From NCBI RefSeq assembly GCF_002831585.1, contig NZ_CP025113.1, forward strand, positions 434,001 to 498,000: a DNA stretch of 64,000 bases, read 5' to 3'. Below are positions 1 to 64,000 of this stretch, piece by piece; position 1 is the first letter of the stretch; every line of letters begins with the position of its first letter. A program made the position numbers and the translations under genes. The notes below the pieces were generated by a model. The model searched no databases. It was given only the letters and a program-made list of their open reading frames with translations, and had not been told where the DNA came from. The stretch is from Bradyrhizobium sp. SK17 (GTDB lineage: Bacteria; Pseudomonadota; Alphaproteobacteria; Rhizobiales; Xanthobacteraceae).

Positions 1-412
1 CGTCGACGAACACTTCGGTGAAGCCGTGCCAGGTGAACAGGTCCGAGCCCATGCTCTGGCGCAGCTTCTCGGTGGTGAGGTGGTTGCGGACATCGGCGAA
101 GCCGACCCGGGCCGGGATGCCGTGAACCCGACAGGCCGCGGCATACAGCGCCGCCTTGCCGACGCAGTAGCCGTTGCCGGCCGCGAGCACGCTGGAAGCC
201 CGATAGCTCTCAGGCGAGCGCATGCTGACATAGGGGTTGTAGCGAATGCCGTCGCGGACCGCGGTGTAGAGCCGGCTCGCTTTGTCGCGCGCGCTGGCGC
301 CAGCCGGGACGGCGGCGCGGGCGAACGCCTCGACGGCGGGATGGTCGCTGTCGACATATTCGCCGGGATCGGTGTAGAGGCGGCTGATCGTGTCAGTGAG
401 GTGCTCGGTCAT
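1..412 (-). CDS. Transglutaminase-like cysteine protease family protein (partial, C-terminus off window)
   Basis: The first 137 residues of a transglutaminase-core protein; the rest lies beyond base 1. The reading frame starts at the ATG at 412 and runs open to the window edge. Cys83 in GNGYCVGKA and His129 in TWHGFTEVFVD match the Cys and His of the transglutaminase/protease triad; the Asp would follow at the missing end. Prokaryotic members of this family are usually cytoplasmic peptidase-like proteins whose substrates are mostly unknown. No signal peptide is visible and no strong Shine-Dalgarno precedes the ATG. Family assignment is firm; the biological role is not. Confidence 0.85.
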   Translation of the reverse strand, partial: MTEHLTDTISRLYTDPGEYVDSDHPAVEAFARAAVPAGASARDKASRLYTAVRDGIRYNPYVSMRSPESYRASSVLAAGNGYCVGKAALYAAACRVHGIPARVGFADVRNHLTTEKLRQSMGSDLFTWHGFTEVFVD

Positions 413-486
413 GGCGCAAGCTTAGCAAGCCGTGAGCCCAGTTCAATGCAGCTGACGCAGCCCTGCCCCGCCGGGCCGCCCGTTTG

Positions 487-525
487 ACGGGTTTGCGGTG
501 TCCACTTCGCTCGAAAAAGCTCTAG
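487..525 (-). repeat. Half copy of the CTAG-ended dispersed repeat
   Basis: Matches the second half of the longer repeats at 11665-11768 and 36195-36300 (shared core TCCACTTCGCTCGAAAA followed by GCTCTAG). The terminal CTAG supplies the TAG stop codon of the small membrane protein gene that ends at 522. Confidence 0.7.
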
Positions 526-743
526 TTCCTGAAGCGTTCGTCCCACTGCGGCGGCCGGTAGCTGCGCTTCTTCGCCTTGAAATATTCGCGCGCAAAATGG
601 ATGCCGATCCCGATCAGGAACGGTGGGGCGAGCGCGGTGGCAATCATCAGCGCGGTGATCGATTTCGGCGTCAGGATGTCCAGCACCATCGACGCCAGCA
701 GCCACAGCGTGGCTGCGATCACCGCGACGTCGACGTGCTTCAT
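522..743 (-). CDS. Small two-helix membrane protein, 73 aa
   Basis: Starts at the Met of MKHVDVAVIAATLWLL; an in-frame Met 11 codons upstream is possible, but AAGGGA precedes the chosen start by about 10 bases. Residues about 5-23 and 29-50 are hydrophobic helices, followed by a basic, polar tail (AKKRSYRPPQWDERFRN). No family is recognised. The stop codon TAG lies inside a copy of a dispersed repeat. It is probably a conserved inner-membrane protein of unknown function. Confidence 0.65.
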   Translation of the reverse strand: MKHVDVAVIAATLWLLASMVLDILTPKSITALMIATALAPPFLIGIGIHFAREYFKAKKRSYRPPQWDERFRN

Positions 744-1178
744 TCCCCGTATTTCCCTTAGGTCCAAAACTGCCATCCGGGTTCCATCCTACCGGCTGGC
801 CCGGCATGCGCCAAGGATTCCGGCGGCAGACGATACCTCCAGTCCTTCACTTTTTTGGAACGCCCCGCGCGCCATGTTGATCCGCATGTAGCGAATCCGG
901 GAGGCCGCAATGGGCAATTCCAGTGACATCCACAATGGCGTCGATCGTCCCGCCAGCCGGAACGACGTCAATGACGCCGTTGGCGACGGACTAGCCAGAG
1001 CGATCTGAAGTCATGATGTGAAGTCATGGGGCCGTCGCAGGGCCGCAGCCAAATATCGAAAACAACCCCATGCAAAGCAACCCGTGTCGGCCGGCGTTCA
1101 AACCAAGCAACTTGACACGCCGGGCAACTCAGAGATAAACTTCTAATATTCAGAAATTTTCCGGTGTCCACGCCGAGG
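744..1178. other. Gene-poor stretch with only a candidate microORF
   Basis: No gene with convincing length or coding pattern is visible. It holds one candidate 32-codon ORF (910-1008) and an AT-richer part around 1130-1165 that could contain a promoter reading right. No repeat or RNA gene was recognised. Confidence 0.4.
910..1008 (+). CDS. Candidate microprotein, 32 aa
   Basis: ATG at 910 is preceded by GGGAGG at 899-904 with a 5-base gap, an excellent ribosome binding site in an otherwise gene-poor stretch. The product (MGNSSDIHNG...) is polar, without a membrane segment or recognisable domain. The only support is the ribosome binding site and the absence of a competing gene, so this is tentative. 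Confidence 0.35.
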   Translation: MGNSSDIHNGVDRPASRNDVNDAVGDGLARAI

Positions 1179-1298
1179 ATGACGGCTGACCATGGTCTGC
1201 CGCGCCCGGCAGGAGCCATCAGCCTTGCGGCGGTCATCGGGGACTTCATCCGCATCAACGTGGGAATGGCAGGCAAGCAAGCGGCGGGAGCGAGTTGA
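1179..1298 (+). CDS. Candidate microprotein, 39 aa
   Basis: The ATG at 1179 overlaps the end of GCCGAGG, so the ribosome binding site is too close to be ideal. The product has a central hydrophobic stretch (ISLAAVIGDFIRINVG). Its stop codon falls exactly in the loop of a perfect 12-bp hairpin (1281-1310), as often seen where a gene ends at its terminator. No family recognised; could be chance. Confidence 0.3.
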   Translation: MTADHGLPRPAGAISLAAVIGDFIRINVGMAGKQAAGAS

Positions 1299-1310
1299 CG
1301 CTCCCGCCGC
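1281..1310. terminator. Perfect 12-bp hairpin between convergent small genes
   Basis: Arms GCGGCGGGAGCG (1281-1292) and CGCTCCCGCCGC (1299-1310) pair perfectly around a 6-base loop. It lies just past the stop of the minus-strand gene ending at 1324. Neither side has a long T run (plus side reads TCGATTTG), so termination efficiency is uncertain. Confidence 0.55.
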
Positions 1311-1323
1311 TCGATTTGTCGCG

Positions 1324-1515
1324 CTATTCGCTCATCGACAGCATCGCGTTCAGCTCGACGGCCGTGCGCAGCTGCTCGATGCGCGCGGCCGTCTGCTCGC
1401 GTTCGGCGCCTTGCGGCAACCGCGCGAGCTGGCTCTCGAGGCGCATCCGATGCTCTTCGAGCCGCTGCTCGAACGTATGAGGCTCAGAACGTTTCCGCTT
1501 TTGAATCGTCTTCAT
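1324..1515 (-). CDS. Small basic, probably coiled-coil protein, 63 aa
   Basis: Product MKTIQKRKRSEPHTFEQRL... begins with a basic patch and continues as one long amphipathic helix rich in Glu, Arg, Leu and Gln (residues about 14-58), consistent with a short coiled coil. No domain family recognised. It overlaps the 3' end of the upstream gene by 32 bases in another frame, so the two are probably translationally coupled. The gene ends just before the hairpin at 1281-1310. Confidence 0.7.
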   Translation of the reverse strand: MKTIQKRKRSEPHTFEQRLEEHRMRLESQLARLPQGAEREQTAARIEQLRTAVELNAMLSMSE

Positions 1516-1657
1516 CGTTGACCCTTGGCGGTTGCAGACCGGGACTGTTGGCCCAGCGGTCCAGTTGATCGATGACCCGAGCGTGGCTCGGCCGCCGCGG
1601 TTTCGGCGCTGCCGGCTCGTCGGATAGTTTTCGGGGAAGCTTGACGTCGTTGGTCAT
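1484..1657 (-). CDS. Small Pro/Arg-rich protein, 57 aa, overlapping the next gene
   Basis: ATG at 1657 is preceded on the minus strand by GAGGGAGAGATGCC, a strong ribosome binding site at correct spacing. The product starts MTNDVKLPRKLSDEPAAPKP and has a helical centre with the segment RVIDQLDRWANSPGL. No family recognised. The last 32 bases overlap the start of the 63-aa gene in a different frame, so both genes use the same DNA for about 10 codons. The overlap together with the strong ribosome binding site argues for a real two-gene unit. Confidence 0.65.
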   Translation of the reverse strand: MTNDVKLPRKLSDEPAAPKPRRPSHARVIDQLDRWANSPGLQPPRVNDEDDSKAETF

Positions 1658-1835
1658 GGCATCTCTCCCTCAACACAACGGGACAGCGACAGGACCGTTC
1701 CAATATTTTCCTACTTAAAGTATTGATTTTGCTTGTTAATTATACTCAATCAACGTTTTTGTCTCAATCCATGGAACCCAATGTGAGTTGGTCGGTTTAG
1801 CAAATTACTCATTCAGCTAAGTTTGGGTTTTTCCA

Positions 1836-2078
1836 ATGAACGAGCTGCGCGGCGAACGGTTGCAGGTCATGTTGTCGCCTGAGGAATTGGCTGCCCTCGA
1901 CGATTTCCGTTTCAAGCACCGTATGCCGACCCGCGCCGCGGCGGTCCGCGAGCTCCTCAAGCTCGGTTTGGCCGGCGTCGGCACCGACGGAACGGCGGGG
2001 GTGAAGTCCAGCGAATACGGGGTGTTCGATCGCGGGCCCGAGGGGCACACGCAAGCAGACGCGCCGCAAGAGGATTGA
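1836..2078 (+). CDS. Ribbon-helix-helix (Arc/MetJ-like) protein, 80 aa
   Basis: Residues 7-45 fit a ribbon-helix-helix DNA-binding fold: a short strand (ERLQVMLS), helix 1 (PEELAALDDFRFKH) and helix 2 (TRAAAVRELLKLGL). The remaining half is glycine-rich and polar. Such proteins act as small dimeric repressors or antitoxins, but no toxin gene is adjacent, so an autonomous regulator is more likely. The upstream 178 bases are unusually AT-rich for this window and probably hold the promoter. Fold call is good; targets unknown. Confidence 0.75.
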   Translation: MNELRGERLQVMLSPEELAALDDFRFKHRMPTRAAAVRELLKLGLAGVGTDGTAGVKSSEYGVFDRGPEGHTQADAPQED

Positions 2079-2104
2079 CGGCGCATGGGCTTCGATATCG
2101 CGGC

Positions 2105-2245
2105 TCAGCCCGCAACGAACAGGTCCACCACCGCCTTCAAAGTGCAGACAACGAGCGCCGACGTGAACATCGCCGTGCCGAAATCCGCGAGATAAAGCAG
2201 CTGCGCCTTCTGCTCTGCATCGAGCTGCGCGATCGCCTTGCGCAT
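2105..2245 (-). CDS. Single-pass membrane microprotein, 46 aa
   Basis: ATG at 2245 has GGGAG seven bases upstream on the minus strand. The product has a charged N-terminus (MRKAIAQLDAEQKAQLLYLAD) and one hydrophobic helix (about residues 25-45, TAMFTSALVVCTLKAVVDLF). It follows the EamA transporter gene by about 56 bases on the same strand, so the two may be cotranscribed. No family recognised. Confidence 0.55.
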   Translation of the reverse strand: MRKAIAQLDAEQKAQLLYLADFGTAMFTSALVVCTLKAVVDLFVAG

Positions 2246-2301
2246 GGCCAAGCTCCCTTTTGGGAAGAACGCGATGTGCCAACGTCCGTTCCTGCGCGGC
2301 C

Positions 2302-3183
2302 TCACGCCCGCTGCAACGCCAGCGTCACGCCGCCGAGCGTCAGCGCCATGGCGCCGATCTCGCGCAGCCCCAACGGCTCGCCGAGGATGATCGCCGCCGA
2401 CACCACGCCGATCACGGGCACCAGCAGCATGCCGGTCGACGCCGATGTCGGCGGCAGGCGGCGCAGCGTCTCGAACCAGGTGAGATAGCAGATGCCCATC
2501 GGCATCAGCGTCATGTAGGCGAAGCAGCCGAGGCCGAACGGCGTGATCGCGGAGTAATTCGGATGCTCGAACAGAATTCCGAGCACGAGCATCACGAGAC
2601 AGCCGATGCCGACCTGCCAGGCGACCACCGGCAGCGGCGGCATTGGCAGCGGCTTGCGGTTCAGCACATTGCCGAGCGCGAACAGGATGGCGCAGGCGAG
2701 CGCGAGCGCGATGCCGGTGAGCTTGGCGGCGCTGAACGCAAAGCCGCCACTGCCGAGCAGCAGCGCGACGCCGGCAACGCCGAGCACCAGCGCCGCCAGA
2801 TCCCGCAACGTCGGGCGGCTGTGCAGCACCGGCCAGGCGAACAGCATCGCCCAGATCGGCATCGTGTAGGCCAGCAAGGCGCCCTCGCCGACCGTGACGA
2901 ACTTCATCGCGATGGTGCCAAAGCCCATCCAGGCGAAGACGTTGGTGAAGGAGGCGAACAACAGCCGCGGGACCGCCTCGCGCGGCACCGCGAGCGACTG
3001 GCCGCGCGCCAGCGCCAGGCTGCCCAGGATCACCGCGGCGCAGGTGCCGGCAAGCCCACGGGCGAACAGCGGCGGCCATAGCTGCAACAACAGCTTCATC
3101 AACGGCCAGTTCAGGGCCCAGCCGAACGCCGTTACCAGAAGGCAGAGAAAGCCGATCGATCTGTCGCGCCGCGTCGAATCCAT
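2302..3183 (-). CDS. EamA/DMT-superfamily transporter
   Basis: A 293-residue inner-membrane protein with about ten hydrophobic segments arranged as two five-helix EamA repeats (roughly residues 8-140 and 150-290), the normal length and layout of the drug/metabolite transporter superfamily. The N-terminal segment GFLCLLVTAFGWALNWPLMK and the C-terminal repeat with PVIGVVSAAIILGEPLG are typical. These proteins export amino acids, metabolites or drugs; the substrate cannot be inferred here because no biosynthetic gene is adjacent. Confidence 0.85.
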   Translation of the reverse strand: MDSTRRDRSIGFLCLLVTAFGWALNWPLMKLLLQLWPPLFARGLAGTCAAVILGSLALARGQSLAVPREAVPRLLFASFTNVFAWMGFGTIAMKFVTVGEGALLAYTMPIWAMLFAWPVLHSRPTLRDLAALVLGVAGVALLLGSGGFAFSAAKLTGIALALACAILFALGNVLNRKPLPMPPLPVVAWQVGIGCLVMLVLGILFEHPNYSAITPFGLGCFAYMTLMPMGICYLTWFETLRRLPPTSASTGMLLVPVIGVVSAAIILGEPLGLREIGAMALTLGGVTLALQRA

Positions 3184-3288
3184 GGGCCAGCGCTTAGCAG
3201 GCGTGCGGCCGCGATTCTACGTCGTGTGGCGCATGCGGGGTCGCGCCAGACGCGCGAAGACCCCGGATCGCGCCGCGCTCCGGGGACC

Positions 3289-4014
3289 TCAGGCAAAGGT
3301 GCTGATCGTGATCCGCGGCCAGCCCTCGCTGGTCCGCGCGGCGGCAAGCTTGCTGGTCCAGGCATCGATCAGGCTCGCAATCAGAAGGCGGCCGGTGGCG
3401 CGCATGTCAGGGAGCTTCATCGTGGGCGTGCCGAGCGTGAGCGCGACCACGCCATGGGTTGCCGCAAGCAGCGCGCTCGCCAGCCGCTGCGGCAGGCCCG
3501 ACGCGGGTTCGGCTCCCCGGGCAGCGAGATACTCCCGCACCGAGATCACGAACAGCTCGTAGCTGCGGCGCGCGATCTCGGTCTCGCCGAAATAGACGCC
3601 GTCGGGAAACCGGCGATCCTCGATCGTGCCGGACATCGAGAACAGCGATCGGAAATGATCGGGATTGTCGGCCCAATAGTCGAGATAGGTTTCCATCACT
3701 TGCCGCAGCCGCAGGTCACTGTCGGCGGTCTGTGCGCGAACCCGCTCGAGCTGGCCCGCGACGGCTTCGAGGTTCTGCTGCTTGACCGCGAGCAGCAGCA
3801 GCAGCTTGGTCGGGTAATATTTGAGGACGGTGCCCTTCGAGTAGCCGATCGCGTCCGCGATCTTCTGGATCGAGACGGTCTCCAGCGTGCCGGCGGCGAA
3901 CTCCTTGCGCGCGGTCTTGAGGATCAGCGCCTTCAGCGCCGCCTTGTCGGCTTCCTGGCGCGCCCTGCGCTGAAAGCGCCGCGCCCCCTTGCTGGATCGC
4001 TCCTCGATCGACAT
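3289..4014 (-). CDS. TetR-family transcriptional regulator
   Basis: 241 residues. A basic N-terminal extension precedes the TetR helix-turn-helix at about residues 28-75 (LILKTARKEFA...IQKIADAIGYSKGTVLKYYPTK), followed by an all-helical ligand-binding half. AGGAGA lies six bases before the ATG. The gene is divergent from a cytochrome P450 gene, and a perfect 46-bp palindrome lies between them, 55 bp from this start codon. Regulators so placed usually repress both themselves and the divergent gene; the inducer would then probably be the P450 substrate. That regulatory link is inference. Confidence 0.88.
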   Translation of the reverse strand: MSIEERSSKGARRFQRRARQEADKAALKALILKTARKEFAAGTLETVSIQKIADAIGYSKGTVLKYYPTKLLLLLAVKQQNLEAVAGQLERVRAQTADSDLRLRQVMETYLDYWADNPDHFRSLFSMSGTIEDRRFPDGVYFGETEIARRSYELFVISVREYLAARGAEPASGLPQRLASALLAATHGVVALTLGTPTMKLPDMRATGRLLIASLIDAWTSKLAAARTSEGWPRITISTFA

Positions 4015-4023
4015 TGCCGTCTC

Positions 4024-4064
4024 CTAGAGACTTTTCCGGTCCGATGGAATCGAAACGAGGTCTC
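4024..4064 (-). repeat. Partial dispersed repeat (first hairpin half)
   Basis: Resembles the first half of the CTAG-ended repeat (shared core TCCGATGGAATCG flanked by inverted GAGAC/GTCTC). It lies in the leader of the TetR gene. Confidence 0.5.
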
Positions 4065-4069
4065 CCCTT

Positions 4070-4115
4070 GTCATATCCAAGTTAATTGACTATGGTCAAT
4101 TAACTTGGATATGAC
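4070..4115. promoter_or_regulatory. 46-bp perfect palindrome, probable TetR operator
   Basis: Two 21-bp arms (4070-4090 and 4095-4115) are exact reverse complements around the 4-base spacer TATG. The centre reads TTGACTATGGTCAA, of the size and symmetry expected for TetR-type operators. It ends 11 bp before the P450 start codon and directly abuts that gene's ribosome binding site, so a bound repressor would block P450 transcription and the transcript could fold over the leader. Confidence 0.8.
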
Positions 4116-4126
4116 GGGAGGATCCG

Positions 4127-5338
4127 ATGAGCATCCCTGTGAGCCCCCTTGCCGGCGACATGGTCCGCAGCGATTTCGATCCGTTCAGCCCGGCGACGCG
4201 GGCCGATCCGTACGGCACCTACGCCGGGTTGCGTGCCGCGGCGCCGGTCATTCGCCTGACCAAATACGACATCTGGGCGGTGCCGCGCTTTGCCGAGGTC
4301 AAGGCGATCTTCGGAGACCACGTCAATTTCAGCAACGCGGGCGGCGCTGGGCTTGCCAACCACTTCAAGGAGAAGCCGTGGCGGCCGCCGAGCATCGTGC
4401 TGGAAGCCGATCCGCCGCTGCACACCCGGACCCGCGCGGTGCTGGCGCGGATCCTCTCGCCTGGCGCGATGCGGCGGCTCGCCGATGACTTCAAGGCCAA
4501 GGCTGCAACGCTCGTCGACGGGCTGGTCGAACGCGGATCGTTCGACGCCATCAAGGACATCGCCGAAGTGTTTCCGGTCAGCGTGTTTCCAGACGCACTC
4601 GGCATCGACCAGGAGGGCCGCGAGAACTTCCTGACCTATGGCGCGATGGTGTTCGCGGGCTTCGGGCCCGAGAACGACTACTCTCGCGATTTGATGCAGC
4701 AGGCGCCTCGCGTGCTGCCCTGGGTCGCTGCGCGCTGCCAGCGCGAGGCGCTGCGCCCGGGCAGCTTTGGCGCGCAGGTCTACGAGGCCGCCGACACCGG
4801 CGAGATCAGCACGGAGGAAGCGCCGCTGCTGGTACGCTCGCTGCTCTCGGCGGGGCTCGACACCACGATCAGCGCCATCGGCATGGCACTGTACACGCTG
4901 GCGCGCCATCCCGAGCAATGGGCGCTGCTCGCAGCCGATCCTGCGCTGTCGCGCGCGGCGTTCGACGAGACATTGCGCTTCGATTCACCGGCGCCGTTCG
5001 TGTTCCGCACCACGCCGCACGAGACCGAGATCGCAGGCGTCACGATCGGCAAGCACGAGAAGGTGCTGCTGCTGCTTGCCTCTGCCAACCGCGACGAGAC
5101 GCGCTGGGAGCATGCCGACCAGTTCGATGTCAGGCGGCGGCTGTCCGGGCACTTGGGCTTCGGCGTCGGCATCCATGGCTGCGTCGGGCAGATGGTGGCG
5201 CGGCTGGAGGCGGAGGCCGTGATCGCAGCGCTTGCGAGCCGCGTGAAGCAGTTCGAGATCGCGGGCCCGGTCGCGTTCCGCGACAGCTCCGGCCTGCGGG
5301 CGCTCAGCACGATGCCGGTCCGGGTGACGCTGAAGTAG
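4127..5338 (+). CDS. Cytochrome P450, CYP199-like
   Basis: A 403-residue soluble class I P450. Visible motifs: I-helix AGLDTT (242-247), K-helix ETLR (281-284) and haem loop FGVGIHGC with cysteine ligand Cys352. The segment KEKPWRPPS...LEADPPLHTRTRAVL and EAPLLVRSLLSAGLDTT closely resembles CYP199A enzymes of Rhodopseudomonas, which oxidise para-substituted benzoates such as 4-methoxybenzoate. This resemblance is from memory, so the substrate is a hypothesis. GGGAGG precedes the ATG. No ferredoxin or ferredoxin reductase gene is adjacent, so electrons must come from partners encoded elsewhere. Divergent TetR control is likely. Confidence 0.9.
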   Translation: MSIPVSPLAGDMVRSDFDPFSPATRADPYGTYAGLRAAAPVIRLTKYDIWAVPRFAEVKAIFGDHVNFSNAGGAGLANHFKEKPWRPPSIVLEADPPLHTRTRAVLARILSPGAMRRLADDFKAKAATLVDGLVERGSFDAIKDIAEVFPVSVFPDALGIDQEGRENFLTYGAMVFAGFGPENDYSRDLMQQAPRVLPWVAARCQREALRPGSFGAQVYEAADTGEISTEEAPLLVRSLLSAGLDTTISAIGMALYTLARHPEQWALLAADPALSRAAFDETLRFDSPAPFVFRTTPHETEIAGVTIGKHEKVLLLLASANRDETRWEHADQFDVRRRLSGHLGFGVGIHGCVGQMVARLEAEAVIAALASRVKQFEIAGPVAFRDSSGLRALSTMPVRVTLK

Positions 5339-5393
5339 CTTTGCGCAAGGGACCAGACCGGCCACTGAACCGCCGCCGCTTCCGGATCACGGA

Positions 5394-8300
5394 TTAGATC
5401 CCGTCCAGGACCTCGCGGACCTTAGTAGCCAGCTCGTCGATCGAGAACGGCTTCGGCAGCAGATTGGTGCCGGGGTCGAGGATGCCGTTGTGAACGATGG
5501 CATTGCGGGTGTAGCCGGTGGTGTAGAGCACCTTGAGGCCCGGGATACGCTCGCGGGCCTGAACTGCGAGTTCATGGCCGGACATCGCGGGCATGACGAC
5601 ATCGGTAAACAGCAGCACGACGGAAAGTCCGCCGTCGAGCAATTGCAAAGCCTCCCGCGGATTGGCCGCGCCAATCACGGTGTAGCCGAGCTCGCGCAGC
5701 GCCTCGACCGAGATGACGCGCACACGCTCCTCGTCTTCCACCACCAGGACGACTTCGGTTTTCTGGCCGCGATAGGAGGCGATCGGCGTCCGCCTGACAA
5801 AATCGGGCCCCGCCTCGCCGCGATGCCGCGGCAGATAGATCTTGACGGTCGTGCCGACATCGATCTCCGAATAGATCCTGACATGCCCGCCGGACTGACG
5901 CACGAAGCCATAGACCTGGCTGAGACCGAGGCCGGTGCCCTTGCCGATGCCCTTGGTGGTGAAGAAGGGATCGAATGCCTTGGCCATCACCTCTTCGCTC
6001 ATGCCGCTGCCGTTATCGGCGACCGCAATCATGACATATTGGCCCGACGGAATGGCGTAAGCCTTGGCCGCGATCTCGTCCACATAGGCGTTGGATGTCT
6101 CCAGCGTGAGCTTGCCGCCGTCCGGCATCGCATCGCGGCCATTGACGCAGAGATTGAGGACGGCGTTTTCGAGCTGCCCGGGATCGGCGCGCACCTGCCA
6201 AACCCCGGCGGTCAGCACAGCTTCCAGACTGGTGGTCTCGCCGAGCGTCCGCGCCAGCAAGTCCGCCATCCCCGCGATCATCCGGTTGGGATCGAAGGTC
6301 ACCGGCGCCAGCGGCTGCTGACGCGAGAAGGCGAGCAGACGCTGCGTCAATCCGGCGGCGCGTTGCGCGGCATCCACGGCCGCGTCGAGGAAGCGATCAA
6401 CGTCGATCTCCCCCTTGGCGAGCTTGCGCTGCATGAGATTGAGCCCGGCGATGATCACGGCGAGCATGTTGTTGAAGTCGTGTGCGATGCCGCCAGTCAA
6501 CTGTCCGACCGCCTCCATCTTCTGGACCTGACGCAACTGCTCCTCGGCCTTGGTCCGCTCCTGCACCTCCTCCAGGACGCGCTGCTCCAGCGTGGCGTTG
6601 AGCGCTTGCAGCGCAGCCTCGGCGCGACGACGCTCGACCAATTCGCGCTCGGCGGCCTGGAACAGCCGCGCGGTGTCGATCGCGGTCGCAGCCTGCGCCG
6701 CGATGCCGGCGATCAGCCGCTCCGCCCGTTCATCGAAAATGCCCGGCTCCGGGTGACCGAAGAACAGCCCGCCCAGCACCTCGCCGGATCGCGACACCAC
6801 GGGCGCGGCGAGATAGCTGCGCACCGGCAGATGTCCTTTCGGCATCCCGTAATGTGGATCGCTCTTGCCGTAACGCGGATCCTCCAGAATGTCGTCCGAC
6901 CGCACGATCGCATCGCCGCTGAAGGTCGGCGCGAACACCGCGGTGTTGCGCGGCATCGGAAATTGCGAGAATGCCTCGCGCGGCGCGCCGGACAGGGTGT
7001 AGAGCGTGTAGCTCTCCCCCGTGTCGTTGATCACATTGTAGAAGAACGAACCGAACGCGGCGCCGGTCAATTCAGTCGCGGCATCGGTGACGATCTGAAC
7101 CGCCCTATCAAGATTGAGTTCGCCGGCAACCGTGCTGCCCACCTTGTTCAGGAGTTCGAGGACGTGGGCCTCCTCCTCGAGCCTTGCAGAACGTTCAGAC
7201 CGCGTGGCCGAAAGCTCGAGATTGGCGGCAACACGCGCCAGCAGTTCGCGGGCACTGAACGGCTTGACGAGATAATCATCCGCACCGATCTGCAGGCCCT
7301 CGACCTTCGCCTCCTCGCCTGCGCGGGCCGACAGGAAGATCACCGGCAGGCCCTTGAGCTCCTCGTCGGAGCGGAGCGCATTGAGAAGGCTGATGCCGTC
7401 GAGGCGCGGCATCATGATGTCGCTCAATACGAGGGCGGGCCGACGCCGCCATGCGGCCTCGAGCGCCGCCTGGCCATCTTCGACGGCCTCGACGTCGTAG
7501 AGCGGCGCGAGCAGGCGACGCACATATTCGCGCATGTCGGCATTGTCGTCCGCGAGCAGGATGCGCTGTCGCTGCCCCACGACGGCGGGCGCCACGAAGC
7601 CGAGATCCTCCGACGACGACGGATCGGGCCGATCATCGATGCCACCGCCCTCCAGCCATCCCATCGCTTCGTCGAGATAGGCCTGGGCGCGGGCGCTGCT
7701 CGGCATGGACGATTTGCCCGCGCCGATCTGCTCGGCAGGCAAATGCTCGGTCCCGAACGGCAGCGTCACCGTGAACGTTGTGCCACGCTCGACCTGGCTT
7801 TCGACCGAGATCTGGCCGCCATGCTGCTTGACGAGTTCGCGCACCAGCGCAAGGCCAATGCCGCTTCCTTCGAATGAGCGGCCGCGCGCCCCTTCGACGC
7901 GCTGAAACCGTTCAAAGATGCGCGACAGCGCGGGTGCGGGAATGCCGGTCCCGGTGTCGCGCACCGCGATCTCGGCGTGAGCGCCATCAGCCGAAGCCTT
8001 GATCGAGACCCCGATCTCGCCCGCGAAGGTGAACTTGAAGGCATTTGACAGCAGGTTGAGAACGATCTTCTCCCACATGTCACGGTCGACATAGAGAGGC
8101 TGTGGCAGCGGCTGAGCCTCGATCACGAGACGCAGGCCGGCCTTCTCGATGGCCGACCGGAAGTTCGACGCGAGATCCGACGTCAGCGCGACGAGATCGA
8201 CCGGCTCGAAAGCGGCCGAGACGCGGCCTGCCTCGATCCTCGCAAAATCCAGCAGCGTGTTGACGAGCTTCAGCAGGCGCTGGCCATTGCGATGGGCGAT

Positions 8301-9491
8301 ATCGGCCAGCGAACGTTGCCCCGGCAGCAGCTGACCACCGGCTTCGGACAGCAGCTCCTCCAGCGGGCTCAACATCAAGGTGAGCGGCGTGCGGAATTCA
8401 TGGCTGACATTGGAGAAGAAGGTGGTCTTGGCGCGGTCGATCTCGGCCAGCGCCTCGGCGCGACGGCGCTCGTCCTCATAGGCCTGGGCGTTGTTGATGG
8501 CCGCCGTGATCTGCGCGGATACGAGCCCGAGAAAGCTCGTGTAGCGTTCGTCATAGAGTCGGACCGGACTGAGGCCCGCGATCAGGAATCCCGCGAGCGC
8601 ATCACCGGCGGCAAGAATCGGAAGCACGACGGCCTGCTCCGGCGCCAGGCGCCAGCCGCCGGATGGGAAATCAACCCCGAACATCGGCTTCAGGTTTTGC
8701 ACCAGAACGCCGTCGCGGCTCGCCTGCGCCTCGGCGATCGGCCATGCAGCGCTGCCATCGAGCGCGAGCTGCGGGATGACTCCGGCATGGTCGCGAGCGA
8801 TGCCGCTTGTCGCGGCCAGCCGCGCGACCTGCTCCTGCGAATCGATCAGATAGATCATCGCGAATGGCAGATCCCGAAGATCGGTCGCAATCGCAGCCGC
8901 ACTGCGTTCGCAGGCCTCGCCGACGCTGCGGGCCTCGGCGGAGCGGCTGGCAAGCTCGCGCAGCAGCGAGAGTTGCCGCTCGCTGATCACCCGCTGGGTA
9001 TCGTCGGTGTTGGCGCAGAAGATCCCGGCAGGCAGGCCGTCGGCATCGGGAATCGGGCTGTAGGAGAAGGTGTAATAGGTTTCTTCCGGAAAGCCGTTGC
9101 GCTCCATGATCAGGAGCTGCGCCTCGACATAAGTCCCTTCGCTCCCGCTCATCGCCTTGGTGAGCAGCGGCGCGATGTCGTTCCAGATCTCGCGCCAGAC
9201 CACACGGGTCGGCTGCCCGAGCGCACGTGGATGCTTGCCGCCGATGATCGATTTGTAGGGATCGTTGTAGAGGAAGGTGAGATCGTCGCCCCAGCCGATC
9301 CAGATCGGCTGCTGCGACGTCAGCATGATGCGGACCGCGGTCTTCAGGCTGTCAGGCCAAGTCTCGGGCGGACCTATCGAGGTGCTCGCCCAATCGAAAT
9401 CCTTGCTGAGCCCGGCCAGCTCGCTGCTTCCGATGAAGAGACGTTCAGTGGTTTCGCCTCGCAATGTCGTCGGAGTCTGCAATCTCGACAC
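5394..9491 (-). CDS. Giant hybrid sensor histidine kinase with two kinase modules and two receivers
   Basis: About 1365 residues from a GTG start at 9491, chosen because GGGAG lies five bases upstream; a TTG at 9506 is possible. Order: PAS-like sensor, GAF, HisKA with His364 in NVSHEFRTPL, HATPase, receiver with Asp691 in LSDIMMPRLDG, second GAF, second HisKA-type H-box with His1004 in GIAHDFNN, second HATPase, and C-terminal receiver with Asp1297 in FTDVVMPAMSG. No membrane segment is evident, so it is probably cytoplasmic. It lies beside phyR and has a perfect EcfG-type promoter, suggesting a stress-induced sensor feeding into or fed by the general stress response. Confidence 0.9.
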   Translation of the reverse strand: MSRLQTPTTLRGETTERLFIGSSELAGLSKDFDWASTSIGPPETWPDSLKTAVRIMLTSQQPIWIGWGDDLTFLYNDPYKSIIGGKHPRALGQPTRVVWREIWNDIAPLLTKAMSGSEGTYVEAQLLIMERNGFPEETYYTFSYSPIPDADGLPAGIFCANTDDTQRVISERQLSLLRELASRSAEARSVGEACERSAAAIATDLRDLPFAMIYLIDSQEQVARLAATSGIARDHAGVIPQLALDGSAAWPIAEAQASRDGVLVQNLKPMFGVDFPSGGWRLAPEQAVVLPILAAGDALAGFLIAGLSPVRLYDERYTSFLGLVSAQITAAINNAQAYEDERRRAEALAEIDRAKTTFFSNVSHEFRTPLTLMLSPLEELLSEAGGQLLPGQRSLADIAHRNGQRLLKLVNTLLDFARIEAGRVSAAFEPVDLVALTSDLASNFRSAIEKAGLRLVIEAQPLPQPLYVDRDMWEKIVLNLLSNAFKFTFAGEIGVSIKASADGAHAEIAVRDTGTGIPAPALSRIFERFQRVEGARGRSFEGSGIGLALVRELVKQHGGQISVESQVERGTTFTVTLPFGTEHLPAEQIGAGKSSMPSSARAQAYLDEAMGWLEGGGIDDRPDPSSSEDLGFVAPAVVGQRQRILLADDNADMREYVRRLLAPLYDVEAVEDGQAALEAAWRRRPALVLSDIMMPRLDGISLLNALRSDEELKGLPVIFLSARAGEEAKVEGLQIGADDYLVKPFSARELLARVAANLELSATRSERSARLEEEAHVLELLNKVGSTVAGELNLDRAVQIVTDAATELTGAAFGSFFYNVINDTGESYTLYTLSGAPREAFSQFPMPRNTAVFAPTFSGDAIVRSDDILEDPRYGKSDPHYGMPKGHLPVRSYLAAPVVSRSGEVLGGLFFGHPEPGIFDERAERLIAGIAAQAATAIDTARLFQAAERELVERRRAEAALQALNATLEQRVLEEVQERTKAEEQLRQVQKMEAVGQLTGGIAHDFNNMLAVIIAGLNLMQRKLAKGEIDVDRFLDAAVDAAQRAAGLTQRLLAFSRQQPLAPVTFDPNRMIAGMADLLARTLGETTSLEAVLTAGVWQVRADPGQLENAVLNLCVNGRDAMPDGGKLTLETSNAYVDEIAAKAYAIPSGQYVMIAVADNGSGMSEEVMAKAFDPFFTTKGIGKGTGLGLSQVYGFVRQSGGHVRIYSEIDVGTTVKIYLPRHRGEAGPDFVRRTPIASYRGQKTEVVLVVEDEERVRVISVEALRELGYTVIGAANPREALQLLDGGLSVVLLFTDVVMPAMSGHELAVQARERIPGLKVLYTTGYTRNAIVHNGILDPGTNLLPKPFSIDELATKVREVLDGI

Positions 9492-9524
9492 AACGGCTCC
9501 CGGCAAACCTCAATAATGAAAAGC

Positions 9525-9550
9525 AAACGCCTTTTGACAATGCCGGTTCC
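9525..9550 (-). promoter_or_regulatory. EcfG-type (general stress sigma factor) promoter for the hybrid kinase
   Basis: On the minus strand GGAAC (9550-9546), a 16-base spacer, then CGTTT (9529-9525). This exactly matches the alphaproteobacterial EcfG consensus GGAAC-N16/17-CGTT. It ends 34 bases before the GTG start of the kinase. Confidence 0.75.
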
Positions 9551-9599
9551 TCGCCGCGCCGTGGCTGTTGCACCGCCCATAGCAAGATCATGGCTCATG

Positions 9600-9631
9600 A
9601 AAAACCGGCGTACCTTGCGGGTACGCCGGTT
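9600..9631 (-). terminator. Rho-independent terminator of phyR
   Basis: Perfect 11-bp stem AACCGGCGTAC / GTACGCCGGTT with a 7-base loop; on the minus strand it is followed by five U residues. It lies 31 bases past the phyR stop. Confidence 0.85.
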
Positions 9632-9661
9632 CGAGTTTCCAGCCTAGATCAAATCAGGTCG

Positions 9662-10474
9662 TCATGCCGACGCCGCGCGCGGCGTGCGGTTGCGCGAGTT
9701 GCGCTGGAAGAACAGCGCCTGGCTCGCCACCGCCGACACCATCGCCGGCTGGAACGGCTTGGAGATCAGGAACGCCGGCTCCGGCCGCTCGCCGGTCAGG
9801 AAGCGCTCCGGATAGGCGGTGATGAACACCACCGGCACCTCGAAGGTGCGCAGCAACTCGTTCACCGCATCGAGTCCCGACGAGCCGTCGGCGAGCTGGA
9901 TGTCGGCGAGGATCAGGCCGGGCTTCTTGTTCTTGGCAAGCGCGACCGCATCGGAATGCGTGCGCGCAACGCCGATGACGTTATGGCCGAGATTCTTCAC
10001 CAGGCTCTCGAGGTCCATCGCGATGAAGGTCTCGTCCTCGATGATCAGGACATCGGTGGCGATCTCCGCGGCCATCTCGCGGCCGGCGGCGTCGGTCAAC
10101 TTGCGCGTCTCGGCAATGTCGGTGCCGAGAATATAGCCGACCTCCTCCTCCGAGAAACCTTCCAGCGACAACAGCAGAAAGGCCTGCCGCGGCAGCGGCG
10201 TGATGTTGGAGAGTCGGCGCTCCGGCGGCAGCGACAGCGTCGCCACCTCCTCATTGTCGTTGTTGTTCACCGCCACCGAATTCCATATCTGGGTGAACAG
10301 CCGAAACAGGCCGGCGCGCGGGCCGTGCGTCTGGTCGAGCAGCGATCCATCCTGCAACAAGGCCTCGAGCATGGCCCCGACATAGGCGTCCCCTGACGCC
10401 TGGTTTCCGGTCAGTGCGCGTGCGTAGCGGCGCAACAGCGGAAGGTGTTCGGCAACGATCTGCGATCGGGACAT
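9662..10474 (-). CDS. phyR: Response regulator PhyR, anti-anti-sigma factor
   Basis: 270 residues. The N-terminal half (about 1-140) resembles an ECF sigma factor (region 2-like, then ITPLPRQAFLLLSLEGFSEEEVGYILG of region 4) and the C-terminal half is a receiver with Asp191 in LADIQL. In the known partner-switching system, phosphorylated PhyR binds NepR and frees sigma EcfG. The start at 10474 is preceded by GGAG and matches the expected length. nepR and ecfG are divergent next door, and an EcfG-type promoter lies upstream, which predicts positive feedback. Confidence 0.95.
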   Translation of the reverse strand: MSRSQIVAEHLPLLRRYARALTGNQASGDAYVGAMLEALLQDGSLLDQTHGPRAGLFRLFTQIWNSVAVNNNDNEEVATLSLPPERRLSNITPLPRQAFLLLSLEGFSEEEVGYILGTDIAETRKLTDAAGREMAAEIATDVLIIEDETFIAMDLESLVKNLGHNVIGVARTHSDAVALAKNKKPGLILADIQLADGSSGLDAVNELLRTFEVPVVFITAYPERFLTGERPEPAFLISKPFQPAMVSAVASQALFFQRNSRNRTPRAASA

Positions 10475-10572
10475 TCCCACTCCATCCTTGTTCGTGAGGC
10501 CTTGCAGCCTGAAACCTTTCGTCTCGGGGCGGCGTACCAATCTGAGCGACCCCGGTTCCCCTGCATGCCCGA

Positions 10573-10598
10573 TTACGCGCGAAAGCCGAAAAAGTTCC
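10573..10598 (-). promoter_or_regulatory. EcfG-type promoter of phyR
   Basis: Minus strand: GGAAC (10598-10594), 16-base spacer, CGTAA (10577-10573). Fits the EcfG consensus at the -35 and at the first three bases of the -10. It lies about 100 bases before the phyR start. Confidence 0.6.
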
Positions 10599-10619
10599 AC
10601 GAAATAGTTCCAGTGTTCC

Positions 10620-10644
10620 GGAACTTTATCGGCAACTTCGCATT
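10620..10644 (+). promoter_or_regulatory. Possible weak EcfG-type promoter of nepR-ecfG
   Basis: Plus strand: GGAAC (10620-10624), 16-base spacer, CATT (10641-10644), one mismatch from CGTT. It lies about 85 bases before nepR, in the region where autoregulated nepR-ecfG promoters are known in related bacteria. Confidence 0.4.
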
Positions 10645-10728
10645 AGCTCCTGACCGACGAGGCAACGCGGCCAGCCTCTCTTTTCGAGGAAATATCTTGA
10701 AAATCAGAGACTTAACTCCCGGGGAAGC

Positions 10729-10959
10729 GTGGATCACATCATGAAGGAAGTAAAGAAGCAGGGCGGTCTGAACGCCGAGATTCAATCCAGAATCGGCCAC
10801 CAGCTTCGCGCCATGTACGACGACGTGGTGCGGCAAGGGGTGCCCGACCGCTTTGCGGAGTTGATCCGCAAACTCGACGGCCCTGAGGCTGCCGCGGCGG
10901 CCGTCGCCGGGGCGATACCGACAAGAACAATGGAGGGGACTAATGCCTCTCACGAATGA
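10729..10959 (+). CDS. nepR: Anti-sigma factor NepR
   Basis: Up to 76 residues. It contains the NepR core GLNAEIQSRIGHQLRAMYDD and VRQGVPDRFAELI. NepR binds and inhibits sigma EcfG until phosphorylated PhyR removes it. Two starts are possible: GTG at 10729, with GGGGA five bases upstream, or ATG at 10741, which sits farther from the ribosome binding site; the GTG is given here. The 3' end overlaps ecfG by 17 bases, so the sigma and anti-sigma factors are probably made in coupled amounts. Confidence 0.9.
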   Translation: MDHIMKEVKKQGGLNAEIQSRIGHQLRAMYDDVVRQGVPDRFAELIRKLDGPEAAAAAVAGAIPTRTMEGTNASHE

Positions 10960-11491
10960 ACTTCGCGACGATATCCTTGCATCGGTCCCTAGCCTGCGTG
11001 CGTTCGCGATCTCGCTGTCCGGCAACGGTGACCGCGCCGACGATCTGGTGCAGGAGACGTTGCTGCGCGCGATCGCCAATATCGACTCGTTCCAGCCCGG
11101 CTCGAACCTGCCCGCGTGGCTGTTCACGATCCTGCGCAACCTGTTCCGCTCCGACTACCGGAAGCGGCGTCGTGAGGTCGAGGACGCCGAGGGCAACTAC
11201 GCCAAGACGCTGAAGAGCCAGCCGTCGCAGGCCGCGCATCTGGAGTTCGAGGAATTCCGCACCGCGCTCGAAAAGCTGCCACAGGACCAGCGCGAGGCGT
11301 TGATCCTGGTCGGTGCCTCCGGCTTCTCCTACGAGGATGCCGCGGCGATCTGCGGCTGCGCGGTCGGCACCATCAAGAGCCGCGTCAACCGCGCACGCTC
11401 GAAGCTGTCGGCGCTGCTCTATGTCGACAGCGCCGAGGATTTCGGCCCCGACAATACCGTGCGCGCCGTGATCGGCGGCAACGGCGGGTAG
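10943..11491 (+). CDS. ecfG: ECF sigma factor EcfG (general stress response)
   Basis: 182 residues. Region 2 (RADDLVQETLLRAIANIDSF, then NLPAWLFTILRNLFRSDYRK) and region 4 (LPQDQREALILVGASGFSYE... and VGTIKSRVNRARSKL) are both complete. GGAGGGG precedes the ATG at good spacing, inside the nepR 3' end. It directs RNA polymerase to GGAAC-N16/17-CGTT promoters, two of which lie in this locus. A strong terminator follows 20 bases after the stop. Confidence 0.95.
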   Translation: MPLTNELRDDILASVPSLRAFAISLSGNGDRADDLVQETLLRAIANIDSFQPGSNLPAWLFTILRNLFRSDYRKRRREVEDAEGNYAKTLKSQPSQAAHLEFEEFRTALEKLPQDQREALILVGASGFSYEDAAAICGCAVGTIKSRVNRARSKLSALLYVDSAEDFGPDNTVRAVIGGNGG

Positions 11492-11512
11492 ACAGACGCG
11501 ACGCGAGACGGA

Positions 11513-11543
11513 AAGGCGGCCCGGTCGGGCCGCCTTTTCTTTT
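11513..11543 (+). terminator. Rho-independent terminator of nepR-ecfG
   Basis: Stem GGCGGCCC / GGGCCGCC with loop GGTC (11515-11534), followed by TTTTCTTTT. Confidence 0.9.
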
Positions 11544-11664
11544 GCAAGGGGTCCGGCGGGCCGGAGCGGCGCGACGCGAGCAGCCCGTCGCGCGGGATGA
11601 TCGAATGAAGGCTCACGAACTGAGTTGGGTCCTGACGCCACCAGGCGTGCCGGCGGCCTCGCCC

Positions 11665-11768
11665 CAGAGCCTTTCCGTTCCGATGGAATCGGAACGGAGC
11701 TCTAGGTTCTCGTGTTGACGCGTTTTCTTCACGCGAACCGGTATCCACTTCGCTCGAAAACGCTCTAG
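11665..11768 (-). repeat. CTAG-ended dispersed repeat, full copy
   Basis: About 104 bp made of two hairpin halves: the first with CGTTCCGAT-GGA-ATCGGAACG, the second between inverted GCGTTTTC and GAAAACGC. Ends in GCTCTAG. Near-identical copies lie at 36195-36300 and, inverted, at 49715-49814. Its terminal CTAG provides the stop codon of the GGDEF-EAL gene. Confidence 0.85.
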
Positions 11769-14677
11769 CTCGCCATCGCATTCCTGACGACGGCAGGCTT
11801 GAAGCCGTTGCGCAGCTCGAGAATCTTTCCCGCGATTTCGGTCACCGGGACCGGGTGGCTGAGCAGGAAGCCCTGGGCCTCGTTGCAGCCTTCCGCGCGC
11901 ATGTGGTTCAGCTGTTCGATGGTCTCGATTCCCTCGGCGATCGTGGTCATGCCGAGGCTCTTGCCGAGACTGATGACGGCGCGGACGATCGATTTCGATC
12001 CATGCGTCGCGGTCGCGTCGCGAACGAACGACTTGTCGATCTTGAGCTTGTCGAACGGGAAGCTGCGCAGATAGCTCAGCGAGGAATAGCCGGTGCCAAA
12101 ATCATCCAGCGCGATGCGCAGCCCGAGCGCCTTCAGCTTGTGCAGCGTCGCCAGCGTCTCGTTGCTGTTGGCGAGAAACACCGATTCGGTGATCTCGAGC
12201 TCGAGCCGGCGCGGCGACAATTTCGACGCCGCCAGCGCACCGACGACGACGTCGATGAAGTCAGAATCGCGAAACTGTACCGCGGAGACGTTGACCGCGA
12301 GCTTCATCTCGTTCGGCCAGGTGGCGGCCTGTTCGCAGGCACGATTGACCACCCATTCTCCCAGCGGGCGGATCAGCCCAATCTCTTCCGCGATCGGGAT
12401 GAACTGGTCCGGCGGCACCAGTCCGCGCTTGGGGTGATGCCAGCGCAGCAGCGCCTCGAAGCCGCAGATGCGGTCGAGATGCAGGTCGTAGAGCGGCTGG
12501 TAGTACAGCGAGAACTCGTCCTTGCCCATCGCCTCGCGCAGGTCGAGCTCGAGCGCCCGGCGCCGTTGCAGGCTGGCGTCCATCGCCGGCTCGAAGAAGC
12601 GCCAGGTGCCGCGGCCCTCCATCTTGGCGCGGTACAGCGCGACGTCGGCGTTCTTCAGCAGCTTCTCGCCGGTGGTGCCGTCGCCCGGCGACATCGAAAT
12701 GCCGACGCTGCATCCGACCACGACGCGATGGCCATTCAGCTCGTAGGACGCCCCGACGCATTCCACGATGCGGCGGGCGAGACGTTCGGAATCCTCGGCA
12801 CTCTGCACGCCGCACTGGATCACCGCGAACTCGTCGCCGCCCAAACGCGCGACGGTATCGACCTCGCGGACGCAGGCATTGAGCCGGTCCGCGACCGCGC
12901 ACAGCAGTTCATCGCCGACCGGATGCCCGAGCGTGTCGTTGACCTGCTTGAAATTGTCGAGGTCGAGGCAGAACACCGCAAAGCCAAGTCCGCGGCCGAC
13001 CTGCCCGACCGCCTGCTCGATCCGCTCGCCGAGCAAGGTGCGGTTCGGCAATTTTGTCAGCGCGTCGTGCCGGGCCATGAACGCGATCTGCGACTCGGCA
13101 CGCTGCTGCTCGGTGACGTCCTCGCAGGTGACGAGCCAGCCGCCGTCGGATGTCGGCCGCTGCGCGATGGCGATGATCCGCCCGTCGTTGAGATGCTGCA
13201 AATAGTTGCCGCCCTCGTGCTGGGCCAGCGATCTCTCACGCTCTGCCAGCAGGTCGGCGACGGTGCGATCGCCATGATTGCCGGCGGCGATGCTGAGGTC
13301 GAGCACGTCTTCCATGGTCATCCCGGGAACGACGAGTTCCGGCGAAATATCGAAGATCTCGCAGAACCGGCGATTGGCGACTTGCAGCCGCGCCTCGCTG
13401 TTGTAGAGACACAGGCCCTGCGACATGTGGGTGAGCGCCGCGTCGAGCCGCAGATTGGTCGCGTGCAGCTCGGCCTTCTGCTGCTTCAGCGCGGAGATAT
13501 CGCTGTACACGAGGACGACGCCGCCCTCCTGCGTCTCGCTGCGGCTGACGCGCAGCCAGCGTCCGTCCGCAAGCTGCGCCTCGCTCGCAAACCCATCGAC
13601 CTCGCGATCGGCCGGCGCCAGGTCGGCGGCATCGAACCGATTCGACTGCAACAACTGCGGCGAAAGGTGGATGAACTCGCTCGCACGCGAATTGGCGAGA
13701 GCGACCTGGCCGTCCGCATCGAGCAATACGACACCCTCACGCGACGTCTCGAGCGCGTCCGAGAGCCGCGCCTGCGCGGAACGACGCTGCGACACCTCTT
13801 GATTGACCATCCGCCTGATGTTGTCGCGCATGGTTTCCATGGCGGTCAGCAGCGTGCCGAGCTCGTCGGTGCCACCCTTCGGGATCGTCGCATCGAGGTC
13901 GCCGCCGGCGATGCTCCGCGCGGCCCTCGATGCGATGGCGACGGGCCCGATGATGCGGCGCGCCAGCAACCATGAAAACAGCGCCGACAAGAACAGCGCG
14001 ACGGTGAGCCCCGCCACGTTCAGTTGCAGATCCCGCTTGATCGTCGAGAGCGCGCGCTGCCGGAACAAGAAACCGTCGCCGGCCGTATAGTTCACCAGCA
14101 GCTCGACCTGCTGGCCGACGATCCTGGAATAGCGATCGAGGTCGCCGACCGAGGTGCCGGATGCATGCGGATCGGATGCCGGGCTTCCCTGCATTGCGGA
14201 GCCGACCGCACGGCGATGCAGCGCCATCCAGGCGTCGGCGGCTTCCTGGACCTTGGCGGCGGCTTGTGCCGCCCGCGAGGACTGCGACCGATCGGCGGCG
14301 ATGGTCAGGTCTTCGGAGAGCGTCTTCGCGAGCTTTTCGATCTGGCTGTCGAGGCTCGCGCGGAGCTCCGGGTCCGTCGTCAGCAACCGCTCCATCGACG
14401 CGACCCGCATCGCGGCAAAGTCGGCGCCGGCGGCCCGCGCGTAGTTGATCGACATCAGGGATTCGTCGAACGTCTTCGCCACCAGATCGCCGGCGTGACG
14501 GATGCCGAGGATGGAGTATCCGCCAAGCGCGACCGCAATGGCGCTCATCGCGAGACAGAAAATCAGAATCTGGGCGCGGATCGATCCCTTGGTCAGGGCA
14601 AGGCGCGACAGACGGCCGGTTGCGAACCGAAGCGCCTCCTCGCCCTTCACCCTAAGGTTGCTAACCAGGCTGTCCAT
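11765..14677 (-). CDS. Membrane-bound PAS-GGDEF-EAL cyclic-di-GMP protein
   Basis: 970 residues. One membrane helix at about 35-57, a periplasmic helical sensor to about 215, a second helix at 217-238, a HAMP-like linker, two PAS-like domains, GGDEF (613-617, in RLGGDEF) and EAL (741-743, in FEALLRWHH). Both catalytic motifs are intact, so it could make and degrade cyclic-di-GMP; the net activity cannot be read from sequence. The upstream sensor is of the four-helix type found in chemoreceptor-like proteins. The stop codon TAG lies inside a dispersed repeat. Proximity to the stress locus may be incidental. Confidence 0.93.
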   Translation of the reverse strand: MDSLVSNLRVKGEEALRFATGRLSRLALTKGSIRAQILIFCLAMSAIAVALGGYSILGIRHAGDLVAKTFDESLMSINYARAAGADFAAMRVASMERLLTTDPELRASLDSQIEKLAKTLSEDLTIAADRSQSSRAAQAAAKVQEAADAWMALHRRAVGSAMQGSPASDPHASGTSVGDLDRYSRIVGQQVELLVNYTAGDGFLFRQRALSTIKRDLQLNVAGLTVALFLSALFSWLLARRIIGPVAIASRAARSIAGGDLDATIPKGGTDELGTLLTAMETMRDNIRRMVNQEVSQRRSAQARLSDALETSREGVVLLDADGQVALANSRASEFIHLSPQLLQSNRFDAADLAPADREVDGFASEAQLADGRWLRVSRSETQEGGVVLVYSDISALKQQKAELHATNLRLDAALTHMSQGLCLYNSEARLQVANRRFCEIFDISPELVVPGMTMEDVLDLSIAAGNHGDRTVADLLAERERSLAQHEGGNYLQHLNDGRIIAIAQRPTSDGGWLVTCEDVTEQQRAESQIAFMARHDALTKLPNRTLLGERIEQAVGQVGRGLGFAVFCLDLDNFKQVNDTLGHPVGDELLCAVADRLNACVREVDTVARLGGDEFAVIQCGVQSAEDSERLARRIVECVGASYELNGHRVVVGCSVGISMSPGDGTTGEKLLKNADVALYRAKMEGRGTWRFFEPAMDASLQRRRALELDLREAMGKDEFSLYYQPLYDLHLDRICGFEALLRWHHPKRGLVPPDQFIPIAEEIGLIRPLGEWVVNRACEQAATWPNEMKLAVNVSAVQFRDSDFIDVVVGALAASKLSPRRLELEITESVFLANSNETLATLHKLKALGLRIALDDFGTGYSSLSYLRSFPFDKLKIDKSFVRDATATHGSKSIVRAVISLGKSLGMTTIAEGIETIEQLNHMRAEGCNEAQGFLLSHPVPVTEIAGKILELRNGFKPAVVRNAMAS

Positions 14678-14895
14678 ACCCGCGCTTCGCCGTAGTGCTC
14701 GATACTCAAGCCACGCGAAAGGCGCAGCACTGCGAAATATGATGGTCTTTTCAAAATTGCCTAAGTAGTGACTGGAACTGATGCTAAAATCGTTAAGATC
14801 AGCTGGCGATAATCACCCTCACAGGTAATCCGGGACGCACAACTTTGCACCCTGGGGTAGCCGTGTCGGGTGTTCGAGGTTGAAGCGGAGTTTTC

Positions 14896-15261
14896 ATGCA
14901 GTCAGGCTTGTTGCGCGCCGCGCGCCTCGGTCAGTTCGGCCGCGCGCCAATTGCGGGAGCTGTCGTCGCCGGCACGCTGGCCGGGGCGGCTCTGGGCGCG
15001 GGCCCCTATGCGATTTCGCAGAAGGATCGCGAATTCAGGCCCGCGGAAATCTCGATCAAGCGGGGCGAGGTTTTACGGTTCGTTAACGATGACGGCGAGC
15101 TGTTGCATCACGCTTATTTGAGCAGCGATACGTTCAGCTTCGACTCGGGCGACCAGCAGCCGGGCAGCAAGTTCGACGTCACCTTCTCGGTACCCGGCGA
15201 TTATACCGTGTTGTGCGGCATTCATCCGAAGATGAAACTCGTGGTCCACGTCGCCAAATAG
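14896..15261 (+). CDS. Periplasmic cupredoxin (blue copper protein)
   Basis: 121 residues with a hydrophobic N-terminus (about 19-37, GAVVAGTLAGAALGAGPYA) that is either a signal peptide or an anchor. The rest is one cupredoxin domain. Candidate type 1 copper ligands are His71 or His72, Cys107, His110 and Met113 in LCGIHPKMKL, the usual spacing for plastocyanin/pseudoazurin-like proteins. It resembles proteins annotated near methylamine-utilisation genes. Probably an electron carrier; its partner is unknown, though a MauG-like dihaem protein is encoded 1.5 kb away on the other strand. Confidence 0.82.
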   Translation: MQSGLLRAARLGQFGRAPIAGAVVAGTLAGAALGAGPYAISQKDREFRPAEISIKRGEVLRFVNDDGELLHHAYLSSDTFSFDSGDQQPGSKFDVTFSVPGDYTVLCGIHPKMKLVVHVAK

Positions 15262-15282
15262 CCCCGCGAGCCGGCGCTGGAT

Positions 15283-16338
15283 CTACAGGACCGAGGTCTT
15301 GAACAGCGCCGCATGGCCGAAATAGTAGACGAATAGCGTCACCGACAGCGCGGCGCAGAGTGCGACCGGCGCAAGCCACGGCGCGCGACGATCGCGCGGC
15401 AGCACCTTGTTGTCGGCGACGATCGCAAGCAGGACGGCGATGATCGCCGAATGTCCGATCGTGTCGATCTTGCCGAATTCGAAACAGGCGCTGATGAACA
15501 TCCCCGTCAGCACGGCGGCGGCGCAGCGCCGGATCAGCGGCGTCCAGATCAAGGCAAAGGCGAGTGCGAATTCCACCATGCCGGCGGCGCGCATGTAGAA
15601 CTCGTTGTCGAAGCCGAGGGTCATCGAGGCATGCTCGATCAGAAGCGGGAAGCTCCATTCCGGGTAGGCCCATTTTTCGACGGAAGCCCACATCAAGGTC
15701 ACCGCCGCGGCGTACCGCATCACGTCGATCGGCCGAACTCCGAACAGATCCCTGTTCAACCCGACGAGGGCGAAATAGGCGGCGACGCCGAGGAAGATCG
15801 GGTAGTCGGCGAGATGGAAGATGCCGTAGTCGCGGATACCGATCCCGAACAGGATCACCATCCCCGCCGCCGACAGCGGCAGCGTGCGCCGCGACAGCAT
15901 TCCGGCGGCGATGAGAAGTTGCACCGTGGCCACGAACTGCGACGTCGTCTTCAACTCCGGTGTCAGCAGGATGCCGCCCACCGCCCAGATCGAGATGAAG
16001 AAGAACGCGCAAACGGCGCGCATCATGTGCTCGGTGTACAGCCGCAGTCCCGCGGTGACGCGATCAAGCGCCCGGATCGTCGCCTCGCCGAGCGACGTGG
16101 GCTCGATCAGGCAGCCCGCAAACAGCCAGAACACGGCGGTGCCGAGCAGCAGTTCGAAATCGAGGCAAAGGACATTCTCAAGTCCGCGCGGCTGGCCGGC
16201 GACGTCGTAGGCGCAGAACCATTTGACATGCGCCTCGGCATCGCGCGCTGCCACGACGCAGAACAGAACCGCCGCAAGGCATGTGGTAACAAAGGAGCGC
16301 ACGGCCGAGCCGGCACCTCGCGCCCATTCACTAAACAT
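15283..16338 (-). CDS. Polytopic membrane protein of unknown function
   Basis: 351 residues from the Met of MFSEWARGAG (an in-frame Met six codons upstream is possible). About nine hydrophobic helices. The first (residues 14-36) looks like a signal or anchor followed by AHVKWFCAYDVAGQPRG, a hydrophilic segment with His and Cys. The middle contains YPEWSFPLLIEHASMTLGF. The topology suggests a DoxX-like or related membrane family, but this is not certain. It converges with the cupredoxin gene with only about 20 bases between stops. Confidence 0.7.
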   Translation of the reverse strand: MFSEWARGAGSAVRSFVTTCLAAVLFCVVAARDAEAHVKWFCAYDVAGQPRGLENVLCLDFELLLGTAVFWLFAGCLIEPTSLGEATIRALDRVTAGLRLYTEHMMRAVCAFFFISIWAVGGILLTPELKTTSQFVATVQLLIAAGMLSRRTLPLSAAGMVILFGIGIRDYGIFHLADYPIFLGVAAYFALVGLNRDLFGVRPIDVMRYAAAVTLMWASVEKWAYPEWSFPLLIEHASMTLGFDNEFYMRAAGMVEFALAFALIWTPLIRRCAAAVLTGMFISACFEFGKIDTIGHSAIIAVLLAIVADNKVLPRDRRAPWLAPVALCAALSVTLFVYYFGHAALFKTSVL

Positions 16339-16574
16339 CGAACCGACCGCCCACACACTTAAGGACTTGTTTAACTTATATCAAATTTTAGCGTTTTGTG
16401 CCGGCCCGACAGCTCTTGGTTGTGTCGTGGTTAATGTTGGCGGGCCGGTTCCCGGTGCCGTCCTTCGTGACATCTTTTCAACCGGTTGCTTACAATTTTA
16501 GCTAGTTCCGGCAGGGGAGCTCAATTCAACTGTCGTAGTGCAATCCGGACAAATCGGATCGGGAGGCCGGTATC

Positions 16575-16736
16575 ATGTTCGGAGCGTTGAGTATCGTCAC
16601 TATCGGGGTGGGATCGGCCCTCGCCTACGCGACCAGATCGTACCGATTGCGCGCGGACCTGTTCGAGGCCTGCGCCGGCATCTTCCTGATCGCCGGACTG
16701 GGCCTGCTCGGGGCCTCGCTGCCGCACCTCGCCTGA
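16575..16736 (+). CDS. Small two-helix membrane protein, 53 aa
   Basis: ATG at 16575 is preceded by GGGAGG (16561-16566), a near-perfect ribosome binding site. The product has two hydrophobic helices (residues about 3-18 and 31-50) joined by a basic loop TRSYRLRADLFE. It is isolated between two minus-strand genes, with about 200 AT-richer bases upstream that could carry its promoter. No family recognised. Confidence 0.6.
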   Translation: MFGALSIVTIGVGSALAYATRSYRLRADLFEACAGIFLIAGLGLLGASLPHLA

Positions 16737-16806
16737 CCAGGCTCGCTGCCAACCATTTTGTTTCTGAGCGGCCATATTCGAAGGTCCTGAAGACCTCGGG
16801 CTGAGG

Positions 16807-17841
16807 TCAGCGCGGCAGCTTGGGCACCCCGGGCACCGGCGGGTTCGTGGCGGTCAGCGATTCAAGAAAGGCGACGAGGTCCTTCTTCTCGCCTGCCGTC
16901 AGAGACAAGGGCCTGATATCGGGCGAGCGGCTCGGCCGTTCGATCCCGCCCCTGTTGTAGAGATCGATGACATCTTCCAGCGTCGCAACCGATCCATCGT
17001 GCATGTAGGGCGCACGGCGCGCGACGTCACGCAATGTCGGGGTCTTGAACGCATATTTCAGCTTTGCCGAGGTCGGAAAGAAGCGGCCGCGTCCAATGTC
17101 ATTGCCTTTGGCGGTGCCGATATCCTGAAATGATCCATCGGAGAAGGATGGGCCGCTGTGACAGGACGAGCAACGCGCCTTGCCGTTGAACAGCTCAAAG
17201 CCGTGCTGGGCCGATGCGCTGATCGCACTGTCGTCGCCCTTGATCCAGCGGTCGAACGGCGCCTCGCCGGCCACGATCGAGCGCTCGAAGGTCGCCAGCG
17301 ACTGCTCGATCCTCGGACGCGTGATCGCTGCATCCCCGAACGCATGCGTGAACGCGTCGGCATAGCCTGATATCGCCGAGAGGCGCGCGATCAATTCCGC
17401 CTCGGTCATGTTCAGGTTCATCGGACTGAGCAGCGGCCCGAACGCGACGGATTCGAGGTCCCTGAACTTGCCGTCCCACCCCAGGGGCTCGAAGAAGGCG
17501 ACATCGATCAATGTCGGCGAGCGGATCGGCATGCCTTTGGGGTCCTCCCCGATGGCACGCGGAAGTCCGTCACCCCATGACAGGGTCGGATTGTGGCAGG
17601 TCGCGCAGGAGCGCGTCTTGGACCGCGACAGCAGCGGATCGAAGAACAGCATCTGCCCAAGCGCCGACTTCGCCTCGGAATAGGGATTGCTGCTCGGGAA
17701 CGGAATGACGTCCGGCCGGCGATAGCTGGCGCGGATTGTCGCGGGGTCGCGGGGCGCCGGCGCTGGCGCCGTGGTCAGCGCAAGTGACAGCCCGGCCGGC
17801 AAAACTGCCGCGAGCAAGGTCAGGCTGACCCAAAGCCTCAT
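16807..17841 (-). CDS. Dihaem cytochrome c peroxidase / MauG-like protein
   Basis: 344 residues. The start at 17841 is chosen because GAGGA lies five bases upstream and gives a clean Sec signal peptide (MRLWVSLTLLAAVLPAGLSLA). Two c-type haem sites, CATCH (79-83) and CSSCH (224-228), with the spacing of the bacterial cytochrome c peroxidase/MauG family, so it is periplasmic. Typical members reduce peroxide or oxidise protein side chains. The first haem region has SRSKTRSCATCHNPTLSWGDG, usual for MauG-like homologues. No methylamine dehydrogenase genes are present, so the partner is unknown. Confidence 0.88.
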   Translation of the reverse strand: MRLWVSLTLLAAVLPAGLSLALTTAPAPAPRDPATIRASYRRPDVIPFPSSNPYSEAKSALGQMLFFDPLLSRSKTRSCATCHNPTLSWGDGLPRAIGEDPKGMPIRSPTLIDVAFFEPLGWDGKFRDLESVAFGPLLSPMNLNMTEAELIARLSAISGYADAFTHAFGDAAITRPRIEQSLATFERSIVAGEAPFDRWIKGDDSAISASAQHGFELFNGKARCSSCHSGPSFSDGSFQDIGTAKGNDIGRGRFFPTSAKLKYAFKTPTLRDVARRAPYMHDGSVATLEDVIDLYNRGGIERPSRSPDIRPLSLTAGEKKDLVAFLESLTATNPPVPGVPKLPR

Positions 17842-18011
17842 CGGTTCCTCAAGCGGTATCCTGCTCGGTGTATGCCGCAGCATGTTCAACGAAGTTTTAA
17901 CGGTCGATTGCGTGCAACTACGAATGCCGGGCGTCGATCATCGATGATGTCGACGCTTTCGCGCGCAATCCGCGCAACGGCCACGCCTCACAACCTGAAG
18001 CGGCCGCGCCG

Positions 18012-19688
18012 CTACTTCTTCGCCGGGCGCACCGGCGCGGAGAACTGCTCGGTGCGGTCGCGTTCGGTCATGTCGACGACGGTGTCCATCGGCGCCGTCA
18101 GCTCGTAGACATAGGAAACGTCGGTGAAATAGCGCTTCGCGGTGCCGCCCAGCGCCTCGGGCGCGACGCGGTCGAGCAGGATCAGGCCGAAGTCGCTGTC
18201 GGCCCGCCGTGTCGCCTGGCTGGTGTTGAACTCCTCCCAACGGAAATGGAACACCGCGTCCGCATCGTCGCCCGTGACCTCCCAATTGGCCACGATGTGC
18301 GGGTGCTTGCCGACCAACGACAGCCCTTCGTCGGAGTGCGAGGCGAGTTCGAAGAACAGCAGCGACAGCGATTGCGCGGCGCGGGCGCTGACGGTGATGT
18401 CGGGCCCGTTCACCGCAATCCGGTCGGCATGCGGGATCGAGCGCGATTCGAACAGGCCCTTCAGCTTCACGCCCTGCCACTGGCTCTCGCTGAGCAGCGT
18501 GACCACGTTCGACATCGCGTGGATGCGCCCGATCAACAGCTCGCGGGCGACGTCGATATCGGCGCCGTGCCGCAGCGTGCGGGTCACGATCGACTGGATC
18601 ACCGCCAGGATGTTCTTGACCCGGTGATTGAGCTCGTCGATCACGGCGGTCAGCCGGCGCTCGAACCCGATCCGGACCTCGATCTCGCGGCTGAGCCGCA
18701 GATTGTTGTAGGCGACATAACCGAACAGGCCGCAGACGATGCCGGTCAGCGCAAGCCCGATCGCCGCGACGATGGTCGCGGTCTGCTGCGCACGCACCGT
18801 GGCATTGCTCTTGGCATAGTAGTCCAGCGACCAGTCGCGGCCTCCGAACGTGACCGTGCGGACCATCGACGGCATCGGGCCGTCCTGGCGCACCGCGCGC
18901 GAGGTGACGATGCCCTGCTCGTTGGCGGTGAACTCGTCGTTGGAGTCGCGCGGATCCTTCAACGCCACCGCGAACAGCGAGCTGTCGTCGTTGGTCAGCA
19001 TCAGCGCCGACAGTTCATACGAGAAGGTGATGAAGCCGGCCGGCTCGGAGGCGCCTTCCTGGAACACCGGCGCGGCGAGCACGACGCCGACCGGCCCGTT
19101 CAACCGCAGCAGCGGCACCGGGTCCGAGGCCACCGGCTTGGCGTTGGCCATCGCCTTCGCCAGCATCGGGCCGACCACCGAGTGACGGTCGAAGGCGCGG
19201 CCCGGGATGCTCAGGGTCTCCGGATTGCGCGGCTCGACGTCCATCAGCACGTTGATCGGCTTGTCGAGCGCCTTGAGGTCGAGCGCCTGGTCGTCGAAAT
19301 CCCGGATCGTCGGATTGGTGAAGCCATTGGCCTTCAGCTCGGCTTCCGCTGCGGCAAGCTCGTTCGGCCTGAGCCGCGCGATCCAGGCGGCGACGACGAA
19401 ATCGGTCTTGAAGGCGTAGATCGCCGAGCGCAGCGGCTGCAGCATATTGGCCTTGACCATCGACGGCGCCCGGAACAGCCCCGAGGCCACCCGCGCCAGC
19501 AGCTCGCGCTCGGTGAGGCGGTCCTGCACCAGGCTGGCATGGACGTCGATCGCCCGCGCCAGCGCGATACCGTCGATCGCGAGCTCCTGATCATGCACCC
19601 GGTAGGCGGCAAGACCGGACAGCAGGACGCCGATCAGCGCAATCAAGGCAACGATGAAGCCCAGTCGAACCACTCGCTTACTCGGCAA
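18012..19688 (-). CDS. CHASE-domain sensor histidine kinase, HWE/HisKA_2 type
   Basis: 558 residues. Membrane helix at about 8-29, a periplasmic CHASE-like sensor (30-300), second helix about 308-332, then an H-box ELNHRVKNILAVIQSI with His355, characteristic of HWE/HisKA_2 kinases, and a degenerate-looking ATPase domain. In alphaproteobacteria such kinases commonly feed PhyR, so a role in the general stress response encoded 8 kb away is plausible but inferred. The Asn-rich ATP-binding box is hard to identify (SLSLLFFELASHSDEG), so catalytic competence should be checked. Confidence 0.85.
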   Translation of the reverse strand: MPSKRVVRLGFIVALIALIGVLLSGLAAYRVHDQELAIDGIALARAIDVHASLVQDRLTERELLARVASGLFRAPSMVKANMLQPLRSAIYAFKTDFVVAAWIARLRPNELAAAEAELKANGFTNPTIRDFDDQALDLKALDKPINVLMDVEPRNPETLSIPGRAFDRHSVVGPMLAKAMANAKPVASDPVPLLRLNGPVGVVLAAPVFQEGASEPAGFITFSYELSALMLTNDDSSLFAVALKDPRDSNDEFTANEQGIVTSRAVRQDGPMPSMVRTVTFGGRDWSLDYYAKSNATVRAQQTATIVAAIGLALTGIVCGLFGYVAYNNLRLSREIEVRIGFERRLTAVIDELNHRVKNILAVIQSIVTRTLRHGADIDVARELLIGRIHAMSNVVTLLSESQWQGVKLKGLFESRSIPHADRIAVNGPDITVSARAAQSLSLLFFELASHSDEGLSLVGKHPHIVANWEVTGDDADAVFHFRWEEFNTSQATRRADSDFGLILLDRVAPEALGGTAKRYFTDVSYVYELTAPMDTVVDMTERDRTEQFSAPVRPAKK

Positions 19689-19962
19689 TCAGGGGGTGGC
19701 GAAAGGGGACGGAAGGCATCTGGCTTCTGCGGGGGCGGCGACAAATCCGGATGCGACAAACGCCAGCCGCAGACGAATATGGAATAGCGATCATCGGTAC
19801 GCAACAGGAGCCGGTCGGCAACATTAACGACGACGCCACCCGGCGGTCTTTGGCGGCGCCAAAGGTTGCTAATCGGCAAAGTTGGAATTTGTTCCGCCGA
19901 TTGCGCAGCTTTTTTGCGGCGGGGTGATCGAGATCGTGAAATCACTTTCGTCAGCGCTCGCG
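19689..19962. other. Intergenic region, no gene seen
   Basis: No convincing coding frame. Upstream of the HWE kinase; probably holds its promoter. A GGAAC occurs on the minus strand near 19892 but without a CGTT at the right distance. Followed by palindromic repeats up to ureG. Confidence 0.4.
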
Positions 19963-20140
19963 GCACACCCCTCTCCCCACCCTCCCCCGCAAGGGGGGAG
20001 GGAGCCTGACCATCGTGCTCACCTTACTTTCACGATGCGCGACGCAACTCCGCGGGCTGGTCACGCGTGAGGGAAGCACTGGCGAGAGGGCTCCCTCCCC
20101 CCTTGCGGGGGAGGGTGGGGAGAGGGGTGCCGCTTGCTTC
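19963..20140. repeat. Pair of inverted CCCTCCCC-type palindromic repeats
   Basis: Left copy (19966-20015, CCCCTCTCCCCACCCTCC...) and right copy (20085-20135) are reverse complements; each also folds on itself through CCTCCCCC-GCAA-GGGGGAGG. The same family occurs at 25349-25600 and 25955-26012. Confidence 0.85.
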
Positions 20141-20169
20141 GCTGGAAGACCGGCTCGCGGCCACAATGA

Positions 20170-20817
20170 TTACCTCGCCTTGGCCGCCTTGCCGCCACCC
20201 TGCGGCCGAAGACCGCCCTTGGTCTCGATGAAGCCGATGATCCGGTCGAGGCCGTCGCTCTTCTTCAGGTTGGTCATCACGAAAGGCCGCTCGCCGCGCA
20301 TCCGTCGGGCGTCGGTGTCCATCTTCTCAAGCGACGCACCGACATGGGGCGCCAGGTCGATCTTGTTGATCACCAGGAGGTCGGATCGCGTGATGCCCGG
20401 ACCGCCCTTGGAGGGGATCTTGTCGCCGGCGGCGACGTCGATGACGTAGATCGTGAGGTCAGCCAATTCCGGCGAGAACGTCGCCGCCAGATTGTCGCCA
20501 CCGGATTCGATCAGGACCAGGTCGAGGTCGGGGAATTTCGCCCGCATGTCGGCGACCGCGGCGAGGTTCATCGAGGCATCCTCGCGGATCGCGGTGTGCG
20601 GGCAGCCGCCGGTCTCGACGCCGGCAATGCGGTCCGGGGTCAGCGAGCCGGAGCGCACCAGAAACTCGGCGTCCCATTTGGTGTAGATGTCGTTGGTGAT
20701 CGCCGCGATGTCATAACGCTCGCGCATCGTCTTGCAGAGCAGGTCCATCAGCGCCGTCTTGCCGGAGCCGACCGGTCCGCCGATACCGACCCGGAGGGGG
20801 CCGTGAGAAGTGGGCAT
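20170..20817 (-). CDS. ureG: Urease accessory GTPase UreG
   Basis: 215 residues from the Met of [20 protein letters not shown], which matches the usual UreG length; upstream in-frame codons are in repeat DNA. The P-loop [25 protein letters not shown] (Cys-Pro-His metal site), [17 protein letters not shown] and NKIDLAP (NKxD) are intact. UreG uses GTP hydrolysis to deliver nickel to the urease active site with UreF, UreD and UreE. It is the last gene of the block, separated from ureF by a palindromic repeat of about 120 bp. Confidence 0.97.
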
Positions 20818-20832
20818 ATCAATCCATCCATT

Positions 20833-20955
20833 GTCGTCCCGGCGAAGGCCGGGACCCATTACCACCGAACTGAATTGTTGAACGAAGCTGGGGCCGCACA
20901 CTTGCATAACCACGAAGGCCGGTGGCTATGGGTCCCGGCCTTCGCCGGGACGACG
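20833..20955. repeat. Inverted-repeat element between ureF and ureG
   Basis: Arms around GTCCCGGCGAAGGCCGGGACCCAT (about 20835-20859) and its reverse complement (20928-20952) enclose 70 bases; each arm also forms its own hairpin. A single-hairpin relative is at 63626-63657. It would form a large stem in the urease transcript. Confidence 0.8.
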
Positions 20956-20973
20956 GGTGGAGAGATTCGCGCC

Positions 20974-21705
20974 TCATGACCGGAACAGCCGCGTGTACTG
21001 CGTTTCGTGACGCAGGCTGGCGAGATCGGCGCGAAAGGTTGCGCTGCCGAGATCGTCGAGCGAGGCCGCATCGGCCCGCGCAGCGGTTGCGGCAACGACC
21101 GGCTCCAGATCGGCCAGCACGCGCTGGCTGTCGGTTTGTCCGAGCGGGATCAGCCGGCTACCGGCGGAAATCCAGTTCGAGACCACGGCATGCAGGAAGG
21201 CGTGCAGCGATGGCGCCAGCCGGATGCGATGCGCGGCGCTGACGATGCCGACCGCGACCGGATAGACGATTGGGCCTTCGCAGGCCGCGACCAGGGCGTC
21301 GAGGCCGGGCGAATTCCAGGCCGCGCGGGCGATCTCGATGAAGGCGCGGCCCTGCGTCGTGGTCTCGAGCTGCCGCTCGCGCGACGGCACGAACGCCGCG
21401 GCGAGTTCGGCAATCTCCTTCAGTCCGGCGTAATCCTGCTCTGTCGCTGCGCGAAAGCTCTGTGCGAGAAACACGGCGTCGCAAAATCCGCTGCCGTCGC
21501 TCAGCATCGCAGCAAGCCAGTCCCGCAGCGAGGCAGCGTCAGTGATGTCGCCGGCCTCGACCGCCCATTCGATGCCGCTGGAATAGGCGAACGCCCCGAC
21601 CGGAAACGACGGCGACAGCCATGTCATCAGCCGGTACAGCGCGGCCGCCTCGCCCTCCGCCATCCCGCCGCGCATCGCGGCGGGATCTGGCTCATTTGTG
21701 GTCAT
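20974..21705 (-). CDS. ureF: Urease accessory protein UreF
   Basis: 243 residues from ATG 21705 ([14 protein letters not shown]); longer upstream reading runs through the His-rich ureE tail in another frame and is not real. [26 protein letters not shown] and the C-terminal [11 protein letters not shown] are typical UreF features. UreF joins UreD and UreG in the complex that activates apo-urease. It overlaps ureE by 14 bases, indicating translational coupling. Confidence 0.95.
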
Positions 21706-22294
21706 GAGCATGGGAGTGATCGTGATGATGATGGGCATGCTCGCAATGCTCATCATGATGATGGTGGTCGTGCCCGTGATCGTGGTGATGTCCGTGATCG
21801 TGGGCATGGCTATGGGCATGATCATGCCCGGTGTGACCATGCGCATGCGCATCGGCATGCGCATGCTCGGCATAGGCGCCGCCCTCGGGATCGAACGGCG
21901 CCTCGATCTCGATGACCCGGGCGCCGAGCCCCTTCACCATCGCCTCGATCACGTGATCCCGGCGGATGCGCAGGCCCTTCGGCATGATCTGCGTCGGCAG
22001 ATGACGGTTGCCGAGATGCCAGGCGACCCGGATCAGATGATGCGGATCGCTGCCGCGGATTTCCACGAGCGGCTCGGGAGCCGCGACCACCTCGACGAGG
22101 CGGCCGTCCTCCAGCACCAGCGCGTCGCCGCCGCGCAACGCCGTGGCGTTTTCGAGATCGAGCAGGAATTCGAGCCCGCGCGTCCCGGTCATCGCCATCC
22201 GCCGCCGGTGCCGGTCGTCGAAATCGAGCACGACGGTGTCGGCCGCGGCGTCTTTCCAGCGATGTTGCCCCAGGACCTTGGTTGCGCGGATCAT
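21692..22294 (-). CDS. ureE: Urease accessory nickel chaperone UreE with long His tail
   Basis: 200 residues. The first 140 form the two UreE domains (substrate-interacting N-terminal half; metal-binding half with [19 protein letters not shown]). From about residue 143 the protein is a tail dominated by His with Asp and Ala, ending DHSHAHDHK. UreE binds nickel and passes it to UreG; His tails raise binding capacity and can store metal. The coding DNA of the tail is a CAT/CAC-GAC repeat tract and may be length-variable between strains. Seven bases separate it from the upstream gene. Confidence 0.95.
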
Positions 22295-22301
22295 CGATGC
22301 C

Positions 22302-22601
22302 TCAGAGCTTCTCGACCTTGGCGTCGCTGATGATCTCGATCACCGTCGGCCCGGTCTTCATGTCGGCGGAATATTGTCGCCACACCTTCATGTGTGGGGC
22401 CTTGCCATGGGCATTGAGGTCCTCCCGGGTCTCCCAGCGCTCGACCACCACATAGAGGTTGGGATCGTTGACGCTGACATTGCCGTCATAGGAGATGCAC
22501 CCCTTCTCCTTGCGGGTCTCGACGGTGCAAGCCTTGTGCCCCTTGATGAAGTCGTCCTTGTTTTCCGGCTTCATCGGCGTAGTTGCGATCACGTAGATCA
22601 T
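22302..22601 (-). CDS. ABM-domain protein (putative quinol monooxygenase family), copy 2
   Basis: 99 residues forming a single dimeric alpha/beta-barrel (ABM) domain: [20 protein letters not shown] at the start, [22 protein letters not shown] in the middle. The family includes YgiN-type quinol monooxygenases and uncharacterised proteins. It is a paralogue of the preceding gene, is seven bases from ureE and clearly lies in the urease transcription unit. No link between this family and urease is known to me. Confidence 0.85.
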
Positions 22602-22628
22602 GCTGCTTTTCCCATTCTTGTTGTTGTT

Positions 22629-22928
22629 TTAGCGGACGTCGACCTTCTCGGGCGTGATCACCTCGATCTTCGGCGGCGCCGCCATGCATTTCACGGCGAC
22701 CCGGCCGAACGTCTTCATGTGCTCGGCGGTGCGATGCGGCACCAATGCCTCGGCGTTCTCCCACTGCTCGACGAACACCATCTTGCTGTGATCGGTGACG
22801 CTCTCGTGCAAATCGTAGGCGATGTTGCCGGGCTCCTTGCGGGTTTCCTTGATGCAGGCCGTCGCCGCAGCGATGAATTCGGCGCGGGTCTCGGGCTTGA
22901 TGGTCAGCGTGGCAACGACGTAAATCAC
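22629..22928 (-). CDS. ABM-domain protein (putative quinol monooxygenase family), copy 1
   Basis: 99 residues, the same length as copy 2 and similar along the whole length (MIYVVATLTIKPETRAEFI; NIAYDLHESVTDHSKMVFVEQW). Both share ETRKE and an end with IEVITPEKV or IEIISDAKV. This looks like a tandem duplication followed by strong divergence. The spacing of 27 bases to copy 2 supports cotranscription. A half copy of a dispersed repeat lies between this gene and ureC. Confidence 0.85.
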   Translation of the reverse strand: MIYVVATLTIKPETRAEFIAAATACIKETRKEPGNIAYDLHESVTDHSKMVFVEQWENAEALVPHRTAEHMKTFGRVAVKCMAAPPKIEVITPEKVDVR

Positions 22929-22969
22929 GGAAATTCCTCCCGGGTTTTTTCTGGCTTGAGTCTTATTCT

Positions 22970-23019
22970 GACGCGTTTTCTTTCCGCGAGCCGGAAATCC
23001 GCTTCGCTCGAAAACGCTC
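22970..23019 (-). repeat. Half copy of the CTAG-ended dispersed repeat (degenerate)
   Basis: Shares ACGCGTTTTCTT, CACTTCGCTCGAAAACGCTC-like core (here CGCTTCGCTCGAAAACGCTC) with the full copies. The terminal CTAG is lost. Lies just after the ureC stop codon. Confidence 0.65.
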
Positions 23020-23036
23020 GGTTACCGGGAGCGGTT

Positions 23037-24752
<1,716 letters not shown>

Positions 24753-24753
24753 G

Positions 24754-25308
24754 TCAGCCCCCAGTTTCAGCTAGCGCAGCCTGCGCGCGCACAATGGTGT
24801 CGTCGAAAATGCGATCGAGCCGCGGATTGATCCCCCGGCAACCGACAATGACTTTCTCGGCCCACGCCGCATAATCGGCGAGATCGTCGCGCTCGTCCTT
24901 GCTTGGATGCGGCACGATCCGCGCGCCGGTATTGCTGATCTTGTCGGCGATCTTGATCAGCTTTGCGGCGGAGGATTTGTGCGGGGCATCCTCGATCTGG
25001 CGTTGGCGCCGCTCGGCTTTCGGCAGGCTCATGTCGTCGGTACACTCGACCACGAGATCGGCAACCCGCCCGCTGAATTTCGTTGCGAGCTCTTCGCGCG
25101 TGGTCTCGGTGTCCTCGATGGTGTCGTGCAGCCACCCGGCCGCGACCAGCTCGGCATCAGCGCCGTCGGTCACCTCCGCGAGCAGGTTCGCGACCTCGGC
25201 GAGATGATTGATGTAGGGCTCATTGCCGCGCCCCTTGCGCGCCATCCCGTTGTGACGGCGCGCGGCAAGATCGGCGGCTGCGGAGATGAGGCGGATTGCG
25301 GGAAGCAT
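24754..25308 (-). CDS. HD-domain phosphohydrolase (MESH1/SpoT-hydrolase-like)
   Basis: 184 residues from ATG 25308. The HD metal motifs [15 protein letters not shown], an early His in [24 protein letters not shown] and [12 protein letters not shown] match the (p)ppGpp hydrolase-type HD fold (RelA/SpoT hydrolase or MESH1-like); no synthetase or TGS domain is present. It could hydrolyse ppGpp or a related nucleotide. It is placed between ureB and ureC with a one-base gap to ureC, so it will be expressed with urease. A nutritional link between nitrogen supply and alarmone turnover is tempting but unproven. Confidence 0.82.
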
Positions 25309-25348
25309 CGGGCTAACGCGCCTCCCCAGCCTTCTGCACCCGGGGCTT

Positions 25349-25600
25349 ACCCCTCTCCCCACCCCTCCCCCGACGCAAGTCGGGCCTGCCCGACTTGCGC
25401 AAATTTACGATGCGCAACCGGGGTAAACCCCGGTTGCGTTGGGGAGGGAGCCTGACGAGCGTGCACACCTCACTTGGCGTCGTTATCTTCACACCTTGCG
25501 TCACGGCTTCTCCTCACCACTGATATCAGATGTAAGGGACGCACCGGCGGAAGGGTTCCCTCCCCCTTGCGGGGGAGGGTTAGGGAGAGGGGTGCCGCTT
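25349..25600. repeat. Composite palindromic repeat with nested hairpins
   Basis: Left arm from 25349 (CCCCTCTCCCCACCCCTCCCC) and inverted right arm ending about 25600. The left arm is interrupted by two perfect hairpins: 25375-25398 (11-bp stem, 2-base loop) and 25414-25437 (10-bp stem, TAAA loop). The right half encodes the C-terminus of the DUF559 gene. Confidence 0.8.
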
Positions 25601-25955
25601 GCTCCGCTGCTTCCGCAATGCTGAGAGCCACTCCCTCAAGATTCCTCATCACGTCGTCGTTGGTAAAACGAAGCACACGATAGCCGCGCGACTCGAGCCA
25701 CGCATCCCGCCGCTCATCATGCCGGATGCGCTCCTCAAAATCGTGGCTCTCGCCGTCAAGCTCAACGACGAGCTTGCAGGCATGCGCGACAAAATCGGCG
25801 ATGTAACTGCCGATCGGCGCCTGACGGCGAAAGTTGAGACCGGCGAGACGATCGGCTTTCAGATGACGCCACAACAAGGTTTCCGCGCGTGTCATCGCAC
25901 GGCGGAGCTGCTTGGCGCGATCGCGCTGGATGTCGCTTACCTGAGTATGCGGCAT
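25470..25955 (-). CDS. DUF559 protein, Vsr/restriction-endonuclease-like fold
   Basis: 161 residues. Residues 10-115 are a DUF559 domain: RAMTRAETLLWRHLK, FRRQAPIGSYIADFV, LVVELDGESH and WLESRGYRVLRFTNDDV, which include the Asp and Glu-Leu-Asp pattern of PD-(D/E)XK-type nucleases related to very-short-patch repair enzymes. Residues from about 119 to the end are encoded by palindromic repeat DNA and are probably not part of the fold. The gene lies between copies of the same repeat family inside the urease operon, an unusual position that suggests it arrived together with the repeats. Biochemical activity of DUF559 proteins is not established. Confidence 0.82.
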   Translation of the reverse strand: MPHTQVSDIQRDRAKQLRRAMTRAETLLWRHLKADRLAGLNFRRQAPIGSYIADFVAHACKLVVELDGESHDFEERIRHDERRDAWLESRGYRVLRFTNDDVMRNLEGVALSIAEAAEQAAPLSLTLPRKGEGTLPPVRPLHLISVVRRSRDARCEDNDAK

Positions 25956-26012
25956 ACCCCTCTCCCCACCCTCCCCGCAAGGGGGGAGGGAGCCCGACTA
26001 GAGTGCTCATCT
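25955..26012. repeat. CCCTCCCC-type palindromic repeat at the DUF559 start
   Basis: CCCCTCTCCCCACCCTCCCC, GCAA loop and GGGGGGAGGGAGCC form one hairpin; same orientation and flank (GAGTGCTCATCTCAC) as the left copies at 19966 and 25349. It begins at the DUF559 start codon. Confidence 0.8.
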
Positions 26013-26055
26013 CACCGTCGACCATTTTCGATAGTCTCACTGCGTCAAAGTGTGA

Positions 26056-26361
26056 TCACAGCTTCCCCTTCACCTCGGCACGGAAGCCGTAAATCACGCG
26101 CTTGCCGGCGAGCGCGACGAGCTGGACGTCGCGGGTCTGGCCCGGCTCGAAACGAACCGCGGTGCCGGCGGCGATGTCGAGGCGCATGCCGCGGGCCTTC
26201 TTGCGGTCGAATTTCAAGGCCGGGTTGGTCTCGAAGAAGTGGTAGTGCGAGCCGACCTGGATCGGGCGGTCGCCGCCGTTGGCGACCGACAGCGTCACGG
26301 TCTTGCGGCCGGCATTGAGCTCGATCTCGCCGTCCTTGATGAAGAGTTCGCCGGGAATCAT
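26056..26361 (-). CDS. ureB: Urease beta subunit
   Basis: 101 residues, the usual size. [19 protein letters not shown] at the start and [20 protein letters not shown] with [15 protein letters not shown] are hallmark sequences. UreB packs around UreC in the urease trimer. It follows ureA by nine bases. Downstream on the transcript comes a palindromic repeat and the DUF559 gene rather than ureC. Confidence 0.97.
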
Positions 26362-26370
26362 GTCGCGCTC

Positions 26371-26673
26371 CTATCGGATCGGCTCGTGCACGGTGACGAG
26401 CTTGGTGCCGTCGGGGAATGTCGCCTCGACCTGGATGTCGTGGATCATCTCGGGGATGCCGGTCATCACCTGGTCGCGGGTCAGGACCTTGGCGCCGGCC
26501 TGCATCAGCTCGGCGACGGTGCGCCCGTCGCGGGCGCCCTCGACGATGAAATCGGTGATCAGCGCGATCGCTTCCGGATGGTTCAGCTTGACGCCGCGCT
26601 CGAGCCGTCGGCGCGCCACCATGGCCGCCATCGAAACCAAGAGCTTGTCCTTTTCGCGGGGAGACAAATTCAT
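26371..26673 (-). CDS. ureA: Urease gamma subunit
   Basis: 100 residues with [44 protein letters not shown] (typical helices) and [18 protein letters not shown]. Forms the urease holoenzyme with UreB and UreC. It lies 28 bases after ureD in the same transcription unit. Confidence 0.97.
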
Positions 26674-26701
26674 GCGAGCACTCTGAAAGCGTTGATAAGG
26701 A

Positions 26702-27538
<837 letters not shown>

Positions 27539-27586
27539 TCCCCCGACGCTCCCTCGCGCGCCATGAAAGGCGGCGTCACATTGTCT

Positions 27587-28281
27587 TCACAGCGCCATCT
27601 GGCGGCTGATCTCGGCGGGATCGAGGCTTGCGCGATCGCAGGCATATTTCACCGCGCCCCGGTCCATCACGGCAAAACTGTCGCCGAGTTCACAGGCAAA
27701 GTCGAGATATTGTTCGACCAGCACGATGGCGATGTTGCCGAGGTTGCGCAGATAGGAGATGGCGCGGCCGATATCCTTGATGATCGAGGGCTGGATGCCC
27801 TCGGTCGGCTCGTCGAGCAGCAGCAGTTTCGGCCGCATCACCAGCGCGCGACCGATCGCGAGCTGCTGCTGCTGGCCGCCGGAGAGGTCGCCGCCGCGGC
27901 GGCCGAGCATGGTCTCCAGCACCGGGAAAAGCGAAAACACGTCATCGGGGATGTTGCGGTCTTCTCGCTTCAAGGGCCGAAGCCGGTCTTCAAATTCTCT
28001 TCCACCGTCAGCAGCGGGAAAATCTCGCGGCCCTGCGGCACGAAGCCGATGCCGCGCCGCGCCCGCTCATAGGGCTTCAGCGCGGTGATGTCCTTGCCGT
28101 CGAAATTGATCGCGCCGGACGCGATCGGATACTGCCCGACCATGGCGCGCAAGAGCGAGGTCTTGCCGACGCCGTTGCGGCCGAGCACGCAGGTCACCTT
28201 GCCGGGCTCGGCGGTGAGCGAGACGCCGCGCAGCGCCTGCGCCGCGCCGTAATAGAGGTTGATATTGTCGATCTTCAGCAT
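27587..28281 (-). pseudogene. urtE: Urea ABC transporter ATP-binding protein UrtE, frameshifted
   Basis: Two fragments in different frames together make one UrtE. The first, 27970-28281, has the Walker A GRNGVGKTS and ends ENLKTGFGP-stop. The second, 27587-27973, resumes directly with LKREDRNIPDD and contains the signature LSGGQQQQLAIGRAL and Walker B LLLLDEPTEG. At the junction the minus strand reads GGCCCTTGAAG; one extra base, for example in the CCC run, would restore a continuous frame. Neither fragment can work alone as an ABC ATPase. This is either a real inactivating deletion, a sequencing or assembly error, or rescue by frameshifting. The rest of the operon is intact. Confidence 0.88.
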
Positions 28282-28284
28282 CGC

Positions 28285-29046
28285 CTAGCGCCCCAGATAC
28301 ACTTCGACCACCCGCTCGTTCGACGACACCTGGTCGATCGAGCCTTCGGCGAGCACCGAGCCCTCATGCAGGCAAGTCACCTTGACGCCAAGTTCGCGCA
28401 CGAAGGTCATGTCATGCTCGACCACCATGATGGTGTGATTCTTGTTGATCTCCTTCAGCAGCTCCGCGGTCAGATGGGTCTCGACGTCGGTCATCCCGGC
28501 AACCGGCTCGTCGACCAGCAGTACCTTGGGATCCTGGGCCAGCAGCATGCCGATCTCGAGCCACTGCTTCTGACCATGCGACAGGCTGCCGGCGAGGCGG
28601 TTGCGCGCATCGGTCAGGCGGATGGTCTCCAGCACCTTGTCGATCCGCTCGGACTCGGCCCTGCTGCCGCGCCAGAACAACGTGCCGCGCACCGAATGAT
28701 CGACGTTGAGCGCGAGCAGGAGATTGTCCTGCACGGTCTGGCTCTCGAACACCGTCGGCTTCTGGAACTTGCGGCCAATGCCGAGCTCGGCGATCCGGGT
28801 CTCGTCGAGGCGGGTCAGGTCGACGGTGCCATCGAACAGCACGGTGCCCTCGTCCGGCTTGGTCTTGCCGGTGATGATGTCCATCATCGTGGTCTTGCCG
28901 GCGCCGTTCGGGCCGATGATGGCGCGCATCTCGCCAGGCGCCAGCGTCAGCGACAGATTGTTGATGGCATGGAAGCCGTCGAACGAGACGTGCACGCCGT
29001 CGAGATAGAGCATCGCCGAGGTGGCGCGGGTATCCATCACGTTCAT
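28285..29046 (-). CDS. urtD: Urea ABC transporter ATP-binding protein UrtD
   Basis: 253 residues. Walker A GPNGAGKTT, signature LSHGQKQWLEIGMLLAQDPK, Walker B VLLVDEPVAGM and the switch His in VVEHDMTF are intact. The sequence is of the branched-chain amino-acid (LivG-like) type as used for urea. It would pair with UrtE to power the UrtBC permease. It is four bases after urtC and three bases before urtE. Because urtE is broken, whether UrtD can act as a homodimer decides if uptake still works. Confidence 0.95.
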   Translation of the reverse strand: MNVMDTRATSAMLYLDGVHVSFDGFHAINNLSLTLAPGEMRAIIGPNGAGKTTMMDIITGKTKPDEGTVLFDGTVDLTRLDETRIAELGIGRKFQKPTVFESQTVQDNLLLALNVDHSVRGTLFWRGSRAESERIDKVLETIRLTDARNRLAGSLSHGQKQWLEIGMLLAQDPKVLLVDEPVAGMTDVETHLTAELLKEINKNHTIMVVEHDMTFVRELGVKVTCLHEGSVLAEGSIDQVSSNERVVEVYLGR

Positions 29047-29050
29047 CCGC

Positions 29051-30220
29051 CTACTCCGCCGGGTTCGGTGCGCCGACGCCGTCTTCGCGCGCAGCGCTGT
29101 CAGCGTCGGGAGAGCCGTTCCTCGCCTTCGACGTCTCCCACCAGCTGTTGAAGGTGCCGACGATGCCCTTCGGCAAGAGCAGCGTCACCAGGATGAACAG
29201 CGCGCCGAGCATGAACAGCCAATACGGGGCGAGCGGCCCCGAGGTGAAGAACGTCTTGGCGTAGTTGACGACGACGGCGCCGAGCGCGGCGCCGATCAGC
29301 GTGCCGCGGCCGCCGACCGCGACCCAGATCACCGCCTCGATCGAATTGCCCGGCGCGAATTCGCTTGGATTGATGATGCCGACCTGCGGCACATAGAGCG
29401 CGCCGGCGACGCCGGCCATGCAGGCCGACAGCGTGAACACGAACAGCTTGTAGGACTCGACGCGATAGCCGAGGAAGCGGGTGCGGCTTTCGGCGTCGCG
29501 CACCGCGATCAGAACCTTGCCGAGCTTCGAGGTCACGATCGCGCGGCAGATCAGGAACGCGATGATCAGCGCCAGGCAGCTCAGCAGGAACAGCGCGGCA
29601 CGGGTGCCTTCGGCCTGCACGTTGAAGCCGAGGATGTCCTTGAAGTCGGTCAGGCCGTTGTTGCCGCCGAAGCCGAAATCATTGCGGAAGAACGCCAGCA
29701 GCAGCGCGTAGGTCATCGCCTGCGTGATGATCGACAGATAGACGCCGGTGACGCGCGAGCGGAAGGCGAGCCAACCGAAGCAGAAGGCGAGCACGCCCGG
29801 CACCAGCAGCACCATCAGCGCCGCGAAGGCGAATTTGTCGAAGCCGTACCAGTACCAGGGCAGCCTGTCCCAGTTCAGGAACACCATGAAGTCGGGCAGG
29901 ATCGGGTTGCCGTAGACGCCGCGGCTGCCGATCTGCCGCATCAGGTACATGCCCATCGCGTAGCCGCCGAGCGCGAAGAACGCGCCGTGGCCGAGCGAGA
30001 GGATGCCGCAATAACCCCAGATCAGATCGATCGAGAGCGCGAGGATGGCGTAGCAGACATATTTGCCCCACAGCGCCACCAGATAGGTCGGCACCTGGAA
30101 CATCGAGCCCTGCGGCAGCAGCAGGTTCGACAGCGGGATCAGTACGCCGAGCGCGGCGACGATCAGCACGAACGCGGTCGCGGCACGGTCGAGCGAACGG
30201 GTGAGGATGTGCGGCGTCAT
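29051..30220 (-). CDS. urtC: Urea ABC transporter permease UrtC
   Basis: 389 residues with about ten membrane helices, LivM-type. Contains YCGILSLGHGAFFALGGYAMG, TDFKDILGFNVQ and WVAVGGRGTLIGAALGA, all typical of UrtC/LivM. It forms the inner-membrane channel with UrtB. The start codon overlaps the urtB stop by four bases (ATGA), showing translational coupling. Confidence 0.95.
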   Translation of the reverse strand: MTPHILTRSLDRAATAFVLIVAALGVLIPLSNLLLPQGSMFQVPTYLVALWGKYVCYAILALSIDLIWGYCGILSLGHGAFFALGGYAMGMYLMRQIGSRGVYGNPILPDFMVFLNWDRLPWYWYGFDKFAFAALMVLLVPGVLAFCFGWLAFRSRVTGVYLSIITQAMTYALLLAFFRNDFGFGGNNGLTDFKDILGFNVQAEGTRAALFLLSCLALIIAFLICRAIVTSKLGKVLIAVRDAESRTRFLGYRVESYKLFVFTLSACMAGVAGALYVPQVGIINPSEFAPGNSIEAVIWVAVGGRGTLIGAALGAVVVNYAKTFFTSGPLAPYWLFMLGALFILVTLLLPKGIVGTFNSWWETSKARNGSPDADSAAREDGVGAPNPAE

Positions 30221-31827
30221 GCTTCCACCGCCCGGCCCTTGAGCGCGAACAGGCCGCGCGGCCGTTTCTGGATGAACAGGATGATCAGCACCAGGATCGC
30301 GATCTTGCCGAGCACCGCACCTGCCACCGGCTCGAGGAACTTGTTGGCGATCCCGAGCGTGAAGGCGCCGACCAGGGTGCCCCAGAGATTTCCGACACCG
30401 CCGAACACCACGACCATGAAGCTATCGATGATGTAGCTCTGGCCGAGATTCGGGCTGACATTGTCGATCTGCGACAGCGCGACGCCGGCGATGCCGGCGA
30501 TCCCCGAGCCGAGGCCGAAGGTCAGCGCGTCGACCCGCGAGGTGGCGATGCCCATCGAGGCCGCCATGCGGCGGTTCTGGGTCACCGCGCGCATCTCGAG
30601 GCCGAGCGCGGTGTAGCGCAGCATCGCGAGCAGGATGGCGAACACCGCGAGCGTGAAGCAGAGGATCCAGAGCCGGTTATAGGTGATGGTGATCTGGCCG
30701 AGCTCGAAGGCGCCGCTCATCCAGGAGGGGTTGCCGACCTCGCGGTTGGTCGGGCCGAATGCGGTGCGGACCGCCTGCTGCAACACCAGCGACAGGCCCC
30801 AGGTCGCGAGCAGCGTCTCCAGCGGACGGCCGTAGAGGAAGCGGATGATGGTGCGCTCGATCACGACGCCGATGGCGCCCGCGACCACGAAGGCGAGCGG
30901 CACCGCGATCAAGAGCGAATAGTCGAACAGTGCGGGATAGCGGGTGCGGATCACCTCCTGCACCACGAAGGTGGTGTAGGCCCCGAGCATCACCATCTCG
31001 CCATGCGCCATGTTGATGACGCCCATCACGCCGAAGGTGATGGCAAGACCGATCGCGGCCAGCAGCAGCACCGAACCGAGCGACAGGCCGTACCAGGCGT
31101 TCTGCACCATCGACCACATCGCAAGATTGCTCTGGATCGAGGACACCGCACTTGCGGCTGCTTTGGCCACCAGCGGCGGCTGGTCGCCGAGCCCGGTGAG
31201 CAGCGCCAGCGCTTCCTGGTCGCCGCGCGCCTTGATCACGGCAACCGCATCGAGCTTGTCGCTGTCGGATGCATCCGACTTGAACAGGATGATGGCGGCG
31301 CGCGCCTCGGCGAAGGCCTGCTTGATCGACTTGACGCTCTCCTTGGCGAGCGCGCTTTCCACCGTCGGCAGCAGGTTTTCCTCGTGGCTCTTGAACACCG
31401 ACTGTGCCGCGGCGAGCCGCTTGGCCGGATCTGACGACAGCAGCGTCAGGCCGCCGAGCGCGGCTTCCACGGTGCGGCGCAAGCGGTTGTTGAGGCGCAC
31501 GGCGGCGGCATTGTCCGGCAGCTTGTCGACGGCCGCGCCAGTGGCGGCGTCGATGATCTTGCCGTCGGTCTGCGTGATGAAGACCTTCTTGCTGTCCGGA
31601 TCGGCCGACAGCCGGCCGTCCTGCAGCGCGCCGATGATGCGCGGAGCCAGCGCGTTGCCCGATGCAGCGACTTCGCCGATCGCGGCCTCGGTGTCGGAGA
31701 ACTCGTCATTGGCGAATTTGGCGACTGAATCCTCGAACGGGCCAGCCAGCGCCGGCACGACAAGGCAGCTCAGCAGCAGGATCGAGAGAAACAGCGTACG
31801 AAAGCGATCAATGCAAATGGCAAACAC
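30217..31827 (-). CDS. urtB: Urea ABC transporter permease UrtB
   Basis: 536 residues. A signal peptide-like N-terminus (residues 7-28, ending PALAG) and a soluble helical region (30-210) precede about eight LivH-type membrane helices with MGVINMAHGEMVMLGAYTTF and VVFGGVGNLWGTLVGAF. The long periplasmic N-terminal domain is characteristic of UrtB and absent in ordinary LivH. Transports urea inward with UrtC. Confidence 0.94.
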   Translation of the reverse strand: MFAICIDRFRTLFLSILLLSCLVVPALAGPFEDSVAKFANDEFSDTEAAIGEVAASGNALAPRIIGALQDGRLSADPDSKKVFITQTDGKIIDAATGAAVDKLPDNAAAVRLNNRLRRTVEAALGGLTLLSSDPAKRLAAAQSVFKSHEENLLPTVESALAKESVKSIKQAFAEARAAIILFKSDASDSDKLDAVAVIKARGDQEALALLTGLGDQPPLVAKAAASAVSSIQSNLAMWSMVQNAWYGLSLGSVLLLAAIGLAITFGVMGVINMAHGEMVMLGAYTTFVVQEVIRTRYPALFDYSLLIAVPLAFVVAGAIGVVIERTIIRFLYGRPLETLLATWGLSLVLQQAVRTAFGPTNREVGNPSWMSGAFELGQITITYNRLWILCFTLAVFAILLAMLRYTALGLEMRAVTQNRRMAASMGIATSRVDALTFGLGSGIAGIAGVALSQIDNVSPNLGQSYIIDSFMVVVFGGVGNLWGTLVGAFTLGIANKFLEPVAGAVLGKIAILVLIILFIQKRPRGLFALKGRAVEA

Positions 31828-31850
31828 GTCAGGACCCCGGCAGGAGTGGA

Positions 31851-31881
31851 GGAGAAGGCGGCGATCAATGCCGCCTTCTCC
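31851..31881 (-). promoter_or_regulatory. Hairpin between urtA and urtB
   Basis: Perfect 12-bp stem GGAGAAGGCGGC / GCCGCCTTCTCC with a 7-base loop. No U run follows on the minus strand, so it is more likely an mRNA-stabilising or partial processing element that raises urtA relative to the rest, as is common after binding-protein genes. Confidence 0.6.
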
Positions 31882-31929
31882 GGTGTCGGAAGGTTGTGTT
31901 GTGTCGTTGTTGAGGTCAGGCGCGCCTTG

Positions 31930-33258
31930 TTAGGAGCCCTGGCCGCCGCACTTGTTGGTCTTGGTGTTGTAGTTGCCGCACTTCTTGCCGACCCAATCGC
32001 CGATCAGGTCCTTGGAGCCCTCGAGCTCCTTCGACCAGGCGTCGCCGGCCACCAGGCCCGGGGTCTTCCAGACCACGTCGAACTGGCCGTTGCCCTTGAT
32101 CTCGCCGATGAACACCGGCTTGGTGATGTGGTGGTTCGGCAGCATCTTGGCCACGCCGCCGGTCAGGTTCGGCGTCTCGATGCCCGGAAGAGCGTCGATC
32201 ACCTTGTCCGGATCGGTCGACTTCGCCTTCTCGACCGCCTTCACCCACATGTTGAAGCCGATGTAGTGCGCCTCCATCGGATCGTTGGTCACGCGCTTCG
32301 GGTTCTTGGTGTAGGCCTGCCACTCCTTGATGAACTTCTCGTTCGCAGGGGTCTTGATCGACTCGAAGTAGTTCCAGGCGGCGAGATGGCCGACCAGCGG
32401 CTTGGTGTCGATGCCGGCGAGCTCTTCTTCGCCGACCGAGAACGCAACCACCGGGATGTCGGTCGCCTTGATGCCCTGGTTGCCGAGCTCCTTGTAGAAC
32501 GGAACGTTGGCGTCGCCGTTGATGGTCGAGACCACCGCGGTCTTCTTGCCGGCCGAGCCGAACTTCTTGATGTCGGCGACGATCGTCTGCCAGTCGGAGT
32601 GACCGAACGGCGTGTAGTTGATCATGATGTCGTCCTGGGCGACGCCCTTCGACTTCAGATAGGCTTCCAGGATCTTGTTGGTGGTGCGCGGATAGACGTA
32701 GTCGGTGCCGGCCAGCACCCAGCGCTTCACCTTTTCTTCCTTCATCAGATAGTCGACCGCGGGGATCGCCTGCTGGTTCGGCGCCGCACCCGTGTAGAAC
32801 ACGTTGCGCTCGGACTCCTCGCCCTCATACTGCACCGGATAGAACAGGATGTTGTTCAGCTCCTTGAACACCGGGAGCACGGACTTGCGCGACACCGAGG
32901 TCCAGCAGCCGAACACCACAGCAACCTTGTCCTTGGTGATCAGCTCGCGGGCCTTTTCGGCGAACAGCGGCCAGTTCGATGCGGGGTCGACCACGACCGG
33001 CTCGAGCTTCTTGCCGAGCACGCCGCCCTTCTTGTTCTGCTCGTCGATCAGGAAAAGGATGGTGTCTTTCAGGGTGGTTTCGCTGATCGCCATGGTGCCC
33101 GACAGCGAGTGAAGGATACCAACCTTGATGGTGTCGTCGGCCGCTTGCGCGGGCGCGAAGGACGAGGACGCAGCCAGACCTAAAACCAGGCCGGCCGTCG
33201 CCGCGAGCGCGCGGCGGCGGGTCAACGTCGCTATTCCGTGAGTAAGCTGAGTAAGCAT
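31930..33258 (-). CDS. urtA: Urea ABC transporter substrate-binding protein UrtA
   Basis: 442 residues from ATG 33258; the N-terminus MLTQLTHGIATLTRRRALAAT is a signal peptide with a twin-arginine-like TRRR motif and a cleavage region PAQAAD. The mature protein shows IKVGILHSLSGTMAISET, VFGCWTSVSRKSVLPVF and FYPVQYEGEE, hallmarks of UrtA rather than LivJ. It binds urea in the periplasm. It is the first gene downstream of a perfect sigma-54 promoter. Confidence 0.96.
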   Translation of the reverse strand: MLTQLTHGIATLTRRRALAATAGLVLGLAASSSFAPAQAADDTIKVGILHSLSGTMAISETTLKDTILFLIDEQNKKGGVLGKKLEPVVVDPASNWPLFAEKARELITKDKVAVVFGCWTSVSRKSVLPVFKELNNILFYPVQYEGEESERNVFYTGAAPNQQAIPAVDYLMKEEKVKRWVLAGTDYVYPRTTNKILEAYLKSKGVAQDDIMINYTPFGHSDWQTIVADIKKFGSAGKKTAVVSTINGDANVPFYKELGNQGIKATDIPVVAFSVGEEELAGIDTKPLVGHLAAWNYFESIKTPANEKFIKEWQAYTKNPKRVTNDPMEAHYIGFNMWVKAVEKAKSTDPDKVIDALPGIETPNLTGGVAKMLPNHHITKPVFIGEIKGNGQFDVVWKTPGLVAGDAWSKELEGSKDLIGDWVGKKCGNYNTKTNKCGGQGS

Positions 33259-33331
33259 GAAATGTCGTCTCCCTGACGCAGGCGTGAACGCTTGCGAAAC
33301 GGCCGCATGGCCGCCTGCGGTTAAGGGAATC

Positions 33332-33346
33332 GCAAGAACTGTGCCA
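33332..33346 (-). promoter_or_regulatory. Sigma-54 (RpoN) promoter for the urt-ure block
   Basis: Minus strand reads TGGCACAGTTCTTGC: a perfect TGGCAC-N5-TTGC -24/-12 element, 74 bases before the urtA start. Consistent with nitrogen-starvation (NtrC/RpoN) control of urea uptake, as known in related systems. Confidence 0.85.
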
Positions 33347-33363
33347 CGGTGCGTGGGCACCGT
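33346..33363. promoter_or_regulatory. Palindrome abutting the sigma-54 promoter
   Basis: ACGGTGC (33346-33352), spacer GTGG, GCACCGT (33357-33363). Exact 7-bp arms. It touches the -24 element, so a bound protein could block polymerase. Arm order differs from the NtrC consensus GCACC-N-GGTGC. Confidence 0.45.
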
Positions 33364-33789
33364 AAGCCGATGAACCAGCAGGATAATTTCAAGGGTTCCG
33401 GGCAAATACGGAACGCGACTGCCCAATCATTGGGCCGCTTGCTTGACCGCCGAAAGAGCAGTCAGATTAATTTATGAGCAAAATTGACGCGCTGGCTAAA
33501 TTTCCGGCATCCATTTGAGACAGTTTGCGCGATGGTTCGGCGGACTTCACGCACCAATCCGCCGATTCCACCTTGAAACCGCCCAGTTCCTGGTCCATAT
33601 GCTGCTGATGCCCGCGAGAGTCGCGGTGCCTTCGCGAGCTGCGTGTTCAAGCTGCCCCAAGCGGCTTCTGGCTCGCCTTTCAGCTAACCCAGCTAGACGC
33701 CCCAGACACGCGGGTGTCCCGAATGCCTTCATGCGCTTCCGGCCGATTGTGGCCCGGACGATGACGGCTTTTATGGAAAGAACCACCTT
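33364..33789. other. Intergenic region and helicase leader; no gene seen
   Basis: About 425 bases with no convincing coding frame. Its left part is upstream of the urt promoter and may hold activator sites; its right part is the leader of the DEAD-box helicase. A long leader would fit post-transcriptional or cold control, but no known RNA motif was recognised. Confidence 0.4.
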
Positions 33790-35208
33790 TTGACCTCCTT
33801 TCAGGATTTCGGCCTCGCCGATCCCATCGCCCGCGCGCTTCGAGAAGAGAATTATCTCACGCCAACCCCCATCCAGGCCCAAACCATCCCGCTGGCGCTC
33901 GCCGGCCGGGATGTCGTCGGTATCGCCCAGACCGGAACCGGCAAGACCGCGTCCTTCGCGCTGCCGATCCTGCACCGGCTGCTCGAGAACCGCATCCGCC
34001 CGCAGCCCAAGAGCTGCCGCGTGCTGGTGCTGTCGCCAACCCGCGAACTGTCCGGGCAGATCCTCGACAGCTTCAACACCTATGGCCGCCACATCCGGCT
34101 GTCCTCGGCGCTCGCCATCGGCGGCGTGCCAATGGGCCGCCAGGTCCGTGCCGTGATGCAGGGCGTCGAGGTGATGGTCGCCACCCCCGGCCGCCTGCTC
34201 GATCTCGTGCAGAGCAACGGCCTGAAGCTCAACCAGGTCGAGTTCCTGGTGCTCGACGAAGCCGACCGCATGCTCGACATGGGTTTCATCAACGATATCC
34301 GCAAAATCGTCGCCAAGCTGCCGATCCGGCGCCAGACGCTGTTCTTCTCGGCCACCATGCCCAAGGACATCGCCGAGCTCGCCGAGGCGATGCTGCGCGA
34401 TCCCGCCCGCGTGGCGGTGACGCCTGTGGCCTCGACGGTCGATCGGATCGCCCAACGCGCGATCCAGGTCGATTTCGCGGCCAAGCCTGCGGTCCTCGCC
34501 CAGCTCCTGAAGCAGGAGCCGGTCAACCGCGCCCTGGTCTTCACCCGCACCAAGCATGGCGCCGACAAGGTGGTGAAGAGCCTTGCCAAGGCCGGCATCG
34601 AAGCCAATGCGATCCACGGCAACAAGTCGCAGAACCACCGCGAGCGCACGCTGGCGGCGTTCCGTTCCGGCGAGATCCGCACGCTGGTGGCGACCGACAT
34701 CGCCGCGCGCGGCATCGACGTCGACGGCGTCAGCCATGTCGTGAACTTCGACCTGCCCAACATCCCGGAAACCTACGTCCACCGCATCGGCCGCACCGCG
34801 CGCGCCGGCGCCGACGGGGTCGCGATCTCGCTGATCGCCGGCGCCGAGGAGATGGGCTATCTGCGCGACATCGAGCGGCTGATCCGGATTACCGTGCCGC
34901 GGGAAGACCGCCGCACGCAGGGTGGCCGCGAGGCGGCTGCACCGGCGCAGGCGACCCACCCGCATCGGGGTGGCCGCTCTGCGCCCCGCGCGCATAATGT
35001 CCGTGGGAATGAGGCTGCTCCGGGTGCAAAAGGGCCTCGCCGCCGCCGCCGTCCAGGTGGTAATAAAGGCGCGCCGCAGACGAGCCGGGGCGAGTCGCCG
35101 CGTCCGTCGCAGGCCGGCAACAGCGAAGGCATCCAGGGCGTCGCCTTCTTGCATCGCGAGAGCCGGCCGAACCCGCAACACAACCGCAACAACCGACCGA
35201 AGCACTAG
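33790..35208 (+). CDS. DEAD-box RNA helicase, RhlE-like
   Basis: 472 residues from a TTG start. Helicase motifs in order: Q motif (TPTPIQAQTIPLAL), AQTGTGKT, PTRELSGQ, TPGR, DEAD (LDEADRMLDMGF), SAT (FFSATMP), then the second RecA domain with ATDIAARGID and HRIGRTARAG. From about residue 375 the tail is low-complexity and rich in Arg, Gly, Pro and Asn, likely an RNA-binding arm. It unwinds structured RNA, probably in ribosome assembly or cold adaptation. infA follows 24 bases later on the same strand. Confidence 0.93.
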   Translation: MTSFQDFGLADPIARALREENYLTPTPIQAQTIPLALAGRDVVGIAQTGTGKTASFALPILHRLLENRIRPQPKSCRVLVLSPTRELSGQILDSFNTYGRHIRLSSALAIGGVPMGRQVRAVMQGVEVMVATPGRLLDLVQSNGLKLNQVEFLVLDEADRMLDMGFINDIRKIVAKLPIRRQTLFFSATMPKDIAELAEAMLRDPARVAVTPVASTVDRIAQRAIQVDFAAKPAVLAQLLKQEPVNRALVFTRTKHGADKVVKSLAKAGIEANAIHGNKSQNHRERTLAAFRSGEIRTLVATDIAARGIDVDGVSHVVNFDLPNIPETYVHRIGRTARAGADGVAISLIAGAEEMGYLRDIERLIRITVPREDRRTQGGREAAAPAQATHPHRGGRSAPRAHNVRGNEAAPGAKGPRRRRRPGGNKGAPQTSRGESPRPSQAGNSEGIQGVAFLHRESRPNPQHNRNNRPKH

Positions 35209-35232
35209 CCGTCGCTCGATCTGGAGAACCAT

Positions 35233-35526
35233 ATGGCTAAGGAAGAGCTGATCCAGTTCGAAGGACTGGTGACCGAAATCCTCCCCGACGCTCGTTACCG
35301 GGTGCAACTCGATGCCGGACACGAGATCGTCGCCTACACCGCCGGCAAGATGAAGAAAAACCGCATCAAGACGCTGGCCGGCGACCGCGTCACGATCGAA
35401 ATGTCGCCCTACGATCTCGAAAAGGGCCGCCTGATCTTCCGCCACAAGGACGAGCGTCCGAGCGGCGCGCCCGGCGGCCCGCCGCGGGGTGGCGCGCAGC
35501 GCGGCGGTCAGTTCCGCCGCCGATAG
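35233..35526 (+). CDS. infA: Translation initiation factor IF-1 with RG-rich tail
   Basis: 97 residues. The first 72 form the S1-like OB fold of IF-1 ([48 protein letters not shown]). The remaining 25 ([20 protein letters not shown]) form an Arg-Gly-rich extension not present in the 72-residue canonical factor. It binds the 30S A site during initiation. Its position right after an RNA helicase with a similar basic tail and before a cold-shock protein suggests a cold-adapted or accessory IF-1 paralogue; a second canonical infA elsewhere is likely. Confidence 0.93.
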
Positions 35527-35578
35527 GCAGGGCATTGCAACCGTTGCGCGCATGACGTCCTGACATCCTGCGCAACAA

Positions 35579-35602
35579 TTGGCCGGCGGCTGCGCCGGCC
35601 AA
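35579..35602. repeat. Perfect hairpin between infA and cspA
   Basis: 10-bp stem TTGGCCGGCG / CGCCGGCCAA with loop GCTG, followed by AAAA on the plus strand. The tail is A rather than T, so it is not a normal terminator for infA; it may act as an RNA structure in the cspA leader. Confidence 0.5.
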
Positions 35603-35794
35603 AAAATCGCGCACGTCAGGATTGTTTTGAGTTCTTCTATCGAATAATATCCTACCCATCGATTTTCGGCCGGACGACATTAGCCAATACCGGTACAGCC
35701 GGTTCAGACGCTGACGACCCTTCCAAAAATTCGATCTCACCACCCCGCCGACCAGCGGGTCTTGAACTTGTATATCTGAGAAGGGACTACCCAC

Positions 35795-36007
35795 GTGAGC
35801 ATGGGAACCGTGAAGTGGTTTAACGCGACCAAGGGCTACGGCTTCATCCAGCCGGATGAAGGCGGGAACGACGTGTTCGTGCACATCAGTGCAGTCGAGC
35901 GCGCCGGCCTTGGCACTCTGCGTGAAGGCCAGAAGATCTCTTACGAGATCGTGGCTGACCGCCGTTCCGGCAAATCCTCGGCCGACAATCTGCGCGCCGC
36001 TGGATAA
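35795..36007 (+). CDS. Cold-shock protein (CspA family)
   Basis: 70 residues with both RNA-binding motifs: [11 protein letters not shown] (RNP1-like) and DVFVHIS (RNP2). The GTG at 35795 is taken as start because AAGGGA lies at the right distance; ATG at 35801 would give 68 residues. It binds single-stranded RNA or DNA and acts as an RNA chaperone. It has its own terminator and follows 268 bases of non-coding DNA that probably carry a promoter and a long leader, as is usual for csp genes. Confidence 0.95.
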
Positions 36008-36057
36008 GCCGATTTCCCGGCAGCGCGAAGCTCCGGGAAATTGCCGTCAAAGCATCA

Positions 36058-36088
36058 AGGGCCGTACCTTCGGGTGCGGCCCTTTTTG
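36058..36088 (+). terminator. Rho-independent terminator of the cold-shock gene
   Basis: 11-bp stem AGGGCCGTACC / GGTGCGGCCCT (one T-G pair) capped by a TTCG tetraloop, followed by TTTTG. Confidence 0.9.
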
Positions 36089-36194
36089 TTTGGATCGCGA
36101 AGCAGCTTCGCATCGTCGGAGAATGCGAGAGAGCGATGGCGCGCGACGCGTTGCGTTTGAACACGACCTCCGCAAACGCTTTCCGGACCAAGGT

Positions 36195-36300
36195 CTAGAG
36201 CCTTTCCCGTTCCGATGGAATCGGAACGGGGCTCTAGGTTCTTGTGTTGACGCGTTTTCTTCACGCAAACCGGTATCCACTTCGCTCGAAAACGCTCTAG
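36195..36300 (-). repeat. CTAG-ended dispersed repeat, full copy
   Basis: Begins CTAGAGCC, has internal GGCTCTAG and ends GCTCTAG. Nearly identical to 11665-11768. The last CTAG provides the stop codon of the pseudopilin gene ending at 36297. Confidence 0.85.
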
Positions 36301-36938
36301 TAAGTCGTGCAGCCGGTCATCGTGGCAGAAGAGCTCGGGGCATAGTTCACGCAAGCCGACTGCCGCGGCCTTGTGTAGGCAACGTCGCTGAGATTGATGC
36401 CGCTCTTGGCCATCACATAGCCGATCGTCGGAACGTATTTGTAGCTGATCTCGCTGAAGATCAGATAGCTGCCAGGCACCAGCAGTGCCGTCGGAACGAT
36501 GTTGGTTACGATATCGCCTTGCGTACGGCTCGACGTCGTGAGGGTGGCCGTCGAGGCGCCGGAGTTGATGACGCCCGACTTGCTCCATTGTATCCGCGCG
36601 ACACCTTTCGGATCGACATAGATTTCCGACAACGTCCCCTTGGTCGGCGTCGGATCGTAGGGCGTCATGATGCCGACGCTGGCGCTGAAGAAGTTTTGCA
36701 GGTCGGTGTCGGCCACCTGGGTGGCCTGCGAGGTCAGGTCCGACAACGCGCGCGCCATCAGCGTGACCTTGCGGTCGACCGCGACGCCGGACGAGAACTC
36801 GACGGTGCCGAAGAACAACACCAGCATCAACGGCAGGACGAAAGCGAACTCAACGGCGGCTAGACCGCGGCAATCATGCCTGAGTGCCGCAACGGAGCGC
36901 AGCAGGCGCGCGGGCAAGGTTTTCAGGACATTGCTCAT
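36297..36938 (-). CDS. TadE/TadG-like pseudopilin, 213 aa
   Basis: The start at 36938 overlaps the stop of the upstream pseudopilin gene in ATGA, fixing the reading frame. Residues about 28-55 (CRGLAAVEFAFVLPLMLVLFFG) contain the TadE-type prepilin segment with the conserved Glu. The rest is a periplasmic domain with few Cys near the C-terminus (CVNYAPSSSATMTGCTTY), possibly disulphide-linked. Part of the Flp/Tad pilus system encoded from 40.9 kb on the other strand. The TAG stop lies in a dispersed repeat. Confidence 0.85.
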   Translation of the reverse strand: MSNVLKTLPARLLRSVAALRHDCRGLAAVEFAFVLPLMLVLFFGTVEFSSGVAVDRKVTLMARALSDLTSQATQVADTDLQNFFSASVGIMTPYDPTPTKGTLSEIYVDPKGVARIQWSKSGVINSGASTATLTTSSRTQGDIVTNIVPTALLVPGSYLIFSEISYKYVPTIGYVMAKSGINLSDVAYTRPRQSACVNYAPSSSATMTGCTTY

Positions 36939-37495
36939 GAGCATGTCGCCCCGGCGGTTCCGGATGGCTCGTTCTTGAATGTCGCGGTCGCCGTCAGGAG
37001 CCGCGTGCCGTTGGCGAGGTTGGCGACGTTGAAGCCCAGCTTGGTGACGAACAACGGCCACTGATAGAACAGCCGGACCACCACGACGTCGCCGTCCTTG
37101 CCGGGGCACCATTTCATGGTCGGAATGAACGCCTTGTTGGAATCGATCGGGGCGGTGATGTTGACGTTGCTGAACGAAGAATAGCTGCGCACGTCGACAT
37201 AGACGCCATTGGCGCAGTCGAACAGCGCGTTGACCTGGCCGCAGACGTAGTTCTTGAATTGTTGCTGGGTGTAGCTCTGGCCCTGGGCCTGACCGGTCAT
37301 GATGAAGCGGGACGAATCCTGCGTCACCGTCTCGAGCACCTGGCTTGCGAAGAAGATCATGGCCACTTCGATGATCGCGAACAGCAGCCCGAAAAACAGC
37401 GGCGCGACCATCGCGAATTCGACCGCGGTGGCACCGCGGCGGTTTCGACGAAAGCGATGGAGGAGGCTCGCGAAGGAACCAGCGGGCAGCGGCAT
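36935..37495 (-). CDS. TadE-like pseudopilin, 186 aa
   Basis: Basic leader (LLHRFRRNRRG) then the TadE motif GATAVEFAMVAPLFFGLLFA with the Glu that is essential in type IV prepilins; cleavage by CpaA would occur near the Gly. The C-terminal domain has four Cys residues. TadE/F pseudopilins assist Flp pilus assembly. Co-translated with the next gene. Confidence 0.88.
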   Translation of the reverse strand: MPLPAGSFASLLHRFRRNRRGATAVEFAMVAPLFFGLLFAIIEVAMIFFASQVLETVTQDSSRFIMTGQAQGQSYTQQQFKNYVCGQVNALFDCANGVYVDVRSYSSFSNVNITAPIDSNKAFIPTMKWCPGKDGDVVVVRLFYQWPLFVTKLGFNVANLANGTRLLTATATFKNEPSGTAGATCS

Positions 37496-37663
37496 TAACG
37501 ACCCCAGATCAACATGGCAGCAACAACTACCCTAGGACTCGTTGTCGAAGTGTTTCTGGAGATCGAGACAGAGCGACCCGATCCGTCAGGGCTTTCTTAA
37601 CCATGTCGGGTGAACCGCGCGTGGCTGCGGGCCCGGCGCACGCGGCGCTGGGCCGAGCAAACG

Positions 37664-38167
37664 CTAGTTCTGCGGTTTGGCGCCCGCTCCGGAGCCGGAG
37701 GCCTGGCTGTTGAGCGAACCGGCCTGGTCCATGGTCGCCTTGAAGTAGGTCTCGCCGTCACCCAGGGTGATTCGGCGCTGACAGACCGGCATGCAGCTAT
37801 AGGTTTCGCGATCGATGCCGCGATAGACGGTAACGAGCTGGTCGCTCGGACCTTCGACCTGGATCTGGCGATCCACCAGCACCTGACCGGTGCGGTCGAG
37901 CGCGATGAAGTTGGTGGCGCCATAGCCCTTGCCGGTGACGACGACGACCCCGCCGTTCTGCAGCGTGACGTCGGCGATCAGCGGATTGCCGACCACGATG
38001 GTCGCGATCCCTCCGGGCAGCTTGACCAGCTTGGCCTGATCGACATTGACGGCAATCCGGTCGGGATCCGGCGCAGCCGTTGCGAGCGCGGGCCACAGCA
38101 CGGCTGCGGCCAGCGAGATGAATCCGATGCGCGTGACGGCGCGAAGACGCTGGGACTGAAACGACAT
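37664..38167 (-). CDS. Secretin N-domain protein (CpaC N-terminus-like, no secretin domain)
   Basis: 167 residues with a signal peptide (TRIGFISLAAAVLWPALATAAP). Residues 36-110 match the pilus-formation N-domain of CpaC/RcpA (IAVNVDQAKLVKLPGGIATIVVGNPLIADVTL, GKGYGATNFIALD). The C-terminal tail is Ser/Gly/Ala-rich, with a Cys pair in YSCMPVCQRRITLGDGETY. It lacks the secretin pore, so it is probably a periplasmic accessory of the pilus secretin rather than a truncated gene; ends look natural. Confidence 0.82.
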   Translation of the reverse strand: MSFQSQRLRAVTRIGFISLAAAVLWPALATAAPDPDRIAVNVDQAKLVKLPGGIATIVVGNPLIADVTLQNGGVVVVTGKGYGATNFIALDRTGQVLVDRQIQVEGPSDQLVTVYRGIDRETYSCMPVCQRRITLGDGETYFKATMDQAGSLNSQASGSGAGAKPQN

Positions 38168-38333
38168 ACTCTACCCGGGACGTTAACAGGCCGGCAAAGG
38201 CGATACGCAGCGGACCGGCGCCCGACGCTGCCGAATCTGACGCCAATTCATTTAAGAAGAGCAAAAATCGACCGCCGAATTGCACGGATGTCGCGGACTT
38301 CCGGAGATGCCGCCGCCTCTCGCGCCGGAACGC

Positions 38334-39806
38334 CTACCCGGCGGGACGCGCCGCGGCCGGCTCGCCGGAGCCGCGTACGTGGACCACCACGCGATCGTCG
38401 GCGTAGAGGCGTCGCCATCCATCGATATGATCGAGGAATTTCGAGGCGGGGGTCGTCGGGTCGAGCATCACGGCATCGATGTCGTAGCGCTTGAGCAGGT
38501 CGAGGAAGCCGTCGACGTCCTTGAGTTGGAGCGCACGGTAATAGGCCATCTCGAATGTCTCGCCGTAGAGCTCGGCGCGCCCGTCGACGAACACCGGCAC
38601 CTGACGCCAGATCAGATAGCCGCCGAACTGCAGATCGTTGAGCACACGCTGCGCGTGGTGCGCCTTCAGCGCGTCAACCGCGGCAGCGGGCGAATGGATC
38701 GGCGGCGGCGCGAGGTCCTGACGCGCCGCGACGAACCAGGTCGCAGCGCAGAGTCCGGCGCCGAGCAGCGCGGCCGGCGCGGCCTTCAGCCGGCCGAAAT
38801 TGGCGGCACGCAGGCCGAATTGGGTGGCCACCGGCGTGAGCACGGCCAGCGGCAGCAGGAGAGCGAACAGCTCGAGATTCCTGACATGGGACAGCGCCAT
38901 GTGCAGCAGGCCCAGCACCAAAGCGATCCGCGGCAGCGGCAGCTTGACCCCGCAATAGAGCGCCGCGCCGATCAAGCCGAGGATGGAGAGCTCGAACGCG
39001 TCGATGTGACTGAAATTCGCCGGCATCCATTCCGCAATCAGATGCAACAGCTCCCCGAGGCTGAGGATCTTCAGCGACGCAAGGATCGAACCCCATCCAT
39101 AGGGCGTCACGCAGCAAGCCGCCAGCGCGCCGATCCCGAACGCCGCCCAGCGCAGTGCCAGCGACAATCTCTGCGCCGGCAGGGCATTCCACATCGCATC
39201 GAGGGCGAACGCGCCCACCAGCACCAGGCCGAACAGAAACCCGCCATGCAAATTGGCCCACAGGGCGATCAGCGGCAGCAGCCAGAACGAGGGCGCCTCG
39301 CGCCGCTCGCTGGCGACCATCAGGCCGTTGGCCCAGACCATCATGATGGGCAGCACCAGCACATGCGGACGAGCCAGCAGGTGCCCGCATGTCAGCACCA
39401 GCGCCGCGAGAGCGATCAGGCTGGCTTGGATCGCCGGCAGCACCCGGCAGAGGGTGGCGGTGAGCAGCGCAAAGGTGGCGGCACTGCAGGCCGCCGCCAG
39501 CGCCGCCGGCCCGGTCCACCCGGCAAGGTCATAGGCCTTCGCGAACAGGACCTGCGCCAACCAGGAGGACGACACCCACGGCGCACCCGCCTTGGTGAAG
39601 GAATAGATATCGACCGACGGCAGCGCGCGGTGGTCGAGGATCCAGCGGCCGACGGCAATCTGCCAGTATGTGTCGGAGTCCGCGAGCAGCCTGGGGCCTA
39701 CGGCGAGCAGCAGCGCATAGACGCCGCACGCCATCCAGAACCAGGCCGGCACCTCGGCGATCGCCGAGGCCTTGGCCTGCGAAATGGTTGCGGTCTCGGC
39801 ACTCAT
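38334..39806 (-). CDS. Polytopic membrane protein, glycosyltransferase-C-like topology
   Basis: 490 residues. About ten to twelve membrane helices occupy residues 23-365. The early loop LADSDTYWQIAVGRWILDH and later SSWLAQVLFAKAYD resemble the first periplasmic loop of GT-C-type lipid-linked sugar transferases, with Asp residues in DSDTYW. A soluble C-terminal domain (370-490) follows, with VFVDGRAELYGE and RYDIDAVMLDP. I do not recognise a characterised family, so transferase activity is only a suggestion. It lies between pilus genes and a fatty-acid-hydroxylase gene on the same strand. Confidence 0.65.
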   Translation of the reverse strand: MSAETATISQAKASAIAEVPAWFWMACGVYALLLAVGPRLLADSDTYWQIAVGRWILDHRALPSVDIYSFTKAGAPWVSSSWLAQVLFAKAYDLAGWTGPAALAAACSAATFALLTATLCRVLPAIQASLIALAALVLTCGHLLARPHVLVLPIMMVWANGLMVASERREAPSFWLLPLIALWANLHGGFLFGLVLVGAFALDAMWNALPAQRLSLALRWAAFGIGALAACCVTPYGWGSILASLKILSLGELLHLIAEWMPANFSHIDAFELSILGLIGAALYCGVKLPLPRIALVLGLLHMALSHVRNLELFALLLPLAVLTPVATQFGLRAANFGRLKAAPAALLGAGLCAATWFVAARQDLAPPPIHSPAAAVDALKAHHAQRVLNDLQFGGYLIWRQVPVFVDGRAELYGETFEMAYYRALQLKDVDGFLDLLKRYDIDAVMLDPTTPASKFLDHIDGWRRLYADDRVVVHVRGSGEPAAARPAG

Positions 39807-39830
39807 GCGGACACTGGCCGGTCTACGACG

Positions 39831-40661
39831 TCACTGACGGAACGGGTAGGCCAGCTGTCCGCCGATCTCGGCCGGCACGCCCTGCTCGGCGTCGACGCCG
39901 TAATCCTCGGGAAGCTTGCCTTCGGGCATGCGGAATGTCCCGAACAGGATATCCCAGAGCGGAAACGTACCCGCGAAATTGGTGTCGCCGCCTTCCTCGA
40001 GCGCGGTGTGGTGCCAGCGATGAAACACCGGCGTAGCGATCACATATCTGAACGGCCCAAGCGTCCAGTTCAGGTTGGCGTGCACGAATGCCGAGTGGAA
40101 TGTGGTGAACGGACCAACCCACAGCATGATGTTCGGCGAGATGCCGGCCATCAGCAGGATCACGTCGACCGAGATCGTGCCGATCAGGAGATTGACGGGG
40201 TGGAAGCGCGCCGCCGAGATCCATTCGAGGTCCTCGGAGGAATGATGGATGGCGTGGTACTTCCAGAAGCCGCCGCCGTGAAACATCCGGTGCAGCCAGT
40301 ACAGCATGAAGTCGGAAGCGACCAGGAAGATGATCGATTGCAGCCAGAGCGGCAGTTGCGACAGCGGGCCATGGCCATTCTCGTAGAACGAGATCAACTC
40401 GTCGGCACTGTGCACGTTGAACACCGCGGCAGCGCCGATCACCAGGAGCCCGATGCGCAGCACGCGGGCGAACACCGGCACGAAGAACCAGTAGCAGATG
40501 TCGGTGACGAGCTCGCGCTTCTGCCACCACGGCTTGCCCGGATTGCAGGCCCAGAAGTGGGTCAGCACGGTGAAGAACAGTGCCAATCCGATCGTGATCG
40601 GCACCACCCTCATCATCGTCTGGCCGAGCATCTCGATGACTTCGATCGGAAGGGTGGACAT
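39831..40661 (-). CDS. Fatty acid hydroxylase / sterol desaturase superfamily enzyme
   Basis: 276 residues from ATG 40661. The three histidine clusters that bind the di-iron centre are present: HRMFH (124-128), HAIHH (136-140) and HRWHH (214-218), set among four or more membrane helices. Family members hydroxylate or desaturate lipids, carotenoids or hopanoid-like substrates in the membrane. The substrate cannot be inferred; no lipid biosynthesis genes are adjacent. It follows, and is probably cotranscribed with nothing upstream, since flp is divergent 280 bases away. Confidence 0.88.
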   Translation of the reverse strand: MSTLPIEVIEMLGQTMMRVVPITIGLALFFTVLTHFWACNPGKPWWQKRELVTDICYWFFVPVFARVLRIGLLVIGAAAVFNVHSADELISFYENGHGPLSQLPLWLQSIIFLVASDFMLYWLHRMFHGGGFWKYHAIHHSSEDLEWISAARFHPVNLLIGTISVDVILLMAGISPNIMLWVGPFTTFHSAFVHANLNWTLGPFRYVIATPVFHRWHHTALEEGGDTNFAGTFPLWDILFGTFRMPEGKLPEDYGVDAEQGVPAEIGGQLAYPFRQ

Positions 40662-40941
40662 GGCAGCCTCACTTGACGGAAGCCCCATGCGTATAGATAT
40701 GCGCTTAAGGAGCCGTGAACAGCTGCACCACTGCCGGCGAAGCAACATTGCGCAATTTTTAGCAGACGGTTTAATTCCAAATTTACTGTGCGCAACAACT
40801 GCGGGTTCCCGCAGAGTTTATGCGATCAAATTAACTGCACCGAAATCGTCCAACCGTACGGTGCCGCAATGGTCACGGTGCTGAGAACGCCGGCGAGACC
40901 AAATCAAGTTCGACCAGCCACGTGTACACAGGAGTCATTTT

Positions 40942-41106
40942 ATGAAGAACCTCGTTTCGCGCTTCGTGAAGGATGAATCGGGCGCGACCGCCATCGAGTA
41001 CGGCCTGATTGCGACCGGCATCGCCATCGCGATCATCGCCGCAGTCAACGGCGTCGGCACGAAGCTCTCGGGTACCTTCAACTCGATCTCGAGCTCGCTG
41101 AAGTAA
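40942..41106 (+). CDS. Flp/Fap-type major pilin
   Basis: 54 residues: MKNLVSRFVKDESGATAIEYG has the prepilin leader cut before the Glu-Tyr pair by CpaA, followed by one hydrophobic helix LIATGIAIAIIAAVNGVGT. AGGAG precedes the ATG by about eight bases. It forms the Flp pilus fibre used for surface attachment. A strong terminator directly after it suggests that flp is expressed more highly than the assembly genes. Confidence 0.95.
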   Translation: MKNLVSRFVKDESGATAIEYGLIATGIAIAIIAAVNGVGTKLSGTFNSISSSLK

Positions 41107-41129
41107 GCCGGATCCGGTGGATTCGCATC

Positions 41130-41160
41130 AAAGGTCCCGGCATCCCCGGGACCTTTGCTA
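41130..41160 (+). terminator. Rho-independent-type terminator of the pilin gene
   Basis: Perfect 11-bp stem AAAGGTCCCGG / CCGGGACCTTT with a 5-base loop, then GCTATTTCC. Located 24 bases after the pilin stop. Confidence 0.8.
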
Positions 41161-41276
41161 TTTCCGGGGGCCGTTGCCGGCCTCCGTCGAAAGCGCCGGC
41201 GATTTTTTCCCGATTGTTCATCATTGGCCGCTAGCGTCGGGTCGCGACCGCAGCTCCAGCTTGACGGCATGAACCC

Positions 41277-41801
41277 ATGATCCTCGACATCGCGCGCTTG
41301 ATGCTGTTTCCGGCCCTGATGGCCTTTGCCGCGGCGAGCGACCTGTTGACCATGACGATCCCGAACCGGATCTCGCTGGCGCTGGTGGGTGGCTTCTTCG
41401 TCCTGGCACCGCTGACCGGGATGGATGTCCATGACATGCTCACCCATGCCGGCGCAGGGGCGCTGGTTCTCGTGGTGGCGTTCGGCATGTTCGCGATGGG
41501 CTGGGTCGGCGGCGGAGACGCCAAGGTCGCTGCTGCCGCCAGCCTCTGGTTCGGGTTCGAGCATCTGCTCCCTTATCTGGTCTTTGCGTCGTTGTTCGGC
41601 GGTGCGCTGACCGTTCTGCTGTTGCAGCTCCGGCAATGGCCGCTGCCCTACCCGCTCTCGTCCCAGGCCTGGCTCAGCCGGCTGCACGACAAGCAGACCG
41701 GAATTCCCTACGGCATCGCGCTCGCCCTCGGCGCCCTGCTGATCTATCCGGAGACGGACTGGATCAAGACGATCGATCTCGCGCACTTCGCGTTGCGTTG
41801 A
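41277..41801 (+). CDS. cpaA: Prepilin peptidase CpaA (TadV)
   Basis: 174 residues, about five membrane helices. The two catalytic Asp of the A24 aspartyl peptidases are seen: in FAAASDLLTMTIPN near residue 22 and in GWVGGGDAKVAAA. It cleaves the Flp and TadE-type prepilins in the inner membrane. First gene of the assembly run after the pilin terminator; 127 bases separate it from cpaB. Confidence 0.93.
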   Translation: MILDIARLMLFPALMAFAAASDLLTMTIPNRISLALVGGFFVLAPLTGMDVHDMLTHAGAGALVLVVAFGMFAMGWVGGGDAKVAAAASLWFGFEHLLPYLVFASLFGGALTVLLLQLRQWPLPYPLSSQAWLSRLHDKQTGIPYGIALALGALLIYPETDWIKTIDLAHFALR

Positions 41802-41928
41802 AAATGCAACGGTAACCCGCCGTTAAGGCGATTTAGATACGCCTCATTAACCATGCTTTGACGAATAGCTGGTCAACTCCCATCACGGCGGCGGCAGCGT
41901 CGCGGCGTCATGTGGAAAGTGAAGCGTA

Positions 41929-42723
41929 ATGGATAAGGCCCGCATTCTGGTCCTGGCTATCGCAGGCAGCGCTGGCCTTGCAGCGCTCTATCTTGCGAGC
42001 GGAGGCGAAGACAAGCCGGCGGCTCCTCCCCCCGTCGCGCAGCTGCCCACCGTCGACATCCTGGTCGCACGCACCGATATCGGCCTCGGCCAAGCGGTGA
42101 AGCCCGACGATCTGCAATGGCAGACATGGCCGGCCGCAACCGCCAGCGCGAGCTTCATGCGCAAGGACAGCAACGCCGACGCCATCAAGGACGTCACCGG
42201 CTCGATCGCGCGCGCCCCGTTCATCCAGGGCGAGCCGATTCGCGAGCAGAAGCTCGTCAAGGCCGATGGCAGCGGCTTCATGGCCGCGATCCTGCCGACC
42301 GGCATGCGGGCGGTATCGACCGAAATCTCGCCGGAGACGGGCGCCGGCGGCTTCATCCTGCCGAATGACCGGGTCGACGTGCTGCTGTCCAAGCGCGACA
42401 AGAGTCCCGATCGCAACGGCGCGGACATCGTCAATTCCGAGGTCATCCTGACCAACATCCGCGTGCTCGCGATCGATCAGGCGCCGAAGGAGAAGGACGG
42501 CACCAACGCGTTGATCGGCAAGACCGTGACGCTGGAGCTGAAGCCGGAGCAGACCGAAACGCTGGCGCGCGCGCGCCAGAGCGGCGTCCTGTCGCTCGCG
42601 CTGCGCAGCATTGCCGACAACAACGCGACCGACGTCAAGACCGACGAGAACCGCCAGAAGCGCGGCGAGACGATCAACGTCATCCGCTTTGGCGTTGCCA
42701 ACCAGGCGACGACCCAGAAGTGA
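41929..42723 (+). CDS. cpaB: Flp pilus assembly protein CpaB (RcpC)
   Basis: 264 residues with an N-terminal signal or anchor (RILVLAIAGSAGLAALYLAS) and a SAF domain (about 42-110, VDILVARTDIGLGQAVKPDDLQWQTWP, plus FIQGEPIREQKLV). The second half has GFILPNDRVDVLLSKRD. CpaB is a periplasmic part of the outer-membrane secretin complex. Its stop overlaps the possible GTG start of cpaC. Confidence 0.93.
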   Translation: MDKARILVLAIAGSAGLAALYLASGGEDKPAAPPPVAQLPTVDILVARTDIGLGQAVKPDDLQWQTWPAATASASFMRKDSNADAIKDVTGSIARAPFIQGEPIREQKLVKADGSGFMAAILPTGMRAVSTEISPETGAGGFILPNDRVDVLLSKRDKSPDRNGADIVNSEVILTNIRVLAIDQAPKEKDGTNALIGKTVTLELKPEQTETLARARQSGVLSLALRSIADNNATDVKTDENRQKRGETINVIRFGVANQATTQK

Positions 42724-42740
42724 CCATGAGGACAGATGTG

Positions 42741-44216
42741 ATGAAGGGCGGGGCAACTCAACGGACGATGCGGGCCTTCATGGTCCGCGCATTGTCGTTC
42801 TCGGCCGTCGCGGCGCTCACGCTCAACCCGGCGCTGGCACCGGTGATGGCGAGCGACTACCGCGCCGCGCCTGCCCCCGCCTCATCGGCCGATGGCGGCC
42901 AGATGAATGCCCGCTTCCTCGCACTCGGCGTCGGCAAGTCGATCGTGATCGACCTGCCCAGGGACATCAAGGATGTGCTGGTTGCCGATCCCAAGATCGC
43001 CAACGCGGTGGTCCGCTCGGCGCAGCGCGCCTACATCATCGGCGCCACGGTGGGCCAGACCAACATCGTGTTCTTCGATGCGGCCGGCCAGCAGATCGCG
43101 GCTTACGACATCGCCGTCAAGCGCGACCTCAACGGCGTGCGGGCGGCGCTGCGGGCGGCATTGCCGAACGCCGATATCCAGATCGAGGGCGTGGCCGACG
43201 GCGTGCTCCTCACCGGCAGCGCGGCGAGCCCGATCGAGGCACAGCAGGCCGGCGAGATCGCAGGCCGGCTGGTCGGCAGCGCCGACAAGGTCGTGAACTC
43301 CATCGCGGTTCGCGGCCGCGACCAGGTGATGCTGAAAGTCACCGTCGCCGAAGTCTCGCGCAGCCTGATCAAGCAGCTCGGCATCGACCTCACGGCAAAC
43401 CTCAACTACGGCACGGCGGTGGTGAAGTTCGCCAACGCCAACCCGTTCACGGCGAACAACGCGCCGCTGGTCCCGACCAACGCCCTTACCACCTCGTTCG
43501 GCTCGGCGCCGTCGGTGTCGGCGACGATCCGCGCGATGGAAAGCGCCGGCGTGGTGCGGACGCTCGCCGAACCGAACCTGACCGCGATCTCGGGCGAATC
43601 GGCCACCTTCATCTCCGGCGGCGAGTTTCCGATTCCGACCGGCGTGACCTGTCAGACCACGACGGGCGGCGCGATCGGGCAGTGCGTCCAGACGGTCAGC
43701 TTCAAGAAGTTCGGCATTTCGCTCAACTTCACGCCGGTGGTGCTGACCGAAGGACGGATCAGCCTGCGCGTCATGACGGAAGTGTCGGAAGTCTCGACCG
43801 AGAACTCGCTGACGGGAGGCGCGGGTGGCACGACGATCCCCTCGATCAAGACCCGCCGCGCCGAGACCACGCTGGAGATCCCCTCGGGCGGCTCGATGGC
43901 CATGGCCGGCCTGATCCAGGACCAGACCAAGCAGGCGATCAATGGCCTTCCCGGCCTTGGGTCGCTGCCGGTGCTCGGCACGCTGTTCCGCAGCCGCGAC
44001 TTCGTCAACAACCAGACCGAAATGATGGTGCTGGTGACGCCCTATGTCGTTCGCGCGGTGGCGCAGAAGGACCTCTCGCGTCCGGATGACGGCTTCGCCA
44101 ACGCGTCCGATCCGCAGGCCGATCTGCTGGGCAGCATCAATCGCGTCTATGGCGTGCCCGGCCGCACCGAGCCGGCGCGGAATTACCGCGGCACCTACGG
44201 CTTCATTACCGACTGA
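42741..44216 (+). CDS. cpaC: Flp pilus outer-membrane secretin CpaC (RcpA)
   Basis: 491 residues from ATG 42741, chosen because GAGGAC lies eight bases upstream; in-frame GTG 42720 or ATG 42726 would extend it. Signal peptide to about residue 32 (ending PVMASDYRA). An N-domain (GKSIVIDLPRDIKDVLVADPKIANAVVRS) and BON-like region are followed by the secretin core (VRTLAEPNLTAISGESATFISGGEFPIP, GLPVLG-type end). It forms the pore for the pilus. A free-standing N-domain relative is encoded at 37664-38167. Confidence 0.94.
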   Translation: MKGGATQRTMRAFMVRALSFSAVAALTLNPALAPVMASDYRAAPAPASSADGGQMNARFLALGVGKSIVIDLPRDIKDVLVADPKIANAVVRSAQRAYIIGATVGQTNIVFFDAAGQQIAAYDIAVKRDLNGVRAALRAALPNADIQIEGVADGVLLTGSAASPIEAQQAGEIAGRLVGSADKVVNSIAVRGRDQVMLKVTVAEVSRSLIKQLGIDLTANLNYGTAVVKFANANPFTANNAPLVPTNALTTSFGSAPSVSATIRAMESAGVVRTLAEPNLTAISGESATFISGGEFPIPTGVTCQTTTGGAIGQCVQTVSFKKFGISLNFTPVVLTEGRISLRVMTEVSEVSTENSLTGGAGGTTIPSIKTRRAETTLEIPSGGSMAMAGLIQDQTKQAINGLPGLGSLPVLGTLFRSRDFVNNQTEMMVLVTPYVVRAVAQKDLSRPDDGFANASDPQADLLGSINRVYGVPGRTEPARNYRGTYGFITD

Positions 44217-44224
44217 GGCGGACG

Positions 44225-44977
44225 ATGACACAGACCACATCCAGGACCCCCGCCGACTACAAGCGCAGCATCGCCCTCGCCGCAGCGCTGATCGGTCTTG
44301 CCGTGACGCTTGGTGCATGCCAGCACGACGCCGACAACAGCTTCGCGATGGTGAACGCGCCGGCCGATTATCGCCAGCGTCATCCGATCGCGATCACCGA
44401 GGCCGACCGCTCGATCGTGGTCTTCGTCGGCCGCAGCCGCGGCGGCCTGACCGCCGAGCAGCGCGCCGAGGTGATGGGGATGGCGCAAGATTGGATGCGC
44501 GAGGGCACCGGCGCCGTCACCGTCGACGTTCCCTACGACACGCCGAACGCACGGGCCGCCCAGGAATCCCTGCGCGAGATCCAGGCCACCTTCACCGCCG
44601 CCGGCGTGCCGCCACGCGGCATCCTGGTGCGCAAGGTTCATCCCGAGGACCCGCGCCAGTTGCCGGCGATCCGGGTCAACTATCCGAAGATCACGGCCAC
44701 CGCCGGACCGTGCGGCATCTGGCCGGAGGATCTCGGCCCGTCGATCCACAACGGGTCCTACATCGAGAACAAGCAGTACTATAATTTCGGTTGCGCCAAC
44801 CAGCGTAACCTCGCCGCCATGGTCGCGGACCCGACTGACCTCGTGCAGCCGCGCGCGGAGACACCTGCCTACACGTCGCGTCGCAATATCGCCTTCGACA
44901 AATATCGCAAGGGCACCCCCACCGCCACGACGTATCCCGAGTCCGACAAGGCCAAGCTAAGCGACACAGGAAAATGA
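44225..44977 (+). CDS. cpaD: Flp pilus assembly lipoprotein CpaD
   Basis: 250 residues with a lipobox-like LTVTLGAC segment (AVTLGACQHD), so it is probably an outer-membrane lipoprotein. Core: DRSIVVFVGRSRGGLTAEQRAEV and the ending CGIWPEDLGPSIHN plus YNFGCANQRNLAAMVADP, typical of CpaD. It supports the CpaC secretin. The last four bases overlap cpaE. Confidence 0.93.
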   Translation: MTQTTSRTPADYKRSIALAAALIGLAVTLGACQHDADNSFAMVNAPADYRQRHPIAITEADRSIVVFVGRSRGGLTAEQRAEVMGMAQDWMREGTGAVTVDVPYDTPNARAAQESLREIQATFTAAGVPPRGILVRKVHPEDPRQLPAIRVNYPKITATAGPCGIWPEDLGPSIHNGSYIENKQYYNFGCANQRNLAAMVADPTDLVQPRAETPAYTSRRNIAFDKYRKGTPTATTYPESDKAKLSDTGK

Positions 44978-46242
44978 TCACCTACGCGCAGCAAAATTCC
45001 GAGGAGCAGACGGACGCCACGTCGCAGGCCGTGGACGACCATATCGCTCCGGCGCCACGGGTTTCGGTCCAGGCGTTCTGCGAAACGGTCGAGACCGCTG
45101 CCGCCGTACAGTCGGCGGGCGAAGATCGCCGGCTGGCCAAGGCTCACCTCAAGATCCAGATGGGCGGCATGACCGCCGCGATCGAGGCCTATCGTTCGGC
45201 ACCGACGCCCAACGTCATCATCCTCGAAACCGAGGGCCGCGGCGATATCCTGGCCGGCCTCGACCAGCTCGCCACCGTTTGCGATGCCGGCACCCGCGTG
45301 GTCGTGATTGGCCGGATCAACGACGTCACGCTGTACCGCGAGCTGGTGCGCCGCGGCGTCAGCGACTACGTGATCGCGCCGGCGCATGCGATCGACGTGG
45401 TGCGCGCGGTCTGCAACCTGTTCTCGGCGCCGGAAGCCAAGGCGGTCGGCCGTGTCGTCGCCGTCGTCGGCGCGAAGGGCGGCGTCGGCGCCTCGACGAT
45501 CGCCCACAATGTCGCCTGGGCGATCGCGCGCGACCTGGCGCTCGATTCCGTCGTCGCCGATCTCGACCTTGCATTCGGCACGGCCGGCCTCAACTACAAC
45601 CAGGATCCGGCGCAAGGCATCGCCGACGCCGTGTTCTCGCCGGACCGCGTCGACACCGCCTTCGTCGACCGCCTGCTGTCGAAATGCACCGACCATCTGA
45701 GCCTGCTGGCGGCGCCGGCCACGCTGGACAAGGTCTACGATTTCGGCGCGGAAGCGTTCGATGCGATCTTCGATACGCTGCGCACCACGATGCCCTGCAT
45801 CGTGCTCGACGTGCCGCACCAATGGTCCGGCTGGACCAAGCGCGCGTTGATCGCAGCCGACGACATCCTGATCGTGGCGGCGCCCGACCTTGCCAATCTG
45901 CGCAATGCCAAGAACATGTTCGACCTGCTGAAGGCGTCGCGGCCCAACGACCGTGCGCCGCTCTACTGCCTGAATCAGGTCGGCGTGCCGAAGCGCCCGG
46001 AGATCGCGGCGGGCGAATTCGCCAAGGCGATCGAGAGCCAGCCGATCGCCGCCATCCCGTTCGATCCGCAGATCTTCGGTTCGGCCGCCAACAACGGCCA
46101 GATGATCGCCGAGATCTCCGCCAATCACCGCGCGGTCGAGATGTTCCTGCAAATGGCGCAGCGGCTGACAGGCCGCGGCGAGACCAAGAAGCCGAGGGGG
46201 TCCTTCCTGTCGCCCCTGCTCGAAAAGCTGCGGTCCAAATAG
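44974..46242 (+). CDS. cpaE: Pilus localisation ATPase CpaE (TadZ)
   Basis: 422 residues. An atypical receiver-like domain (about 30-150) precedes a ParA/MinD-type ATPase with deviant Walker A in VVGAKGGVGASTIAHN (Lys168), followed by VVADLDLAFGTAGLN. CpaE positions the pilus apparatus, often at a cell pole. Its start overlaps cpaD (ATGA), so expression is coupled. Confidence 0.94.
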   Translation: MITYAQQNSEEQTDATSQAVDDHIAPAPRVSVQAFCETVETAAAVQSAGEDRRLAKAHLKIQMGGMTAAIEAYRSAPTPNVIILETEGRGDILAGLDQLATVCDAGTRVVVIGRINDVTLYRELVRRGVSDYVIAPAHAIDVVRAVCNLFSAPEAKAVGRVVAVVGAKGGVGASTIAHNVAWAIARDLALDSVVADLDLAFGTAGLNYNQDPAQGIADAVFSPDRVDTAFVDRLLSKCTDHLSLLAAPATLDKVYDFGAEAFDAIFDTLRTTMPCIVLDVPHQWSGWTKRALIAADDILIVAAPDLANLRNAKNMFDLLKASRPNDRAPLYCLNQVGVPKRPEIAAGEFAKAIESQPIAAIPFDPQIFGSAANNGQMIAEISANHRAVEMFLQMAQRLTGRGETKKPRGSFLSPLLEKLRSK

Positions 46243-46266
46243 TGGTCCGCATGGAGTCAAGACGTC

Positions 46267-47730
46267 GTGTTTGGTAAGCGTAGCGGAAACGATGGGGACG
46301 TGCGGGCACCCAAGCCCGCGTTTCAGACGCCGGAGCCTGCCGGCCCGTCGGCGATGGCGCGCGAGTCCGCCGCCCCGGCGATCTCCTCACCGCCGCTGGC
46401 ACCGAGCAAGCCGCCGCCTGCTCCCGCGATGGAAGCCCGCCGCTCGGACAACTACTACCAGGTCAAGGCGACGATCTTCGGCGCCCTGATCGAGGCGATC
46501 GACCTTGCCCAGCTCGCCAAGCTGGACAGCGAGTCGGCGCGCGAGGAAATCCGGGACATCGTCAACGAGATCATCGCGATCAAGAACATCGTGATGTCGA
46601 TCGCCGAGCAGGAGGAGCTGCTCGACGACATCTGCAACGACGTGCTCGGTTACGGCCCGCTGGAGCCGCTGCTGTCGCGCGACGACATCGCCGATATCAT
46701 GGTCAATGGCGCGGGCACGGTGTTCATCGAAGTCGCCGGCAAGATCCAGCGCACCGGCATCCGCTTTCGCGACAACCAGCAGCTTCTCAACATCTGCCAG
46801 CGCATCGTCAGCCAAGTCGGCCGGCGTGTCGACGAATCCTCGCCGATCTGCGACGCCCGCCTCGCCGACGGCTCCCGCGTCAACGCCATCGTGCCGCCGC
46901 TGGCGATCGACGGGCCCGCGCTCACCATCCGCAAATTCAAGAAGGACAAGCTGACGCTGGAGCAGCTCGTCAAGTTCGGCGCGATCACGCCGGAAGGCGC
47001 GACCATCTTGCAGATCATCGGCCGTGTCCGCTGCAACGTGATCATCTCCGGCGGCACCGGCTCGGGCAAGACCACGCTGCTGAATTGCCTGACCAATTAT
47101 ATCGAGCACGACGAACGCATCATCACCTGCGAAGACGCCGCGGAACTTCAGCTGCAGCAGCCGCACGTGGTGCGGCTCGAAACCCGGCCACCGAACATCG
47201 AAGGCGAAGGCCAGGTCACGATGCGCGAACTGGTGCGCAACTGCCTGCGCATGCGTCCCGAGCGCATCATCGTCGGCGAAGTCCGCGGACCCGAAGCGTT
47301 CGACCTGTTGCAGGCGATGAACACCGGCCACGACGGCTCGATGGGCACGCTGCACGCCAACAATCCGCGCGAAGCGCTGTCGCGCTGCGAATCCATGATC
47401 ACGATGGGCGGCTTTTCGCTTCCCTCACGCACGATCCGCGAGATGATCTGCGCCTCGGTCGACATCATCGTGCAGGCCGCGCGCCTGCGCGACGGCTCGC
47501 GCCGTATCACCCACATCACCGAGGTGATGGGCATGGAAGGCGACACCATCATCACCCAGGACATCTTCCTGTACGACGTTGTCGGGGAAGACGCCAACGG
47601 CAAGATCATCGGCAAGCATCGTTCCACCGGCATCGGCCGGCCGCGGTTCTGGGAGCGCGCGCGCTACTACAATGAAGAGAAGCGGCTTGCGGCGGCGCTC
47701 GACGCCTCCGACTCGCCCGCGCCGGCCTAG
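46267..47730 (+). CDS. cpaF: Pilus assembly ATPase CpaF (TadA)
   Basis: 487 residues from a GTG start. Secretion-ATPase motifs: Walker [11 protein letters not shown] (Lys268), Asp box ([11 protein letters not shown]), Walker B-like [14 protein letters not shown] and His box [14 protein letters not shown]. The first 75 residues are Pro/Ala-rich and disordered. It drives Flp assembly through TadB/TadC. Confidence 0.96.
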
Positions 47731-47741
47731 GGGTACGCAGG

Positions 47742-48719
47742 ATGCAGACGCAAACCCTCGCCCTCGCCTTTCTCGCCGCCACGACCGTAGGCGGCATCGC
47801 CTGGGTCTTCCTGTATCCCTACCTCTCGGGGGAGAAGAAGGCCGAGTCCCGCCGCGCATCGGTGGCGCGCTCGGAGCCTACCACGATACGCACGGCCGAC
47901 CGCACCCAACGCACGCGACGCGAGCAGGTCGAAGGATCGTTGAAGGAGCTCGAGGCGCGGCGGCAGAAGGACCGGAAAGTCCCTCTTGGCTTGCGCATCT
48001 CGCAGGCCGGCCTGGAGTGGTCCGAGCAGAAATTCTGGATGATCTCCGGTGCCCTCGGCCTGTTCGGGTTCGTCGCCGCGTTCCTGGCTGGCGGCGGCCT
48101 GTTCGGCGCGGCTGGCATCGGCTTTGCCATGGGCCTCGGCGTGCCGCGCTGGCTGCTCGGCTTCCTGAAGAAGCGGCGGGAAAAGGCCTTTCTGAAAGCG
48201 CTGCCCGACGCCGTCGACGTCATCGTACGCGGCATCAAGGCCGGCCTGCCGCTGTTCGAATCGCTCAAGGCCGTGGTCAACGACGCGCCGGAACCGCTGC
48301 GCAGCGAATTCCTTGCGATCATCGAGACCCAGGCGATCGGCATGCCGCTCGGCGAGGCCTGTACCAGGCTTTACGAGCGCATGCCGCTGCCGGAGGCGAA
48401 TTTCTTCGGCATCGTGATCGCGATCCAGCAGAAGTCCGGCGGCAACCTGTCGGAGGCGCTCGGCAACTTGTCGCGCGTGCTGCGCGACCGCAAGAAGATG
48501 GCCGAGAAGATCCAGGCGATGTCGATGGAAGCGAAGGCTTCCGCCGCCATCATCGGCTCGCTGCCGCCGATCGTGATGATCCTGGTGTTCCTGACGACGC
48601 CGGACTACATCGCCCTGCTGTGGACCAACTCGATGGGGCAACTCATGCTGGTCGCCTGCGCCGTCTGGATGTCGATCGGCGTCTTTGTGATGAAGCAGAT
48701 GATCAACTTCGATTTCTGA
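47742..48719 (+). CDS. tadB: Pilus inner-membrane platform protein TadB
   Basis: 325 residues. Helices at about 5-25, 98-145, 263-285 and 300-322 flank a cytoplasmic GspF-type domain (ALPDAVDVIVRGIKAGLPLFESLK, QKSGGNLSEALGNLSRVLRDRKKM). It couples CpaF to pilin polymerisation. It is 11 bases after cpaF. Confidence 0.94.
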   Translation: MQTQTLALAFLAATTVGGIAWVFLYPYLSGEKKAESRRASVARSEPTTIRTADRTQRTRREQVEGSLKELEARRQKDRKVPLGLRISQAGLEWSEQKFWMISGALGLFGFVAAFLAGGGLFGAAGIGFAMGLGVPRWLLGFLKKRREKAFLKALPDAVDVIVRGIKAGLPLFESLKAVVNDAPEPLRSEFLAIIETQAIGMPLGEACTRLYERMPLPEANFFGIVIAIQQKSGGNLSEALGNLSRVLRDRKKMAEKIQAMSMEAKASAAIIGSLPPIVMILVFLTTPDYIALLWTNSMGQLMLVACAVWMSIGVFVMKQMINFDF

Positions 48720-48728
48720 CGGTGCAGC

Positions 48729-49703
48729 ATGATTGATGTTCTGATCGCCAAGCTCCACGACGTCAGGTTCATGACCATGCTGCTTGCCTTCATCGCGGCA
48801 AGCGCGACGGTCTACACGCTGGTGATGCCGCTGCTCGCCGGCGGCGATCTCAACAAGCGCATGAAGGCGGTCGCCAGCGAGCGCGAACGCCTCCGGCAGC
48901 GCGAGCGCGAACGTCTGTCCAAGACCGAGAAGGTGGCGCTTCGGCAGACGCCGAAGCAGGTCGTCTCCAGGGTGGTGGACGATCTCAACCTCACGAAATG
49001 GGTGGCCCAGGAGGCCGCGCTCGAGAAGCTCGTGATGGCGGGTTATCGCGGCCACGCCCCCTACGTGACCTTCCTGTTCGCCCGTGCGGTGACGCCGATC
49101 GTGATGCTGCTCGGCGCGATCATCTACACGTTCTTCATCGCGGGCGCAGCCTGGTCGCTCACGCTCAAGATCGGCATTTGCGTCGGCGCGGCGTATGCCG
49201 GCCTCCAGGCGCCGATGCTGTTCCTGAAGAATGCGATCTCCAAGCGCCAGCTCCAGATCAAGCGCGCCTTCCCCGATTCCCTCGACCTGCTGCTGATCTG
49301 CATCGAGTCGGGCATGTCGGTCGAGGTCGCCTTCCGCAAGGTCGCCAACGAGATCGCCGGGCAATCGATCGCACTTTCGGAGGAATTCGCGCTGACGACC
49401 GCCGAACTGTCCTATCTACAGGACCGCAAATCGGCCTACGAGAACCTGGCGCGCCGCACCGGGCTCGAAGGCGTGAAGTCGGTGTGCATGGCCTTGCAGC
49501 AATCCGAACGCTACGGCACGCCGCTCGGGCAGAGCCTGCGGGTGATGGCGCAGGAAAACCGCGACATGCGCATGAACGAGGCCGAGAAGAAGGCCGCGGC
49601 ACTGCCGCCGAAGCTGACCGTGCCGATGATCCTGTTCTTCCTGCCCTGCCTGTTCATCGTCATCCTCGGGCCGTCCTACATCAAGATCGCCACGATGCAT
49701 TGA
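48729..49703 (+). CDS. tadC: Pilus inner-membrane platform protein TadC
   Basis: 324 residues, paralogue of TadB with helices at about 12-35, 116-170 and 290-320 and a GspF-like domain (FPDSLDLLLICIESGMSVEVAFRK, SERYGTPLGQSLRVMAQENRD). A basic stretch (RERLRQRERERLSKTEK) lies after the first helix. Last gene of the run; a dispersed repeat and a strong terminator follow. Confidence 0.94.
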   Translation: MIDVLIAKLHDVRFMTMLLAFIAASATVYTLVMPLLAGGDLNKRMKAVASERERLRQRERERLSKTEKVALRQTPKQVVSRVVDDLNLTKWVAQEAALEKLVMAGYRGHAPYVTFLFARAVTPIVMLLGAIIYTFFIAGAAWSLTLKIGICVGAAYAGLQAPMLFLKNAISKRQLQIKRAFPDSLDLLLICIESGMSVEVAFRKVANEIAGQSIALSEEFALTTAELSYLQDRKSAYENLARRTGLEGVKSVCMALQQSERYGTPLGQSLRVMAQENRDMRMNEAEKKAAALPPKLTVPMILFFLPCLFIVILGPSYIKIATMH

Positions 49704-49714
49704 GACGCGCCACG

Positions 49715-49814
49715 AGAGCGTGTTCGAGCGAAGTGGATACCGGTTCGCGTGAAGAAAACGCGTCAAGACAGGGGCCTAGATCCCCGTTTCGATTCCATCG
49801 GAACGGGACTCTAG
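49715..49814 (+). repeat. CTAG-ended dispersed repeat, inverted copy
   Basis: Reverse complement of the copies at 11665 and 36195, with the order GAGCGTGTTCGAGCGAAGTGG first and ATCGGAACGGGACTCTAG-like half last; one hairpin arm is partly degenerate (GATCCCCGTTTCGATTCC). Lies after the tadC stop. Confidence 0.8.
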
Positions 49815-49822
49815 GCTCGCGA

Positions 49823-49853
49823 AAACGCCCGGCAATGCCGGGCGTTTCTTTTT
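49823..49853 (+). terminator. Rho-independent terminator of the cpa-tad run
   Basis: Perfect 11-bp stem AAACGCCCGGC / GCCGGGCGTTT with a 3-base loop, followed by CTTTTT. Confidence 0.92.
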
Positions 49854-49890
49854 GTGTGCGTGAAACTGGAAGCGCCGCCGAGCCGGGAGC

Positions 49891-50697
49891 TCAATCGTCC
49901 TTGGCGACGACCGGCGCGCCGGGAGCAGCGCGCGACGCGGTGCGTGGTCCGTCCCTGCGGTTCAGCATGTCGCGCAGATAGGCGACATTGGCCGCAGCCT
50001 CATCCGCCGGCAGGTCGGCCTTGACGATGGTTTCGGCCTCCGCGAAGCGGCCTTGCAGGCCGACGACGAGTGCGAGGTTCTGCCGGATCCGGCTGTCGGC
50101 GCGGGCACTGGCATAGGCCTTGCGCAGCGTCTCCTCGGCTTTCGGCAATTCCTTGGTGAGCATGTAGGACAGGCCGAGATTGGACAGCACCGACGGCTCG
50201 TCCGGGGCCAGCCGCAGCGCGCTGGCGTAATAACGCCGCGCCTCCTCATGCCGGTTCATCTTGTCGAGCGTGGTGCCCTGCACCGAAAGGATGCGCCAGT
50301 CCGGATTGTCAGGGCTGTGCGCGCGGCCGAGCACGTCGAACGCGGCCTGCGAATTGCCGTTGTCGGCCAGCGCGCGGCCATAGGCGGCGAGCAGTGTCTT
50401 GTTGCCCGGATTGGTGATGGTGGCCTGCTCCAGCATGGCGCAGGCCTGGGCGCGCTGCCCGCTCGCGCGCAAGGCCTGGCCGTAGGCGATCGCCGCGTCG
50501 ACGTCCTTTGGATTCTTGCGATAGCGCTCGCCATAGACCTCGGCGGCACGGCGCGGATCATCGGGCGTGGGATCGGAGCGGGACGCGATCGATCCGGTCA
50601 CGTCGGACATGGTCTGGCATCCGCCCAGCCCTGCGGCCAGAACTGCCACGAAGGCTGCGGAAGCGAGATGCCGGGTCAAATAGGACTGTCGACGCAT
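49891..50697 (-). CDS. tadD: TPR lipoprotein TadD
   Basis: 268 residues from ATG 50697. Signal with lipobox AGLGGC at about residues 22-27, so an outer-membrane lipoprotein. Five or so TPR repeats follow (AIAYGQALRASGQRAQACAML, LAAYGRALADNGNSQAAFDVL, YYASALRLAPDEPSVLSNLG). TadD acts as the pilotin-like partner of the CpaC secretin. It converges with tadC and is transcribed separately. Confidence 0.9.
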   Translation of the reverse strand: MRRQSYLTRHLASAAFVAVLAAGLGGCQTMSDVTGSIASRSDPTPDDPRRAAEVYGERYRKNPKDVDAAIAYGQALRASGQRAQACAMLEQATITNPGNKTLLAAYGRALADNGNSQAAFDVLGRAHSPDNPDWRILSVQGTTLDKMNRHEEARRYYASALRLAPDEPSVLSNLGLSYMLTKELPKAEETLRKAYASARADSRIRQNLALVVGLQGRFAEAETIVKADLPADEAAANVAYLRDMLNRRDGPRTASRAAPGAPVVAKDD

Positions 50698-50904
50698 GGC
50701 ACTGTGACTCACGAAATCGGGCGAATGGTTCCAACCGAGCATGCCAGCAATAGACTGTTAACCCTAACGTCTGGTTAACTGGGCCAGTTCGCAGCCGCCG
50801 CGTCCGGTTCCGGCCCCGCACGCGCACGAGCCGCGGGCGCGCTACCATCGACCGCGACAGGCGTGTTAGTCACCAACAACCACGCCAGAACAGCCGAGAG
50901 CCGC

Positions 50905-52284
50905 ATGCCATCCGTGTTCGAGACCGCCGCGACGACCGCCGCAACGCCGATCACCTTCGTCACCAAGGCGACCTGGGACGAGATCCGGGGCGCACTGCCG
51001 GGGCCGGCACGGCAGTTCGCCGAGGCCAATGGCTTCGAGGCCAAGCCCGGCAAGTCCCTCGCCCTGCCGGCGGCCGATGGCGGCATCGCGCAGGTGCTGT
51101 TCGGCCTCGAGGACGCCGACCACAAGGCGCGCGATCCGTTCCGGCCCGGGGCGCTGCCCGGCCTGCTGCCGCCGGGCGTGTACCGTTTTGCCAATGCGCC
51201 GCATGACGCAAGGCTCGCCGCGCTCGCCTTCGCGCTCGGCTGCTATCGCTTTGGCCGCTATCGCAAGAACAAGGCACCTGAGACTCGCCTGGTGCCGCCC
51301 GATGGCGTCGACGCCGCCGAAATCACCCGGATGGCCGAGGCGGCCGCGCTCGCCCGTGATCTGATCAACACGCCGTCCAACGACATGGGTCCGGCCGAAC
51401 TCACAGAGGTCGCGCGCGATCTCGCAACTCGGTTCGGCGCCGCTTTCAATTGCGTCAGCGGCGACGAGCTCGCGGAAGATTTCCCACTGATCCACGCCGT
51501 CGGCATGGCCTCGACACGGGCGCCGCGTTTGATCGATCTGAGCTGGGGCGATCCGGCGCATCCGAAGGTGACGCTGGTCGGCAAGGGGGTCTGCTTCGAC
51601 ACCGGCGGGCTCGACCTCAAGCCGTCGAGCGGCATGCTGATCATGAAAAAGGACATGGGCGGCGCCGCCAATGTGCTGGCGCTGGCGCAGATGGTAATGG
51701 ACGCGAAGCTGAAGGTGCGGCTGCGCGTGCTGATCCCCGCGGTCGAGAACGCGGTTGCCGGCAACGCGTTCCGGCCGCTCGACATCTTCAAATCGCGCAA
51801 GGGTGTCACCGTCGAGATCGGCAACACCGACGCCGAGGGGCGGCTGGTGCTGGCCGACGCGCTGGCGCTGGCCGACGAGGAGAAGCCCGATCTGCTGGTC
51901 GATCTGGGCACGTTGACCGGCGCGGCACGGGTGGCGCTGGGCCCGGACCTGCCGCCGTTCTACACCAATGACGACGCGCTCGCCGACGACGTCGCCGCGC
52001 ATGCAAGGCGCGAGAACGATCCATTGTGGCGGATGCCGCTGTGGCCCGCCTATGATTCCTGGCTGGACTCCAAGACCGCCGATATCACCAACGCGCCGTC
52101 GGGCGGCTTCGCAGGCTCGATCACCTGCGCGCTGTTCCTCCAGCGCTTTGTCGAGCACGCGCGGAGCTGGCTGCATGTCGACATCTATGGCTGGACGCCC
52201 TCGGCGAAGCCCGGCCGGCCCGAAGGCGGCGAGTGCCAGGCCGCGCGCGCAATCTACAAATTGCTGAGCCAGCGCTATGCATGA
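50905..52284 (+). CDS. M17 leucyl-aminopeptidase family protein
   Basis: 459 residues from ATG 50905 (a GTG at 50863 would add 14). The dinuclear-metal catalytic core is intact: VGKGVCFDTGGLDLKP, MKKDMGGAAN and the signature NTDAEGRLVL (307-316), plus LTGAARVALG. The N-terminal domain is of the divergent type found in rhizobia rather than that of E. coli PepA. It removes N-terminal residues from peptides in the cytoplasm. It overlaps the next gene by eight bases, so the two are translationally coupled. Confidence 0.93.
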   Translation: MPSVFETAATTAATPITFVTKATWDEIRGALPGPARQFAEANGFEAKPGKSLALPAADGGIAQVLFGLEDADHKARDPFRPGALPGLLPPGVYRFANAPHDARLAALAFALGCYRFGRYRKNKAPETRLVPPDGVDAAEITRMAEAAALARDLINTPSNDMGPAELTEVARDLATRFGAAFNCVSGDELAEDFPLIHAVGMASTRAPRLIDLSWGDPAHPKVTLVGKGVCFDTGGLDLKPSSGMLIMKKDMGGAANVLALAQMVMDAKLKVRLRVLIPAVENAVAGNAFRPLDIFKSRKGVTVEIGNTDAEGRLVLADALALADEEKPDLLVDLGTLTGAARVALGPDLPPFYTNDDALADDVAAHARRENDPLWRMPLWPAYDSWLDSKTADITNAPSGGFAGSITCALFLQRFVEHARSWLHVDIYGWTPSAKPGRPEGGECQAARAIYKLLSQRYA

Positions 52285-53119
52285 TCCCAGGTTGACCCCG
52301 GTCCGCGACGACATCGCGGCAAAGTATCTCGAGGGCAAGGTCAAGGCCGCACGCTTCGTCGAGGGCAAGGTATTCGAGGTCAGCGACGCCATCGCCCCGC
52401 TGCGCCGCGCGCCGGCGGCCGACGCCGAACAGATGACGCAAGCCCTGCGCGGCGAGCGCGTCACGGTGTACGATCGCAACGGGGAAGGCTGGGCCTGGGG
52501 CCAGCTCGCCGATGACGGCTATGTCGGATGGATTCCCGAGGCCGCGCTGACGGCGCCAGGCGCGGCACCGACCCACAAGGTGACCGCGCTGCGTACACTG
52601 GCGTTTCCGGGCGCCTCGATCAAGTTGCCGCCGGTCGAGGCACTGCCGATGGGGACGAAGCTCGCCATCCTCCGCGAGGACGGTGCGTTCGCGGTCACCC
52701 GCGAAGGCTGGCATTTGCCGCGCCAGCATCTCGCACCGCTCGATGCGATGGCGCCGGATTTCGTCGGCGTCGCCGAGCAATTCGTCGGCACACCGTATCT
52801 GTGGGGCGGCAAGTCCAGTCTCGGGATCGATTGCTCCGGCCTGGTGCAGATCGCGCTGACCGCCTCAGGCACCGGCTGCCCGCGCGACAGCGACATGCAG
52901 CAGGACGGGCTCGGCCGCGAGCTGACTTCAGCGGAAGCGCGGCATCTGCAACGCGGCGACCTGATCTTCTGGAAGGGCCACGTCGCCATTGCGCGCGACG
53001 CGACGACGATCGTGCACGCCAATGCGCATCACATGGCGACCGTGGTAGAGAACACGCAGGCTGCGATTGCGCGGATCAAGGCCGCCGGCAGCGACGTGGT
53101 GGCGATCAAGCGGCTTTAG
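52277..53119 (+). CDS. NlpC/P60 cell-wall hydrolase with SH3-like N-terminus
   Basis: 280 residues. Two SH3-like segments (about 30-160) precede an NlpC/P60 domain: FVGTPYLWGGKSSLGIDCSGLVQ with Cys186, GHVAIARD with His235 and NAHHM near 250. Such enzymes cut gamma-D-Glu-diaminopimelate bonds in murein peptides. No signal peptide is visible, so it may act on imported peptides in the cytoplasm. It is coupled to an aminopeptidase and lies beside a peptide ABC importer on the other strand, which together suggest murein peptide recycling. Confidence 0.9.
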   Translation: MHDPRLTPVRDDIAAKYLEGKVKAARFVEGKVFEVSDAIAPLRRAPAADAEQMTQALRGERVTVYDRNGEGWAWGQLADDGYVGWIPEAALTAPGAAPTHKVTALRTLAFPGASIKLPPVEALPMGTKLAILREDGAFAVTREGWHLPRQHLAPLDAMAPDFVGVAEQFVGTPYLWGGKSSLGIDCSGLVQIALTASGTGCPRDSDMQQDGLGRELTSAEARHLQRGDLIFWKGHVAIARDATTIVHANAHHMATVVENTQAAIARIKAAGSDVVAIKRL

Positions 53120-53127
53120 CTTGCACT

Positions 53128-53230
53128 GTCATTCCGGGGCGATGCGTAGCGTCGAGCCCGGAATCCATTCATCGTCAGAATCTGCGGCCTGATGGATTCC
53201 GGGCTCTCGCTTCGCGAGCCCCGGAATGAC
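53128..53230. repeat. Inverted-repeat element between convergent genes
   Basis: Arms GTCATTCCGGGGCGA...AGCCCGGAATCCAT (53128-53168) and ATGGATTCCGGGCTC...CCCCGGAATGAC (53192-53230) are near-perfect reverse complements; the right arm has an extra small hairpin TCGCTTCGCGA. It lies between the NlpC/P60 gene and yejF stops and could terminate both. Confidence 0.85.
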
Positions 53231-53239
53231 GAGCATGGG

Positions 53240-54865
<1,626 letters not shown>

Positions 54866-54868
54866 GCG

Positions 54869-56053
54869 TCAGCCCCTCGAGAACGTCTTGCGCGGATCGA
54901 ACGCGTCGCGCGCCGCTTCGCCGATGAAGATCAGGAGCGACAGCATGATCGCGACCGAGAAGAAGCCGGTGAGGCCGAGCCACGGCGCCTGCACGTTGGC
55001 CTTGCCCTGCGACAGCAATTCACCGAGCGAGGGCGAGCCAGGCGGCAGGCCGAAGCCGAGGAAATCCAGCGCGGTCAACGTCATCACCGAGGACGAGACG
55101 ATGAAGGGCAGGAACGTCATGGTCGCGACCATCGCGTTCGGCAGCAGATGGCGGAACATGATCGTGCCGTTCGAGACGCCGAGCGCGCGCGCCGCCTGGA
55201 TATATTCGAAGTTGCGGCCGCGCAGGAATTCGGCGCGCACCAGGCCGACCAGCGAGACCCACGAGAACAGCAGGAGGATGCCGAGCAGGATGAAGAAGCC
55301 CGGCGGCAGCACCGCCGAGATGATCAGCAGCAGATAGAGCGAGGGGATCGCGGTCCAGATCTCGATCAGCCGCTGGAAGATCAAATCGGTCCAGCCGCCG
55401 AAATAGCCCTGCACGCCGCCGGCGGCGATGCCGATGATCGAGGACAGGATGGTCAGCGTCAGGCCGAACAGCACCGAAATGCGGAAGCCGTAGATCAGCC
55501 GCGCGACGACGTCGCGGCCCTGGTCGTCGGTGCCGAGCCAATTGTATTCGAGGTCGCGGCAGCCGGTCAGCCCCTTGCGCTTCACCACGTCCGCGCACTG
55601 CGCCTCGGTCAGGAGCCAGGTCGGCTTCGATGGCACCGCGGTCGGCGGGTCGAGGTTGCGGCTGTCGTAGGAGTAGCGGATCGGCGGCCAGATCATGCTG
55701 CCGCCCTTGGCGGCGATCTGCTTCTGCAAGTAGGGATCGCGATAGTCGGCCGCGGTCTCGAAGTCGCCGCCGAAGGTGGTCTCGGCATAGGTGAAAATCA
55801 CCGGCCAGTAGAGATGGCCGTCATATTTGACGACCAGCGGCTTGTCGTTGGCAATGAAATTGGCGAACAGCGACGCCACGAACAGCACGACGAAAATCCA
55901 GAACGACCAGTAGCCGCGGCGGTTCGCCTTGAAGTTCTGCCAGCGCCGCTTGTTCAGCGGCGACGGCGAGAAGCCGTGGCGCGTCGCGGGCACCGCCTCG
56001 CCGAGCGGCGATTGCGTCGTGGTCTCGACCGGCTGGGGCGCGAGCATCGTCAT
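54869..56053 (-). CDS. yejE: Peptide ABC transporter permease, YejE-like
   Basis: 394 residues from ATG 56053, which overlaps the yejB stop by one base (TGATG). One N-terminal helix (about 47-68) is followed by a large periplasmic loop containing NWLGTDDQGRDVVARLIYG and five further helices with the EAA-type loop (YIQAARALGVSNGTIMFRHLLPNA). This is the standard OppC/YejE layout. Confidence 0.94.
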   Translation of the reverse strand: MTMLAPQPVETTTQSPLGEAVPATRHGFSPSPLNKRRWQNFKANRRGYWSFWIFVVLFVASLFANFIANDKPLVVKYDGHLYWPVIFTYAETTFGGDFETAADYRDPYLQKQIAAKGGSMIWPPIRYSYDSRNLDPPTAVPSKPTWLLTEAQCADVVKRKGLTGCRDLEYNWLGTDDQGRDVVARLIYGFRISVLFGLTLTILSSIIGIAAGGVQGYFGGWTDLIFQRLIEIWTAIPSLYLLLIISAVLPPGFFILLGILLLFSWVSLVGLVRAEFLRGRNFEYIQAARALGVSNGTIMFRHLLPNAMVATMTFLPFIVSSSVMTLTALDFLGFGLPPGSPSLGELLSQGKANVQAPWLGLTGFFSVAIMLSLLIFIGEAARDAFDPRKTFSRG

Positions 56054-57162
56054 CAGACCTCCCGCGCCTCGAAGTCGATCCGCGGATCGATCCACATGTA
56101 GGCGAGATCGGACAGCAGGTTGACCACCAATCCGACCAGCGAGAAGATGAACAGCGTGCCGAACACCACCGGATAATCGCGGTTCAACACGCTTTCGAAG
56201 CCGAGCAGGCCGAGGCCATCGAGCGAGAAGATGGTCTCGATCAGCAGCGAGCCCGAGAAGAATGCGTGGATGAACGCCCCCGGGAAGCCCGCGATCACGA
56301 TCAGCATGGCGTTGCGGAAGACGTGGCCGTAAAGCACCTGGCGCTCGCTGCAACCCTTGGCACGCGCGGTCATCACATATTGCTTGCGGATCTCGTCGAG
56401 GAACGAGTTCTTGGTCAGCAGCGTCATGGTGGCGAAGGCGCCGAGCGCCATCGACACCAGCGGCAACGTCAGGTGCCAGAAATAGTCGATGATCTTCCAA
56501 TACCAGGGGAATTGCGACCAGCCGTCCGAGGTCAGGCCGCGCAGCGGGAAGATGTTGAGGAACGAGCCGCCGGCGAACAGCACGATCAGGAGGATCGCGA
56601 ACAGGAAGCCCGGAATCGCGAAGCCGATGATGATCACGGCCGAAGTCCAGGTGTCGAACCGCGAACCGTCCTTCACCGCCTTGCGGATGCCGAGTGGAAT
56701 CGAGATCAGATAGGTCAGCAGCGTCATCCAGATGCCGAGCGACATCGAGACCGGCAGCTTCTCCTTGATCAGCTGCAACACGCTGACGCTGCGGAAATAG
56801 CTATTGCCGAAATCGAACCGCGCGAAATTCCACACCATCAGCGCGAACCGCTCCGGCGCCGGCTTGTCGAAGCCGAACTGCACTTCGAGCTTCTTGATGA
56901 AGTCGGGATCGAGGCCCTGCGCGCCGCGGTATTTGGAGTTGACGGCGCCGGACGCTGCGGCGCCCTGGCCGCGCTGCGCACCGAAATCGCCGCCGCCGCC
57001 CGACACCCGCGAGGTGCCGCCGGTGTCGGCGCCGTTGATCTGCGCGATGACGCGCTCGACCGGGCCGCCGGGCGCAAATTGCACCACCACGAAGGAGACG
57101 AACAGGATGCCGAGCAACGTCGGCAGCATCAGCAGGACGCGTCGGGCGATATAGGCGCTCAT
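56053..57162 (-). CDS. yejB: Peptide ABC transporter permease, YejB-like
   Basis: 369 residues, OppB/DppB type. First helix at 8-30, then a periplasmic loop with a Gly/Ser-rich insert ([20 protein letters not shown]), and five more helices with the EAA loop [20 protein letters not shown]. The insert is characteristic of rhizobial YejB proteins. It is three bases after the binding-protein gene. Confidence 0.94.
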
Positions 57163-57165
57163 CGG

Positions 57166-59037
57166 CTACTTCGCCTGTTCGAGCTTGGCGGCCTTGGCCG
57201 CATCATACCACCAATTGTCGGGCGCACCGACGCCCTGGGTATATTTGGCGAGCTTCTCGGTATGACCGAACTGGTCCCAATAGGCGATCGGATGCGTGTT
57301 GCGGTACCATTGCGGCACCCAGTAACGGCCGGCCCGGAAGACGCGGTCGAAGGCGCGGCAGGCGATCGTCAGCTCCTGGCGGCTGTTGGCGCCGATGATC
57401 TTCTCGATCAGCGCGTCGATCGCGGGATTGGCGATGCCCGCGAGATTGTAGGAGCCCTTGGTCTTCGCCGCCTGCGAGGAGAAGAACGGCCGCATGCTGT
57501 CGCCCGGCGTCGCCGAGAAGCTGAAGCGCTGCATGGTCATGTCGAAATCGAAATCCTCGACACGGGCGCGGTACTGCACCGCGTCGACCAGCCGGAACGT
57601 CGCGTCGATGCCGAGCGTTCCGAGATTCTTGATGTAGGGGCCATGATGCGGCTGCAACGAGGGCTCATCGACCAGGAATTCGATGGTGAACGGCTCTCCG
57701 TTCGGCAGCTCGCGCTTGCCATCCTTGATGGGATAGCCGGCCTCGCTGAGCAGTTGCACCGCCTTGCGCAACAGCGCGCGATCCTGGCCGGAGCCATCCG
57801 ACATCGGCGGCACGAAGGGCAGACCGAACACCTCGTCGGGGACCTGGCCGCGAAACGGCTCGAGCAGCACGAGCTCTTCGCGTGACGGCGGCCCCTCCGC
57901 CACCATGTCCGAATTCTGGAACGGCGACACCGTTCGCGCATAGGCATCGTACATGATGGTCTTGTTGGTCCATTCGAAGTCGAAGGCGTTGATCAACGCC
58001 TCGCGCACCCGCGGCTCCTTGAACTTGTCGCGGCGCATGTTGATGAACCAGCCCTGCGCGCCGGACGGCGTGTCGTCGGGCAGGGTCTCGCGCTTGACGC
58101 GGCCATCCTTCACCGCGGGGAAATCGTAGCGCGTCGCCCAGACCCGGGCGGTGAACTCCTCGCGGAACAGATAGCTCTTCGAGGTGAAGCCCTCGAAAGC
58201 CACGTCGCGGTCGCGATAGAACTCATAGCGCACGGTATCGAAATTGTAGCTGCCGCGACTGACCGGAAGGTCGGCGCCCCACCAGTCCTTGACACGGTCG
58301 AACTCGACGTAGCGGTTGACCTCGAACCGGCCGACCTTGTACGGCCCCGAGCCGAGCGGCGTATCGAGCGTCGATTCATCGAACGCGCGCGTCGCGTAGT
58401 AGGCCTTGGAGAAGATCGGCAGGCTCGCGACGAACAGCGGCACGTCGCGCGCACGATCCGGCGCGAAGGTCACGACCACCGTCGCATCATCGGGCGCCTC
58501 GGCCTTGACGAAGTCGCGCAGCTGCACCTGGATCAGCGGGTGCCCCTTTTCCTTCAGCGTCGCGAGCGAGAACACGACGTCGTGCGCGGTCAGCTTCGAA
58601 CCATCGTGGAAACGCGCCTCGGGACGCATGGTGAAGCGATAGGTCAGCTTGTCCGGCGAGATCTGCACCGACTTCGCGGCAAGGCCGTACATCGCGTCGG
58701 GCTCGTCATTGGCGCGCGACATCAGCGTCGCGAACGTCATGTCCATGCCCTGCGCACCTTCGCCCTTCAGGATGTAGGCGTTCAGCGAGTTGAAGGTGTA
58801 GTAGGACTGATTGTTGCCGCGGACCGAGGGGATGAACGAGAACGCGCCTCCCTTCGGCGCTTTCACATTGACGTAGTCGAACTGCTGGAAATCCGCCGGG
58901 TATTTCAGGTCGCCGAACACCGACATGCCGTGCATTTCGGGTCCGTTGTCGGCTGCCGCCGGTGCGACACGCAATCCTGCAGCACTCAACGCACCGATGC
59001 CGAGACCGAGTGCGTGCCGACGGGAGAATAGCGCCAT
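57166..59037 (-). CDS. Extracellular solute-binding protein, YejA-like, copy 2
   Basis: 623 residues from ATG 59037. Signal peptide with a twin-arginine motif (SRRHALGLG) ending APAAADNG. SBP family 5 features: MHGMSVFGDLKYPADFQQFD, YVNVKAPKGGAFSF and PLGSGPYKVGRFE. Delivers oligopeptides to YejBEF in the periplasm. It is a tandem relative of the gene just upstream and directly precedes yejB. Confidence 0.93.
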   Translation of the reverse strand: MALFSRRHALGLGIGALSAAGLRVAPAAADNGPEMHGMSVFGDLKYPADFQQFDYVNVKAPKGGAFSFIPSVRGNNQSYYTFNSLNAYILKGEGAQGMDMTFATLMSRANDEPDAMYGLAAKSVQISPDKLTYRFTMRPEARFHDGSKLTAHDVVFSLATLKEKGHPLIQVQLRDFVKAEAPDDATVVVTFAPDRARDVPLFVASLPIFSKAYYATRAFDESTLDTPLGSGPYKVGRFEVNRYVEFDRVKDWWGADLPVSRGSYNFDTVRYEFYRDRDVAFEGFTSKSYLFREEFTARVWATRYDFPAVKDGRVKRETLPDDTPSGAQGWFINMRRDKFKEPRVREALINAFDFEWTNKTIMYDAYARTVSPFQNSDMVAEGPPSREELVLLEPFRGQVPDEVFGLPFVPPMSDGSGQDRALLRKAVQLLSEAGYPIKDGKRELPNGEPFTIEFLVDEPSLQPHHGPYIKNLGTLGIDATFRLVDAVQYRARVEDFDFDMTMQRFSFSATPGDSMRPFFSSQAAKTKGSYNLAGIANPAIDALIEKIIGANSRQELTIACRAFDRVFRAGRYWVPQWYRNTHPIAYWDQFGHTEKLAKYTQGVGAPDNWWYDAAKAAKLEQAK

Positions 59038-59054
59038 GCGCGAATCCTTCGATC

Positions 59055-60959
59055 TTATGAACGCTTGAGCTTGGCCGCCTTGTCGGCGTCGTACCACCAG
59101 AGATTCGGGAATCCCGAGACGCCGTATTTCGGCAGCGGGTCGGGACGGCTGAAGCGATCCCAATACACGTAGCGCTGCTTGTCGTAGTTGAAGTGTGGGA
59201 CGCAATAGAAGTTCCAGAGCAACACCCGGTCCAGCGCCTTGGCGGCGGCGATCTGATCGGCGCGGCTGCCGGCGAAGATGATGCGCTCGATGATGGCATC
59301 GACCGCCGGATTCTTGATGCCGGGGAGATTGTTCGAGCCTGGCCGATCGGCCGCCTGCGAGCTGAAATTGTCACGCTGCTCGTTGCCGGGCGAGATCGAC
59401 TGCGGCCATACCTGGGTGACCATCTCGAAATCGAAATCGCGCACCCGGTTCTGGTACTGCACGGTGTCGACGGCGCGCAGATTGACGGTGATGCCGAGAC
59501 GCTCCAGGCTCGGCTTGTAGAACAGCGCGATGCGCTCCATGCCGGAATCGCCGCTGATGCCGAGGATCTCGACCGTGAACGGCTGGCCGGAGGAATCGAC
59601 CAGCTTGCGGTCGCGGATCTCGAAGCCGGCTTCCTTCAACAGCCGCGTCGCCTCGCGCAGGTTGGCGCGCACGTTTTCAGGCGTGCCTCCGACCGGATCC
59701 TTGTACGGCGTCGTGAAAACCTCCGGCGGCACCTTGTCGCGCACGGTCTCCAGGATCTCGAGTTCCTTGCCTTCCGGCAGGCCGGTCGCCATCAGATCGG
59801 GGATGCCGTCGAAATAGCTGGAATCGCGATGGTACTCGCCGGTCGACAGCACGCGATTCATCTCTTCGAAATCGAACGCGTAGTTGAAGGCGCGGCGCAG
59901 CCTGACATCGGTGAATTTCGGGCGCCTCAGGTTGAACACCCAGCCCTGCATCCGGCCCTGATTGCGGACGGTGAAGAGCTCCTTGAGCAACCGCTTCTCG
60001 CGCACCGGCGGCACGTCATAGGCCGACGCCCATTCCTTCGCGCTGCGCTCCCCGTACCAGTCGAACTGGTCGGCCTTCAGTGCCTCGCGCGCAACCGTGT
60101 CGTCGCGGAAATACTCGTAGCGCAACTCGTCGAAATTGTTCTGCCCCACCGCGATCGGGATATCCTTGCCCCAGTAATCCTTGACGCGCTCGAGCACCAC
60201 GGATCGGCCGGCGACGAATTCCTTGATCTTGTAGGGACCGGAGCCGAGCGGCGGCTCCAGCGTGCTCGCGGTGACGTCGCGCTTGTTGCCCTGCGCGTCA
60301 GTACCCTCCCACCAGTGCCTGGGCAGGATGATGAGCTGGCCGGTGATCATCGGCAGCTCGCGGTTGCCCGGGCTGTCGAAGGTGAACTTGATGTCGCGAT
60401 CGCCGACCTTCTCGGCCTTGGTGATGTGCCGATAATAGCCGCTGAACATCGGGCTATTGGCCTTCCACGCCTCGAACGAAAAGATCACGTCCTCGGGCGT
60501 GACCGGCTTGCCGTCGTGCCAGCGCGACCCCGGCCGCAGCCGGTAGGTCACGTAGGAGAAGTCATCTGGAAAGGTCGCGCCTTCGGCGAGTTCGCCATAA
60601 TACGTGTCGGGCTCGTCGAGCGAAGCCTCCATCAGTGAGTCATAGATGCGGGCGACCGCGGCCGAAACCGTGCCCTTCAAGCCCGCAACCACGAGGTTGA
60701 AGCTGTCGTAAGTGCCGGGCTGGAACAACCGCACCACGCCGCCCTTGGGCGCATCCGGATTGACGTAGTCGTAGCGCTTGAAGTCGGCGGGGTATTTGAT
60801 TTCGCCGTAGGTCGAGAGACCGTGCCGCCATTTCAGCCCGTTCGGGGCATCGTCGGCGAATGCCGGCGTGATCGCCGACAGGCTGGGGTTCAGTCCGAGC
60901 GCCGGCGCGATTGCCGCCAGTGCGCTGCCTTGAAGGAGGTGTCGTCGGGTGATCGCCAA
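59055..60959 (-). CDS. Extracellular solute-binding protein, YejA-like, copy 1
   Basis: 634 residues. N-terminus MAITRRHLLQGSALAAIAPA is a Tat-type signal peptide. SBP family 5: RHGLSTYGEIKYPADFKRYD, YVNPDAPKGGVVRLF and PLGSGPYKIKEFV. It shares layout with copy 2 over the whole length, showing duplication and divergence; the operon thus has two binding proteins for one permease, which should widen substrate range. 17 bases separate the two genes. Confidence 0.93.
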   Translation of the reverse strand: MAITRRHLLQGSALAAIAPALGLNPSLSAITPAFADDAPNGLKWRHGLSTYGEIKYPADFKRYDYVNPDAPKGGVVRLFQPGTYDSFNLVVAGLKGTVSAAVARIYDSLMEASLDEPDTYYGELAEGATFPDDFSYVTYRLRPGSRWHDGKPVTPEDVIFSFEAWKANSPMFSGYYRHITKAEKVGDRDIKFTFDSPGNRELPMITGQLIILPRHWWEGTDAQGNKRDVTASTLEPPLGSGPYKIKEFVAGRSVVLERVKDYWGKDIPIAVGQNNFDELRYEYFRDDTVAREALKADQFDWYGERSAKEWASAYDVPPVREKRLLKELFTVRNQGRMQGWVFNLRRPKFTDVRLRRAFNYAFDFEEMNRVLSTGEYHRDSSYFDGIPDLMATGLPEGKELEILETVRDKVPPEVFTTPYKDPVGGTPENVRANLREATRLLKEAGFEIRDRKLVDSSGQPFTVEILGISGDSGMERIALFYKPSLERLGITVNLRAVDTVQYQNRVRDFDFEMVTQVWPQSISPGNEQRDNFSSQAADRPGSNNLPGIKNPAVDAIIERIIFAGSRADQIAAAKALDRVLLWNFYCVPHFNYDKQRYVYWDRFSRPDPLPKYGVSGFPNLWWYDADKAAKLKRS

Positions 60960-61118
60960 ATTCGGTCTTCCTGCTTGCAGCCCCGCCTAGATGGGACCCA
61001 ATATAAGGCAACGGTTCGACAGATTACGTTGCTTTTTCCTCATGATAATTGCCCGGGAACAATACCGCTGCGGCGAAACGTCCCGATAACAAACCCGCGA
61101 CAGCGGATTCCCCATGCG

Positions 61119-61146
61119 AAAACGGCCAGGCATTGCCTGGCCGTTT
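61119..61146 (-). terminator. Rho-independent terminator of cycM
   Basis: Perfect 12-bp stem AAACGGCCAGGC / GCCTGGCCGTTT with a 3-base loop, followed on the minus strand by TTTTCGC. Located 28 bases past the cycM stop. Confidence 0.88.
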
Positions 61147-61174
61147 CGTTCGCGGGGTGGCGCGAAGCAAATCG

Positions 61175-61723
61175 TTACTTCGAGGCAGTTGGGATCGGAG
61201 CCGGGTGCTCCGAGTTCGAATTCAGGTAGGCGATGATGTCGGCGCGTTCGCTGTCCTTCGGAACACCGGCGAAGCCCATCGCGGTGCCCGGGATGAAGCC
61301 CTTCGGATTGGTCAGGAACTTGTTGAGGTCGTCGAAGGTCCAGGTGCCGCCCTTGCCCTTCATCGCGGCCGAGAAATTGAAGCCGCGGCCTTCACCCCTG
61401 GCCTCGTTGACGATGCCGTAGAGGTTCGGACCGACACGGTTGGGGCCGCCCTTTTCGAAGGTGTGGCAGGCGGCGCACTTCTTGGCGGCCGCGGCGCCCT
61501 TTTCGACCGAGGCGGTCTGCAACAGCTTTTCGATCGGCTCGGCCGGCGCCGCAGCAGCCTCGCCGCCGGCGCCATGGGACTCTTCCTTCACCGCGATCTC
61601 AAATCCCGGCTTCTCCGGCAGCTTCGCGGAAAACACCGATCCGGCGGCAAAGCTCATCACCAGGACGACGATGCAGGTGCCGAGAACCGCACCGAGGATT
61701 TTGTTGAGTTCGAAGGAGTCCAT
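61175..61723 (-). CDS. cycM: Membrane-anchored cytochrome c, CycM type
   Basis: 182 residues. An uncleaved N-terminal helix (FELNKILGAVLGTCIVVLVMSFAAG) anchors a class I cytochrome c domain with haem site CAACH (83-87) and axial Met149 in IPGTAMGFAG. It matches the CycM protein of Bradyrhizobium, which carries electrons from the bc1 complex to the aa3 oxidase. A linker rich in Ala, Gly and Glu (48-65) joins anchor and domain. It is divergent from kdsB. Confidence 0.92.
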   Translation of the reverse strand: MDSFELNKILGAVLGTCIVVLVMSFAAGSVFSAKLPEKPGFEIAVKEESHGAGGEAAAAPAEPIEKLLQTASVEKGAAAAKKCAACHTFEKGGPNRVGPNLYGIVNEARGEGRGFNFSAAMKGKGGTWTFDDLNKFLTNPKGFIPGTAMGFAGVPKDSERADIIAYLNSNSEHPAPIPTASK

Positions 61724-61924
61724 TTTCGGTCAGGCTCCGGGCCTTGAATGTCGACTTCAGGCCGGGAATACGGCCGCGGGGAAAGACCCGGGAATCGACC
61801 TTTCGTGCCTCCCCCCAGGCAGGGTTGAGATATCGGTTTGCCCGCGCTCTGGCAACCCGTATAAACGCGCCGAATTCAACCGCCTCCCCGGCAATTTCCG
61901 CAGCCCGGACGGGCCCCGACACGA

Positions 61925-62665
61925 ATGACGCAATCCCGTACCTTGGTGCTGATTCCGGCCCGCATGGCCGCCACCCGACTGCCCGGCAAGCCGCTGCTCG
62001 ATATCGCGGGCGCGCCGATGATCGTCCATGTGCTGCGGCGGGCCGAGGAGGCCGGGATCGGCCGGGTTGCGGTGGCCACCGACACGGCCGAGATCGCGGC
62101 CGCGGTGAAGGCCGCGGGCGGCGAGGTCGTGATGACCCGCGCCGACCATCCCTCCGGCTCGGACCGAATTCACGAGGCGATGACGATCCTCGACCCCGGC
62201 GGCAGCGCCGAAATCGTGGTCAATCTGCAAGGTGATTTCCCGACCATCACCCCGGACACGATCCGCAGCGTGATGCCGCCGCTGGCGGACTCCGCCGTCG
62301 ATATCTCGACCCTGGCCTCGCAGATCCATACCGAGGAGGAGGATCAGGCCCCCAGCGTCGTTAAGGCGATCGGCTCCCCGATCGGTGCCAACCGCTTGCG
62401 CGCGCTGTATTTCACCCGTGCCACCGCCCCCCATGGCGACGGACCGCGCTATCATCATATCGGTCTGTACGCCTACCGCCGCGCCGCGCTGGAGCGATTC
62501 GTCACGCTGCCGCCCTCGCCGCTGGAGCAGCAGGAGAAGCTCGAACAGTTGCGCGCACTGGAGGCCGGGATGCGCATCGACGTCACCATCGTCGACACCG
62601 TCCCGCGCGGCGTCGACACCCCGGCCGATCTCGAAACCGCCCGCAGAATCCTTTCCAAAGCCTGA
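61925..62665 (+). CDS. kdsB: 3-deoxy-manno-octulosonate cytidylyltransferase
   Basis: 246 residues. [23 protein letters not shown] (nucleotide-binding), [11 protein letters not shown] and [11 protein letters not shown] are typical KdsB motifs. It activates Kdo with CTP for lipopolysaccharide core synthesis in the cytoplasm. The canonical LQGDEP reads LQGDFP here, a substitution of the acidic residue that is worth checking, although it occurs in related rhizobial proteins. pheA follows, separated by a palindromic repeat. Confidence 0.94.
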
Positions 62666-62681
62666 GCCGCATCTCTTTGTT

Positions 62682-62730
62682 GAGCATGATCTTTTCGGAA
62701 AACCGGTTTCCACTTTTCCGGATCATGCTC
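62682..62730. repeat. Short palindromic repeat with GAGCATGATC ends
   Basis: GAGCATGATC (62682-62691) and GATCATGCTC (62721-62730) are exact inverted ends around TTTTCGGAAAACCGGTTTCC-type sequence, which is itself partly palindromic. A form common between genes of Rhizobiales. Lies between kdsB and pheA. Confidence 0.85.
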
Positions 62731-62743
62731 TAAAAAGCCACCC

Positions 62744-63604
62744 ATGACCAAGAAACTGAAAATCGCGTTCCAGGGCGAGCCTGGCGCCAATTCCCATATC
62801 GCGATCGTCGAGGCCTATCCCGACGCCGAGCCGATGCCCTGCCCGACCTTCGAGGACGCGCTGGCCGCGATCGCCTCGGGCGAGGCCGATCTCGGCATGA
62901 TCCCGATCGAGAATTCGGTTGCCGGCCGCGTCGCCGACATCCATCACCTGCTGCCGGCCTCGGGCCTGTTCATCGTCGGCGAATGGTTCTTGCCGATCCG
63001 CCACCAATTGATGGCGATCAAGGGCGTCAAGCTCGCCGACATCAAGAGCGTGGAGAGCCATGTCCAGGCGCTCGGCCAGTGCCGGCGCACCATCCGCAAG
63101 CTCGGCATCAAGCCTATCGTCGCCGGCGATACCGCCGGCAGCGCCCGCGATGTCTCCGAACGCGGCGACAAGAGCGTGGCCGCGATCGCCTCCCGCCTCG
63201 CCGCCGACATTTATGGCCTCGACATTCTCGCCGAGGATATCGAGGACGAGGCCCACAACACCACCCGCTTCGTGGTGCTGGCCCGCGAGGCCAAATGGGC
63301 CACGCAGGGCTCGGGGCCGCTGGTCACCAGCTTTGTGTTCCGGGTGCGTAACCTGCCCGCCGCGCTCTACAAGGCGATGGGCGGCTTCGCCACCAATGGC
63401 GTCAACATGACCAAGCTCGAAAGCTACATGGTCGACGGCAATTTCTTCGCCACGCAATTCTACGCCGATGTCGACGGTCACCCCGACGACCGCGGCCTCG
63501 CCTTTGCGCTCGAGGAATTGAAATTCTTCTCGCGCGAATTCCGCATCGTCGGCGTCTATCCAGGCCACCCTTTCCGCGCCACCTTCAGCGAAACGCAGGA
63601 TTGA
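62744..63604 (+). CDS. pheA: Prephenate dehydratase
   Basis: 286 residues. Catalytic domain about 5-185 with IAFQGEPGANSHIA, PIENSVAGRV and TTRF (173-176); C-terminal ACT regulatory domain (about 198-275) with the loop GVNMTKLESYM, the site for feedback by phenylalanine. Converts prephenate to phenylpyruvate. No chorismate mutase domain is present, so that activity must come from another gene. Confidence 0.96.
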   Translation: MTKKLKIAFQGEPGANSHIAIVEAYPDAEPMPCPTFEDALAAIASGEADLGMIPIENSVAGRVADIHHLLPASGLFIVGEWFLPIRHQLMAIKGVKLADIKSVESHVQALGQCRRTIRKLGIKPIVAGDTAGSARDVSERGDKSVAAIASRLAADIYGLDILAEDIEDEAHNTTRFVVLAREAKWATQGSGPLVTSFVFRVRNLPAALYKAMGGFATNGVNMTKLESYMVDGNFFATQFYADVDGHPDDRGLAFALEELKFFSREFRIVGVYPGHPFRATFSETQD

Positions 63605-63625
63605 GTCGCACGCGCAATCTTTCCC

Positions 63626-63657
63626 AGCGTCGTCCCGGCGCAGGCCGGGACGACGCT
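63626..63657. terminator. Perfect 14-bp hairpin between convergent genes
   Basis: AGCGTCGTCCCGGC / GCCGGGACGACGCT with loop GCAG. No T run on either side, but position between two stop codons suggests a bidirectional stop. Related to the arms at 20835-20952. It shares one base with the stop codon of the following minus-strand gene. Confidence 0.6.
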
Positions 63658-64000
63658 CATGATGCGCCTTCCTTTTTCGCAAGCCCGAACGCTTCAGCCA
63701 GCAGGCCGTACGACTTCTTCCGCTCCGCGTGGTCGTAGACCGCGGTGATCACCATCAGTTCGTCCGCCTGGCTTGCAGCGACCAGCGGCTCCAGCTTCGT
63801 CATCACGGTGGCGGGGCTGCCGACGAACAGCCGCGCCCGGTTGCGCGCGATCGAGGCCCGCTCGGCGTCGGTGTAGGGATAGGCCTCCGCTTCCTCGACG
63901 CTCGGCAGCGGCAGATACTGGCCGCGATCGCGGCGCAGCCGGTTGAGATCCGCCGACAGCGCAAGCCGCTCGGCTTCCGCGTCGGTCTCCGCCGTGACGG
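63657..64000 (-). CDS. LLM-class flavin-dependent oxidoreductase (partial, N-terminus off window)
   Basis: The last 114 residues of a luciferase-like monooxygenase: RNRARLFVGSPATVMTKLEP, then ELMVITAVYDHAERKKSYGL at the C-terminus, which are typical of the MsnO8/YwcH-type subfamily. It probably uses reduced FMN and oxygen on an unknown substrate. The gene starts beyond base 64000. It converges with pheA. Confidence 0.87.
   Translation of the reverse strand, partial: VTAETDAEAERLALSADLNRLRRDRGQYLPLPSVEEAEAYPYTDAERASIARNRARLFVGSPATVMTKLEPLVAASQADELMVITAVYDHAERKKSYGLLAEAFGLAKKEGAS

Follow-up and report, generated by a model that had tools for sequence, protein, structure and literature searches.

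A one-base frameshift in urtE of Bradyrhizobium sp. SK17 is probably a consensus error of the assembly

Background

UrtE, described by the model TIGR03410, is the second of two ATP-binding subunits in UrtABCDE, an ABC importer of urea. The urtE of SK17 resembles this system in that both of its pieces match adjoining stretches of the model, and in its setting, a urtABCDE gene order close to urease; it differs in that the frame is broken by one missing base and neither piece reaches the cut-off of the model.

Frame breaks of this kind are also described as artefacts of long-read sequencing. According to the available text of the Homopolish paper, the systematic nanopore errors that remain uncorrected are mainly homopolymer indels, which shift reading frames (PMC8011154). 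In the accessible part of the Kastor paper, deletion errors are linked with homopolymers two to eight bases long, most of them following runs of four to five; A/T runs led and G/C runs accounted for about half as many (PMC12007338). We found no literature joining Bradyrhizobium, urtE and a frameshift.

The SK17 genome comprises 8.29 Mb in two contigs. The DNA analysed here (the window) is a stretch of 64,000 nucleotides, positions 434001-498000 of contig C1; coordinates below 64,000 given without a contig prefix refer to the window. We consider the break in urtE to be a consensus error of the assembly and the gene to be probably whole (probability about 0.93). The split is a feature of the assembled sequence and very probably not of the organism.

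Results and discussion

The urtE gene as assembled

In the assembly, urtE is read on the minus strand in two frames of 103 and 128 codons, which meet at a CCC run that is one base short. The 5' piece (27970-28281, minus strand) matches positions 1-100 of TIGR03410 and contains the Walker A motif (GRNGVGKTS). The 3' piece (27587-27973, minus strand) matches positions 104-229 of the 230 in the model and contains the ABC signature (LSGGQ) and Walker B (LLLLDEP). The pieces score 185.8 and 141.0 bits respectively, and the curated cut-off of 285.8 bits is reached by neither. The two open reading frames are neighbouring parts of a single gene and are not paired by chance.

The junction (27970-27976, minus strand) reads GGC CCT TGA. 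The C run (27976-27974) is one base shorter than in relatives and is followed by a TTG (27973-27971), which overlaps the TGA stop (27972-27970). The preliminary description had proposed a one-base split of urtE with Walker A in one frame (27970-28281), the signature and Walker B in the other (27587-27973) and a TTG restart overlapping the first stop; both open reading frames exist as described, and their translations and adjacent model matches bear this out.

The surrounding urea genes

The urtABCDE genes lie in this order on the minus strand, with urtE after urtD and the block upstream of urease alpha. All the other genes are unbroken and exceed their NCBIfam cut-offs, in agreement with the earlier view that the block is otherwise intact: urtD (28285-29046; TIGR03411, 385.1 bits against 304.1), urtC (29051-30220; TIGR03408, 441.7 against 296.2), urtB (30217-31827; TIGR03409, 436.8 against 250.3) and urtA (31930-33426; TIGR03407, 572.4 against 492.75), all on the minus strand. 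The starts of urtA and urtB are not settled; urtB has an N-terminal extension in open frame. The urease alpha gene, ureC (23037-24752, minus strand), is the only match in the genome above the TIGR01792 cut-off, and the urt cluster of the window stands beside it.

Two other frames lie in this region. The open frame at 24754-25362 (minus strand), adjoining ureC, matches positions 2-119 of TIGR00691 (RelA/SpoT) with 65.3 bits against a cut-off of 499.2; the matched N-terminal part is presumably the HD-hydrolase end only. A DUF559-type gene lies between urtE and ureC at 25470-25955 (minus strand; NF007294, 94 bits against a cut-off of 218).

urtE in related genomes

A DNA match to urtE at an E value of 0.001 or better is present in all 265 genomes searched in the genus, SK17 included; a few of these matches are weak and perhaps represent paralogues only. 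The 29 best DNA matches among the 264 other genomes have 91.8 to 96.0% DNA identity, and every one of them has an open urtE of 231 codons which is one base longer than that of SK17. The comparison with urtE of related strains that had been suggested as a check thus finds the gene open in 29 of 29. In the alignment of 30 rows, SK17 alone has a gap. It occupies a single column, 309 of 696, which the aligner puts in the C run, on the third base of a proline codon.

A search through UrtC gives a similar picture. UrtE is open in 78 of 80 named loci reached in this way, some of which come from the same genomes as the 29 relatives (e.g. L004 and L178). Of the other two, L189 is cut by a contig end after UrtE residue 201 and L207 has no UrtE match. 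The 29 relatives and the 80 named loci therefore give no sign of the split being kept in the genus as sampled. The closest named relatives by UrtC are Bradyrhizobium, the closest being Bradyrhizobium tropiciagri SEMIA 6148 (98%). The named loci, a collection which may leave out the genome of the window itself, include no further assembly of the strain.

Conservation also bears on whether the split could be functional. Judging by the letters only, a tRNA on CCU that slipped by -1 would pair again with CCC and be in the correct frame, and one protein could then be made by ribosomal slippage before the UGA; alternatively, two pieces could be made by stop-restart at UUGA, since the TTG overlaps the TGA. 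However, the split is absent from all 29 relatives examined and has thus not been maintained. For the 86 bases running downstream from 27975, the predicted RNA fold does not improve on that of shuffled sequences (z -0.93; 37 of 200 at least as good) in a calculation that does not cover pseudoknots. Programmed frameshifting and two-piece translation are rejected mainly on conservation, the fold giving no help, and we regard either as scarcely credible.

Absence of decay

SK17 has five substitutions in urtE which are absent from the 29 relatives, two upstream and three downstream of the break. All five are at codon position 3 and no amino acid is unique to SK17; when the gene is read across the gap column, every amino acid is present in at least one of the 29 relatives. 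With changes at third positions only, there is no sign of ongoing pseudogene decay in urtE. The frame appears as clean after the break as before it, so that the break would be either very recent or not real.

The first of these alternatives is a real, very recent one-base deletion which inactivated urtE in the sequenced strain or culture, with urea entering through one of two other urt-type importers (see below) or by diffusion. The split is present in the assembly, and loss of this urtE could be tolerated given two further UrtE proteins above cut-off near formamidase-like and aliphatic-amidase-like genes. Against this, urtE, urtABCD and ureC show no other sign of decay, and the assembly carries an excess of the same change and contradicts itself at the contig ends, as set out in the following sections. 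We judge a real deletion very unlikely.

A consensus error is strongly favoured by the open urtE of relatives, the lack of decay, the excess of deletions at G/C runs and the disagreement between copies at the contig ends. One base would have been lost from the C run in urtE during assembly, probably from long reads, and the sequence not fully polished; the real chromosome would most likely carry an ordinary urtE of 231 codons.

Short indels across the assembly

Short indels were counted in aligned sequence from SK17 (800 kb) and five relatives: G126 (800 kb), G239 (600 kb), and G146, G038 and G219 (200 kb each). An event was a clean indel of 1-2 bases in one genome against every other covering genome, of which there had to be at least two. 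SK17 has 49 such genome-specific indels in 451,225 bases; the relatives have 27 in 491,093 (G126), 16 in 493,134 (G239), 0 in 183,377 (G146), 5 in 191,276 (G038) and 10 in 119,470 (G219).

When the same codon-wobble phase is required on both sides, 11 events remain in SK17 and 0, 1, 0, 2 and 2 in G126, G239, G146, G038 and G219 (11 against 5; binomial P 1.5e-4). One-base deletions at G/C runs make up nine of the SK17 events and one of those in relatives (binomial P 1.7e-5). This set includes events outside genes on both sides: two of the 11 in SK17 (C1 positions 694639 and 797161) lie at one extremity, start or end, of the longest open reading frame of the relatives, and at least one control event, G038 98383, also falls outside a gene on our reading of the letters, shortly ahead of urtE.

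A second filter, applied alike to the six genomes, requires a reading frame that the mapped relatives all have in common, with looser wobble thresholds; the event at 899944 is lost and that at 985451 gained. It leaves nine frame-breaking indels in the 451,225 bases of SK17 and one in the 1,478,350 bases of the five relatives; the latter is an insertion, in G038. Each of the nine in SK17 removes a single base and has a G/C run of at least three at the gap or no more than ~6 bases away, the run being the longest one in that range. The deletion at 985451 may sit in a GCC repeat next to CCC.

The genes hit by the nine deletions are unrelated to one another: urtE, a GCS2 glutamate-cysteine ligase, an Alph_Pro_TM protein, a FecR/cadherin-like protein, a DUF3108 protein, a LivF-like ABC ATPase, a methyltransferase-like protein, a GGDEF/EAL protein and a further frame of 190 amino acids. 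For the LivF-like event (909157), the shared frame reported is one of 109 amino acids; the break in the gene itself was seen separately. The split of the GCS2 gene, at C1:532908-533839, stems from the loss of one base next to a GGG run, and no second GCS2 match was found in the SK17 genome. We recognise none of the nine genes as strictly essential, and viability is therefore no proof of error.

Further splits occur outside this count. The LivF-like gene (C1:908857-909506) and a LivH-like gene (C1:912581-913410) belong to one branched-chain-type ABC cluster and are each split in two frames; in each, one base looks to be missing from a C/G run. The LivH-like split was missed by the indel census. 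Another LivH/UrtB-like gene, at C1:3397981-3398810, is matched as two overlapping pieces in different open frames.

The excess in SK17 shows up in frame-breaking indels and with more sequence. An earlier, smaller census shows no clear excess of short indels overall (4.7 per 100 kb in SK17 against 3.8, 10.3, 0.0, 2.6 and 1.6 in relatives). Two cruder censuses mixed in antisense open reading frames and gene ends, and the indel census took their place. Counted from split tblastn hits, 15 of 142 genes are split in SK17 against 9 of 143 in G126; by open reading frame status, there are 3-5 frameshift calls in SK17 against 1-3 per relative, while internal-stop calls are no rarer in relatives. Part of the SK17 excess could be real, since short indels peculiar to one genome occur in the relatives too (27, 16, 0, 5 and 10 against 49) and one relative exceeds SK17 per base in the smaller census (10.3 against 4.7 per 100 kb).

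A mutator strain is not indicated by mutS, the one gene considered in this respect, which is open over its model (852.1 bits). The rpoC gene is also open, a point against the error reading.

The assembly thus has an excess of one-base deletions at G/C runs in genes. These resemble the long-read homopolymer errors described in the available texts (PMC8011154, PMC12007338) in being short indels at runs that split genes; they differ from the errors in the accessible part of the Kastor paper in that the affected runs are G/C, whereas A/T runs led there (PMC12007338). The gap in urtE is of this kind: it is one base at a homopolymer, it is absent from 29 relatives, and the same defect is in excess over controls elsewhere. 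The urtE site would accordingly be read as one of these errors, and the sequencing as probably long-read. If the rate is even, nine in 451 kb would correspond to of the order of 150 frameshifts in 8.3 Mb.

The same DNA assembled twice

The assembly also contradicts itself where DNA is present twice. The first 4,000 bases of C1 match C1 7979390-7983400 with 99.4% identity, 17 gap openings and no mismatches. Single bases in G/C runs or next to them account for many of the differences, and a few gaps span 2 to 5 bases. Two true copies are very unlikely to differ by indels alone, so at least one copy must be wrong.

A class I tRNA-synthetase gene illustrates this. In a search with tRNA-synt_1 it gives three frameshifted matches at the start of C1 and one open match near the end, where it lies in an open frame of 1017 codons. 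From its sequence, the broken gene is probably ileS.

The repeated ends have the look expected of an untrimmed circular overlap, which they probably represent. Matches to an ABC gene at ~17.2 kb and ~7996.6 kb score equally in both places (118.5 and 100.2 bits); this suggests that the overlap continues in the direction of the contig end, and its length would be roughly 24 kb. As this gene, ~17 kb from the contig start, scores identically in both copies, the overlap is not wrong everywhere. The copy comparison covers 4 kb at the contig ends rather than urtE; sequence at the edges of a contig can be poorer than that inside it, and the disagreement need not hold at 462 kb, where urtE lies.

The preliminary description had noted that, if the break is an error, the genome needs correcting. 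The relatives, the census and the contig-end disagreement all favour this branch. The SK17 genome needs re-polishing, and its contig-end overlap resolving, before any claim of gene loss is made; searches of this assembly for split genes or odd biology will keep meeting such frameshifts.

Other urt-type clusters

Two further UrtE proteins, at contig positions 4303141 and 4336504, score above the cut-off of 285.8 bits (327.8 and 301.1 bits). The first belongs to a cluster at C1 4298701-4303827, in which UrtA (543.7 bits), UrtB (402.2) and UrtE (327.8) are all over their cut-offs; open frames stand in the places of urtC and urtD, assigned by position, and a formamidase-like gene follows. The second belongs to a cluster at ~4330-4337 kb, in which UrtB (314.2 bits) and UrtE (301.1) are above cut-off, the UrtA-like proteins are below it (424.8 and 366.5 against 492.75) and an aliphatic-amidase-like gene adjoins. 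Both clusters have open frames in all five urt places. The two enzyme names are our own assignments from the sequences. Urea and short amides are candidate cargoes of these clusters.

The preliminary description had held that a real break must leave urea uptake dependent on a UrtD homodimer, another ATPase or frameshifting. This is not supported: the split is found in 0 of 29 relatives examined, the fold offers no support, and the two further UrtE proteins in open clusters make 'must' too strong even for a real break. A real deletion might also leave the urease-linked importer borrowing its ATPase from one of these paralogous clusters (UrtE at 4303141 or 4336504); this would show subunit exchange between importers, but we consider it very improbable.

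The cluster at ~4330-4337 kb, the third of urt type in the genome, is headed by its two UrtA-like binding proteins in tandem (C1:4330472-4333553).
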